Below are positions 1 through 64,000 of a DNA stretch of 64,000 bases, piece after piece. The position numbers and the translations under genes are program-made. The first letter of the stretch is position 1, and each line of letters opens with the position of its first letter. Location: contig JAODTK010001932.1 of NCBI GenBank assembly GCA_026419785.1, positions 115,107-179,106 on the forward strand, read 5' to 3'. The notes under the pieces were generated by a model. It saw only the letters and a program-made list of their open reading frames with translations. It was not told the origin of the DNA and ran no database searches. The stretch is from Sclerodactyla briareus (Eukaryota; Echinodermata; Holothuroidea; Dendrochirotida; Sclerodactylidae).

Positions 1-65
1 AGGGCGGAATAATGAGTAATTACGTCATTTTTATGAATCGAATAGGAGCATAACGAACACTAAGT
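1..65. repeat. Edge fragment of the AATAATGAG subrepeat family
   Basis: The first 65 bases resemble the array at 3.07-3.47 kb (aataatgag, taagtc and tcattttatga words in the same order as its left arm). The repeat is cut by the window edge, so its extent is unknown. Confidence 0.35.
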
Positions 66-114
66 CTTATTTATCCTCGACTCCTGGACAAAAACGCCAT
101 TGGCGCGAAACACT

Positions 115-500
115 TTTTTGCACTTTTGGCTATCGATTCAACATTCGAGAACTCGGTATGGAACATGGTAAATCCTCGACTTCGGCCTTGTCTGGTCCAG
201 ATCTTCACCTGGGGTCAGCACCAGGAATAAGTGGACTCAAACAATTTCCGACGATTATGTTTTGGTTAGACAAACTTGAATCAGTTTAGAGTAATGACAA
301 AATCGGGCACGTGCCTATTTTTTTTATTACGGTCCGAAAAGGGGGGGGGGGGAAAACAACGATTTGATATCCCCACACTTTCAAAAGTGGGGGAGTTCCC
401 CCTCCCCCACCCACCTGTTGACGCCCATGCATGGAGAAATGCTTGAGAGAAACTGGTCTCCAGGAGGCCATACCGGGTTTCCAATGAAAATTGAGCATTG
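115..500 (+). repeat. Interspersed repeat, copy 1
   Basis: This stretch aligns in the same orientation with 53,110-53,470. Shared blocks include the 'gtccagatcttcacctggg' segment, the 'tggttagacaaa' block, 'attttattacggtc', a poly-G run, a C-rich stretch and 'gacgcccatg'. The copies differ by substitutions and many one-base indels. No coding potential or tRNA-like promoter is seen. It is probably a short non-autonomous transposon of unassigned family. Confidence 0.65.
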
Positions 501-1760
501 AAACAACAAATCTCTTTACCCTCCTCTTTTCATTCCGGGAGAGCGCTTTAATTTTTGGAAGAGCGCCACCATTTTTACGTGCAATAAGGACTTACTTCTG
601 TCGTTATGCAGATTCTCCCTTCTTCCGACCCTGTAGAGCGGAATACGACCTAGAACCGTACTCACGTCTACGTTCGGCCCACATACTGAGTAAATCGAGT
701 CATTATTAGGATCGAGAAGGGCGAAATACTGATCATTCAAGTCATTTTTACGAGCGATGAATCGCTTTATTGTAGTCTTTTTGGTGCGATTGTTACCTAC
801 CATTTCTGTAGCCTTGACGCATCGCTTCAATAAAATTAGTCAATGAATGTTATGTTATAATATGAACTTCATCTGGTGACGTGTGCACAAGTCTCTATAA
901 GCATCGATACCATAGCGCACGCGCATTGGGTTGGTAGTATTTTTAATTCTAGTCAGGTTACGCATCAATGGAGCGACGGACAGCTCCGACAACTTCAACG
1001 AGATTTTACTCATTGTTTACATTTGGAGAGGAAAGACTTGATATGAACAACTCGGCTTGCAAACAGTTTTGTCTCTCTCTGTGCTTCTTGCGAAGTAAAC
1101 ACCGATAAAAGGTAATTTTATTTTAGGAATTAGCAGTTCCATTTGCAACGAATCGAAATGACTTAATCATTTATGATGTTTTCGCGCAATTAAAATTAGA
1201 GGTGGTCCCATAAATAACCCCCAATAGCGTTGACAGTTCCCGGTGAAATCCAGGAAGCTGATTCGCTGACTCAATGAAAGCACATTGCAGAGACGAGTTC
1301 GCTTCCACACCCACCATTGCCCAGGCCAATGCGGAACACTGCTTCGTAGAATTGTGTTTCGCCTAGATGTTTTTGACTGTGTAGAACGATACGGGACGTA
1401 ATCCTGATATTCTGCTCCCTTTCACTGACTGTGTTCAAATACAAATGGGCTATTATTTTATAAAATAAAGAATTTTACTTGCTTGCCGGCAGTCCTCACG
1501 GCACTTAAAAGCATAGGGTACACAAACAAAACCGACAGTCCCGTCACGAACAGATTTCCATTCCTTTTTCACTGATGTGCGCTTGAAACTGCTACGGTCT
1601 GAGAATTGTCTACAATCACTTTTCCAATTTCTCCCAAAATATAACAATACACTCACATTTTAGTAGACAAAATCACATCCTTCGCACATCTATACATCTC
1701 GCTACATTCGATCGATACGTTTCAACATATCTTCACAATTCCTCATCACTTCACGTAACC
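501..1760. other. No recognisable feature
   Basis: I see no gene, RNA or repeat with a second copy in the window here. Reading frames are short and look random. Confidence 0.5.
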
Positions 1761-1860
1761 GCAATGCCTGTTGTAGTGGTTTAACGCTAAACGTTTTCGG
1801 ATCTCGCGGGCTCCCGGGCCCGGGTTCGATTCCTCCTGTCGTGTCCGCAGTTTCCCGTTT
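1761..1860 (+). repeat. tRNA-derived SINE head
   Basis: The segment has the two internal RNA polymerase III promoter boxes of a tRNA. There is an A-box-like 'gtagtggtttaacgc' near 1,773 and a perfect B box 'ggttcgattcc' at 1,823-1,833, about 40 bases apart. A pyrimidine-rich tract with a long T run follows. The ends do not form a convincing acceptor stem, so I read it as the 5' part of a tRNA-derived SINE rather than a tRNA gene. Its 3' end was not found. Confidence 0.6.
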
Positions 1861-2429
1861 TTCCCTTTTTTTTTTCCGTTTTTGAGGAAGGCTATGAATG
1901 TTGGTTTGTGTTTATTTTACGTGTTCCTAACTTATTTTTATACCCAGTTTCAATTTGGGGTTCATGGTCGCATTCAATACCAAATAGTTTTTCGGAAGGG
2001 CAGGTGTAGCTTTGTCAAGCGGCAGCTACAGCTTGTTTTAACATTTTTTGCCGCATTTTGCTTGGGGCCAAAATCATAGCCATGGCTCGAGTCAACATCA
2101 TCCGAGCCACTCGCCAGAGTAGGGAACTTTGTGTACAGCAGAAATCAAATCTCTTACAAGTCACAAACACCTATCTAGGGAACATATGCCAAAGCAACAC
2201 ATTTCTGAAACGGAGTGGTGTTCGATGTGCTTTAACACTATCTTTTCGACGGTCATTATAGATGTCAAAATGTCTCCTACCCAAGAACCGCCAAGAATAT
2301 GGATGACAAATCCGATTTACACGAACCTTGGGGCACATGTCCCCCCCATGAAATCTCAGATGAGTTCGAAAGTGGGCAAACTGCATGTCTGCTGCCCTTT
2401 ATTTTGGAGGTTTCAAGCGAAATTATGAA
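1861..2429. other. No recognisable feature
   Basis: Nothing is recognised between the SINE head and the tandem array. Part of it may be the SINE tail. Confidence 0.4.
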
Positions 2430-2895
2430 TTAAGTTTTTTCGATGTAGACGAATCTTGATGGGTAGGTGTTGGTATTGTAAAACAATCGTCCCGGAAAAA
2501 AACATGGAGTCATTTCAAGGGTCATCGGAGGTAAAATTTGTATAATTTAGGGTTTTTCAAACTTCGTCAACTGGAACGAAACTTGGGGGTGGGGGGTCAA
2601 AATTGGTCCGAAAAATGTCATGTCAAGGTAATCAGAGGTCAATTTGCATGATTTATGCGATTTTTCAAACTTCGTCGGATTTGAACGAAACTTGGTGGGT
2701 GGGGTCAACATGATCCCGAAAAATGTCATTTCAAGTCTCAGAAGTCAATTTGGCATGATTCATGTATGCCGATTTTTCAAACTTCGTCGGCTTTGAACGA
2801 AACTTGGGTGGATGAAACTTACATTTGTTTCCTGATCAAAGTGGACGTCTTTTTAAGGTCATCAGAGGACAATTTTTTTTATTTTTCAAATGCGC
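2430..2895 (+). repeat. Tandem array, ~115-bp unit, about four copies
   Basis: Each unit carries 'gtcatttcaag', 'tcagaggtcaatttgcatgat', 'tttttcaaacttcgtcgg' and 'gaacgaaacttggg', in that order. Two to three units are clear (2,490-2,830), with a degenerate unit on each side. A single diverged unit also lies near 10,710-10,800 ('tcatttttctcgaagtcagagg', 'cttcgaactttgccgg'). Confidence 0.8.
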
Positions 2896-3071
2896 GGGAA
2901 CGGGAATGTCAATCTCATTGATATGGACAGGTTATCCAGGGACCCACCCGAAGCTGGGGGATATAATTAACTCAGGTTACTCCCTCAAAAAAAAATCACA
3001 TGAACAAGATAGCACTATCCAAGCTTCCCATTTCTTCGCGCGTATGAATGCCTCGAATTCTGGTGATGAAT

Positions 3072-3465
3072 TCGGGGAGTGGCAGAATAACGAGAAACTA
3101 AGTCATATTATGAATTGTGAGAGGAGGAACAAGGACCAGCTAAGTCATTTTGATGAGCGGGGATAGGCGGGGAATAACGAGAAACTAAGTCATTATTATG
3201 CCCTCCGAACTAGACGAATAATGAGAAAAGGAAAAGTCGTTATTACGGATAAGACGGTTTTGCAATAATTACTAAGAAACTATATTACGGCACTGACAAC
3301 TGACGGGGGGGGTAAACACCATGGAACTGCCCTTGAATTTTTAGGCAAATGGCGATCATTTTTCGTCCCCCGATTTTATTGGCGATTTTAAAACGAGCAA
3401 TTTTCTCATTATTTGGCAGGAACATAGGTGAATAATGACTTTAGTCGTCTATTCCGCCTAAGATT
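3072..3465. repeat. Small inverted array of ~30-bp subrepeats (foldback-like)
   Basis: The left arm (about 3,072-3,290) repeats 'aataacgagaaactaagtcat' with 'attatg' following. The right arm (about 3,385-3,465) carries the reverse complement ('tctcattattt', 'aataatgactttagtcgtc', 'tattccgcc'). The spacer is about 95 bp and includes a G9 run. The layout matches the larger foldback-like loci in this window. The word composition is close to that of the 48.8-49.8 kb arms. Confidence 0.45.
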
Positions 3466-4883
3466 CACGTATCAGAACGACGGAAGCCAGCATAATTTTT
3501 GGCGAATTTGGCGTTCCATATTTCACCCATCCCAGTGTCAATGGAAACGCTCCTTTGAGCCATGCAATTTGAAAACGGTGTGACTGTGTTATTGGCATGA
3601 TGAAGTAGAAGGTGATTCTAATGTGTCCACACCAATTTAACACATAAACATTTCTCGTGATTTTTTGTTTCGAATATGAGACTATAAATTATTCTCTATG
3701 AAATTCCCCAGGATGTGGGGGTCGAATATTAGGCTGCATTGTGCAATCGCGTCATGATCAGTTTCTAGTTTTACATTGAATTCGACAGTAAGTTCTGCAG
3801 TTCTTCTTCCTGGCCGTTGTGGTTTCAGGGTCGTTCATGAGACTTGTTCCTTCTTGACCCTTTTCTACTACACTAAGCTAAACTAGGCCGGCCTGAACCT
3901 GACCTTGGTTGGCGCCCACCGAAAGAGATAGTTGGCCGGGACGTGCGAGAGGCGGATAAATATATATTGTTCGAACCTCGGATCGGGACCACTTGGACTG
4001 CTTACTATACGTGACATCAGCCAAAATGATTCCAAGTGTATTCTCTCGGGGTAGGGATAGTAAAGGAATCGCATGACTGTTCGTTTAAATAACGGATTGG
4101 TGTATCAATAACTGCGTCGGGTGTGGATTCTCGATACATTTCCGTAGTTCTCCCAGTGGCGAACGACTTTGCTCACAAACCTAAAACGCCCCAGTTAACA
4201 TAGGCGTACGAGGCGGAGGGGGGGGGGGCCACTCGCCCCCACTTCGGGCAAATCCAATTGATCGCATTTCGGCGCAAATAAGACTGCCGCCTGGGTCATG
4301 TTGCCATTAACAATTAACCTATCACATTAATCCTTTTAAATGTTACCCCCCAAAGTTTCAAAAACATGTGTTTTCATTTTCAAGAACTCATCGAAGAGAC
4401 GCAAGTTAGCACGTATCTCTCACACCTCCAAATCATCATTGGCTAGCCCAACGAAGTGTGTTGTGTGGCATTTAAAATTCCTTGGAGGGTCAGGATTTTT
4501 CGCCAACTCCTACACACAATTTCAAACATTATATTTATAGACAGCGACCACAGATTGCTCAGTGTCTCTTTACTCTTCCGAAGAGTCTTCGGGCAAAATT
4601 GGTACATGCTTATTTTTCTTTTGTGGGCGCCTACGTTAGGGTTATTTGGGAGAAGTTTAGCCACGTGGTATGGGTGGTATGTTACTAACCTGTCTGTTTT
4701 GAGAAGTTTTTAGTGAGTTGTTGTAGGCTGACTGGTTTCGGATCATTGGAGCATGCATCGCGTCCCGATGCGATGCAATAGATCACCTTGCCGCATTTTG
4801 ATAGAATAAACATATTTTTTCTAAGATAAGAGTCTCAAAAGTTATTTATTCTTCTTGGGCACACTTTTGTTGATTCTTTCATG
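3466..4883. other. No recognisable gene; one poly-G run
   Basis: No gene or repeat with a second copy was recognised. A G-run sits at about 4,218-4,228. Confidence 0.4.
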
Positions 4884-5188
4884 CAGGGGCGAAGTCGCCA
4901 GGACGAGCCCCCCCCCCCCCCCAAAGCCGGAAAACCTCGGGGAGCAAAGGTAATGGAAATAGGTGGCGTTGCACGTTTTTAATAGGTAATTCATGCTAGA
5001 ATATCATACTAGTATAGTACCATTTTGCGTCTAGGGGGTTTAAGGTTTGCACAAATGTCCGACAGGGGAGGGGGACGCCCTTAGACCCCTCCCCCAGATC
5101 AGCTTATCAACAAGATCACTAATGAAAAAAGATCCCCCCGTCGGGGACCACACAGCCCCTTCCCCACCAGCGCCTGGCGCCGCCCCTG
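4884..5188. mobile_element. hAT-like MITE with terminal inverted repeats
   Basis: The left end 'caggggcgaagtcgccagg' and the reverse complement of the right end 'caggggcggcgccaggcgc' form an imperfect terminal inverted repeat starting CAGGGGCG, a usual hAT-type start. The flanking 8-mers 'ctttcatg' (4,876-4,883) and 'ccttcagg' (5,189-5,196) agree at six of eight positions, which fits the 8-bp target duplication of hAT elements. At 305 bp with no ORF it is non-autonomous. A C14 run lies just inside the left end. Confidence 0.65.
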
Positions 5189-6439
5189 CCTTCAGGACTT
5201 ACCCATTGGAGGCCAGTCACTGTTGCTTAATAATTGAGCAGTCCTCTTGAATTTTGTATTTATTCCAGGAGAAATATTCTCAGGAAAAAGAAATGAGGAC
5301 GAATCCGGTTCAGTATAAAATGTCAAAAATGTGGGTTTTGGCATAGGGAGTAGGGTGAGTGTCTGGAATTTCGGTCAGTCACCGGATCCCCCTCCTGGGA
5401 AATCCTGGCGCCACCACTAATTTCTTTTTTTTGGGGGGGGGGCGAGGATGTACACATGGTAACTGTGTTTTGAGGTTGGATACATACAACTTAGAACGAG
5501 TCATGAGTTGCCGTTTCCGGGCACCTGGGGGGGTAAAAACCCCGAATTCCTTGTTCACTCCGCGCCAACCGATGGTGGCGCTCCCCTTAAATAGTAATCT
5601 CAACAATTTTTTCGGGCAAAAAATCTCTGCCCCCCAAGTTACGTCAACCCCGTACGCCTATGGCCAGTAAGGTGGGCTTATGCTACCGAGAAGTCTGCGG
5701 GATATCGGCCTACCGGACGTGGTCTTCTTTCTGGTCCGGTGATACAAAGATGGTCAGCAGCCTTTCAAGAAATAACTGAAAAACCGGCTAGCGCTGGGTA
5801 AGGTGGACAAAGTTCAGTAACTGTTATTATTTGAGGAAGATTCCCCAAATCTGTGTTCGAAGTCATGCGTTGTTTGGACATAGCGTCAAAGAATTTGATA
5901 GCGTGGATAAGTTTATCATTGTGTTATACTTTCAGTAACCTCGCAGTTACTTTTGCGTCCCTTGTGTTCATTTCTCAGATTTCATTGGATACATATTATT
6001 TCGAAGAGAAATTCCATATGGATCGCCCCATGGAAGTTGTGACAGCAAAGTTGTGCGACTGCTTGAATAAACAACCATTCATTGTTTTATATGATTTTGT
6101 TCACATCACATCAGTTCACTGAGAAAAGTTTACAATTACCAAATGCTTCTGTGTTCTTAATCGAGCCCCGTGAACATATGAGTATATGTGAGAATGTTCT
6201 GTCCAGCGGGCTGTTAACTTTATTTGCAAACGGCCTCGCTCGCGGGGCAGGTTCTTGCTCCGGCCCCACTGGAAGATAGAAGTATGCCAATATATGATTT
6301 CCTTTTCACCATTTAGACTCACACGAATTTATCATAAAATTATGACACATAATAGGCACCACATTAACCTTACATTATGAAGGACAATTGCATGCTTGGA
6401 AAAATAATGTTATCTCGTTGGATAAATGTGAAAACATTA
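5189..6439. other. No gene; possible broken hAT-like end near 5.4 kb
   Basis: The minus-strand sequence ending near 5,413 reads 'tagtggtggcgccaggattt', which resembles a hAT MITE end. No partner end was found. Nothing else is recognised. Confidence 0.3.
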
Positions 6440-8300
6440 TCTAATATGTCCAAACCCCATTTCAATACGATGTTCCTATGAGAGTTATTGGCCTTCGAAT
6501 TTTGGTCCATTATGCTGAAAAATTGAGGCCGAATCCCATTGCGCATAACACATGACGTCACACATGGACAACCCGCGAAGTTTAGTCTGTATTTCATTGT
6601 TTCCATTTTTGTTGATAAGTCCAACATGTAGCAGTAGTTCTGTTGACTTTCTCTCACTAAAGTAACTATCAACACCTACCAACACCTTTCTCCCATTGGT
6701 AGAATCCAAATTATTAAGAGCCTTGCTTTATCACAACTTACTTTTCTTTTTACGGTGCTACCAAATCCTCCACAGCAGTTCTAGCGGATTGAAACCAGTC
6801 TTTGTTCAACGTCGTTTGGTCTTATAAGATCGACAAAGTCTTGTCAAATCGCCCCTAAAAATAAGGGCGGATTTAATATGATCGATATTTCTGGCTTTAA
6901 AAAAAAGTCTCACGTGTTCTTGGGTGAAGAGGTATCTGTTGATCGCAATAGCGATTGGAAAGTATTCTTCAATCAATCGTTGAACCATGCATTCAGGTAA
7001 TACTTTCATATCAAGTGTAATTTCAACACTTCCACTGTATCTGGTATCAGAAACACCTTTTGCAGGGGAGTATGTTGAGGCTTGGGGGCTTCAATTTTTC
7101 AAATTCATTCAACAGTGGCAAAGACATTATATTATTATATTATTGTTGAAGATTAATAATAAATCGGTTTATAATCTGGGTCTAATTGAACACAATTTAA
7201 TTTACATTAATGACTTTATTACTGCCGAAGCCACGGCAATCTCCTACAATCGTTTTCAGGAGATGCACAGTGTCCCCAATTTGCCTTCACCTTCTATTTT
7301 GGCCTGATTCACACTTTTCGGGAACATTGCCGGGATTACCAAATCGGCAATGGTATTTCGACCAGTGAAAATAATGTCTCAGTTTTGCTCCGAAGGCCAA
7401 AAATTACAAAGATTGTTTATAATAACTTAATTCAATCTATGTATAACTCCGATCTCCAACTGTGTCCGAAAATGGGAATCACTGCCAGTGTTCATTGGTT
7501 TGAGATTAAATTGGGATGCAATTTTTTACACTACCATATCACGCGGCAAGAAGTACAAAAGTTGCGTACCTTCGATCCGCTTTCTTCAAGGGGGGAATCG
7601 CACAGACTGGCCTCTTTGTACATTGTAAGAATCACGATGATGAAACGTTGTTACACCTTTTTAACGCCTGCGTAGAGGTTAGAACATTCTTGGGAGAAGT
7701 GTTCGATTTTGGTCACAACTCATTACTCAAACTTGCACTGATTGTTTCGGTCATCACGAGAATAGGGGGAAGAGAGGAAACAGACCTCTTCAAATTCCTT
7801 AATTCGTCATGCTTGAAAAGTCCATTGACGGCAGTTAAAATGAATGAAAATCATCCATGGACACCGCAGCTTTTCATTATAGACTTCATTTCGATTTGGA
7901 TGCGAATATTATATTGTTGGAAAAAGATTATTGGCCACACCCGACCGTCCTCTCAGAGAACTAATGGGATATTTTGTTTAAATGGTTCCACTGTAGATTA
8001 TTATAGAATTTTCATAAAAGCATATAACGTACAGATTATGAAACAATGTCTTGTTTGAAAAGAATAGAGAAAGGAGTCAGTGTCAATAAAGTAATAAGAA
8101 AAAAACCCTCCAGCCCACCACAGCAAGGTGTTTGCAGGGTTGTGCAAGTATGGATCCCTTTATATTGCAGATGGGTTGCGCAATACCACATGCGACAAAT
8201 TCAAAGGACTGTAACTCCGTAACGGAAAGTCGGTTTAAGAAACTTCGGCTTGAACTGAAGCATTTAGTTTTCCTCCAGCGAGCATCAGCTCTTTAGGATT
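6440..8300 (+). repeat. Interspersed repeat A-B, copy 1, split by a LINE tail
   Basis: Segment A (6,440-6,725) and segment B (about 8,135-8,300) align in order with 44,470-44,760 and 44,805-45,045. Shared A blocks are 'gagttattggccttc', 'acacatgacgtcacacatg' and 'agttctgttg'. Shared B blocks are 'agggttgtgca' and 'gcgcaata'. At 44 kb A and B are nearly adjacent. Here they are 1.4 kb apart, and the extra DNA is the LINE-like segment annotated below. Either the LINE entered A-B, or the 44-kb copy is an internal deletion of a longer element. Confidence 0.7.
6987..8100 (+). mobile_element. L1/Tx1-like LINE, 3' end of ORF2 (broken)
   Basis: The longest open stretch (7,516-8,058) contains 'DDETLLHLFNACVEVRTFL' preceded by 'HCKN'. 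This matches the Cys-containing 'C..C...ETLLHLF..C' region near the C terminus of L1/Tx1-type ORF2 proteins. Upstream frames (7,385-7,560) hold a segment resembling the region between RT and that motif, in a shifted frame. An 'aataaa' and an A-rich stretch at 8,083-8,106 may be the element's tail. RT and endonuclease domains are absent, so this is a strongly 5'-truncated copy, as is usual for LINEs. The family call rests on one motif. Confidence 0.55.
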
Positions 8301-10560
8301 TCATCAGAAAGTGTGAAACACACAACGTTTGGACCCCATAAAAAGACTCAGCAAGTACTACAGCAGACTGGCAGAGAGAAGGGTTCGACCGAAAGTTACA
8401 CCGCCTCGAGTGATGAGATCGAAGCACAGCCAACCTGTTTTTCGCTTCACAATATCAACGTATACAGCATAGTAGATGTGGCTCTTGATAATTTCCTGTT
8501 CAATAATGATGTCGATTTTTATAGCGCCTCATATGTGCGGCACCCACATCTCAAAGCGCTTCACGATCAGTACATAATGAAAGCCTGACCCCCAGACCAA
8601 ATTCCGTTCGATTAGAAAGATTGAGACAGGTCGGAACTGTCCAAAACAAACTGCGACCAGTGACCAGGTAACATTGTTACGAAAACCGAAACTTCTCCAG
8701 CTTTAACAGGGGAGATAGTAACGAACTTCATATGGCTGGCTTCAGTAGCTGAGATTGAAATTCGATCCAACATATCCTTTTCAAGTTAGAAAAATACACA
8801 TACGAGATACGTCCAAATAATCATTGACAATGATAGAACCGTGATAGAAAAATACCATTATACCATGACGCTGAGAAAAAATATAACAGATCAATTCAAT
8901 CAATCAATTCGTCGAACAGGAAACAAGGCGAGATGAAGAATGCCCAGTTGTCAACCCTCGCTGGAGGTTCCGGACATCACTAGAAACCTGGTGAATAGCT
9001 TCATTTTGTACTTTCTGGAGTATGCAAATACCTCACTTGAGACATCGAGGAAACTTGTTGGCGTAATACAAAATCAAACATTTTCAGCCGTAAACATACA
9101 AGTGCATGCTCTCTTATAATCAATTAAATTGAATCACATCAACTTGTTCATGAATCATGGCAAATAGATATAAACACCGACCCCTTTAACTGGTAACTGG
9201 TGACCCCCAGAGTTACGTGGTGCGTGTATTTTTTTTTTAATTGTGAATGGAACATAAGATATACTATTACCCAACAATTTGAACCAACGGCTCCCACAAC
9301 AAACTTGTGGCAATAGTACGGGCCAAACTTACTGATAATCATCTGTTCACAAACTTGGATCAGGGGCAGGCTGTTATGAGATGTAAACCTGATTACTCTG
9401 GCCCTAGATTTAAGGTAAAACAAATGGCATCTGCGCTAGACTCATCAAAGGTATCAGATTTACTACTGAATGGTTTGGCGGAGCAGTGCCTATCCACTTT
9501 TTGGCAACGCTGATTAGGTCATATCAACTGCAACCGCATTTCTGAGCAGAAACACACACACACACCAATTACAACAACTACACCAACGGACACGGGCATT
9601 CAAAACACTCCTGCATGACAGAGAGTCGTCTCACTTGTCCTTGTACTGCTGGAGAACATTAGCTTGTTCTGGTTGTTCTCTTATTAATTGGTTGTAGTAA
9701 GAGAAAGATTCTAAGAGCCCAATGATACCATCGACAGTCACATCTTGGGAAAAGTTTAGGTCCGACAACCTGCGAAAGATAACAGAGAAACTAACCAACC
9801 TAACAGTCTCGCCTGCTTTCGGAATCAGAAGTAATGTCTTGTATCAATCATTTTCATGCAGCAGGATCAGTGTTATAAGTCGAAGTAGAATGGTATAAGG
9901 CTGTAGTGGGAGTATAGTCAAGGATTGATTGCTGACGAATGACCTGGTGGGTTAACAAAGAGGTCCCGTTGTGTTGCTGTATCTGCACTTGCAGTGGTGT
10001 AACTCCTCGTACGTTTCGTAATATGGGTCACAGGCACTGGCACGACTGAAAACACCAACGACTTGTGTGTGTTGCTACGTATAATAGACATTGGGGTGTG
10101 AACGAAACATCCCGGGATACCCTTGGCATTTACCAGTTAAACAGCTCAATTGTGGTTCCCATCAGGGAATAGAACTTGTGCAAATTCACACCTCGTTTGC
10201 AGTGTGTTGTACTCTTTTACTAAGTCCTCTCAATTCTGTGAATAACATTTCCACGAATCGAGAAGGCCGGTTTCCATCTAGGGAGAAGTCACCCCCTCTC
10301 TCTCTAGAGAGAGAGAGATGGTCCTAGCTGTGCGACTGCATGTGGCCATGTCCAATTACCTTCTGTTGTCCTCGAAGGCTAAGGGTAAGTCCACGTACTC
10401 GGCGACCAGCATGGCTATCCTCTCCGATCGGTACGGGCGCAGCCATTCCATAACCTGCAATCGAAAAGGCAAAAGGAATAAGTAAGCCTAGAGTGTCGAA
10501 GATAGTGTAGTACTCATGCAAGACATACACCCTAGTTTAGTGAATGAAGAAATCCAAAGC
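8301..10560. other. No recognisable gene; one CT/AG palindrome
   Basis: Frames here are short and match nothing I know. A perfect 20-bp palindrome (five CT then five AG units) lies at 10,296-10,315. A short CA run lies near 9,551-9,563. Confidence 0.4.
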
Positions 10561-10624
10561 GCGCTTTTTTTGGGGGAGGGGGTGGGGGGGGGGGGGGGTT
10601 GTTACTAAAATATGCCGCACGTCT

Positions 10625-10692
10625 GTCAGAAACGATATATTATGAAGGTCAGAAACGATATATTATGAAGGTCAGAAACGATATATTATGAA
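10625..10692 (+). repeat. 23-bp perfect tandem repeat, three copies
   Basis: 'gtcagaaacgatatattatg' plus 'aag' is repeated head to tail at 10,625, 10,648 and 10,671. The first two copies are identical and the third differs only at its end. A G-rich run (10,571-10,600) precedes it, and a diverged unit of the 2.4-kb array follows. Confidence 0.9.
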
Positions 10693-11353
10693 TGCATTCC
10701 TACCGTCATTTTTCTCGAAGTCAGAGGATATCGGATCAAATGTGCATTCTTATGTCTTCTTCGAACTTTGCCGGATTAAGACAAAACTTGACAGATGTCG
10801 ACTACATTGAAATCTGTGGCTTTAACGAGTGTTATTTATTAAGTGTTTTGAAAACACCATACGCAAAGAAATTATGGATAGGGGGCCTACTATTCCACAA
10901 TTTTCTACTATTATATATTCAACTATTCCCTCTCGACTAGTTTCAATTTGCATATCGTACTGCAGATGATGACAGACCTTGTTTTGTGTTATTAGGGATA
11001 AACGTGCAACTGGGAGACTTTTATTGGCTAATAAACAGTCGAGACTCGAAATTTAGATAAATAACGGACGAGCCAACCAGAGTTCGTTATTTTGAGCGAA
11101 ATTCAGAGTCGGGACTGTTTATGAACTATGAAAGTCCACCTGGTGTAGTTTAATCCTATTCTACAACCTGCAATTTAAGAATTATTCCGAACGATTAGAG
11201 ATATCTATAGCTCCAGAACTATTCTATCTTTGGCATCTCTAAACAGTTAATAATCCGGCTGAAGTAACTCTTGGCCGATTTAGATAGTATCTTTGAGCTT
11301 GAGTCGCTTTCTTTTAATTATATCATTTCACGAGAACAAATATCGATAACTTT

Positions 11354-11431
11354 TTACTCACTCACTCACTCACTCACTCACTCACTCACTCACTCACTCA
11401 CTCACTCACTCACTCACTTACTTACTTACTC
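11354..11431 (+). repeat. (ACTC)n microsatellite
   Basis: About 17 uninterrupted ACTC units grade into ACTT units at the right end. Confidence 0.98.
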
Positions 11432-11962
11432 TACTGCCATTTGTAGGTTTGGATATCTAAATACCAGGTGGCCACATCCACCAAGCGTCCACCTATACGC
11501 GCACACACATTAACATACACATACACACACACTTTACATCCTTTGCCTAAATTCAGGAAATGTTGATTCCTATACTTGATCCCAAATAGCTGAAGTTGGG
11601 AATCGATGGATGAAGTCCCCTGTATGCAACTAATATATCGCAGTACATGGCCAAATGCGGCCAAGCATCCTCCAGGCTTGAGGATTCGTCGCAGTCCAAG
11701 GTTCAGGACATCGTGGGTCATCCAGTGAATACTCTCAGCACAAAAAAAACATCTACGGAGCTCTCGGCCACACATCCAAGACTGCGCTCATCGCCACATC
11801 TGCAGATAAACAGAGGTTGGGCTGTATCACGTTAACTATCATTATCATCTAATCGACCCCGGAGTGTCGCACCATAGTCAGGCTGTGATTCTTTATATAC
11901 GGTCGAAGGCTGCGGAATGAGTGCCAAAATCGCATTTGTACGAAGAAACTAGAGCACTGGTG

Positions 11963-12095
11963 GTACTGTTGCTCAAACCGCACAAATTTATAATACGAAG
12001 ACGAAGGTACAATTATTGCCAACAAGGCAATTTCAAACAATGGCATACGTAGCCGGTAAAGACTTTCGACCTTGATCTTCATAAGGCCAAAGATG
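11963..12095 (+). repeat. ~130-bp conserved repeat preceding the GGGCCC array, copy 1
   Basis: This aligns in the same orientation with 22,850-22,995. Shared blocks are 'caaaccgcacaaat', 'gcaatttcaaacaatggc', 'accttgatcttcat' and 'aggccaaagatg'. Here it runs straight into the GGGCCC minisatellite. At 22.9 kb about 2 kb of other sequence separates it from the array. Confidence 0.75.
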
Positions 12096-12119
12096 AATAG
12101 CAGACAATAAAGATTCCAC

Positions 12120-12990
12120 ATAATGGGCCCGATGGCCCACACTGGGCCGTGCGTCCCAAATCCCTGGGCACCGGGCAGAAAGTACACTTTAGACCATCAT
12201 AATTAGTGAACATCAGCCCTGAGCAACAGAATTCGTAGGAGATACAGGATCTTGCAGTATTTCATATAATGGAAAGACCCACCAAAACTGGGCCGTGAGC
12301 CCAAAATTCCCAAACAACCCCAATGGGCTTGAATCCCAGAGACTAACGTGTAACAAGAAAATCAATTGAAGCTTGTGGAGATGCATTTCAAGTACCATTG
12401 TGTGAAATACCTAGAATGGGCCCTTGGGCCCAAATGAGACTTTGGACCAAATGTTCCTGAACACTCTAAAGGTACGGCTGGTAGACCATCATTACGACTG
12501 AACTCAGCACTGTGCAACAAAATTCGTGAGAGGAGAGGCATTTTGCGTAATTCCACATGGTCTCGGTGGCACAACGGGAACCCCACTGAGCTTGGTCCTG
12601 AATTCCTGGGCACCCTGGAGGCACGGCTATTAAACCACCATTATGACCGAACATCAGCACTTTGCAACAAAATCTGTAGGGAATACAAGATTTTGCCCAA
12701 ACCAGGCCCTGGTCCTAAGAATTCTCGAACACCCCTAAATGGCCCTCTATCCAATGATCATTACTGCATTACATGTAACTTTGAGCTGAAAATCAAATGA
12801 AGCTTTTGGGAGTAGATGCATTTCAAGTACCATTGTGTGATATTTCATAAAATGAGCCTTTGGACCCAAGTGGAGACCTTGGACTAAAAATTCCTGATCC
12901 CCTGAAGGTATGGCTGTTGGATCATCATTATGACCGAACATCAGCACTGTGCAACAAAATTAGCAAAAGATACAAGATTTTAGCCTTATT
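12120..12990 (+). repeat. GGGCCC-rich minisatellite, array 1
   Basis: Units of roughly 145 bp and 290 bp share a 'agaccatcattatgaccga' box, 'catcagcactgtgcaacaaaa', 'gtaggagatacaagatttt' and a 'gggccc...gggccc' inverted pair followed by 'ttgggtcc'. The start box recurs near 12,196, 12,483, 12,630 and 12,918. Unit divergence is high. The paired GGGCCC words could form short hairpins. The same family forms the larger array at 25.0-27.0 kb. Confidence 0.85.
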
Positions 12991-14084
12991 CTCGTATGGG
13001 TTCGAGGAGGCCCCCAAACCTGGCGTCATTTCCCCACGATTGTCTCAGTTTTTTTTTTTTTTCGTGATATCGAGTACCGGAGTTTCGAATTTTGTTACAA
13101 AGTTACAACACCTAAATTTTTTCTTGAGAACCGTGGGATTCTTCGCGATTAGCTAAGAAATTATTTGATTTAGGAATAGTAAAAAAAAAAAACAATGAAG
13201 GCAGATGTGTGGCTGCCGCGTGTGTTGAAGCTCTTTTCGGCATCAAGGGGTTAATCACATGATGACGTATCAGGGGACTGTTTGCAACCCTTCCTTGCTT
13301 GTCCACTTCCACGCTCGCCACTAGCATGCTCGGCTACCAAACGGGGGCGGCCACATCAAGTGATGTTTGGTTGAAGGTGACGTAATTGAGTCCCACTAAG
13401 TCCTTTCTGACGAGGCCTATGTTGTCAATGCTGGTCGTGTTGAAGAAGACGCGTTTCCGGTCCTTGAGGGTTAAATGCACCAGCACTTGAGGTCAAAAGT
13501 TCGGCCGAACGCCTGCTGCTGAATGGGTGAATAGAGTAGATGAAAAGAATAGATTACAAGTGGAATCATGAACCGCTAATCTCGCTTCTCCGCTTTTTTT
13601 GTTAGAACATTAACCACGTTTTTCAACCAACGAACTTAGAGGGGCCGAAAGAGAGCAATGCAATTAATACGGCAAAAGCTTAAACAGTATAGGTGATTAG
13701 TTTGCCAGCCTCTAAGTGCTTCTCTTATAAATGGCAATAATCAGTGAACATTTTAATTTATTAGGACTGATTGTTGACCATGTACAAAAAAATCGTTATG
13801 GCGAATTATAATACCATTACTTCCTTTTAGTGACCCACTCTCTGGTTTTAACTATCTTCGTACCGACGGTGGTCCGCACTCATAGTTTCATAAAAATCCA
13901 ACAAACAAGACAAGTTACATAAATCATGCAAACCAGACATATTAAACGACATCCAATGACCCCAATGTATGTTAACGTTTTGTACCGCCCACTAGTTCAT
14001 TAAAATCTGACAAATTTTGAATATTGCAAGTGCAATCAACTATATGTTCTGGCGAAAATCTTTTTTTTCATCTACTTTATTCCT
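12991..14084. other. No recognisable feature
   Basis: No gene or clear repeat was recognised. The stretch from about 13,850 weakly resembles the region before the 22.6-kb repeat copy. Confidence 0.35.
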
Positions 14085-14285
14085 TCTATTGCCAGACCAC
14101 ATCACCATAGCTCCTACGGTTCGTCCGTTTTCTTGCTAACAAGCTCAAACAATAATATACATAGGATAGGTTAATTACCCTACTTAATTAGCGATTTTTG
14201 CGACCAGAATATAATTGTTCTGTTCAGCCAGCCCCGATGCAACATATATATCGGTACGGTTACAAATTCCCTCAAATTCTGATCT
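14085..14285 (+). repeat. Interspersed repeat 'GCCAGACC', copy 1
   Basis: Blocks 'gccagaccacatcaccata', 'acggttcgtccgt', 'tgctaacaagctcaaaca' and 'ccccgatg' align in order with 22,640-22,800 and, more weakly, with 19,040-19,200. All three copies are on the same strand. Two of the three sit next to foldback-like elements. Confidence 0.6.
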
Positions 14286-14315
14286 CACGTGAAAGTGTTA
14301 CATACCCACACGGGT

Positions 14316-16202
14316 ATGGCAAGCCAGATGTGCAATAATTCGATGAATCCCCCCGTTGGTTTTTCGCCGTAAACGGACAGTTTGTTGGTCGATAACTCGT
14401 TGATATCGCCTGGAATTATGCTTGTTCGACTAGTAATCAAGCTTTCTCGATGAACAAAATTTCGATTTGATATTTTTGAATTCCATTTGTCGAAAACCCC
14501 GCTTTCGTTCGATGAACTGCTTTTTCCCGCGATGAACCGAGTTTAATCGACAAGCCAACTGTGCAATTATTCGATAAACCAGTTTATCGGCGATAAAAGG
14601 GTTTTTTTCTCGAATCAATAAAACAGGGTTTATCGAAGCCACTATGTTAGCCAATGTGCAATAATTTGAAAAACTGGGTTTATCAGTCGATAAACCATTT
14701 TTTTCGGCGATTGTTGCTGTTTCTGTTAACCTTTCAAGTCATTATATCCCCACTTCGTAGTATTATGGTTGTGCCTTGTCTTAACCGTTGCGTCTCGCGG
14801 GAAGATTTCAATGTACACAAAAACTCTTAACGCTTTCTACCGAAATTTCAAACTTGAAATGAGCAGCGTCCGGTTACTAACTGGTCTTGTCAGTCTCGCG
14901 CACGGTTCGTTTTCTGGTTTCGGTTGACTTGTTTACTCTTTATCATATGCATGCGCTATGCACAACGCCTGCATGCTGCATGCTAGCTATATCCGCGCCG
15001 GCCCCGATGGGCACGTGACCCGTCGTGACTGAAAAAACTTCGAGTTTATCGAGCGAAAAGCAGAGATGCCTCGATAAACTCAGTTTATCGCAAACAGGGT
15101 TTTTCGATCATAACCAGGGTTTATCGAAGCCCTATGTTAGCCAGATGTGCAATAATTCGATGAACTCGTTTTTTTCGCCGATAAACTTGAGTTTGTGGTT
15201 GATAACTCGGTTTAGATATCGCCTGGAATTATGCTTTTCGCCTAGTAATCAGAGCTTCTCCGATGAACTTAAAAAGAAAAAAAAAAAAAAGAATTTTTCG
15301 ATTTGATTTTTTGAATGCCATTTGTCGAAAAACCCCGCTTTTCGTTCGATGAACTGCGTTTTCCGCCGATGACCGAGTTTTTTCGACAGCCCACGTGCAC
15401 TTTATTCGATAACTCGTTTTATCGGCGATAAACCAGTTTTTCGATCAAGAAAGAGGTTTATCGAAGCCTAATGTTAGCCATATGTGCAATAATTTGCTAA
15501 ACTGAGTTTTCGATCGATCAACTCGTTTTTCGCGTTGTTGCTGTTCTGTATAACCTGTCAATCATTATATCCCCACTTCGGAGATTATTATGTTTTGCCT
15601 TCGTCGTAACCGTTGCGTCGCTGGAAAATGATTTTCATGTTAGCACAAAAACTCTTTAACGCTTTATCCGAATAATTTCAAACTTGAAATGAGCACGTAC
15701 TGTACTAACTTGGTTTTCCAGTCTCGCGCACGTCGTTTCTGATTTTCGGTTTTGACTTTTACTCTTTATCATATGCATGCGCTATCCAACAGCTCATGCT
15801 GCATGTAGCTATAGCCGCGCCGCCCCGATGGGCCCTGACCCGTCGATGACGAAAAAACTCAGTTTATCGAGCGAAAAGCAGAGATTCTCGATAACTCAGT
15901 TCATCGGTCGATGAACAGGCTCTGTTTTGGTATCGGGGAAAATCCTGTTTTTCGCTCGAAAAACGAGTTTTTTTTTCGAAAAACTCGTTCATCGCGCAAT
16001 ACCCTGCTTTTCATTGCGAAAAACAAAGTTATCGATGAACAAGTTTTTAGGGGCGTAAAACTATTTTAGCGCCGAAAAACCCGTTTATTCGCCGAAAACC
16101 CTGTTTATCCCTGAAAAACTTGAGTTATCGATCGTGATAAACCCGGTTTTTTCATCGGCGAAAAACACCGTTATCGAATTATTGCACTCTGGCGTGCCAA
16201 CA
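14316..16202. mobile_element. Foldback-like element, tandem dimer of an 820-bp unit
   Basis: The left end 'tggcaagccagatgtgcaat' and the reverse complement of the right end 'tggcacgccagagtgcaata' are terminal inverted repeats. Inside, a ~320-bp unique core occurs twice (about 14,713-15,030 and 15,535-15,860) as direct copies ~820 bp apart. The cores are separated and flanked by three arrays of short degenerate GATAAAC/GTTTATC words. The 'gccagatgtgcaataattcg' block recurs about three times in each of the first two arrays. The order is array-core-array-core-array. No transposase ORF is present, so movement would need help in trans. The two cores differ mostly by one-base indels. Confidence 0.8.
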
Positions 16203-18989
16203 CACCGTGCGCGGGCACACCACCCACGCACCGCGCATACGCTGATGTCCATATACTCACTTGTTAGTGTTATTATGGGAATCCCCTTGATAGTGTAACT
16301 CTCTTTATGTTTAATTGAGTTTAAACTAAGAAGAACTGTTTCTGATGGGAACAACCATTTTAATGTGTTTTCTCCTCGGTTCCTTCGGTTGCTGCATAGA
16401 TATCTTGCCAAGCGAGACTTTCGTTTTACGACTTCTCACCTGAAAGTTACTGTTAGTCCCGTGTGGCACGGCGGGCCTCTTCTATCTGTGACTCACTGCA
16501 ATCGATACCGATAATTTTGGGGAAAATGATCGGGTAGGAGATAGCGTGATTGGCCAGACCACACCTAGATCTTCCAAATCAGACGGCCCAGGATGCTAGG
16601 AGGAAAGTGATACGCTTTAAATACTAATATTTTTATACTAAATCTTGAATACAATAATTTTTTCATTACTGTTCATCAACAGCCGTTTTTGTGGACAAAC
16701 TCCACACATCCAGTGAAGCATGCACAGTCGACTCGAACATACACAAGCAAGCAGAACGCACGCACACGTAATACTGTCACACACACACAACCTGCATATA
16801 CACACAGCGCGCACATTCGCACATGGATGGGAACGAAATAGGACAGTTACGAATGAACTCCCTTCTCTTTGCAAATGTGATTATTTTTTCGCTGATGCTA
16901 CTCCCCGTTAGGTGGGTCTTGTATTTTTTTTAAGCTGCTGATATGTTCCGATCATCAAAGACGGCTGTCTGTTGTGATTAGCATTGTTTAGCTTGATTAC
17001 TAGAATAAAGAAAATAATTTAACAGCACAGTTGGGCGTCGAAAGTCATCTCCGCAAAACCGATTTTTCTTGGTACTACTAATTAATAGTGTATAAAAGTA
17101 GTATAGAAGCAGTAGTATCTGCTACCGCGCAGCTCGTGAATATGTTGGGGGGGGGGGGGGGTAGTTATAATTATGGATCCGTGTCATTGACCATGCAATA
17201 TGTGACAGTGTATAGAGACTAAAAGATGGGGTTCACGACCCTCTGACCCCCCCCCCCCCAGATTGGGTGCCGCTCGGTCAGACTCGGGGCGTCGATCCTG
17301 GGGCACAGGGGCATTTCCCTTTCACTTTCGCGAAGTGGGGGAATTCTATCGAGCATCACATCAATAATAAACTAAACGTCCGGTGTCTGATAGAACGACA
17401 ATAGAAGTCCAAAAATTAGCGTGCTCTGCGCGCAATGATTTGGGTTGTGTGCTTATTTCGCCCTTGACATGGCATGAAGCTTGATTTTTGCAGTGTTCCT
17501 GCCCCCATGGCTATATAGGTTAGTGTGTAGACATAGTTCTTGGACTTCTCAACCGATGTTGCTGCTATTGGGCAAGCGTTTTGCACTTCTAGGGGAACTT
17601 TCGTCGATAGATATTTGGTAGATGCTTCCGCAAATATGTTACAAGTACATTATGTTTAGTCTAATTTTGTCTGCCTTGTCTGTCATCTTTTGGTTCGAAC
17701 CTTGATAGGGTTGTGCCAAGGTCGCATCCAGGTTTGGGGAACGGTCCCGAAAGAAAAATCCCACGACCCCCTTTTTAACTGTATTGACTGACCGCCACCT
17801 CGAGGGACGGCTGAAATATCCTGTATCGTACTATCGTAATGCAATCGTCAGATCCAGTATCATGGTTTTACATGATCATGCAAGGTTTCGACGAACCATT
17901 TGAGAAATAAACACCCGAGCAGAATTGATGACATTCAGTTGAAGTATATACAAATCCGGGCCAGATTACGCCGACCGGATTGTCCACTATCACTAGACAA
18001 TTCTAAAAAGCTACAATTTTCCCATCAAGTTCGATGGCGATACCTACTAAACTGTGAGGAATATCTTTTCAGTTTTAACAAACTGTTTTGATTCTGCTTG
18101 GGGAAACAGCTGTCTGGCCTTCTTCAACGGGAGCAGGTGCCCACACGTCGTATCTGTTGAACCGCCGCCGACAGAATGTTCACACTTTTTCAAAGGCAAG
18201 TGTACCGTTGGGGATCATCCACGGTCAATAGATTAGCCTCACTTGGTTTTCTGAACCCGTAAAAGTCATCAAATCAAATCGAAACCACAACGTACTTCAG
18301 CTGCGACTATGGATTAAATATCGGTCACCATATTTCGGGCGATCGGTTAAGACTAGAAAAATCCACTTGGCTGCACTACCGAGCATCGCAGGCTCAGTCA
18401 TAGCAGAGCAGATCGAGTTACAGACCATATGGCTCAGGTGGAAGTTTTTGCACACTCCAAATTGCATAATTTCCTTGCAAGTCGAGAACCGGTCACCAAT
18501 GGTTGCTGTACTCAAACCACACGGATGCAATTATTTCACATATCGCCAAGCGTAATGGAGTTAAATGATCATGAAATCGATGTGATCGAAAGAGAAACAA
18601 TGGCCATGTTAGCAGATAATAACAAACAGAAGCTAAAAGTATGTTTGCCAGCCCCTTAATCCAGTGACCAGTCCAATTATTCCAAAATTCAATGGTACTG
18701 AAATTTGACAATATCTATCAACGGAGAGATACCAAGTTTTGTGGGAGGTGAGTTGATCAGAAAATGCTTAATTTTTGACGAAAATCGGAGACATCCAGTC
18801 CTCTATTTGTTTCAATCCCGGACAATAATGGACTGCACTCAATAGTTTAATAGAAAATACGACGAACTTTGGCCTAAATTATGAAAAATAGAAACATGAA
18901 TGAACTCCAGTGACTCGAAATCTATGTTCCAGGACTAAAAGTCTTGACCACCTTTAAGATTCCTAGAATTAGACGACCCAATCAGGTAT
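16203..18989. other. No recognisable gene; CA-rich and G/C homopolymer tracts
   Basis: There is an interrupted CA/GCACAC tract near 16,730-16,812, a poly-G run near 17,145-17,161 and a poly-C run near 17,250-17,260. No gene is recognised. Confidence 0.4.
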
Positions 18990-19039
18990 TTTACGCTGGA
19001 AATCTAATCACTTCAGTATACCGAATATCCTGTATAGAT

Positions 19040-19205
19040 GTGCCCAACCCTATAACCATAACTCATTCGATTTATCCGTAATCTTGCTAACGAGTGCTCA
19101 ACCAAGTACAATACATGAATTATTACCACTTCTTCAGTGACTTTTTCGTGCCCAAAATCTAATAGATCGTTTTCACCACAATCCTGATGTTATAATGCCA
19201 GTTCC
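19040..19205 (+). repeat. Interspersed repeat 'GCCAGACC', diverged copy 2
   Basis: Weaker relative of 14,085-14,285 and 22,640-22,800. Retained blocks are 'atccgtaatcttgctaac', 'cgttttcaccac' and 'cctgatgttataatgcc'. A CA/CGCG-rich tract follows at 19,235-19,335. Confidence 0.4.
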
Positions 19206-19335
19206 ATTGAAAAAATGGTCTACTGTACCGGACCCAAACACACCCTCGCGCGCCACACGCACACACACGCGCGCGCAAAGCAACACACACGCGCACACAT
19301 AGCTATGTGAACCAAACACAACACACCCACCACAC

Positions 19336-20316
19336 GCTAATGGGCCGGTCACCACTATAAACGATTTCTATCGTGCTGCTTACACGATCTTTTCTAGATG
19401 TAAGCTGAACCAGAAGGAGAGGGTCTGTGTGGTAACAATTGTACAGGAATACTAGTAACTTATCACAATACCTTCTCAAGATCGAAAGTGTTCGAAAAAA
19501 ATCATTCCTAAATGACGTCTATCGAAAAATGGTAAGAGTCGAACAATAAATCGTTGAGCTCAACGATAAATAGGGAATATATGTGCATATCAAAACGCCG
19601 GGAAGGGCTGTTCCACACCTGGGGATGGTTTGGCAAATAGCGAATCAAGTCATTCATCATGCGGCAGGGGTGTTCCAGCCGTCATTATTAATAGGCCCGG
19701 TATTATCCGGCCTGAACAATAATTATCGGAATCGTTTGCACGACACGATATCGTTATCGTGTGACGGCCTTTAGTCTCTCTCTAATATTGTTCAGGCGAG
19801 CCAATCAGTAGGAGGACTCGACTCAGTAGACGAAGCAAAAAGAAGATGCGAAAGCTTCGGATCCTAATGACGAAGAATGCACTGACCGACACTGGGGCCC
19901 AAACAACCAAATTGCATTGTCAATGTTGTGAGTGGTATGATTAACCGTGATCAGTGATGTCGATGGAGTAATCGGCAATCGTATGCAAAACTATTATTCA
20001 GGGGAGAGCTCAAGCAGAACATTACCCGATGAGATCATACGCACTCACTCCAAATTAACGATCAAGCCGTGGCAGTTACGGAGGGCAGGATAAGTTAGAG
20101 GAAAATAAGGGCACATAATGGAGATGAACGATTTCAATTACCCTAGAGAATAGGTTTGTGAGCGAGCGTATTACAGAAACTGTCGCCGCATGTGCCAATG
20201 GTATATCTTCAATGAAAAAAAAAACCCCGGGAGAAATACTAAAATAAAATAAAAAAAACTTCAAGTCGAAGTCGGAATACCTCGGAGTTTGATTTTGACG
20301 AAGGTTCACATACCGC
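19336..20316. other. No recognisable feature
   Basis: No gene or repeat with a second copy was recognised. Confidence 0.35.
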
Positions 20317-20470
20317 CCACAGTATCAGTGACTGATGGTTACGCCCTCATTATGACTTGGCATATTAGTCCCCAGTATCAGAGGACTGATGGTTACGCCT
20401 TCATGTGGATCGACGTATCCCCAGTCTCAGAGACTCATGGTTGCGCCTGCATATGGAGTCCAACCATCCA
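20317..20470 (+). repeat. ~50-bp tandem repeat, three copies
   Basis: The box 'cagtatcagaggactgatgg' followed by 'ttacgcc' starts near 20,317, 20,369 and 20,419. Copies differ at several positions. Confidence 0.8.
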
Positions 20471-20642
20471 ACGTGTCATATCTGCGGAACAACCAGTAGT
20501 ATGTGTGAGGGGATGAAAGAAAACAATGGTTATCTGGTATTCGGAATAGTGTGAGGACTTTGGATAGTAGGATCGCGCCCTACTAAGTGAACGACGCAGA
20601 ACTCTAGGAATGAAGATGTGTATAGAGTCCCATCTCCCTATG

Positions 20643-20720
20643 CAGTGGCGTACCCATAGGGGGGGGGGGCATATCTCCCTCCATGACCCAGGTGGTAAAT
20701 AATTTTTTTAAACAAAAAAA
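20643..20720 (+). mobile_element. hAT-like MITE 5' end fragment
   Basis: 'cagtggcgtacccata' followed by a G10 run is the usual start of non-autonomous hAT-type elements in invertebrates. The matching inverted end was not found, so its extent is unknown. Confidence 0.4.
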
Positions 20721-21197
20721 CCTTTTTATGCAGTTCAGTAGAGGTCTGCTTACAGCTGGTATTTAGCAAAATATTGCAGCAGCATGTGTCTAGGGGCCAT
20801 GAATTGTGCTCATTTGCTAATCGGGAGGGGCCAAATATGAGGGCGCACTTCCCTTGCGGTTCCTACCTCAACCAACCCTCAAAAAAGAGGATTTGTCTTG
20901 GAGGCTCCCCTCCAAGACAAATCTCTCGGCGCGTCACAGAGCAGCTGCTCGACATTTCATGCATTGAACTTCAAACGAAAGTCGACATCCACGAGGGAAA
21001 CCACGTGGGTGTAGTAACTTGTAATAAACTGGACCATGTAACTGCCCATTTTTTTTTTTTTGTTTATTTACTTCGTTGCGTGCCTAAGAAACATTAGTAA
21101 TATCAGCGAAACACCATTTCTCGATTACCAGCAACTAAGTTTATAATAATGTACCATTTTGTTCTTCTTTTTTTTGTTCTCCTTTAGGTTTATTGTT
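20721..21197. other. No gene; one short palindrome
   Basis: A hairpin 'gatttgtcttggag'-'ctccaagacaaatc' (stem 14 bp, small loop) lies near 20,890-20,925. T-runs occur near 21,050 and 21,170. Nothing else is recognised. Confidence 0.5.
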
Positions 21198-22260
21198 CAG
21201 TCCCACCAGGGAAAAAGCACGTCGGCGACGGTAAAAATACCACTTCTCTCCCGATGCTTCGCATCCCTATATGCCTCTCGATTCCTTTAAAGAAAATGCA
21301 ACGTGTCCAACTGAACCATTGGACGTTTTCTGTTCGGGGATGATTCGGGGGTAGTCGGGGAAACGTCAACGAAGCTTCTCGATTTCCGAAGCTTCCGCGA
21401 AAATCCAGCCAACCACGCCGTAAATGTTCGGCGATGTACTCCCCGAAGCTCGCGACACAGCGGTGAAATATTCGCTGACGTTCGGCAAAGGTTCGCAGAA
21501 TTAGGCTTCCCCGACACATGGAACCTTATCGGTGGAGCATCCCCTTTGGGTACGAAGATGTATCGGCGAGAACTTACGAGCCTTCCCCGAGGCCATTGCG
21601 ATGGTTATCAGAGGTACGGCATCGCATACAGACAGATACAGCCACTTTGGCGCTCGAAATTAATTCTCTCTCAGGCATGTGAAGGGTGTGGACGTATGTG
21701 TGGGGGGTCAAAAATGACAGGACTTCCAGTTAATACGAGGTTACACTTATCAGGATCGAGTTACAAGAACTACAGGAGTTAGAAGGACTATTGTTTAAAA
21801 CGTTGATGTCACGTAGAAGCAACGGCGGCGATCACGGGGGGACGGGGTCCCCCAATATTTCGGTCGGGGACGCAATGCGTTTCGCCCCGGGATGTATCCC
21901 CGATAATCGGCCGAAGTTCAGCCGAACAGTGATATATCACGGAACGCCGGCGAAATTTCGGGAATTCTTGGCGAGCTTTTGAGGACGTTCGACGACCACA
22001 ATAGTTCGGCGAATGTTGGGGGAAGCATCTGGGATTATCGCGGAGGGTAGGCTTAGGTTCGGGGACGATACCGAATATACTTCCCGAAAAAACTTCGGAA
22101 TGTTACGGGGAAAATTCAATGAAGGCATTGACATTTCTGGCTATTCCCGACTTCCCCCGATGGCCCCGAACCGTCGGCGAACCCATTCCCGATGCCTCCG
22201 ATGCTCAACATTTTTCTCCGGGAATGCATTACCGATGCGAAAGAATTGCTTGGTGGACTG
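21198..22260. mobile_element. Foldback-like element with GC-rich TTCGG/CCCCGA arms
   Basis: The left end 'cagtcccaccaggg' and the reverse complement of the right end 'cagtccaccaag' are imperfect terminal inverted repeats. Arms of about 400 bp (21,200-21,610 and 21,830-22,260) are packed with degenerate TTCGGGG, TCCCCGA, TTCGGCGA and CCCGATG words in both orientations. A core of about 220 bp lacks them. GC and CpG content are well above the flanks. No ORF resembles a transposase. Flanking 8-mers do not match, so exact ends and target duplication remain open. Confidence 0.6.
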
Positions 22261-22624
22261 AGGCAAGTACTCAATATAACTTCAGTAAACTGGGACCGCA
22301 ATTCCCGACCACCAGAAAATTATGCTTAACTTAATGTTTCAATTCAACAACGCGAGAATCAGCAATGCTGCAATATTTAGATATTAGCCTAAGAAGTAAT
22401 TTCTGCACTTACTAGTGAAATATGCGCGTAGGTAATCGTACCGTACTTAATACCTTTCATGGGAAATGTGTACAATTTAAGCAACTTTAAGCAACCCAAG
22501 TTTCGGGACTGAAGGTAGAGTGACCATATTCGCCAAGTTTGTATACAACGTCCGACAAATTTAATATTTCGCATGAAAATTAACATTATTTTCATGCTGA
22601 AAAATGAATCAGTTCATCTACCTA
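22261..22624. other. No recognisable feature
   Basis: No gene or repeat with a second copy was recognised. Confidence 0.35.
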
Positions 22625-22639
22625 ATCTTCTGTACCTAT

Positions 22640-22800
22640 GTGCCAGACCAAATCAACATATAACTACGGTCCGTCCGTATATTACAACGAGCTCGAACAG
22701 TAATTAAAAAATAGGCTAATTATCATGAGTAATTAGTATTCAGATCGTTTTCACCAAACCCCGATACTATATACGAAAATTCATCAAAAGTGTTCACAGT
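22640..22800 (+). repeat. Interspersed repeat 'GCCAGACC', copy 3
   Basis: Aligns with 14,085-14,285 through 'gtgccagaccaaatcaacat', 'acggtccgtccgt', 'acgagctcgaaca', 'cgttttcacca' and 'ccccgat'. Confidence 0.6.
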
Positions 22801-22849
22801 TCGGATAAATCTGCTAACAAGAATGCGTTGACGAACTCGCTGTTGTAGC

Positions 22850-22995
22850 TTCAAACCGCACAAATGTACCTTGACGAAATGTACAATTATGTGACTAAAT
22901 GCTCAACATTATCCGGCCAAAAAAGCAATTTCAAACAATGGCCTAATGTCCCTGTGTAATGACCTTTGACCTTGATCTTCATTAGGCCAAAGATG
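22850..22995 (+). repeat. ~130-bp conserved repeat, copy 2
   Basis: Same-strand partner of 11,963-12,095, with the shared blocks listed there. Confidence 0.75.
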
Positions 22996-25049
22996 TCTCA
23001 GAGTCCATGCAACATTGTTACTCAGTTAGGTTCAACTTATCAAAATAGTGGACCAAATTAGAGGGTAAACAAGTGCAAGTCGGACCGTCTTGGTTGCTGC
23101 GGACAGCACAATCCGTGGCGAATACACTGCATGTTTTGCGCTATCTCACATTTATTGTTTGTTCCGTTCACGACCTCTACTGACATCTGTCATAACCATG
23201 GAACTGAACTTGGAAAACATGTCTAACCACCATGGCCCTAATATTTGTTATCAGTGCCCATTCCTAAGCCTGTAGCAGTGAACAATGGAAACAAATTCCC
23301 ACAGAAATGAATCTCTGGCACTTGTTGGACTCTCATAGTGATAGTTGAACCACTCCACAAGTTACCATTAAACAGAATTTAGGTGTGGGGGGGGGGCAGT
23401 CCGCTATAGGCCAATGAAAGATCGTGTGCCCCACACACTTTTCTAGGTCACCAAAGAGAAACTGGACCGAGATGTGATGTAAAACAAAATCCTGCCAGAG
23501 GTAGAGGGACTAATGTAAACTTAGGCGAGATGTGATGAAAGACAAACATCTTCCCCTGGACCTTCTGACAGATGACGGTAAACACAGCTCAGCAGAGGAT
23601 GGAGTTTAATGTTAAACAAACTTGTCTGGCAGTCAGAGAGATCAAACTAAAGGTGGGAATTGGGGTAATTAATTGGATTTATCTAAACTAATACACTATG
23701 CGAACATAAATGTAGCTGAGGCTAGCCAGTAGGAAGCTCCATCCACCTACCAATTTCATCCCACCTAATCGCATGTATGGTTTAGATTTACTGAACGTGA
23801 CGAGCAGAAGGTACGAACTAACGAACGAACGAACGAACGAACGAACGAAGAGACGAAGAGACATGACATTGTAGGCTGCTCTCACGTCCCCGCATCTAAA
23901 AGGCATATCACACAGCGGCCTATTATTGGCGCCCCTTTATAACCATGACCTTCATATGGAATGACTGGCAATGTAGCTTGTCTCTGTAACATGTTTGCAA
24001 ATGGCCATCACAAAAATTGCGAAATACCAATAACAATATTGGACAACCTGCAAATAACATATGTTGTCCCACGCTTGGAACAAAAATAGGCAAAGGAGGT
24101 GCACCCTCACAGGATGAATAAGAAATAATTTAGGCCTAATCTTCAACTTTGGAGGAGAGCAAGGGAAGTTTCTACTATTGAATTTACAGACACCACAAGT
24201 CTGCCAGGTATTTTCCAATCCCATGGCCCAGCCTTGCCAGACGTAGGTCCATTGGCTAACCGATCAGACTACAGACCTAAATTAATGCACCTATCAAAAC
24301 TAGTAACCTCTCAAAAAACCCATTCCAAGGCACTGTTGCATGAACCACATAACCTTTTATATGTACTCAATTAATTATACAACTACCCTGGCTCACTAGG
24401 TGATGATAATTTTATGAACAATTCAAGTTTGTCCCTCTCACCAACTTCCCAGTCCCAAGAAAATAAGACAATGGCAGCTATTTGTGTATACAAGTAACCA
24501 GAAGGTCTTCTCTGCTCTAGAAGACCAGAGAAGGGTGACCCACCTAAGCTAAAATGGAATATAAGTAGTTGGTCGGAATTGGGGGATTTAAGGGAATGGA
24601 ATACAAGTCAATGAGTCAATAATCAATACTGGTAAGAAAGGTGGACATGCATGACAAAATCAACTAAGTTTATAAATTTGGGTACCAGTGACAGGCAACT
24701 GCAGTGTTAAATTTATTTTCACCTGATGGCCGTCAAATGTCTCAGCTTATCAACTGGTCTCATTAGTTGTAATAAAATGCTGCAGACAATAAACTTTCAA
24801 TGTCAATTCATTTTAGATTACGAAAAATATGCACTATTGGGGGCGCAAATTATGACATTTTAAAATAGCCCTTAATGAATTTTGACCTTAAATCCCTGAA
24901 CCATCAGTTACCCTCATTCTGTGATAACACGGACAGAGTTCCATGTAACCAACTAAATTGTAGAGGACAAAAGCATTTTGCAGATTTTTTTCAGTTTCCA
25001 CATTGATAGTTAATCATTGCCCCGTTACAACATTTTGACCAGAAAGTCT
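22996..25049. other. No recognisable gene; (GAAC)n microsatellite
   Basis: A (GAAC)n tract of about nine units lies at 23,811-23,850. The rest shows no gene, TIR or second copy. It separates the conserved 130-bp repeat from its GGGCCC array, so it may be inserted DNA, but no ends are visible. Confidence 0.4.
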
Positions 25050-26975
25050 GTAGTATGGCTGTTCCATCATTATGATCAAACATCAACATTATGCACTAAA
25101 ATTGGTAGGATGAGAAGCATTCTGCGTGATTGCACAAGATGGGCCCTCGAGCCTACACTGGGCCTTGGGTCCAAATATTCCTGAAAAAAAAAATGGAGGT
25201 ACGGCTATTTGAACGTCATTGTCATATTGACTGAACATCAACACCAATCCTTGTAGAGAAGCCTTTTGCATGATTTCCAATTTGGGCCATAGGGCCCACA
25301 TTGGGCCTCGGGCCAGAAGTTCGCGAACACCACCAATGGACCACAACCCAAGTAATATTACAAGTAAAAATCAAACTTGTGGGAGGAGTTGCATATAAGT
25401 TTACCATGTTTGAAATTTCATGAAATGGACACTCTGCCCAAAGTGCATGGGATCTTGGATGAAAATTCCTCAAACCCACAAGGACATCAGTTTACAATTA
25501 TGTCCCCAGCAATGAGCATCAAAATTCATAAGTGAGAAACATTTTGTGTAATTCCACATGATGTGCCCCAGGGCCCACACTGGGCCTTGGGTCCCAAATC
25601 CTTGGGCACCCTGCAGGCATGGCTATTGGACCATCATTATGACCAAACTCAGCACTGATGGTGCAACTAGATTGGCAGGAGATACAAAATTTTGCGGTAT
25701 TTTATTTATGGGCCCTGGGCCCAGAATTCTGAACAAACCAATAGCCCTTTATCCAGAACCTCACATGTAAACTTCGAAGAAAATCAATTGAAGCCTGTGG
25801 AAGGAGATGCATTTTAAGTATCATTGTTTGAAATTTTCATAGAACAGGCCCGAATGGGACCTTGAACAAAAAATTCTGAACACCTCGAAGTTCCCGGCTG
25901 TTTAGAAGACCATCATTATGACCAAATGTCATTGTGCACCGAAATTTGTAAGAGGAGAAGCAATTTGCCTAATTCCCTTCCACATGATGGCCAGCCCCAG
26001 GGCCCACACTGGGCCTTGGGTCCTAAATACCTGGGCACGCTGAAATAGCAAAGGCAATTAGACAAACTTATGACGACCATCATCCCTGTGAAACTTTGGG
26101 GTCGAGATTTTACGGCCCAAACTTGGCCCCTGGGCCCATGGGGACCTTGGAACAAAAATTCCTGAACACCCCCAAATTATGGCTGTCAGACCATCATAAT
26201 GACTGACTGTCAGCACTGTGCACTAAAATTTGTAAGAGGAGAAGCATTTGCGAAATTCCACATGATGTGCCCCAGGGCCCACACTGGGCCTTGGGTCCTA
26301 AATACCTGGGCACGCTGAAGTACAGCAATTAGACAAACATTATGACTGAACACCTCAGCACTGTGCAACTTTGTACGAGATTTTACGGCCCAAACTTTGC
26401 CCTGGGCCCATGGGGACCTTGGAACAAAAATTCCTGAACACCCCCCAAGTATGGCCTGTAGACCATCCTTATGACTGAATGTCAGCACTGTGCACTAAAA
26501 TTTGTAAGAGGAGAAGCATTTGCGAAATTCCACATGATGTGCCCCAGGGCCCACACTGGGCCCAGGGACCTAAATCCCGGGCACCCTAAAGATACGGCTA
26601 CTAGACCACCATTACGACTAAACATCAGCACTGTGCAACAAAATTTGTAGGAGATACAAGATTTTACAATATTTCATAGATGGGCCCTAGGGCCCAAACT
26701 GAGCCCGGAGCCCAAATCCCGAACACCCCGATGGCCCTCTACCCAAGGACCACAACATGTAACTACTTTGAAGAACATCACTGAAATCTTGTGGGAGGAT
26801 ATGCATTTCAAATACTATTGTTGTGAAATTTCATAAATGGGTGGCCCTTGGGCCCAATTGTGGCCTTGGAACCCAAAATTTTCCCTGAACACCCGGTGGT
26901 GAGGTACGGCTGTTAGACTATCTTTATGACCGCAATACATCACACTGTGCACAAAAGAGGTTGTAGGAGATAGTT
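25050..26975 (+). repeat. GGGCCC-rich minisatellite, array 2 (about 1.9 kb)
   Basis: Same family as 12.1-13.0 kb. The 'gaccatcattatgaccaaa' box recurs near 25,062, 25,213, 25,630, 25,907, 26,190, 26,460, 26,605 and 26,915. Each is followed by 'cagcactgtgcacaaaattt', an aag/gag block and 'gggcccacactgggccttgg'. A recent local duplication is visible: about 25,980-26,250 and 26,250-26,540 share long near-identical blocks ('cacatgatgtgccccagggc', 'ggggaccttggaacaaaaat'). This points to expansion by unequal exchange or replication slippage. Confidence 0.88.
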
Positions 26976-27959
26976 ATGTTTGGTGTGGAAATTGGTGGTA
27001 CACGATAATTGCCCTACCCTTACAAAAAACTTGGCAAAAAACATGGGTGTTCATGGGTGGCGACATGGTTGTTCAGGGATGGCTTAATAGGTGTGTCAGA
27101 CACCCTGTGCCCATGTCAGCATGGTTTGCTGGGGTTGATGACAAGGGCAAGGACATGGTCTCTGTACATGGTCAGGCCTGACAGGACCACCCATGTCACT
27201 TATTAGTACTCTGATGGGTCAAACTGCACTTGCAACCCATCAACCAAGTTTCTCATTGAAAATTATGAAATGGGCAGCGTACTTGTGACAGGGTCTTTGA
27301 CATGCACTGACGTGGATGAAAACTACTGAGTGGGAGCCCTAGTCTGGCCCTGCATAACACTGCCTTGACCATGTCTAGTCATGGGATACCAAACCATTGA
27401 CACTCTCTGTTTGAAACCTTGTCAGGGGTGTCATGGCAATGGGCTAGAGTTCAACAGTTTGTGATGCTGTGAGGGCTGTGATTGTGCTGTGATGTAAACT
27501 CTTGAGTTTTCTGTCCACACTCATGATTACTGGGTGAAATAGACTGCAATGGAAAATATTGTAACCTTCATAATTAGATAGATAAGATTGTAGGTGGATG
27601 ACTACTGACTGAGGAGATTTCTGAGGATTTAGTAGAACACATCCCTCTGAGGATTCCATTTAAGTACAGGGTAGCATTTGTTGTATAAGTAGCTAGCCTA
27701 GCCATATCCTAACTAAACAATAGTGATACAGAACTGATATTCATATAGCCTTAGGCTCCCTTAGGACTTACACATATGGCAGTAGCCTGACAAAACAATG
27801 CCAAGGAAGACGAATAAAATGGTGAGTGAGATAGAAGGATGTGGGAGACAAGGATGATGAAGCCTTACAATGTGAATACTGTCCTCATGGTACCATATAG
27901 CTGTGCAAATGTACCAAAGGACATGTACATCTCGTACTATGCGACAGTGGAGAACAGCT
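26976..27959. other. No gene; degenerate 'catgggtg' words
   Basis: Words like 'catgggtgttcatgggtgg' recur near 27,040-27,190. Similar words flank the LINE on its other side near 31,700-31,780. No gene was recognised. Confidence 0.35.
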
Positions 27960-30900
27960 TCATTGGTTCTGTAGGAAACTGTAATGGACAAAGCAGTGGA
28001 TTGTATTGAGTTGGTCAGCACACTCAGGAAACAGCAGGATAAGCTTCATGAAGGACTACCCAAGGATAGACGAGTGGTGAAATGCTCAATGCAAGGAACG
28101 GCGAGTTACGAAAAACATCAAGGAAGTAGTATAAAGAAAGGAGATCAAAGAGAGTTGTTGCAGTACAATAGGAGAATGAAAGAGAAAACTGTCAGCGAAT
28201 GCCGACACATCTGGGAGAGAAAGAATGAGGCAAAGCCAGAAAGAATAAGCGAAGCACTTAAGAGGGAAAGCAAGAAAAATAGAGTGGTTATTAATAACCT
28301 GACGAAGGATGGTGACACACAGGAAGAAAAAGAAAAGAAATGATTGGAGAAAGTTAAAGACTTGATGCAGAAGTTTACAATCCCTCCGATGTGACATGAT
28401 CCCAAGGACAATCAACTGAAAGACAAAAGGTATTTGTAAGTGTGGAGATGAAGAAGAAGAAAGAAACCAGAGCAAGGGCAAGGTAATGAAGAGGGCAAAG
28501 CGAAACTGAGAGACACTGCAACAGTCTAATAATGGTTACCCCACGTACGGCCGGACCTAATATCAACAACGACGGAGGGAAGAAACTCAGAGAAGAGATG
28601 AGAATGCGAGCATGGACAGGGGAGAAGAAAAGAAACTGATCTGAGGATCATCAAGGGAAGCTAGTAAAGGTCTATGACCCCTCGACCAACAAAAATCGAA
28701 CCTTTGGAGTGGAGGAGAATAAGGAAACAGAAACAGAAGGAAACAGTGCGAAGTAATAGTCATGTAATGAAAGACTTGAATTTGAAGTGTATGTATGTGA
28801 ATGCCAGGAGACTAGTTGCAAAATAATGGCCTATTACAGAGTTATGTCAGTGTGTTGAACACTTGGATATGGTGATTGTGACAAAACTTGGTTTTTAACA
28901 ATAATTTAGCGGAGGAGAAGTAGCGCTACAGGGGGTTTCAGTGTTTTTTGAGCAGATAGAATGAATAGAACGGGGGGTGGTGTAGCAATTTATATAATGA
29001 GACAATTCAGACGAGAGAGGATGGAGATCGCGGGGTCAGTTTAAGGAATCGCTGTGGTGCAAATTATTATGGGAAGAGGAGCAAAATATTTTTGGAGCAG
29101 TATACCGAGGTCCAAGTAGTAACCAGGATGATGAAGACAACCTGATTCACCACCATGGAAAAGGTGGGCCAGTCAGTAGCGGTTATCGGGGCAGGGGATT
29201 TTAATTACCCAGACATTAATTGGCAGAATTGGGAAGGAGACACACCAAATTTCAAGGACAGTTTTTGCAAACAGTGCAGGACCATTTTGGTTTCAGAAGA
29301 TTACAGAGCCTACAAGAGGCAAACAATTATTTTGGATTTGTTACTTACATCAGAAGAAGAGATGTGGAAAACATAGAGGTTGGTGAACTATTCGGAAGTA
29401 GTGATCATAATTGTATTCTGGCGACAACAATGATTACGAGAGGACAGGAAGAGCAGGACAAAAGTTTATGGATGGCAAAAGAGCAGACTGGCAAAGGCTG
29501 AAGGATGAGTTGCCGTGTCATCAACTGGGAGAGGAGAAAATTCGAAGGCTGTGGAGTACAAAAAATGTGGGACATCTTGCTAAACCACTACAATGACAAG
29601 TTGAGAAACAGGTTCCGTTGAGAGAGCGGCACAGCATAATAAAACCAATGGATGACGAAGGGGTTGAAAACGATTGATTCGGAAAAAAAAAAAAAAACGA
29701 AAAGCTGGAAAGAAATACAAGAATACAAAGAACCAAACAAGGAAGGGAGTACTTCATCACTGCCAAAAACCAGGTGAGATGCAAATAAAAAGAAGCCAAG
29801 AAGAATTCGAAAGGAAAACTGGCAGAAAAAATTAAGAAGACCCCAAAAATTTTACTCATATGTACGATCCAAACAAAAAGTCAGAGAAAAAGTAGGCCCA
29901 ATAAAGGATGAAAACGAAAGAAAAGTGTTAAGTGTTAAGGGCTGATATGGAAACAACAGCAGAAGCTTCAGCAAGTTCTTCCTCTTGAAGTTTTTACACG
30001 TGAAGGAGGACAACATACCGGATACAGAAATATTCTTCCACAGGAGGATGGTAAAATTAATTGAACTTAGAAATAAATGAAAAGGATGGTCTTCGACAAA
30101 TTAAAGGAAATAAGAAAGGGAAAGCTGCTGGACCAGATAACATCAAAACCAGATTATTAGGGGAAATGGCGAGGGGAAATTGCAGAACCACTGACAATGA
30201 TTTTTCGAGAAAATCCATAAGAAGTCAGAGATTCCAAAGGAATTGAAAAGAGCAAACATAACACCCCTGTTCAAGAAAGAGATCGCTTCGATGTGTTCAA
30301 AACTACCTTTCAGTGACCTACTGACATATGTACTGGGAAAAGTAATGGAAATGCTTTGAGAGATGTCATAAATGATCATCTGGAACAAAACAAACATGAT
30401 AAGGAGACACAAAACATGGATTCCGAGAGGACGTTCGTGCCTAGCAAATATGTTGGTTTACTGGGACACGTCAAACAAAGTATAAGTGCAGGAAATCTGT
30501 GGGATGTGATTATACCTGGACCTGCCAAAAAAAGCTTTTGACCACTGTACCACAAAGGAGGTAGTTGCCCAAAACTGAAACACATTGGAAAATAGATGGA
30601 CTGATATTAAAATGGATCGAGAGATGGCTGAAGGATCGGCAGCAGAGGGTTGTTCTAAGATGGAAAAGTATTGCGTGGAGGAAGGTAACAAGTTCAGTGG
30701 TACAAGGGTAAGTGTGATGGGACGGGTTGTTTCAATAGGTTCATGAACGATTTGGAATGGGGTTAAGTCAGAACTTAGTAAATTTGCAGATGATAAGAAA
30801 GTGGGCCCCTATAAGGAATATGTACGGACCGGCAACAGCTGAAGGAGGATCTGAATCAAATCATACGGTGGACAGAGATAAAGTGGCGAATGAAATTTAA

Positions 30901-31665
30901 TGTTGGAAAATGTGTCAGTGGTTGCATTTTGGATATGGGAACCCGAGTAGGATTATTACATGGAAGGGAAAGGAATTTTGAAAAACAGAAAAGAGAAGGA
31001 TTGGGGAATATATGGAATTACAACTAGGAAATTTAGAGACAGTGTGCGAATCTGCCTAGAAAAAGCGATAGAGTGATGGGAATTACAAACGGAATTTCAC
31101 CACTTTGACTCTAAGGTATTGCGTGAATCTGTAACAAATCCCTTGTGAGCCACATCTGTGAATATTGTTGTTGTACCAGCTGAGACCATACTTGAAGAAA
31201 GACATTGAGTTATTAGAAGGAGTGCAAAGGGAGAAAATGACAAAAATTCCATGAGGGCAGAGCAATAAGTCGACGAAGAGGGGAATGAAAGATTTGAGGT
31301 TGATGACAATAGATGTACAACGCCCACTTACGCCAAGATCTGCGTACATTTACAATAATAACACAAGGAAGGAATAAGCATCAATGTGGAAGACTTTGCT
31401 GAAATCATTAGGAGAGACAGAGGAGTCGGACTAGAGGACATCACTGAAAATAAGACCATCAACAGTGCATTGGAAGTAAGACGGCAACTCGTATTTCTGT
31501 AGGATATGGCAGCTTGGAATACTGCAGGAAGCAGTCACAGGCCAAACCCCTAAAATTTTCAAGGAACAGAAAAGCGGAGTGCGGGATTCTTTGAGGTCAT
31601 TAGACCTCTTATCCCTAAGAGCCATGCTTCAGAAGAATATCTGAAGCCAGACGAGAGGGTGGGCC
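27960..31665 (+). mobile_element. CR1-type LINE, near full length but broken
   Basis: An ORF1-like charged protein lies at 27,984-28,343. The endonuclease region follows: 'FGAVYRGPSSNQDDEDNL' near 29,090, the catalytic 'GDFNYPDINW' near 29,195 and 'GSSDHN' near 29,395. The reverse transcriptase region comes next: 'NKKGKAAGPDNI' near 30,110, 'DVINDHLEQNK' near 30,362, 'RWLKDRQQRVV' near 30,620, the catalytic 'SELSKFADDKKVG' near 30,770 and 'MKFNVGKC' near 30,892. The C-terminal 'RPYLKKDIELLEGVQREK' lies near 31,185. Motif order and wording are those of CR1 elements. A working element copies its RNA at a nicked target. Here successive motifs lie in different frames (at least ten shifts) with in-frame stops, so no intact protein is encoded. 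Some shifts may be assembly errors. Confidence 0.9.
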
Positions 31666-31714
31666 ATCCAGGTAATAAATCCAGAAAAATCTAGGTGTCA
31701 TGGGTGATCACCCC

Positions 31715-31742
31715 TGTTTCACCCATGATCAAGGGTGAAACA
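31715..31742. repeat. Perfect hairpin, 10-bp stem
   Basis: 'tgtttcaccc' and 'gggtgaaaca' flank the 8-base loop 'atgatcaa'. It sits about 50 bp beyond the last recognisable CR1 coding sequence, so it may belong to the LINE 3' region or to a flanking repeat. Confidence 0.85.
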
Positions 31743-31954
31743 ACCCTTGTCTTTGATGTGACGCCCCTGGCGACACCCATGTTTTTAGTCAGATTTTTTT
31801 AAGGGTATTGCACCTCTGTCAATGGCCTTGGACCTTGACCTTCACAGGTAAAACATGTCCCATGGGTCAAGGAACCTGTGTCCAAGTTTGGTCGACATCC
31901 ATCGCAGGATGACTTGTTTGGGAGCCGAAAAGGCAATTGTGAACACTGGATAGA

Positions 31955-32062
31955 ATTAGATAGATAGATAGAGAAGATAGATAGATAGATAGATAGATAG
32001 ATGATAGATAGATAGATAGATAGATAGATTGATAGATAGATATATAGAGAGATAGAGAGTGG
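31955..32062 (+). repeat. (GATA)n microsatellite
   Basis: About 100 bp of GATA units with a few GA interruptions. Confidence 0.97.
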
Positions 32063-32111
32063 ACCTGCAGATTCCATAGGCTCAACTAGCATAGCTGGTT
32101 TGAGCTAAAAA

Positions 32112-32190
32112 AATGAATGTGACGTAGCCAGGGATTTGTCCAGAGGGGGCCCGGGGGCTGGACCATTTGTAGGAGGCGCCATGGCCCCAT
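32112..32190 (+). mobile_element. hAT-like MITE 5' end fragment
   Basis: 'gtgacgtagccagggattt' followed by 'gggggcccgggggc' is a typical start of invertebrate hAT-type MITEs. No inverted partner end was found. Confidence 0.35.
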
Positions 32191-33779
32191 CTAAGCAGGA
32201 GGCCACAATCGGTTGGCCCGCGGAGGCTATACAGACGATTCCAAACAAATTAGGCCTCCAAAATGGCAGGGAAATGGAACACTTATTGACTATTTTGAGG
32301 AGCTGATGCAGGTGGCATGTTTTCGTCATTTAAATTGGGTGAATGAAACTTGCCCAATCTCAAAAAAGTTGCCGAGCAATTCCTTGCAATTCACGTTCAG
32401 TAGGCTCACGAAAGATGACACTATTCCATTGTGTGCTTAAGTTCTGGCCACATTTTGGGGCAATCTAGGATAAATGGCACTCAGTGGCTAATATTTGAGG
32501 TATTCTTCCAACTGTCGCTTGTGACCAGCTCACCTTCATATCATCTCATACTCTTGTGGAACAATGCAATTTGGTGGCGATATCGCACAGCACACCGAAA
32601 CACCTATCCGTTCCAAAAATTATTTTGCGTTTTCACCTACTGGTCTGATATCCCCTTCCTCTGATTTTTTGCCATTTACAGGTGGGGGCGTTGGTGCAAC
32701 TGGGTGGCAATAAGCCAGTTCGGAGTTCAGTTATGAGAATGATTTGATATTGTGTCAAAGCTAGGGATGAACGCAGTTCGATGTTGAACGTTCAGTGTGC
32801 AGAACAATCTTCGAAACTCTCCTGCCGAACATTTACGAATCCTGCCATCACAAAACTTTGGCAGATTTTTCTCCATACTTATCAACAATAACATCCGAAA
32901 TATGGGATGAATTGGTTTGCGTTTTCAAAATAGTTGGGACAGTTTAAATAATCCGTAGCGATATTGCTATGAGGGAATCTGAACCGAACTTCTCTTCTAT
33001 TCCTTCGAACCATCTGTGGTGAGAGCACACTAGAACTACGAACTGCTTATATAACATAGCCCTCACTTCCATGTCCGTTTCGAAAAATTATTGCGCATTT
33101 CACCTTCATGATCTTAGTACTCTGGAAATTTTAGCACTTTCAGGAGTTTCAGGTAGTCGTTGATGCAGTCTGATGCAAAATAGCACATTGAAACCAGAGC
33201 CCGCACAGAAGGAATACCCATCTGGGGGTTGGGGTCACGGGCTTAGGCTATTAGCATATAACGACCCGCTGCTCGGTCAAATCTGCAATATCATTGTCAA
33301 AACGTATTCTGCCGATCGATCACTGATATATAGGCGTACTGCTTAGCCTACTACTCTTAGTTTCAGCACACCAATCCTATCCTCCATCTATTTGAATGCT
33401 CAGATGGCTGCTTTGTAGTACTATCGCGAGACCCGGCGCACCAAAAACCATTGAACTACAGTCTAACTATAGTCAGACAGTTGATATATAATTCAGTGCA
33501 CCAAACACACGCATAAGATTAGTTCGGGTCTTGCCTATGTTGGACTCGGCATGGTACTATAGTCCTCAATGAGACGTACAATACTTCTACTAGGCTAGTA
33601 ATACTTCGTGTCACGATGATCGGAAAACAGGAGAAGGGCTACTCCCATGCATGTACATTTGGGCTTATTTTCCGTCGATTAATTTCGCTCATAACTGAAA
33701 TCCTCCCGTTATGGTTAGAGAATTGAAAATCAAACTTGCCTTCTATGTGAGTCGGTAGTAATTCGATTCCATTAACTAC
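32191..33779. other. No recognisable feature
   Basis: I see no gene, no tandem repeat and no second copy in the window. Confidence 0.4.
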
Positions 33780-34039
33780 TGAGTATGTACCGGCCCCGCG
33801 CTGTGCAGTATAGAATGGGGCCAGGGGGGTAAGCCTAGCTGGAGAGGTAACCAATTTTGAGCCATACAGCATGGAAAAACGCTTGGCCCTTGCAGGGAAA
33901 TGGTCGTCTGGCAGGCACCTTCTGGTGGGTGTGTGGTGAGGGCCTAAAAAAGGCCCAAAAGTAGCTAGCTTGCTTCCCGAGTAACCGCGGTAATCTCTCA
34001 AAATGTCTCCAGCATTATCTCATGTAAACCTTGATGACG

Positions 34040-34567
34040 TGACCAGACATTCTAGTTGGTGGGGGTTGGCCTACCCAGACGGCCAATACTGGGGCCCAAA
34101 AATGAGCTCCCCCCTTTTAGCTCATGATGTACCAAGTAAAACAAAGTAAAAATGTTTCGTTACACTCCAGCTATCACAAAGTGACCCTGACAGAACACTT
34201 TAATTGGTGGGTTGGGGGCGCCAGGACGCCATACAATACCCCCACCCCTACGCTAACCTAGGTTAGTCGCAGGTAACCATTTGAAACAAAGTGGAGATGT
34301 TCGGTACACTCCCAGCTATCACAAAATGACCAATGACAGACATTAAGTGGTGGGTGGGTTGCGCCAGACGCCATACAAAAACCCCCACCCCAGCTAACCT
34401 AGGTTAGCTCGTAAGGTTAACCAGCTGAAACAAAGTTGAATGTTCGGACCTCCAGCTATCCACAAGTGACCGAACAGACCATTTTAGGGGTGGGTAGGAT
34501 GGCAGACGCCATAAACTATTCTCCACCTAGAGCTAACCGCGAGGTTAGCTCGTAAGGTACCAATGAA
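34040..34567 (+). repeat. ~125-bp tandem subrepeats, left arm
   Basis: About four units, each with 'actccagctatcacaaagtg', 'accaatgacagacatt', 'gtggtgggtgggtt', 'cgccagacgccatacaa', 'cccccacccc' and 'ctaacctaggttagctcg'. The unit edges carry the short palindrome 'ctaacctaggttag'. Confidence 0.85.
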
Positions 34568-35060
34568 ATCTCGTATTGTTCAATAGAGTTTTATTTGATG
34601 CCACTAGCTTAAATCCCACGCATGTAAGAAACCCATCAAACAGGACAGAAAGAAAATTTTATGGGTGTAAACGGCATTAAATCCGTAGATAATACTAAAC
34701 AACAAATTTAAGTGTTGGGATTGGACAAAATACAGGTCATCTCATGATCAAACCAGTTTTGCCACTGACAAACGCAAAAGGCAGGTGAAAAGTGTCACAA
34801 ATCTTATAAGAGATTTCCAAATAAGGCAGCTGTGGACAGATAATAAGAATAGTTGGCGCCATATAATAAGGACTGACAGCAGCCATGAAGACGTACCAGT
34901 TGAAAAGGGTATAAAGTGTTACTTGTGTAATAGTAATCGTGACTAATCACATTCAGATCGTTCAGTGGGGGCCAGATGTGCCCAAACCACACAACCCATA
35001 CATATTTTACGACGTGAAAGCAAAATTCCATGATCACAAAGTGGGAATCTTGTAGGTAAG
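34568..35060. other. Left-arm-only segment without inverted partner
   Basis: About 500 bp between matched parts of the left arm has only ~35 bp opposite it in the right arm (about 39,870-39,905). It is an insertion on the left or a deletion on the right. No gene is seen. Confidence 0.55.
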
Positions 35061-35334
35061 GGGGTTGACGGTCACAATCTAGTGTTGCGCTTTGACGGCG
35101 AACAGGACGTGATTGTTAGGGAGGCTACCAGAGATCCTGGATCCGACTCAACGGATTGGGCATGGATCTTGGGCAAAAACCACTTTAATATTCCGTTGCT
35201 TAGTTGCCGGGAGTGACGTTTGAGTGCAATGGGTGGGTCGTCACAACCAATGACAAATGTCGGAGTCAGATAAGATAAATGGACTTTAGAAGTACTAAAC
35301 ACGTGTTGTGTTCATGAGGCCATGCGCATGTCAA

Positions 35335-36000
35335 TTAGCCATGACCGTCTGCTGGTATTGTCAATCATGCTAAAAAATTATGCATGCGATTTGAAACATA
35401 TTAATCATTTTGTGAGCTTTTTATTTTTTTATTAAGTAAGTCAAGTTGAGCAGGAATGTTTAAAAGTTCGTGAGTGATCGTTAGTTGGCGAAAAATGTTT
35501 ATAAATGCCGACCGAACAATTTGACCACTTCGGAAACCACATTCTAGGTTGAACTTTTAAAACGAGGGTAGTAGATAGAACCGACTTGGGTGAGTTCAAG
35601 AAAACGACCAAGCGCCTTGTCAATAGCAATAGTCCGTCCGGGATATTGTTAATCATGCTAAAGTAATATATAGCTGATTGAAACAAATTGCTCACTTGTA
35701 AAACTTTTTTAGCACGGACTTATCACGTGAGTAGTTGAGAGGAAGGAGTGGGTTAAGGTTAGGATGGTAGCGTAATCGGACAAATATATGTGTATATTTG
35801 CGGACTGAACATTTGACCACTTGGATTCCATAATTCAGGCTAAAAATTTAAACGCCTGAAAAGATTGGTAGGTTCAGAGATGGTACAGTCCTGTCAATTA
35901 GGACAGTCCCTTCAGTGTGAAATTGCTTAATCGGGCAGGTTAAATACCCATCGATTTGACACGTTGTTCACTTGCGTAGCCTTTGTGTGGCTGGGTACTG
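35335..36000 (+). repeat. ~295-bp tandem repeat in the inner left arm
   Basis: Blocks 'atatgtcaatcatgct'-like (35,360 and 35,648), 'gattgaaacaaattgctcac', 'tgaacatttgaccacttgg' and 'aggttgaac' recur about 295 bp apart. A third, partial unit follows from about 35,905. The right arm has one unit only. Confidence 0.7.
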
Positions 36001-36239
36001 GCATGAGGAGGTAGACGCGCTAGATAATTTAAAAACGCCGGTGACGCTTCCATGACGTTGCGGGAAATAAACCGCCCAATGCGAGTCGGTATCCGATACG
36101 GTATATCGTCACAATGATATCAATGCAACCACAATATTGATTACGCGAGCGGTATCTCCAGCAAGCAACGAGGGCGTACGTTGTCCCACTGCCCCTCCCT
36201 AGAAGAATAAGCATGCGGGCGCAGTATGTGACCGTTTTT

Positions 36240-39000
36240 TAAGAGCCTTTGCTGGCTTGGACTCATCCAAAGAAAAGAAAGTCACAGGCGTTTACAACGC
36301 TCGTACCAGAAAATCCGGAGCCACGCCGGACGGACTAACACCATGCAGGAGAAGAGTATTCTTCTTAAAAAAGGGATGAGAAACTCGACCATCAGAACTC
36401 GGAAGGATACACCGCTAACTACCTTAGGGTAAACAAGGGTTATCCAGCACTCCCAGGTGCACGAGATGTAATGACGAGGGACAGACGAGGGGACTGACGA
36501 GAGTCTTGGGATCTCGTCACTCCGTCGGGCAAGAACGTCGCCTGTCCAGATCCGTGGCGCGAAGGCTCTCCCGTCAGCGAAGCAGGGACAAAGCCGCTTC
36601 AGGAAAAAATACAGGGCTCAACAGGATATTGAATCATCGAAGGACAACGTCGATCCAGCGTCTGCTACAGAAGCTTTGCGACCTCCAAAGAGAAGACCCG
36701 AACGAGGGAAAGCGGAACCTCACAGAAGAAGAAGTCGAGCAGAGCAGGAAGAAGGAGCCTTACAAATTCAAACGCAAATAGGCGCCAGACCCTTTTCTGT
36801 GATCAAGGCTCTGTGTAGGGCCCATACACAGCACCAGAAAGGTGTTGCATTCAGCCAATCTCTGTCAAACAAAGCATGTGTCCGTGTCCATTTCTTTTAC
36901 TGTCATTGAGTAAAGATACACGATCCCGTCTACAGAAAAACGGAACATTGAACAGAGCGGGTTTAAAGTTATTAGTAAATATGACGTATAAGCGTTATCA
37001 ACCTCTCAGGGAGAGCGGGCTACACGTAGCCACAGCCTAACCTGCCAAAATGAGGCAAATAAAATCAAAGAGTACGTCAGAAACCTATCAGAACGCCCTC
37101 CATACAATATAGAGGTTATCGCCCTAGGTGGGGTTGTTAAAGTTCATCACTGACACCAGATAAACCGAAGCGTACCGGTACGCATGTCCTCCTCTCCATT
37201 AGGAACTACACAAGAACAATGCGCCGTCGTTCAGTCATGCGACATCATAAAAAAAGCAGGAGCAAAAGATTCCGCATGCAAGCCACATGAGTCCCTCAAG
37301 TGACTTTAAACCAGAACTTGGAAGATACCTGGAGGCGCAAAGGGTGAGATGGCTAGAGAACGCATCGCTCTAAATACACATTAGGACGATTACTCCATTG
37401 TGGTGAAGCCTTCGACAGAGGAAGAGGAATAGCCATACTCAATCGATCAGCATTATCAAAACGAGATCGAACGTCAGCTGAAAGGCGTCATTACGAACGG
37501 TTACCAAGCGACACTACCCAAAGCCACAACCGACTTGGTTGTTCAAAACCGCCGTCAAAAAATGTTTCGCCAAAAAGAAAGACGAAGAGACATTCAACTA
37601 CCAAATCCACACAACCATGAGACCCGCACACCTGTATACGTCTTGCCTAAGGTGCACAAAGCACCTCGCAAACTCAAACATTTTGCATGGCAGGAACCTA
37701 TCAAGGCAGTAAGGGTCCCCCCAACAGAGCCAATCTTAGGCTTTGTGGATTATTTCCTCCTTCAAAAGTAGGTAAGGCAAGAAACGTATGTAGAAAGACA
37801 CAAATCACATCCGTACACTACTGCAGGGGTTGAAATCCAGTTAATTTATCGCTTCTCTGGATGTCATATCAATGTACAACAACACGCCACATGATGAAGC
37901 TCGCGACACATGCCAGGTTGAATACGATAACGCAATGAGGACCATTACGATTACCGAAAAATAGGCCACATCACTGCGCAAAACTCCATTTTATTTGATA
38001 CTGTACGCAACTGCTTGTGGAATCAAACGGCAATTTTATAGACAAAAAAATGGTTTGCGCAATGGGCAGTCAGCGTCCCATGAGATCTGCGACATTGTTG
38101 TGCACAAACTAGAGACCTCAAGCCTTCAATAGAACCAAACATCCTACACTGTCTAAGGACAGAGATGACATATGCGTTTGTACAGGGAACTGAAGATGAA
38201 CTGAACCAATGGTGGAACGATGAAAACGTACTGAACCCACTCCTTAAGTTCACAGCAGAAATTTTGATACTGAAGGTCACATACCTCGATTAACAATTTT
38301 CAAGGGAGACAATTCCCGTCAAAACGGCTTTCCAGGTACAAGAATCTAACCAAGCCACACGGAAACTTAACAATATTTAGATCGCCGTTCAGCTCATCCC
38401 AAGCCACTTTCAATGGCGTCTCAAAGGGGAGTCCTAATGTATGCACGCCTATGAACAATGAGTCAGACAGCGCTGATCATCCGAGAAAAAAACAATTTCA
38501 CAGAAAAACTTTTTGTCCGTAACTACACGAAAAGAGAGGTGGTATCAGTCCCAATGTATCAAGAATGAGGACCGCGACAAATATGCGACGCCGGGCACGC
38601 AAACAAAACGGCACTGCACACAAATCAGAACCACCACTGGGGTTCAAACTAACATGTCACCCCAGCAAAACCAGGGACCTAAAAGAGTCCTTAACTAAGC
38701 ATTGGCATTTGATAAACGGTCACCCAGAACTTTCGCAATGTTTCCCCAAAGCCCCATAATTGCCTACAAACGGGCACAAAATCTCAGAGGATTCATAGTT
38801 GTAAAGCAAATTTCCACACGGGCAGCCCCAAACGAACAACACAGGAAAGCGAAAACGATACTCTTCTCGGAGTGATCGCAGCATATAAACCAAAAATACT
38901 CCAAAGTGTAGCATAAACCAGATACACCGACCGCATACGATACCACTGATGAGCCCCAAAAATAATAGCGGGCAGGAACAAGTCTCAAGCCAACAAAGGC
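36240..39000 (+). mobile_element. Penelope-like retroelement fossil (RT region)
   Basis: Short stretches match the RT of Penelope-like elements in the expected order: 'VLPKVHKAP' near 37,640, 'SLDVISMYNN' near 37,850, 'ICDIVVHKLE' near 38,080, 'GTEDELNQW' near 38,188 and 'YKRAQNLRG' near 38,765. An upstream charged segment (36,506-36,781) may be its N-terminal part. No GIY-YIG endonuclease could be recognised. The copy is broken, with roughly ten or more breaks, and looks old or poorly sequenced. It lies between the inverted arms described above, whose terminal repeats may belong to it. Confidence 0.7.
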
Positions 39001-39904
39001 TCATCACGTCACATTTACTCCTAACATGCCTAACTTCCAAAAGAGAGGGGGAGTGGATCCACGGCCGATGTGGGGCCGGGCGGAATGGGAAATGTCGTCT
39101 CGGATTATTTTGCACTAGGGTTACATCGATGTCGTTTGATATCATTGGTGACGATATATGTGTCGATACCGTGTCGCGTTCAAGACGATAGTTCGTCGGG
39201 GCGTCTAAAGCGTCGCACGTCTCATCGCTTTCATACCTCTCATTACCCATCCCGAGGCAAAAAGGAAAAACAAGCGTGAACGTTGTTCAAAATAGGGGGT
39301 TCGATACCGCCGTAAACACTTTCACTGGAGGGACTGTCAAGGGCAAACGATTTGAGCAACCTGATTACCACAGTCGTTTTAACCAAACCCCAAAGCGCAC
39401 AGAATGGTTCCAAAGGGTTCAATCGGCGTCAATGTATAAAAATTGATATTTGCCCGCAGAAGAATGATACAAACTCTGTGAAGCGTTTTTTTGCCATCAA
39501 CTGTCCAATCAGCTACAGTTACCGATGCAACTACAGTGATCAAAATGTGTAAGTCGCTATTTTTTTTTGCCTGATAACATTTATCACGAGGGACCGCCGT
39601 GGATAACAGGCGCATGGACATACTGATGCAAAACCTACTATGTGTTAGACTTACTCGAAGACAAATGTCAGACTTGGTTAAGCCATTTTAGTTCAAGACG
39701 TTTGACAAACACCACGCGATCAACTCCAAAGGGCAATCCCACGCCACCAAGCCGCAGAATATTAAAGTGGTTGTTGCCCAAGATCCAGGTCAACATCCCC
39801 TGAGGCGGTTCCCGGATCTCAGGTGGTAGCCTCACCAACGATCAAGTCATGTCGCCGGCAGAGCGCGGACATAGATGGATTGTTTGGACGGTTCAAACCC
39901 CCCC

Positions 39905-40262
39905 CCCCCCCCCTTATTACTATCACTGTTTCAATTAGTTACCTACGAGCTACCCCTAGGATAGTGTAGGGTGGCGATATTTTTATGGGTCTGGCGAACC
40001 CAACCACCACTTAAAATGTCTGTCATTGGTCATTTGTGGTAGATGGAGTGTCACGAACATTTTCTACTTCGTCCCAACTGGTTACCTCACGAGCGAACAT
40101 AGGTTAGCTGAAAGGGTGGGGATATTGTATGGCGTCTGGAGCACCCAACCCACCACATTAAAATGTCTGTCATTGGTTCATGTAGATGATAGCTGGAAGT
40201 GGCACAAACATTTTCCACTGTTCCAACTAGTTACATCATGAGCTAAGCTAGCTCAATTTTTT
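39905..40262 (-). repeat. ~125-bp tandem subrepeats, right arm (inverted)
   Basis: Reverse-complement copies of the left-arm units: 'aaaatgtctgtcattggt', 'agctggaagtg' and 'tggttacctcacgagc'. Two full units plus part of a third are present. A poly-C run (about 39,898-39,914) marks the inner edge. Confidence 0.85.
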
Positions 40263-40620
40263 GGGCGCCAGTTATTGGCGTCTGGCCCCTTTTTTGCTTC
40301 GCCCCCCCCTCGCCGGGCGCGTCCCCCTCACACACACACAGAATTCTGTCACAGGTCTCATGTTCAGGGGATAATGCTGAACATTTTGCCGTAGATTTGC
40401 CGCGGTTACCTCGGGAGCTAAACTGACCTAAATTTTGGGCCTTTTTTTATGGCCCTCACCACCACCCCACCAAAAAAAAAAAAAAAAAAGAGGTGCGTGC
40501 CAGACGACGATTTCCCGCAGGGCCATAGCGTTTGTAACTGCTGTATGGCTCACAATCGTTACCTCTCCAGCTAGGCTTACCCCCCTGGGCTCCGCTCTAG
40601 TAATTGTACCCGAATGACTT

Positions 40621-41282
40621 GGGATGTAACGCATTTACTTCAACCGGGATTTCCTACTTAGAGGACTGAAGGCACTAAGCATGGCGTACGTGTTCATGAA
40701 GAATGTTCTGAATTCGGAGACTACTCAGTCGTAGGTGAATGAATTTACTCTATCTTTTCATACAATGGAAACCGGTGCTATGTCATTGCCCTTTTAGCTT
40801 TTACAACACGATTGAAGTTGATTCCACGCTACTCCATACGGTTCTATACAACAGCATGGTATCATTATTTGCAATCGTTCTGTAACACTTTACCATTCGC
40901 TTTCTACTTTCTTGGTCTATATTGATTTTAATCTACTGGGCACAACTCGTATGTCCAGTCTTTCGTGGTTTCTGCGCTGCGTCATTGCCATCTCTCACTG
41001 GCTTTTCGGGACAATTTCCTTACTGCGAGGTTAGCTGCCACATATTCATGGAGGCGTATGATCTTAGAAACTCGTTTTGTTTCTCCCTCGTTTGTTCAAC
41101 ACAGAATTCTCAAATTTAGCTTCACATGCGAGAACATGTTGTATTCGATTCCCTGTGATTACTTTTGTGCTAAAATAGTAATATTCCCAGAAATCCACCT
41201 GCTTTTCCCAGTAGCGTCGGCGAAATTTGTAGTGTGGGGGGGGCTGGCGTTGGATGACGGATCTGGTGGAGGGTTCTCAGGT
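40621..41282. other. No recognisable feature
   Basis: No gene or repeat with a second copy was recognised. The last ~70 bp may be a degenerate first unit of the next array. Confidence 0.35.
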
Positions 41283-42620
41283 TGGCCTCCCCCTCCCCTT
41301 TGGCAATTTTTGCATTTTCAGATGACCTTAGATCATTGGTGCATTATAAGCACTCCAAACCACTTGCTTCCTTCCCATACCTATTTTTGCAATTTCACAT
41401 GTTCTTAGATGCGATTCGCTGCGCTATGAATCTTGTGATTTTTCTGCCAAATTGAGGGCAGTTGATTTCCTTCTTTCGGATGTTGGTCTAAATCTCACCT
41501 TCCGGGGACCGCCGGAGTTTCCCCTATCCCACTTTGTGAAATTTTTGCAGTTCAGGCGCCGAGATGCAATTGGTGCAATATCGGACTCCGAAACAACACT
41601 TCCTCCATAAATAATGGTGCATTTTCGCATGCCTTTATATGCAATTGCTGCTTCAATCTTGTGATGTGTCTGCCAAATCACCGACTTGGGGTTTCCTTCT
41701 TGGGAGTTAGATCTAATTCTCACCTTTCAGGGGCCCACCACAGTCCCCCTTCTCCCATTTGAGAAAATTTTTGCATTCTCATGGCCTTAGATGCAATTTG
41801 GTGCCAGATAGGACCCCGAACCTCGCTTCCTCAAATTAATTTTGATTTTCGAATGTTTTTTAGAACGATTTGCTGCTCTGATCTTCGATTTTTCTGCCAA
41901 ATCGAGAGCAGTGAGTTCCCTTCTTTGGAGTGGTCTAAACCCTCCCCTTCAGGGACCACCGAAGTCCCAACCCCCCCCCCCCCCCACTCTGGGAAATATT
42001 TTTGCATTTCGGGTGGCCTCAGATGCAATTGTTCAAATAGCACTCCAAAACTCAACTTCGTTCGAGGAATGATTGTGCATTTTCCCATGTCCTTAGATGG
42101 AATTTGGGTGCTCTGAATCTTTTAGTTTCTTCTGCCAATCGAGGGGGTAAGGGACCTTCCTTTGGAAGTTGGTCTGAATCTCAACCTTTAGGGACCGCCA
42201 ATCCGCCTTTCCTCACTTAAAGAATTTTTCACATATCAGTGGCCTTAGATGAATTTGGTGCATAATGTCACTCCAAAACACAAACTTCGTTCCAGAAATA
42301 CTTTTGGCATTTTCACATGTCCGTCACTCAAGCGATTGCCAATTTGCTACTCTGGATCTGGTGATCTTTTTCTGCCAAACTGACCTGATCACCGGCCAGT
42401 AAGTTCCATTTTCGGGAGTTGCCTAAAAGTCTGCTATGTTTGGGGACGCAATCCCACCTTTCCCCACTTTGGAAAATGTCTGCATTTTCCGGTGGCCTTA
42501 GATTCGATTTGCTGCCTTGAATCTTGTGTTTTTTCTCTGGCCCAATGTGCTGAGCACTAAGTGCAGTAAGTTCCTTTCTTTGGAAGCTGGTCGAAACCAC
42601 ACTTTTCAGGGACCATGCAT
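41283..42620 (+). repeat. ~240-bp tandem array, about 5.5 copies
   Basis: Every unit runs 'tttttgcattttcaggtggc', 'cttagatgcaatttggtgca', 'gcactccaaaac', 'tttgcattttcacatgtcc', 'gctgctctgaatcttgtg', 'tttttctgccaaatcgag', 'cagtaagttccttctttgg', 'gttggtctaaatctcac' and 'tttcagggaccgcc'. Units start near 41,290, 41,540, 41,775, 41,995, 42,235 and 42,490 (partial). Divergence between neighbours is similar across the array. No ORF spans units. Confidence 0.9.
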
Positions 42621-44016
42621 CAAGGACTCCCAGTTAGTGGCATACTGGATGACCAGGTTAGATATAGATTTCCTTTACTACGTTCCCGTTTCTTTCCACG
42701 CAAATCTCTAAAAAAGATTGCCCGAATTCATAAAGGCGATCGAATTTCATTGCAGTTTACGGGTGACGGTACATGAATTCGCTTCGCGCGCCAAAACCTT
42801 TGCTCAATTCGTGATATATACTTTATTTTAAAACTGCGATTGCCGCACCTTTGGCCGGATTTATAAATTTGTCGTTTTGCCTACCCTCTCTCTCTCTCGT
42901 TTTTTTCATATCTATTTCGCTGTCTCATTTTGGACCATGCGTGGGTAAACTGCTGTTGCTCCTAACTGGAGAGCTGGGACGGGGGGGCTGGCGCTTTCTC
43001 TCCTAATGTTCCACCGCCTTGCAGCAGATTTTCCAGGACACATTTGTACAATGTGCAGTCACCGGTATAACTAATCTAAGAAAATAGCTCGAATTCATAC
43101 TTTAACCATACATGCAACGATATAATGTTCACATTGCGCGTGAAGCGCTCGAAATTTTTGCCCATTTTGTGGATATGATTCGAAATTGGACTATCAGCAG
43201 AAAAGTCAAGCAATGGATCGGCTGAAAATGAGGAAGTGGAAAGCATGAATGACAAATGCTATTTGAAAATCAAAAAGGTTTTCGGACCTGTCAGTGGGGG
43301 GGGGGGCAGAAAGGCCCTTCCGCCCCTCAACATTTTTCAACCCCAGCCCCCCCCCCCCCCCGGTTTCCTACGCCCTTGGCTTTTCCACTCGCATGCACAC
43401 TGGTATGGTCCTGACTTCTGGCTTCCTTTGGCTCCCCCCGCAGTATCCCTCACGTATAATAAAATCTTCCTCCTACTGTTTAGTGCATAGGTGTACTTCT
43501 CGACGCTGATTGGCCGCAGGTCGCAGTGATTGGTCGGCTTTCCATCAGCTTTTTTGTAGGTATTTTAAATAATTGTTGTTTATTTTGAAGCGGCCTGATG
43601 TTTCCGGTTTATTTAAATAGTGTGCTGGTAATTAATAAATATTTTTTCGTGATTATTTGTCTAATCATGCGGTTTTTTAACAGAGTCTATCGAAACTTTT
43701 TTTATTGTTTAATTCAACCGAGATTGAGAGTCCCACAGTAAACCCTATTGGCGGAGTCTTCCCGTTGACAAGTTTTCCCCGTCCGGATGAATTGCATCAT
43801 GCCCTGGTGCTATCTCCGAACTAGCCTAAGACGTTCCATCATTAATTCTGTGAGTCAAAATCCGCTCGCCTAGGCTCATAATATAAAAAGTTAGATAATC
43901 GAAGGTCGAATCCAACGCAGAGTGAACTGTACGCATGGGGCTGCTTTGAAATATTTGGTGAGAGGCGAATACGAATATATACGCCTCCTTCAGCACATTG
44001 TCATTCTCATTATTTT
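42621..44016. other. No gene; paired G and C runs at 43.3 kb
   Basis: A G-run (about 43,295-43,307) and a C-run (about 43,349-43,362) bracket 45 bp. The right side 'ccggtttcctacgcccttgg' resembles a common MITE end in reverse. No gene was recognised. Confidence 0.35.
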
Positions 44017-44291
44017 CAGTGGCGCACCGAGAAATTCGTCTGGGGCGAGGCCTGGGGGGGGGGGGGGGGGTGAGGACGGGATCCAAAGGAAAGGCGCTCT
44101 CATTTGTAGTCTCACCCTCCCCATTGACAAGTAAATGCAGTGGGGCCCTAGTAGACACATTTTCTGTAACATTGAATTGGATAAATAGCTGTAAACGTAA
44201 AAAGTAGTTGTAATAATTGTGTTAAAAAAAATATGGTCAAAGGGGGTCAGGAGGGTCGGCACTCGGCACCCCCCTTCTGCGTACTCCACTG
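44017..44291. mobile_element. hAT-like MITE with terminal inverted repeats
   Basis: The left end 'cagtggcgcaccgagaaatt' and the reverse complement of the right end 'cagtggagtacgcagaaggg' form an imperfect inverted repeat starting CAGTGG. The element is 275 bp, has a G17 run near the left end and no ORF. Flanking 8-mers ('attatttt' and 'atatgaca') do not clearly match. Confidence 0.55.
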
Positions 44292-44469
44292 ATATGACAT
44301 ATCCACCACTATGATATGTCAATTAATGCAATAGTTATGATATATCGTCGAACGGCATTTGCCGGTACTCAGTGGATTTATATTGGTGTTCGTGTCGCGT
44401 ACGGTTCAGGAAGCCAATTGGAGGACACGCGCAGGCGTTGGATACAACAAGGTTATATCGTGGAGAATG

Positions 44470-45045
44470 GAAACTGTATACTATAGGTCCAAACTCCTTT
44501 TCAATACAATGTTTCCTATGTGGAGTTATTGGCCTTCAAAGTTTGGGCCATTAGGCAGGGAAATTGGGGAGAATCCCAATCGCGCAACAACACATGACGT
44601 CACACATGAACAACACGGGAAATTATGTTATGTGTTTCATTGTTTCATTTTGTTGAATGATTCAACATTTAGCAGAAGTTCTGTTGTCTTTTCCTCACCA
44701 AGTAACCATCAACACCTTATCAACCCACTACATCAATCCTCTCCATAGACTATAAATGCTTTTCGAAGTGAATTAATGTTTGAATTTCAATAAAAAACAA
44801 AGAATGTTTACAGGGTTGTGCATGTATGACCTAATTTATTATTGCATTATGGGATGCCTTCCGATATTGCGCAATACACATGCTTCCACAATACACAAAA
44901 CTTCAAAGGAATATAACCTAAAAAAAAGTCGTATGAACTTCCGTTTTGGACTGCATGACGCATCCAGTTTTTATCAGCTATATTGTATTAGCCGCTCTAT
45001 AAGTCATCCTGCTGTTGTCCTTTAGGGCTCATCAGTGAATCCTGG
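44470..45045 (+). repeat. Interspersed repeat A-B, copy 2 (uninterrupted)
   Basis: A and B, which lie 1.4 kb apart at 6.4-8.3 kb, are nearly contiguous here. 'caataaaaaacaaag' at the junction resembles the A-rich stretch found before B in copy 1. Confidence 0.7.
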
Positions 45046-45060
45046 CCGTATTGATCTTGG

Positions 45061-45405
45061 ATGAGCACCAGCGATAACTCTCCTTCTCAGATCCTCTTAA
45101 CTAGTGCTCAGACGATGTCGGGGCAAGGGAAAACCAACCACACCCTGCTCCAGGGACCACCATTTCAATGTCCTCATCGGGAAGGACTATTAGTGAATCC
45201 CCGGGACCCGACCACTTTCGCGGAACCTGAAGGAGCCGACAGACGAGACTTATTGCAAATATCCCGTAGCAAACCCCAGTTAGTCAGTTACCCCATAAAG
45301 TCCACTGAATTACAGTGGAACCATGGAATGCAGACTAAGACCTCGCCCATCGTACTTGTACTACAGCCACCTAAAGAAAATCGTACGGTGACTGCTATCA
45401 TCTAA
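45061..45405 (+). other. Open frame of 114 codons, function unknown
   Basis: The frame begins just after repeat B and is free of stops for 345 bp. Its product is rich in Ser, Thr, Pro and Gln, and I recognise no domain. Codon use is not distinctive and there are no splice signals. A chance frame is the simplest reading. Confidence 0.15.
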
Positions 45406-45678
45406 CATGGTGTAAACGAAGTGTCCATTATTCAATGGGTGCTGTTACAAGATATTGTTTCTTTAAAATGTGAGTTACGCAAGAAACGGGATGAATTTGC
45501 AACAGTTGGGATCTAGGGTCATGAAATACACTCTGTCTTCTAAAGTTTAAGAGCAATATGTGTCGCCATCGTGAGTGTTACCTGTAGCTCAAAATTGCAC
45601 AGGCAAACGACTCGTCCATTCTTCGGTGAGTGCTGTGAGACGACACTGCCTCGATCTACCTCTAGTGAAAAATAATAC

Positions 45679-45829
45679 TACGTACGTACGTACGTACGTA
45701 CGTATGTATGTATGTATGTAGTATGTATGTATGTATGTATGTATGTATGTAGTATGTATGTATGTAGTATGTATGTATGTAGGTATGTATGTATGTATGT
45801 AGGTATGTATGTATGTATGTATGTATGAA
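45679..45829 (+). repeat. (CGTA)n to (TGTA)n microsatellite
   Basis: About six CGTA units pass directly into about 30 TGTA units with a few G insertions. The two halves differ by the C-to-T change expected from CpG decay. Confidence 0.97.
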
Positions 45830-47282
45830 TATTTGACGCCTTACTGCATGTAAACACGATAAACTATCCAGATCTGAGTTAATGAAGCTCACAATTGTAT
45901 GTATATTCTCCATAATGAGCACATACTACTACTATTGTACTCATTAATGTTTCTGGGTCACGTCACTGACGTCAGAGGTCCATACATTTAGGGTCACCAG
46001 TGAATCAAATATGAAAAAAAATCAAATGTGAAAACGTGAAATAATTGAAATGAAATTCGGTGTACAGCTTCCTGTGGGAAGTACAAGACCCCTATTTTTT
46101 GGTGTAGGCCAAGATAGGGGGGTCCCATTATTAAAGAAGTTGTGGAAAATCAGTATTTGGGCCAATTTGTTCTTGTGTCTGCGCAGTGCACACAGGTTAT
46201 CAGAAATGTGTCGAGGAATCATTATAGCTCTTTTGGCTTCCTGGTTCAATAAAGTCATTCATGCTCCAAGAACATCGTAAGAGGTAGTTGTTCCTTAAAG
46301 AGGCACTATCGTCTTGTAGCACCTGGCACATAGTAGACGATGCCGTTTAATGATGTCACTCCCTGTCTTTTAACTACTTGTGTGTTGTTCCGTCGTGCTT
46401 CTGAATAGCCACAAACATCTCTGTTTCAACAGTGTGACAGTGTGTACTTAAACACAGTTTTACAACACACATTAACGACTACCAACCTGTGATAATAACC
46501 TCAGTCACCGTGAAGCAGTTTCAAAAATAAGTCTGGAACTACATATGATATAATTAACCCCCCCCCCCCTGATATTGGACCCATAACAGTTTGCCTTGTA
46601 ACAATTCCAACAGAAGTTGTTGAGGAAATTATACTCCATTTTGTACCATACCGACGTCAGGATGCGCACAGCGAGAGAAAAGCCGACTACCGCTTGAGTG
46701 AATCCAACCAAGGAGGGGAGAGTGAGCTGTTTGGTAGGTGAGGCAAGAAGACTGACAGAGTCTTTTAACACTCTTACGCGGACAGTGCCAATATAGGGCC
46801 GTTTAAATTGTTTCGTGCAAGCCTCTCGGTATCTCCTCCCATCCCTCCTCATTCAACAACAGTTAGGATTTAGTGACAATAACAAAATTTCAATCCCAAG
46901 TGGCATTACCGCAGCAGCCACGGGGTTGGGATCGCTGGGTAGGCTGCTCGTTGAGAAGCTCTGACATGCCCGGCCGCCGGGAGGAAAATTGAGCAATCTG
47001 TTGGTGAACCCTGGTTAAAAATTCTTGAATTCGAAAGCCTACTCCGGGGAGTAATGGCAATATAGATAAAATTGGGCAAACGCTCATACTTGAGTGAAAA
47101 TGGAAGGGATTATCAATCGGCCAAATGTGCTTGTTGTTGCTTGGGAGAGAATGGGGTTCCGACTGGAGTGAGGGCTGCGTTTTGAGGCATGGGACGTTAG
47201 GAGACAATTACCCTCCCTGCCTACCAGTCCTGGGGCCGCTTCCTATTCTCACTCATCAGTTCTGGGACAGGAAAAATTGCAG
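45830..47282. other. No recognisable gene; one poly-C run
   Basis: A C-run lies near 46,559-46,569. Nothing else is recognised. Confidence 0.35.
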
Positions 47283-47345
47283 GAAACGGTAGAGTGTCCG
47301 CCTGCAAAGCCTGCAAGGTCCCTGGTGCAAACCCCGGTGTCGTCA
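47283..47345 (+). repeat. tRNA-like SINE head
   Basis: 'acggtagagtgtccgcctgc' resembles the D-arm and A box of a tRNA. 'aaggtccctggtgcaaaccc' resembles the variable region, T-arm and B box, with one key B-box mismatch. The 5' acceptor strand does not pair with the 3' side. A degenerate tRNA-derived SINE is more likely than a working tRNA gene. Confidence 0.45.
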
Positions 47346-48839
47346 CAGACACCACCCTTCACCCCGCCTCCGTTCTCGTGTGGAGTAGTAAAGTGGTTGC
47401 ACGAGTGAGCGACACTTCGTCTGTCGGAGGGGGACGGCTAAAATGAGCGAACCGAGAGGCAGGAATTTCATCACTGCCCCGTGACTCAGTGCACTCTTCG
47501 GAAAGAGTAGTCGAGATTCGCCGGTGTCCTTCACAACCAAAAGTGGAGGCTCTAAATTTCCGACTAAGGACTTCCTTAATCAGCTGAAGCACCTTCAGGG
47601 GAAGCATAGCACGAGGCATATATAAAAAACAGTTTTCCGCATGCAACTACGATTTAATCAAGAAAATCGGGACGGAGAGAGTTACTAGGCTAGCCAATGC
47701 CTCGTCGGACACCTCCTAGCCAGGGGATTGTTCATTATATCGTGTTCACCACACATTGGACGAATGACGAGAAATGGTGGCGTGATTATTGTTTCCGTGC
47801 ACCCCAACGTACGTCATTTCAGTGGTTGGAAACACAACGTCCGCCAGTCTTTCGTAACCTGTTGTTCTACGAAACTGAAAAAAACGCACCGTCCAGCATG
47901 AAGACTAGAGGGACCACTATAGACCTGCGAGCTGCCAGTGGCCGGAAATTGGCAGCAGGTTGGCTTTTTCAAATATAAAAGTTACAGATCGAAAATATAT
48001 CGCTTGTCGACTAAATCCAAATTCGTTAGGTTTCTAAATGCCAACTAGAAACACTCATAGGTAGTAGTTCAGCGATATGTTATTAATTGTGTTGCCCGAG
48101 GCTAGTCGTCTTGGCACGTACTAACAACGAAACGAACTCGAATGGGACAATTGAAACACTTTGTAGAGAAATCCGAAATGACAATTGAGGTTACACCAGA
48201 GACGCTATTATGCGGAAGAGGTGTAAGGAAATGTCTACAGAAATGTACATAATATATGTCAATTCGCAGAGTGATAAGTGTGCCACTCTAGCCAATCCTC
48301 ACAGCCAGGGTGAAGTTAATAACAGAACCACCGAGGGGCGACGCGATGAATGGGAAAAGAACCAATTAGGGAAAACTTGATAATAAATTTGTCACTAACA
48401 TGCGCCCAGCAGTGACGCTGCCTTGGTGGAGGGGACCGGGATAGTCATAGTATGACCCCCAGAGACCACATCACGAAGGGGTGTGGGCGGGGCAATCTCC
48501 ACGTTTCAGAGACACAAATATAAAATTGTTTGGCGATATTTTTTGTAGGGGCTGGGATGAGGGAAAATCACGACACCCTCCAAAAACTACCTGCCCTCCC
48601 GTTTCTCGAAGAACTGGGCGCGCCCGCTGTGTCCCCTTATAATTTTTGAACCTGATAGCATTGATGACGTGGCAGCTTCAAACCGAAAGTATAGATCAGG
48701 GATGAAAGTGTGGGCGCGGGTCACGAACTCATGATACAAGATCGAGGAATATGGGTTCTAGCCAATGTGACTACAAAAAAAAGAGGCCTGTTAGGGTCGT
48801 TCTTCTACAACGAAACAGTGCCTGGTAGTCGGGGACCGA
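47346..48839. other. No recognisable feature
   Basis: A 93-codon open frame at 47,697-47,978 matches nothing I know. No repeat with a second copy is seen. Confidence 0.35.
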
Positions 48840-49773
48840 CCGATGTTCATAAGGCCTGTTATTCATAAGGCCTTTGGATTCATAAGCCGCCCGGTATTAA
48901 TAAACGTGGAAGTTTTCGGAGAAAGGGTTGTATCATAACGACAAAAGCGTCCGATAATTCATAATAAAAAAGGGTCTTTGTTCATAAAGTCTGAGATTCA
49001 TAATGACCAAAAAGGCCGTTTTTCATAATTATCAAAAGGGTCCGTTATTCATAACAGAGAAAAAAGGTCCGATTATAATAGTAAAAAAGGTCGATATTCA
49101 GAATGGCGGGAAAGGGTCCGGTACTTCATAAAAAGCGAAAGGGGAACGTTATTCATAATAGCAAAAGAGGTCCGTAATTAATAATCGACAAAAAAGGTCG
49201 TATTCATTAATGTGTTCTTTTCATGATATACGTGCCAAAGGTAGATGATTTACCTATGCGAGGCTCGGCAAGGATGCAAACCCTAAAAACTGCACCTTTT
49301 TGTCAGCTGCGAACTGGGCAGATCCACGACAGGTGGTTGTTTTCCTATTATGAATTAAGGACCGTTTTTTCCTATTAGGATATCGGACCATTTTCCTATT
49401 ATGAATAACGGAACCTTTTCCCTATTATGAATACCGGACCATTTTTCATATTATGAATATAGGACCTCTTTTCCATTATGAAGGATCGGACCTTTTCTCT
49501 CATTATGATAAAGGGACCCTTTGATCTATTATGAATAAGGACCTTTGTTCCTATTATGAATACCGCACCTTTTTCACTATAAATAAAGGACCGTTTTTAC
49601 TATTATAAATATCGGACTTCTGTTGTGATTATGAATACGGACATTCTGAATAAAGAACCTTTTCTGGTCATTATGAATAACAGGGGCCTTAGAAACAGAA
49701 GGCTTATGAATATTTAAGAAAAGGTAATGACAAACGGAGCCTTATGAATATAAAAGCCGTAATGAACATCGGG
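48840..49773. mobile_element. Foldback-like element, arms of ~27-bp tandem units
   Basis: The left arm (48,840-49,211) holds about 15 degenerate units of 'ttattcataatagcaaaaaa' plus 'ggtccg'. The right arm (49,338-49,773) holds about 16 units of the reverse complement 'cggacctttttcctattatg' plus 'aataa'. A spacer of about 126 bp with no such units separates them. The outer ends match as inverted repeats: 'ccgatgttcat' at 48,840 and 'atgaacatcggg' ending at 49,773. The whole 0.93 kb is one long imperfect palindrome built of subrepeats, the layout of Foldback elements. No ORF is present. A target duplication could not be identified. Confidence 0.85.
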
Positions 49774-50049
49774 CTGTCAACGGCAGTATATGTGATTACA
49801 CGGGGGGCCTGTGAATTATACAAAAAGGAGGAGGGTGTGGGAGGTGTGGTGCTTCCTGATATTGGCACCAAGGAGGCACAAACTACATACACCAACTCGA
49901 TGAGACCCTTCCTGAACGTGTCTTGCGGGAGGGTGTCCCGATCACGCCACAGTTCGAGGAAAAAAAGCTGTGATGTAAGTGTCAAGTATGGACTGTAACT
50001 CTCATGTAGCGGTGGTTCTGTTTGTCGGTCTTATAAGTTTGTCGGGTTT

Positions 50050-51738
50050 ATTTCACCACGCACGGTTGACACACTCGCATCTTGCTGATAATTGCCACCA
50101 AATAAATTTACTGCGCTCTTCAATCTGTATAGTTATCTTTCTGAATTGCTTATGAGGATCCATAATAACTTGAGGTAGAGTGTATACGTTTTCCAATGTA
50201 GTTGATGTGAATAGAGACCAATTATCAATGATCCAGAAAACCTTGTGGCACACCTGACTTGCACGGTTACCATGGTTGAAGTCACTCCATCATAATCACC
50301 TTTTGCGTTCTGTCAGGAGCCAATGCTTAATCCAATCCTTTGTTTCACTTTTACCACTAACACCGCAGTAGTCAATCTTACAATCCGCTGTGGTGAGAAA
50401 CGTGTTCGAAAGCCTCGCCGAAATCAAGAAGATGATATCAGTTTGAATGTTGTCAGAGATATAGCTAGCCACATTTTAGTGCTAGCTTAGAATTGGCACT
50501 ATGTGCAGTCATTTACTAATTAGTGACAATTATGCATTCAACTGTGTTTTGATTTTAAGGGGTAAAACTAGGGATTTATTATCTCAGTGCTGGTTGGCAG
50601 GACCTAAAATTTGCTTCTGTGAGTGCCGGGTCGGCCGGAGTGCTGGCTTACCCAACCATGCACTGAACCAGGGTAGGACTTCCCTGAATGTTGTTACATG
50701 TATCATGGGATCGTTCCTCTTTCTTCAATAGTAGTAAAGTTGAGTCTCGGTAAGAATGTTCCTTTGAAAACCGTGCTGATTAAATAGCTAGAATTAGAAG
50801 TCATGGTCATTAAAATGCTCCATAATAGCATGATTGATTATACTGTATGTTCCATCAATTTAGAAGCAATACAAGACATGGATACAGGCCCATAGTTCTG
50901 TGGAGATTCTCATTCCCATTCTTGTAAATTGTAACAATATGAGCAAAATGCCAATGTGGATAGTTTCCGTCATATGAGTGGGTAAATATTATCGCAAAAT
51001 GGGAGCTACAGTATCTGCTCGCCATTCCTCGAAAAGCGTACAGGGATTAAATCAGGTCCGAATGCCTTGTGGATTGAGTTCTTCAATAAACTGTCATTAC
51101 ATCCGTTGTTGGTGAAAACATCTCTGCAACAAGGGAATAAACTTAGCACCGACATTCTGGAAAATTGGAAGTGTCTTCTCCTTTGTAAAAAAAGACTCAA
51201 ACTGCTTGTTCAAATCCTCTATCTACGTTATAATGAGTAGAAAGCTGCCCGACAATCACCTTATTAAAGGTGGAACTCCCACATTTTCTTCATTGACTGT
51301 GATGAACCGCCAAACTCTTCTGCGATCAATGTACGGTTTGTCAAAAATGGCCATGACGTAATCATTCATTTTAGGCTTTGCCATTTCGTGTTCAGCTTCC
51401 GCGATACCTCTAAAATTATTTCCAGTCTCCCAGCATTTGACTGCTTCGCTTTTCTCCCATGCCCTTTTTTTCCTCTCTATTAACTTCTTTGTAACTTGTT
51501 CATCCATGGCACATTCTGCCTCGATGGCAGGTTCTTTTGAGGACACGACGTGATTGAATAGATCGGAAGGATCACTCTCGAAGCAAGATGTCCCAATGAC
51601 CTGAATGACCTCTCTAACGGATGGAAGGTGAGACGTCATTTGAATACAATCATGGCCATCACATAACACGGCATGTCCCTCGTATGAAATGCCACAATGC
51701 CTATACCCTAGGCAACGTGCAAAAAAAAAAAAAAACAC
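50050..51738 (-). mobile_element. CR1/Jockey-like LINE fragment, minus strand (broken)
   Basis: Reading the minus strand from 51,738, a 160-codon frame holds a basic linker ('KKLIERKKRAWEKSEAVKCW') and 'RRRVWRFI' followed by 'VGVPPLI', typical of the region between endonuclease and RT in CR1/Jockey-like LINEs. Then come 'NKQFESFFTKE' near 51,200, 'IHKAFGPDLIPVRF' near 51,050, 'NYGPVS' and 'KLMEH' near 50,860, 'QHGFQ' near 50,780, 'LLDFGEAFEHVSH' near 50,420 and 'SGVPQG' near 50,250. These are RT fingers-to-palm motifs in the right order. Frames change several times. The endonuclease and the 3' part after the palm are missing or unreadable. A T-run in the minus sense lies at the 5' end of the readable part. 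Confidence 0.85.
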
Positions 51739-52079
51739 TCATTCAGACTCATAGGGCTTGTGTTGCAGGTCAATAGAGGCGAGAGCCAGGAAAATTACTG
51801 ATATTTCACTCATTTGAGGTGTATCACCACCAAGTTTGATTTTTGGTTCTGGCTTCTACTTCTATGAAAAATGGCGGAAAATTTGGAATGAAATCCGAAT
51901 CCCAAACTCAAAGGAAGCCCGTTTTTGCGATCGCCGTTAGCAGCCCCCCATGATAAAACAGTTAAAGCTAGGCCTCCATGGAATGCACATTGGGCCGAAA
52001 AACCCCCAAAAACTACTTGCTTGATTGAGTTGGAAAAATTGGGATTTCAATCAGAAGTTCTGTACCCCCACTGGTACTG

Positions 52080-52480
52080 ACCCTATTGTTTTGGGGTCAG
52101 GTCAGAGGTAAGAGAGGTGACAAAGTTGGAAACCTCAGACATGATAGGCTGAGTCCAGACAGATTGGTCAGGTGAGCTGATGAAAGTGGTTATTGCAACT
52201 TTTTTCATGGAGAGAGGTCAAGAAAACCCTATTGTTTTTGGTGTGGATTAGTGGTCAATTTCAAGAAAAAATAAGGAAAATTGTGAAATTTCGCCTCATC
52301 ATATGGAATCAAGCTATACTTTCCTTGTATGTGGGGTTCCCCATAACGAGCATTATACTTGTTTGGGGTCAGGTCAAGTGTTATTTAAGGTGAACAGAGG
52401 CCAAAGTCCGAAAACCTTGTGAAAACTGTAAGTCCAGAATGGCTTGGTTCATAAGCTGAAATTGTGATGATGCTGTATGT
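52080..52480 (+). repeat. ~277-bp tandem repeat, about 1.5 copies
   Basis: Two boxes 277 bp apart (52,085 and 52,362) share 'ttggggtcaggtca', 'gaggtga', 'aaagt', 'gaaaacct', 'gtccag' and an 'agctga' block. The wording, with GGTCA-type motifs, resembles satellite-like repeats common in marine invertebrates. Confidence 0.5.
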
Positions 52481-52756
52481 TTTTAATGTAGATTGGGTTA
52501 CTTCTTGTGAAAATTCTGAATTGTGAAAGATAATTGCCCCAGTGGTGATACAGTGGTTGCAGTGGTGACAGTCATGCTCCACTGCTGAGCATCACTCGAT
52601 GTGGCTCCATTTTGGGTGACAATAACCAGTGACACTATGTGGTGCCCATAGACGGGGTCTGTGACGACATCCCTCTCATATGGTGGGATGGGTATGTGAT
52701 TAACCCCATGAGGCAGAGGCAACCCTACCTTCTAATGAAGAACTCTTCAATTTTCC

Positions 52757-53092
52757 CAGGGGCGTCGGACCGTGTGAAAGGGGGGGGGAAATCGAATGCA
52801 AATGACATACTAAGCCGAGCACCACCACGGTTGGCGCGAGCGTACCAAGAAATTTCAGATTTGAACCATTCCAGATCGACGGAAACGGCATCTGCCAGGC
52901 TCAATGCACCCATTACATGTGTGATTTGAGTAAAAGAAAACATTCGCATGTTTTCGGGCCATTTTATCGAAAAAGTCTGCAAGAATTAAGACATTTTTTT
53001 CACTTTGCCTTTTCTTTCCTAATTTTCCAGATTTCGGCCGACTTTTCATCTCAGAAAAATGGGGAGGAGGGCAGTCTGCCCCCAAGCTTCTG
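52757..53092 (+). mobile_element. Possible hAT-like MITE, right end unclear
   Basis: 'caggggcgtcggaccgtgtg' followed by a G9 run is a typical left end. A small hairpin 'gggcagtctgccc' lies near the likely right side. No inverted end was found, so the boundary is a guess. Confidence 0.35.
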
Positions 53093-53109
53093 AAATTAAT
53101 CAAGTGAAA

Positions 53110-53470
53110 GAAATGATTGAAGCATTACATCGCATATTCCATTTGAAATTCGGAAACTCGGTGCGACTGAAACATGGGTATCAGTCGACTTCGCCCTAGT
53201 CGGGTCCAGATCTTCACCTGGGTCCGCACCTGGAATTAGAGGACATAAGACCAAACTCCAAAGCGATATGGGTGGTTAGACAAAAAATTGACTCAGATTA
53301 GAGTGAACAAGATCGGCATGTGGCCTATTATTTTTATTACGGTCGGAACAAGTGGGGGGGCAAACGAAGGAATCCCCCCACTTGAAGTGGGGGGGGAAAC
53401 CCCCATTGTCCCCCCGTCCCACACCTGTTTGACGCCCATGTCGATTTAGAAGGAAAGTACAATGGTCATG
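53110..53470 (+). repeat. Interspersed repeat, copy 2
   Basis: Same-strand partner of 115-500. It retains the 'gtccagatcttcacctggg' block, 'attttattacggtcgga', the G-run and C-rich stretch, and 'gacgcccatg'. Confidence 0.65.
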
Positions 53471-55497
53471 CAACATGTCATCTTTTTAAAACGTCAAGAT
53501 GAAAAGAGGACGGAAAAACCCACAACAAAATTGGCAATTCTGTATGTTCCCTGGTTGAGTTATTTATTTTTATTGAATGAATTCATCCTAACTGATGCAT
53601 CACCGGAGTAGTAGAGAAAGTAACAATGCAAAAGGTCACCTATGGACTTTACACAGTAAATGCTGATAGTTTTAACCATTATAGCAGAAAAAAATTATAT
53701 AGTAATATACTAAATGGACAGTAATGAAATTATTCCTCCATATCTTGTGAACAAATTTGTAGAGCTTTAATAGATCCCAATTGGTTGTTTCCTATGTAAC
53801 TTGTTGGTTGGTAAAAATACATGTTTTGAATTGTCTTTGTATAACATGGTTCCTGGTTACTCTTGTGACATAATGGGGCACATTGCACATCGCAGATTTT
53901 CTCCTTTGTTCATAAATGGAATAGGCTTGTGAAATTCTTTCTGAGGTTGGGCGTGTCACTAAATATACTAGATAGAAAACACCAAAATAGCAGAAAGTAG
54001 GTTGGCATGACCATTGTAAGTTAGAGAATAGGTGGTTAAAGAGTATAATGGTCACAGAGTTAAGTATGCCGGAATACCATAGTTATGGTCAGCTGTGCTG
54101 GTGGTACCAAGGGTTAGCTCTGGGGCCTGGCCTGTTTTGTTTGCAGAAAGGGTGTAGCAACTCTTTATTTTTATAATAACAAATCACTACAGTGCAAATT
54201 ACAATGATTAGACCTCAAACTTCACAAAACCCGGCATCACCATAGTCCCCAAAACAGGTTCTGCTGTTCGTTCAACTCGTTCCTCAAAGCCTATTCGGTA
54301 ATAGCTGAATCATACAATTACAGAATATTACTGAAAAGTGATCAATCTAATCAACTTCATTTTCGACCCTGCATTTCTGTCAGACTCTTGGCTAGGGTTG
54401 GTAAATGTCTAACGGACATCAACCAACCAAGACCTATTTTGATCAAATTGCTGGGTAAGTTGAAAACGATTTTATGCCACACATGCATCTGTATATATTT
54501 TTGAGTGGTCTGAGCCTGCCCCCCTATATCTGCTATGACTATCTCGATAGAAAACTTCTTGTGTTAAGGGAATTATCTCTCTAATGCATTGCATTATTGA
54601 ACTAGAACTTTGCATACATGTCTGCACACAAAGATCATTGCTTTGCACACGTCATGCAATCGGACCATGTAGCCAAATAACAAGTTTATGGTTTTAATAT
54701 TGCAATTTATTCAAAAAACCAATAGTGGTCCCCAGTGACCTAATCTGAATAGTAACCATAGCATATCATGAATGTCATGATTCCCTGTATCTATGAACTC
54801 GAGAAGAACCAGGGGGTCGAAATGGGGGACCAGGGACCTGGGGTTTATTTCTAACAGAAATAGCCCTGTTCAAGGATTCTGGAATGAGATAGGGGCTGTC
54901 AAAGGAGAAGTCATCCCAGAAGGGAAATTCACATGATTAGGACCTGTATACTACCAGGGGTGTTTTGTGTCGCCTGTCCCAAAAAAAATAGAAATTGTGC
55001 ACGCTGATTTTTTTGCCCCCTAATTGCCCGTGGTCCATAAAAATTTGGACCAGCGGGGAGTGCCGCCTCATTTCTTGGCTCACCATCCCAATTGGCAAAT
55101 GAAGCACATATAATGGGTTCCCATTATGCGGTTGCAGATTGATAAAACACAGCTGGATGAAAGTCTACTGAACATAAATAAATTGGTTTGTGTTACAAAT
55201 TTTATTGTCACAGAGTCAAGGGGGGTACTGACCCCAAACTTACCCTTCAAGACCACCAAACTACCTTCCAAGCCCCCTCCCAACTCCACCTTCCAAGCAA
55301 GCCACCCCCCCAAAAACTACCCTTTACAAGACCCCTCACCCATTCCAAGCCCCACACCCCCAACTTTCCTGGGGTATCCAATGCTGTCAGATGAATGGTG
55401 TGTGACAATGCAATTGAAATTGAGGAATTGAATGACATCTCAGCTCTGATACAGTCGATCGGCATAAAAATGGATGTGAATTGATTTCTCATTTTAG
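53471..55497. other. Likely NEMF first intron or upstream DNA; no exon found
   Basis: I searched by eye for a first NEMF exon (Met-Lys start, 'VNN.YD..NKTY') and found none. A C-rich tract of CCTTCCAAGCC-like words lies at 55,235-55,375. The 3' end is a splice acceptor (see the next feature). Confidence 0.4.
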
Positions 55498-55723
55498 ACA
55501 AGAAATGTTCAAGGAGGTGCTCCTCTTGGAGTCTGGTTTCCGAGTGCACATGACCTCCTTTGACTGGCCCAAGAACAACATGCCCTCAAACTTCATCATG
55601 AAGCTCCTCCAGCACGTCGGGTGAGGCGGCTGAGAAACATCCGCCGCTGGTATGGACCGTGCCGTGGGACTTGCATTTCGCTCGGGGGGAGGCTGCCACC
55701 ACTTATTGGTGAACTCGACGATA
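55498..55723 (+). CDS. NEMF: NEMF (Rqc2/Tae2 family), N-terminal exon
   Basis: NEMF binds 60S subunits carrying stalled peptidyl-tRNA, recruits the ubiquitin ligase Listerin and adds C-terminal tails to the stalled chain. A T-rich tract ending 'cattttag' precedes the exon. Its first 110 bp read '[20 protein letters not shown]' then 'KNNMPSNF', close to the NFACT-N segment 'LLLESG.R.H.T.FEWPKN.MPS.F' known from animals. GC-rich third positions support coding. After 'IMKLL' the family match continues across small frame changes ('MDRAVGLAF', 'SGEAA', 'ELDD') to a donor-like 'gtaggt' at 55,724. The shifts look like one-base losses or gains, so sequencing error is likelier than a pseudogene, since the next exon is clean. 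The start codon lies upstream, unseen. Confidence 0.88.
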
Positions 55724-57844
55724 GTAGGTCTATTCGACGGCTGTTTGCATAATCTCCTCGAACAAGTGATAATCTTCCCATGGCCGAATTCGACTTGATT
55801 AGCATAGCACTTTTGCTATCCAATTGGCATGTTTGCTAATCCTGGCAACCATTGATTATCAGGCTGATAGCTCTTGGTCGAGCTCCACCTGCCAAACCAT
55901 TGATTGCGGAGTTTGGAGCCCATTGCAAGCTCGAGGACTTTGGACAATGCCATAATCTCCTGAAATGTCCCATGCCACCACTTTTAAATTTGGTACCTTG
56001 TGAGGTGACTTGTCCAATAGCGAGCGGCGTAGTGGCAGCCTCCATTGGGAAAGTCCTCAGGAGACAAATGAAGTGTTGCAGCAAACTGATGGTGCATTGG
56101 GAGAGTACGCAAGAGGAAGCATGCTATGGAGTACAGGTGTGACAAGTCACTTATTATCCGGGGTATATCTGTAGCGCTTTGACATGTCTTGGATTGAAAC
56201 AGTGCTATATAAGAACGATATGATCTTATTCTTATAATTTTTGGTGAATTAAAACACCAGTGAGACTTGTGAATCCCCATTTTGTAAAAGTGTGCTAAAT
56301 CCAGAATTATTGCCTATATTTTGCACTAATTCTTCCATATTGGAGTACGTGAACCAATCAGTTTGTTTCCCATTATTGATGCACAACAATATCATAGACA
56401 AAGTCTCTACTCTTTGTATAAATTGTCGGCCACCTAATTCAGGGGAGTTTGCTCAACTGAAAAATAAATGAAGAAATTGTTCAAAAATTTAGGTGAGACC
56501 GTAACAAACTTTATGTCCTGCGGGAATCAAATTGGCCACTTCAGTTCATTGCCTGACCATTACTACATGATGAAAGTGGCATGATAGGATAAAGTAAGGC
56601 ATTCTTTTTTGTGCACCTTGCTTGTGGGTAATTTTTTGTTCTGCTCTGTTTTGTACTGTATACAGTGTAGTCCTACTGCCCTTTGGTCCCTGCCGCTGTG
56701 GGCGAGATTTCTGAGACATTTGTGGTGCATTCAAGTGATGATCGCACTTGCGTGTTCCAGCTGGTACAGTGTTAGCTCACATCCGTGTACCTCTGTCCCC
56801 CCTCCCCACAATATCCTTAATACCCATAGACACCTTGTGGGATATTTCTATTTTGCTTTATTGATCAACAATGATGATTGATCAGATTGAGTTCCAGCTG
56901 GCAACTACACAATCTGGGTTGTGGCTGCTCCAGTGCTCTTTTTAATTTCATCAAACAAAAAGTTTCAGCCATACTCACAGTTACAGCAGGTGCTTTTGAT
57001 AGCAGGTCTTAGAAACGTACCTTTTCAAATAGTAATCCATCTCTTCGCATTTCTCATAATCGTCAATCTTTTCAATATTCAACTTACCCCATATTGGACC
57101 CTGCACCCCACCCCCCCCCCGCGCATTGAACATCTGGCCAATAACACAAAAGTCCGGGTTGGCCACCCCTCCCCTTCTCTTTTTGCGAGAACGTTTCGTC
57201 TACATTGAGCCATCTTGGCTTAGAAATTCGGCAAGAATTTCACCCTTTAGATTTAGTCTTACGACTCAATCATCCGTTTTATCATTTTGGATCAACCTGT
57301 CCTACAGTTGATTTTCACGTATTCGAAACGATTTTTCTTACGGATTAGTTCGTTTGTTGAAGAACTTATTCTCCTCTTCTCTCTCGATCTCGATTTTGCG
57401 TAAGTCCGTTTCGTTAGGCCTAAGCCGCACTAACACGTATTCGTGTACACGTTCCCTACTTGCTAGCGTCCACTTGCGTGTGACTTTCGGCCCGTATTGG
57501 TGGTTACGTGCATCCGGGGCTGGGACTTGTTGTCGGGTGCTTTCCCTGCCTGCCCGCCCGCCCTCTTCCCTCCCTTCCTCCCCCCTGGGTTCCCCTTCCT
57601 ACCTTCCTTCCCCTCCCCGTCCCTGGGTTGGGGGTGTCCAGCGCGCAGCGCTAGGGATTCTAGTTACGTAAATCCAGTGAGAGAGGGGGAACGGGAACTC
57701 GGAGTAAGTACCTTCGTCCTGTATGTACTTCACAGATTCACAAACCAGTGAAGTTTTGTTGATTTTCTTCCATCTCTTCTCATTCTCAATACATCTTCAT
57801 TTTCTTCCTTCTCAAGTTTTCATTTGAATTTTTACTCTCTCTAG
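55724..57844 (+). other. NEMF intron (2.1 kb)
   Basis: The intron is bounded by 'gtaggt' and a long pyrimidine tract ending 'tctctctag'. It contains a GC-rich CCT/CCC stretch (57,540-57,630) followed by 'ttacgtaaatccagtgag', not assigned. A run of C lies near 57,110-57,121. No other coding exon is supported. Confidence 0.7.
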
Positions 57845-57989
57845 GGCAATATAGCTCTCACTGACTATGAGTTCACCATTTTGACAGTACTGAGGGCAAG
57901 GTCAGATAACGATGATGTCAGGTTCGTAGCCAGGGAGAAGTACCCTATCGATAAAGTCAGACAACAGAGGGAGCCCCCGATGAGGCAAA
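57845..57989 (+). CDS. NEMF: NEMF (Rqc2/Tae2 family), second visible exon
   Basis: The 145-bp exon is flanked by a strong acceptor (polypyrimidine tract, 'ctctctag') and a consensus donor 'gtaagt'. It reads without interruption in one frame: '[20 protein letters not shown]', then '[20 protein letters not shown]', ending 'EPPMRQ'. This is the conserved 'GNI.LTDYE..IL..LR.R.D..DDV.F..RE.YP.D' block of the NFACT-N domain in animal NEMF. In family order it directly follows the preceding exon's '...EL.DR' end. It begins in phase 0 and ends with one extra base. The downstream exon, expected to begin near the family's 'LLTLERL' segment, was not found before 59.4 kb. Confidence 0.93.
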
Positions 57990-59429
57990 GTAAGTCTCCT
58001 CGCTTTTCCTACTTTTTTTTTTCTAACGTTTAGTTTGACTAGTCCGATTCTGAAGATTTTTACAGTGAGGGAATGAGTGGGTGTAAGCATAATATATGAA
58101 TATCATTTGGGCGGCTGCAAAAAACTTTCACAGGGGCCGCCAATGAGATAGGCCTAGCCACAAACGCATTTAGCCTAGCGTTAATGATAAACCACACATT
58201 ACACAACAGTAGGCTAATGTTAGGTCTAATAGTCATGAAAAAAACACCTTTTTAATTCTCTTGAGAATGCTATCAAAAGGATTTCAACCTGCCCTTAAAA
58301 TTGCCAAGAACTGACTGCAATGCCAGTAAAATTTAAATTTTGTACCTTCGCAAAGGGCCCTCATGATGTCACCAGGATATTTCCTGCTAGATAGTGCTGT
58401 GACCTCCCATGCTGAAACAGTCATTGAATTTAATAGAAAATCTATTTCATGACAATTGTACTTAAAGGTTATGTAATAATCACATACCACTGTATATTAG
58501 CAGTGATCATGTTTCTTCTTTCTTCTTCTTTCTTCCTGAATTTTGCAACTTTTCAAATGGGAAACCTTTCAACTGTTGAACTTTTTGAACCCCAGTGTAG
58601 CAAACTTGGAAACAGCATGAGATTTGGCATGAATAAGTGTGAAAAATATTTGTTTCTGATTCCTTTACGATCATCTTGCATCAATGACGTATTGTGTGAG
58701 TGTTCGGGTGTGTGTTTTAAACCTAGTCTTGGAAACACGATACCTCGACCACACCTGAATGGGTCCGGATATACATGGTATATGGTTCCCCATGATACAT
58801 GACCCTTAATGTTCTGTGGTGAGGTACAAAGTTCAACAGAGTTCAAACTCTGAAAAAAACCCAGAATGCTGGTTTGATCAAGCAGAGATTTGCTATGCAG
58901 CTTCCTCATTGGGGATGAACAAGAATTATCTATTGTCTATTTCACCTCTCTACCCCATACTGACCTTGTGTAGAAATGCCTAATGTGTGGGTACCACCCT
59001 GGCCTCTTGCCATGCTAATGTGACAGCGACTTATCTCCATCTCATATCGCCCTTACTGGTCCTGCAAAACTTTAGGGCTGTGCCTCACATTAATCCATTA
59101 TATTTAAAAAATGATTAATAATCAATTTACTTCAGAAGATTTACCTCCTTCTGGAATCATAACTAATGCATTTGGCATCAACTGCCCAAATATCGGACCT
59201 AAATACCACCAACAAAACTTTTGGATTCAGCGCTACCGTACCCGACTACACGTAGCAGGTTAGCGCCACCATATGCAAATTAACTCACTTTTGGTTCCGA
59301 CTCAAAACACCAGGTGGTATTGAGATCAGCCGGCCGCTTTCGTATCTGCATCAACTCAGATTAGCTTTTCAAGTCTTTCCATGTGGAAATCTGGTGATGT
59401 ATCATTTTCTCTTTATTTTGATGTAGGGA
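57990..59429 (+). other. Probable NEMF intron, left part
   Basis: No further NEMF exon is readable. The 58,690-58,860 stretch ('cttggaaacacgatacctcg', 'tgtggtgaggtac') has the wording of invertebrate GGTCA-type satellite repeats. If NEMF continues, the DIRS fossil beyond lies in this intron. Confidence 0.45.
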
Positions 59430-60230
59430 ATTACCGTTTGGACGGTGCGTATCACAGTTTCCCAGTGCGATCGAGTTCCGCTCGATTTGCGAGCGAGCGC
59501 CATTTTCTCGCACTCGTGTGTTTGCATTGGCCCTCCGTGTCTGCGGTCGAAGCCTTTTGCTCCCTGCTGGGCTCCCCCCAGGTACTTGCCTCACTTTGGG
59601 CATGGCTCCTTCTGTCCCCCATCCTTTTGCGGTCAGTTTGAGCCCACTCTCACATTGCGGCCTTGCGCCTTTCAGTAGGAAGTTGTCTTTTTGAGGTCTT
59701 TGCTCGGGGTGTCACTCTCGATCTCCCATGGGTTATCGTATTAGCTTCTCACACGAATACGGGAGTGCGCTCCGCTTGCCTGCTATGGTGCGGGTATGGA
59801 GGCCGGAGCACGTACAAAGCCCTCATGGGCTTGTCTCGCTCGGCGAGCGGATGGCCGGAGCCATGAGACCTCATTTTCTTATTGTGTCGTCATGCATATA
59901 TACTGTCTGCCTGAATTCATGTATGTACTACGGATGTGTGGGGGGCCAATCCCGACATGGGTTATCTATGCATGTTTTTGCACGGCTCTATCTAACCCCC
60001 CCGGGCAAAAAAAATTCAAATTTTTTGTAGTTTTTTGTTGCAGATAGATAAGAGGTGGGGCTATCCTGTGGACCCCCCTTACGAGGAACCGTGCCCCCAT
60101 CCAGTTAGTAGCAGGGGGGGGCTCGCCGAAGATCGAGACCCTGATGTGCTCCCATTTCCGAGCAGGGGAAAGGCAGTCTGTCATGGCTAGCCAATGACCA
60201 AGCGTTTCTAAGAACCGCAGGGACCCGCAT
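59430..60230 (+). other. GC-rich stretch before the DIRS fossil
   Basis: Composition rises in GC from about 59,430. It may be the leader or terminal repeat of the DIRS-like element, but no terminal motif could be confirmed. Confidence 0.3.
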
Positions 60231-63200
60231 ATGGGAACCCCCATCGCTGCCTTACGGTTACGACAGCAAGGATGCCACCACCGTACGACACCAACACCCC
60301 GGTGTTGGGCGACGGCAACCCCACGCTCCACAATTGGCTAGGCAGCTGGTCCCTAACTCAGGGAAGCCGCCTCACGGGAGCACAGCCCATTCAGGGAAGG
60401 CTCCGGGTACCTCACGGTCCCAATCCCAAAGAGAGTTGCCCTCTCCCCTTTCCAGCCATTACAGTCGGGTATCAACCCGTTACACCTACAACTTGGAATT
60501 CTCCCCATATCTATGCCCCACACACGGGAGCATTTTCGGTTGCGAATCCGAGGGTCACCCTAGTACAAGCCCCAAACATCGACCGGGATGTGACCCATTC
60601 GGTCGAGAAGGGCCAGAGAGAGCTACGAAGGCCGGAGCCGCCCCGCAGAGAAGAGTCCCGCGCAGATCCCGAGCATAGGTCGAGATGGAGAGCTAGCATC
60701 GTCCAGACACTCGCACTCACGGTTGACCTCATGTTCCAGGGAAAGGTCCCGAAAGCACGATCGAGAGTCGGACGACGATCAACCAGTCCTCCCGACGGTC
60801 CCCGCTCACCGAGCCGAGCCTGTTCCGTACCGAGAGCTCAACCTCTCCACGCCGGGATAGGAGTCGCCCCACATGCGGCCAGCGGAAGTTCATCCGAAGA
60901 GCGGCAGGACTAAGGTACTGGAGGATCGTTTGACGCTTTGTTCCCAAAAGCTTCTCATCTTGGGCGAGACATGGGTCAAAGCACAGCGTCGCGTGTGCCC
61001 GCACACGCCCATGTACGGAGACTGACACTCCGGTACGGCCACACGGAGGCAGAGGAGCTTGAAAGGATATGCCTCGAGAGCTAGAAGCGGTAGACGACAA
61101 TTCGGCTGAGGCCAATGAATCTGGCTCTATATTCTCATCAGGAGCATGAGGAGACTCCGGGCGCCACGACGGTGAGCCGCTCTTCAAGCGCTCAAACGGA
61201 GGACCCCACCGCGGGCACACCGCGAGCCAAGCTCCGGACCCCGCGAAAGGATGAACTCTCTTCGTCGGCTATTGATAACATTCCTACAGATGATAACGTT
61301 GAACAGAATCGCCGCTTCCTCGCAAACTCATTACAAGCTGCCGTTACCGCACCTTCCGTCTTGAAGCCGCCTCCGCTCCGGCTCCATGGCACAGTATCAT
61401 GGGTTCGACGCCGAGCAGTACCAGGCCAATACCCGCCCTCAACTGCTCTTCGACGGGAGGATTGCAAAATGCTTTAGAGGGTGTATGGGGCCCAGGCAGG
61501 GGCGCCTCCTTTACACTCGCAATTGATAGGGCTCTACACTTCCCCGAATCCCAATTAGGCCGATCTTACTTTGCCGCCTGTTCCCCCAGCAGGCGGGGGC
61601 GCCTTTTGATAGGCAAAGGTGCGAGTTGCAACGACACGAGTGGAAACAGGGTGCCGTTATGGAGGGTGGATAAACAAGACACCGCCGTGAAAGGGGAACT
61701 GGAAACCTATGTAGTGCGATAGGGCGGCCTGTTTCGGGGCTCAAAGCAGCGGCCCCTTGAAGTTCATGGTAACTGAGGCTCGGTCCTCCCACCCGACCGC
61801 GGGGGACCCAGAGATGACAACTCTGATGTGGAATTTTCTCTACGGTGTTGTCCCGTTTTCAGGTGGAGCAATAGTTCGCGCGGGGTGGAACATAAAGGCT
61901 ACCCGACTCAGTCGGGCCAGGATTAGTCTGCTAGGGTTGCCGATATAGCAGCTAGGTAACTACAAGACTCCCCCTTCAGGGGCCGGACCCTTTCGGGGGG
62001 GATTTACCCGCCGTGGTCGCTGCCGAAAAAGTCTGTAGACAAGAGACGTTTCAAAAAACGAAAATGACGTTTACGTCGCAGGCGCCCCTTCGGGGTAGGA
62101 CAGCCGGCAGGGAGGGCGGCAGGTCACGTGGAAGATCCGGCAGAGGGGGCCAACAGTCGTCGCGGCGACGCAAACCAGGCAAAAGGGCGGCAAAAGAGCC
62201 CGGGAATCCCCTTCCCAATCGCCAGGGCCCCTTCCCGCTCCTTTGGCGGCGCTTGCAAGAGGCAGATCTTCGCAAGGGAGAGGGGGAAAGCGGGGAGGCG
62301 GTCAACAAATGACTATCACAGCTGCCGCAGTCTCCAGAATCCGGACAAACCCCAGTGGGCGGGGAGACTGCGGTTCCACGCGGAGGCGTGGACCACTTTA
62401 ACGGAGAGGATTCGGCTGGGTTCGGTTCAACGGTTGCGGAAGGGATATCGCCTGGAGTTCACCTCGACCCGAGTGGGGGAACGACGGTACGTTCAGTTAA
62501 AAGCCCTCACGTTCGGCCTTCCTACGGCCACGAGAACATTACAAGCATCACCTGAGTGATGGCGTGCTATCTCCGCAGGGCGGCGGTACAGATTTTCATG
62601 TAAATGGAAGACTGGCTGATCTTGGACCCCATCTCAGAAACAGTCTCTGACGGACACCAACGGGTACTCGCCTTCCTCAGTACTGGGGGTTGTTAATAAA
62701 TTCCCACTGAAGTCCCTCCCCTGACTCGTGTCAAAGTGAACGCTTTCTCTGGGGCCGAGATAGATCTGATCATGGGATGGCAACCCCAACCGAGGGCAGA
62801 GCCAGGCAGTTTGATCAGGGATCCGACTCCCTTCAGGAGGCCTCCCTCTCAATCTAAACCGTCCCGAAGCATGGCTTTGGTCTGCCTTGGCTCACCTGTC
62901 GAGTTAATTGGACCTAGTCCCTGGTGTTGATGAACATGCGTCCACTGCATCTTTCCCTGCTCGCTCAATTCTTCCGCCCAACGGTTTTCACCCTCTGTCT
63001 TACAGGGTCCCGCGGGCCCCGTACCTCAGAGACATCTTTCCGTGGTGGTCAGATCCCGCAAATCTGGTAAGAGTCATGCGTTCCCTACCTCCTCCCCGTA
63101 CGTTATGTGACGACCGATGCGTCACTTTCGGTATGGGGGAGCCACTCTGGCCAAACCGTTGGCGCAACCGGGGGAACCCCCCTTGCGTCGGTGGCACTTC

Positions 63201-64000
63201 AACGTCCTGCGTTTCTCGTGCCCTTCGGGATTCGAGCGTCCTGTATTCGAGGCAAAACCGTTGGTTTGATCCGAACGGACAAAACCACGGTAGTGTCCGC
63301 ATCTCAACCGACCCGGCGGGACACTCCTCGTTTCGCCTGTGGGCGAAATAACGTTGGACTGTTTCACCAATGGTGTCGCGCCGCGACCTGTTTGGTTCAG
63401 GTGGCGACACCCTTCCAGGGGTGGAGACTGCAGGGCGATTGCCTATCCAGAGTTGTTCCTGGCCACTCCGAGTGGTCCACTTCCCACGTCAGTGACAGCG
63501 GCGGCCATCTTCAATCAAATAGGTGGTTCCCGGAGCTAACCTTTCGCGTCGCCACCCTCAACGCACAAACTGCCTCGTTTTTTGCGCAAGGGTGCCTGTC
63601 CCAGCTCGAGTTGGGTCGAAACCGCCTTCGCAAAGGACTGGTCGTACCTCATCGGCTATGTTTTCCCCCCCTTTTTGCGTGATCGTCAGAGTCTTGAGAA
63701 TGCCTCGCGACAGGCTTGCCCGTCCTTCTACTATCGCTCTGCTCCCGTTTTGGCCGTCCAGCGTGGGTTTCTCCCACTCCTCTCGAGTTGGCGGACTCCC
63801 CGGGTGGATTCTCGGTTGGTCGCGGACTCTCACCCATCCTCCTGGCACAAATCCGCATGCCCATCCGGAAGTACTAACTCCCGTTTGACTGTTTTGGAGT
63901 CTCTCCACCACAGCGTTCCGAAAGGAGGGCTTTTCGAGAAGATCTGCCCGCTGGCTGCCAAAAGGCAGGGAGCTTCCCACTCCCAACTAGAGCGTATATT
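60231..64000 (+). mobile_element. DIRS-like retrotransposon fossil, cut by the window end
   Basis: A Gag-like first region with long overlapping open frames (about 60,272-61,480) is followed by an RT region (about 62,290-62,930, with 'KALTFGLP'), an RNase H region (about 63,000-63,400, with 'TDASLSVWG') and a conserved segment after it (to about 63,900). Order and wording match DIRS1-type tyrosine-recombinase retrotransposons. The recombinase would lie beyond the window. The copy is broken, with roughly ten breaks. Its left boundary is uncertain and could be as early as 59,430. GC content is much higher than in its surroundings, so it is probably a fairly young insertion seen through a noisy assembly. 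Confidence 0.85.

What the first reader, a model, noticed from the sequence alone, without database searches (positions are those of the whole stretch)
33780..40620. Giant inverted-repeat element with a reverse-transcriptase core
Two arms, ~2.45 and ~1.6 kb, match in inverted orientation in four successive blocks: the outer end, a 125-bp tandem array, an inner unique block and a 295-bp unit. They enclose a Penelope-like RT region. Penelope-like elements can carry inverted terminal repeats, but arms this long with two classes of tandem subrepeats look like a Foldback transposon. The locus may be a new Penelope-like subfamily with composite terminal repeats, or a foldback element that carries one.
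Basis: partly seen in the sequence, partly recalled or inferred. Interest (0 to 1): 0.85.

Follow-up and report, generated by a model that had tools for sequence, protein, structure and literature searches.

The report
Foldback-like repeat element around Penelope-like fragment
A 6.8-kb stretch of what looks like an animal genome has two long, internally repetitive inverted arms enclosing pieces that resemble a Penelope-like reverse-transcriptase gene; the layout resembles known foldback transposons, and whether arms and core ever moved together could not be tested because the genome search did not complete.

Summary
The inverted repeat is real: a left arm of about 2.3 kb (33811-36123) matches a right arm of about 1.46 kb (39136-40599) in three stretches, an outer part of ~140-bp units, a 150-bp block and ~288-bp units. 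Between them lies a 3.0-kb core with seven collinear + strand matches (E below 1e-3, 37165-38800) to Penelope-like RT segments that I recalled from memory; no database supports this, and no GIY-YIG endonuclease was found. A ~19-bp motif near the termini recurs at unit ends: 9 of 9 window sites at 4 edits or fewer lie in the outer arms, in arm orientation, as in Galileo/Tetris foldback elements. I favour a foldback-type DNA element with a PLE fragment in its middle; PLE terminal repeats, or two unrelated inverted copies, remain possible. No target duplication exceeds chance. Repeat pairs here show transversion excess and many 1-bp indels, as in unpolished long-read sequence, so the broken frames do not prove decay. 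The genome search did not answer in 16 tries; mobility of the composite is untested.

The parts
33811..36123 (.). left arm (inverted repeat, 2313 bp; outermost 10 bp by eye)
   Evidence: aligned in inverted orientation with 39136-40599 in three stretches
33811..34134 (+). left terminal domain: outermost 43 bp plus two differentiated units A (33854-33991) and B (33992-34134)
   Evidence: alignment; LA-RA 0.73 (z 18-20); LB-RB 0.61 (z 9-11), hardly above LB-RC 0.60 (z 6-8)
34135..34562 (+). left ~140-bp tandem array, units C (34135-34279), D (34280-34423), E (34424-34562)
   Evidence: TRF period 143; unit identities 0.73-0.81
34563..35076 (.). left-only segment, no counterpart found in the right arm
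   Evidence: score 15 vs shuffle max 21 against 39250-39930; no BLAST match in the window
35077..35225 (.). 150-bp block shared with the right arm
   Evidence: 121 matches, 26 substitutions
35320..36123 (.). left inner domain: ~288-bp units at 35320, 35608 and (weak) 35892
   Evidence: scores 76 (shuffle max 25) and 21 (max 18)
36124..39135 (+). core between the inner ends of the arms (3012 bp); + strand A-rich from about 36200 to 39050
   Evidence: inner ends by alignment; AT skew
37165..38800 (+). Penelope-like RT pieces in all three + frames (37165-37323, 37616-37795, 37845-37928, 38192-38290, 38236-38448, 38586-38756, 38681-38800)
   Evidence: tblastn with recalled segments, each E below 1e-3; best match on the reversed window 0.082 and 0.018
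39136..40599 (.). right arm (inverted repeat, 1464 bp; outermost 11 bp by eye)
39136..39617 (.). right inner domain, matches left 35608-36123
   Evidence: score 67 vs shuffle max 24
39723..39876 (.). right copy of the 150-bp block
39936..40227 (-). right array units D (39936-40078) and C (40079-40227)
40228..40599 (-). right terminal domain with units B (40228-40402) and A (40403-40555)
33835..33853 (+). terminal copy of the recurrent ~19-bp motif; other sites end at 34134, 34279, 34423, 34562 (+) and lie at 39936, 40079, 40228, 40404 (-); a weaker one at 40556 (5 edits)
   Evidence: 9 of 9 sites at 4 edits or fewer in the window; 0-3 per shuffle in 8 dinucleotide-block shuffles; weaker site

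Best explanation
A copy of a foldback-type DNA transposon. Its long terminal inverted repeats are built of a terminal domain, a tandem array and an inner domain; the repeated motif at the unit ends would serve as multiple binding sites for a transposase supplied in trans (inferred by analogy with Galileo; no transposase was seen here). Its middle is occupied by a Penelope-like retroelement fragment, either inserted into or captured by the loop, and not needed for the arms' movement. Shown: the inverted arms, their domain order, the recurrent motif, the position of the core. Inferred: cut-and-paste movement, transposase binding, passenger status of the PLE fragment.
For: Arms well above shuffles. 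Motif near both termini recurs at unit ends: 9 of 9 window sites at 4 edits or fewer lie in the outer arms in arm orientation, shuffles give 0-3; four of these (33853, 34134, 40228, 40404, each at exactly 4 edits) lie outside the homogenised units C-E from which the motif was written. Terminal, array and inner domains match the FD/OD/ID layout of Tetris, whose repeats share 37 bp with its flanking domain (PMC4079207, passages), and Galileo repeats hold transposase-binding sites (PMC3688188, passages). The two sides of the core show no direct repeat such as pLTRs (score 13 vs shuffle max 24) and no endonuclease was detected, as for a passenger fragment. Arm similarity falls inward: 523 of 591, 121 of 147, 341 of 442 aligned letters identical, which does not look like repeats made together in one copying event.
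Against: No second copy of arms or core in the window and none obtainable from the genome. No TSD above chance: best score 4, reached by 903 of 2000 random placements. No transposase seen, but only 20 of the 44 + strand pieces of 28 aa or more and one - strand piece were put to Pfam. The A-rich stretch ends within roughly 100-200 bp of each arm, leaving almost no loop, which suits an integral unit as well; part of the left arm (34600-34900) is A-rich too. The motif was chosen after seeing the arms.
Confidence: 0.5

Rival explanations
1. A Penelope-like retroelement whose own terminal repeats are long, composite and inverted (inverted pLTRs with tandem arrays); arms and core are one retrotransposing unit.
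For: PLEs bounded by inverted pLTRs with TSDs are documented (PMC3846280, section 6 read). The A-rich, coding-like composition fills the core almost to both arms. Inner arm ends are sharp and similar.
Against: The pLTRs described in that section are about 180-220 bp, and the typical layout also has direct pLTRs beside the ORF; no direct repeat was found. No hammerhead: Rfam gave nothing, a core pattern gave nothing, and the single CTGATGAG in the core is within chance (4 in the window, shuffle mean 1.78, 9 of 100 shuffles reach 4). Similarity between arms is uneven.
Confidence: 0.2
2. Two separate copies of one repeat family that happen to lie in opposite orientation on either side of a PLE remnant; no composite element.
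For: Arms differ in length and content (left-only 34563-35076, extra 288-bp unit). No TSD above chance outside. Array units C-E do not pair by position between the arms.
Against: Both copies end next to the core at corresponding inner ends, and the outer ends correspond too; two independent insertions need not do so. Unit A, and weakly unit B, pair by position, though that would also hold for two copies of one family.
Confidence: 0.2
3. Sequencing or assembly artefact creating or distorting the inverted repeat.
For: Repeat pairs in much of the window show low transition/transversion ratios and many 1-bp indels, e.g. 14322-15090 vs 15139-15906: 47 substitutions (14 transitions), 67 indel events, 51 of them 1 bp.
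Against: A foldback read would mirror the core and keep one symmetry axis; neither holds. The domain structure is biologically coherent.
Confidence: 0.1

Closest known systems
Tetris (foldback element, Drosophila virilis)
   Same: Long TIRs with flanking domain, tandem-repeat domain and inner domain; repeats share sequence with the flanking domain; variable middle (PMC4079207, passages)
   Different: ~140-bp units here versus ~220 bp; a second ~288-bp repeat class; middle holds PLE-like pieces, whereas the Tetris middle has no apparent coding capacity; TSDs of 8-10 bp reported for Tetris, none shown here. No sequence comparison with Tetris was made
Galileo (P superfamily, Drosophila)
   Same: TIRs over 1 kb with direct repeats, some of which carry transposase-binding sites (PMC3688188, passages)
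   Different: No transposase or THAP domain seen; no sequence comparison with Galileo was made
Penelope-like elements
   Same: Core pieces resemble recalled PLE RT segments in order; PLEs can be bounded by inverted pLTRs (PMC3846280, section 6)
   Different: No GIY-YIG endonuclease, direct pLTR or hammerhead found; arms far longer than the pLTRs of about 180-220 bp in the section read
Terminons (rotifer telomeric PLE-based giants)
   Same: PLE RT within a larger composite element (PMC6431247, passages)
   Different: The passages describe telomere attachment, hammerhead ends and accessory ORFs; no hammerhead was found here, and telomeric repeats and accessory ORFs were not specifically looked for

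Membership tests
Foldback-type DNA transposon | long terminal inverted repeats | tested here: met
Foldback-type DNA transposon | tandem subrepeats inside the TIRs | tested here: met
Foldback-type DNA transposon | target-site duplication | tested here: inconclusive
   best score 4, reached by 903 of 2000 random placements
Foldback-type DNA transposon | several genomic copies with the same ends | not testable with these tools
   The genome search did not answer in 16 tries
Penelope-like element | PLE-type reverse transcriptase | tested here: inconclusive
   seven matches with E below 1e-3 to recalled segments; no database match; the recalled segment for motif B gave no match in the core
Penelope-like element | GIY-YIG endonuclease (canonical PLEs; some PLEs lack it, PMC6431247 passages) | tested here: inconclusive
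   no match better than 0.34 in the window with two recalled segments that have no database check; the reversed control reached 0.018
Penelope-like element | direct pLTRs / partial tandem copies | tested here: not met
   35900-36900 vs 38870-39720 direct, score 13, shuffle max 24; no other core copy in the window
Penelope-like element | hammerhead ribozyme motif in terminal repeats | tested here: not met
   no Rfam or pattern match; single CTGATGAG in the core within chance

The most novel reading that the evidence does not exclude
A Penelope-like retroelement without an endonuclease that is framed by long foldback-type inverted repeats as one mobile unit, so that a DNA transposase moves, or its cleavage primes, a reverse transcriptase lacking its own nuclease.
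Probability: 0.1. Interest if true: 0.75.

Novelty: new member of a known kind. Interest (0 to 1): 0.35.

Why it matters
If other copies keep the same arm-core junctions, this would join two classes of mobile DNA, a retroelement core and foldback-type ends, and would let one ask whether a PLE can do without its endonuclease. If arms and core occur apart, it is a nested insertion of ordinary interest. The apparent sequence noise is a caution: the broken reading frames cannot be taken as proof that the element is dead.

Tried and rejected
Hammerhead ribozyme at 38946: only the 8-letter core matches, no Rfam hit, within chance. Database support for the RT: Pfam on 20 of 44 listed + strand core pieces gave no match at its curated cut-off; PDB on two pieces gave nothing and one unrelated match at E 0.49; viral and genome collections gave no confirmed relative (with window pieces; with a recalled segment). 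A pattern for a PLE peptide found four IMG/VR contigs (L001-L004); all four show stops around the pattern and no PLE-like continuation by eye, so I took them as chance. The 22-base arm end had no exact match in viral contigs or genome contigs. Rejected: palindromic-read artefact (axis shifts, unmirrored core). A first motif count with a best-match option found 4 sites, no more than shuffles (0-4 in 10); that option dropped sites, and I replaced it by an edit-distance scan; both are given.

Literature searched. No title or abstract start that I was shown reports a PLE with long foldback-type ends, but one search listed 12 of 49 papers, only open-licence papers are held, and I read passages or sections of five papers at most; this is no proof of absence. 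Two further papers looked up by DOI were not held.

Full report
Setting. The window is about 39-47% G+C with a 58% G+C end, has no Rfam gathering match, and carries LINE-like and DIRS-like segments by recalled queries. I take it for an animal genome, an inference from the kinds of repeats; the organism was not identified.

Arms. Inverted homology is well above shuffles in three stretches. Significant alignment runs to 33821 and 40588; I placed the ends at 33811 and 40599 by eye, and beyond 33821/40588 the flanks score at chance (13, shuffle maximum 20). Inside, the arms end at 36123 and 39136; the innermost letters agree closely and the similarity then stops. Sums of paired coordinates shift from about 74360-74410 to 74950 to 75225-75260, because the left arm has an extra ~510 bp (34563-35076) and an extra ~288-bp unit. 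A read that folded back on itself would keep one axis and mirror the core.

Units. The outer ~750 bp looks like one array of unequal age. Units C-E (left) and C-D (right) are 0.71-0.81 identical to one another and do not pair by position. Unit A matches its counterpart in the other arm (0.73); unit B does so only weakly (0.61, against 0.60 to right unit C). Otherwise A and B are 0.49-0.60 to the rest, near the level of unrelated alignment but with z up to 8. A ~19-bp motif near the terminus recurs at unit ends: 9 of 9 sites at 4 edits or fewer in the whole window lie in the outer arms, left ones on +, right ones on -. Eight dinucleotide-block shuffles gave 0-3 such sites and none at 3 edits or fewer, against 5 in the window. 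The motif was written from the array units, so only the sites at 33853, 34134, 40228 and 40404, each at 4 edits, are independent of that choice. An earlier count with another program option gave 4 sites against 0-4 in ten shuffles.

Core. Between the arms lies a 3012-bp core whose + strand is A-rich from about 36200 to 39050 (AT skew 0.08-0.49 in 200-bp windows); 34600-34900 in the left arm is A-rich too. Recalled PLE segments match the core in order in three frames: six matches below 1e-3 among the 17 rows listed for the window (37616-38800) and one (37165-37323); several of these alignments contain stop codons. An upstream segment reached 0.04, no better than the control, and is not counted. 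The best matches on the reversed window were 0.082 (9 rows) and 0.018. The segment around motif B found nothing in the core, and I recognised no YxDD-like box by eye. Two endonuclease segments found nothing better than 0.34 in the window. Pfam gave no match at its cut-off for 20 of the 44 listed pieces, but also none at E 0.01 for four of my recalled segments, so its silence says little. The RT assignment therefore rests on recall, made after reading the window.

Sequence quality. In the tandem pair 14322-15090/15139-15906 there are 47 substitutions (14 transitions) and 67 indel events, 51 of 1 bp; the outer arms show 68 substitutions (23 transitions) and 60 indel events, 48 of 1 bp. In a 380-bp LINE-like stretch the RT matches lie in three frames. 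Natural divergence rarely gives such an excess of transversions and 1-bp indels (general knowledge); unpolished long-read sequence does. It is not uniform: a pair near 26 kb has 43 substitutions (17 transitions) and only 21 indel events; some pairs at 12.4-13 kb and near 25.5 kb have transition/transversion ratios of 1.5-5.5, while others in the same clusters fall to 0.18-0.75; short arrays at 10625 and 11356 are nearly perfect. So the divergence between arms may be partly technical, and broken frames do not prove decay.

Termini. No duplication stands out: best score 4, equalled or exceeded by 903 of 2000 random placements.

Interpretation. Layout and motif agree with foldback-type TIRs (Tetris, passages of PMC4079207; Galileo, passages of PMC3688188). 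A PLE bounded by inverted pLTRs is a documented arrangement (section 6 of PMC3846280), but the pLTRs there are about 180-220 bp and the typical form has direct copies, which I did not find. Similarity between arms falls inward (523 of 591, 121 of 147, 341 of 442), which fits separate histories of array and inner domain better than arms made in one copying event. The nearness of the coding-like stretch to both arms speaks for an integral unit and keeps that rival alive.

Limits. Mobility, copy number and junction sharing are untested.

Noticed in passing
14322-15906: Tandem pair of ~769-bp units whose copies differ by more indel events (67) than substitutions (47), like raw long-read noise.
   Followed up: partly
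28001-31500: Purine-rich + strand (0.61-0.70 per 500 bp) with a LINE-type RT at 30532-30913 in three frames (recalled query).
   Followed up: partly
60000-64000: G+C rises to 0.578; a DIRS-like RNase H segment at 63107-63298 (E 1e-4, recalled query).
   Followed up: partly
41295-42536: Array of ~226-bp repeats about 700 bp right of the element, with no BLAST match to the arms.
   Followed up: no
12113-12982 and 25052-26956: Two related repeat clusters (TRF periods 272 and 143 in the second); some pairs here have more natural transition/transversion ratios.
   Followed up: no
48933-49678: Two arrays of ~26-bp units that match each other in inverted orientation.
   Followed up: no
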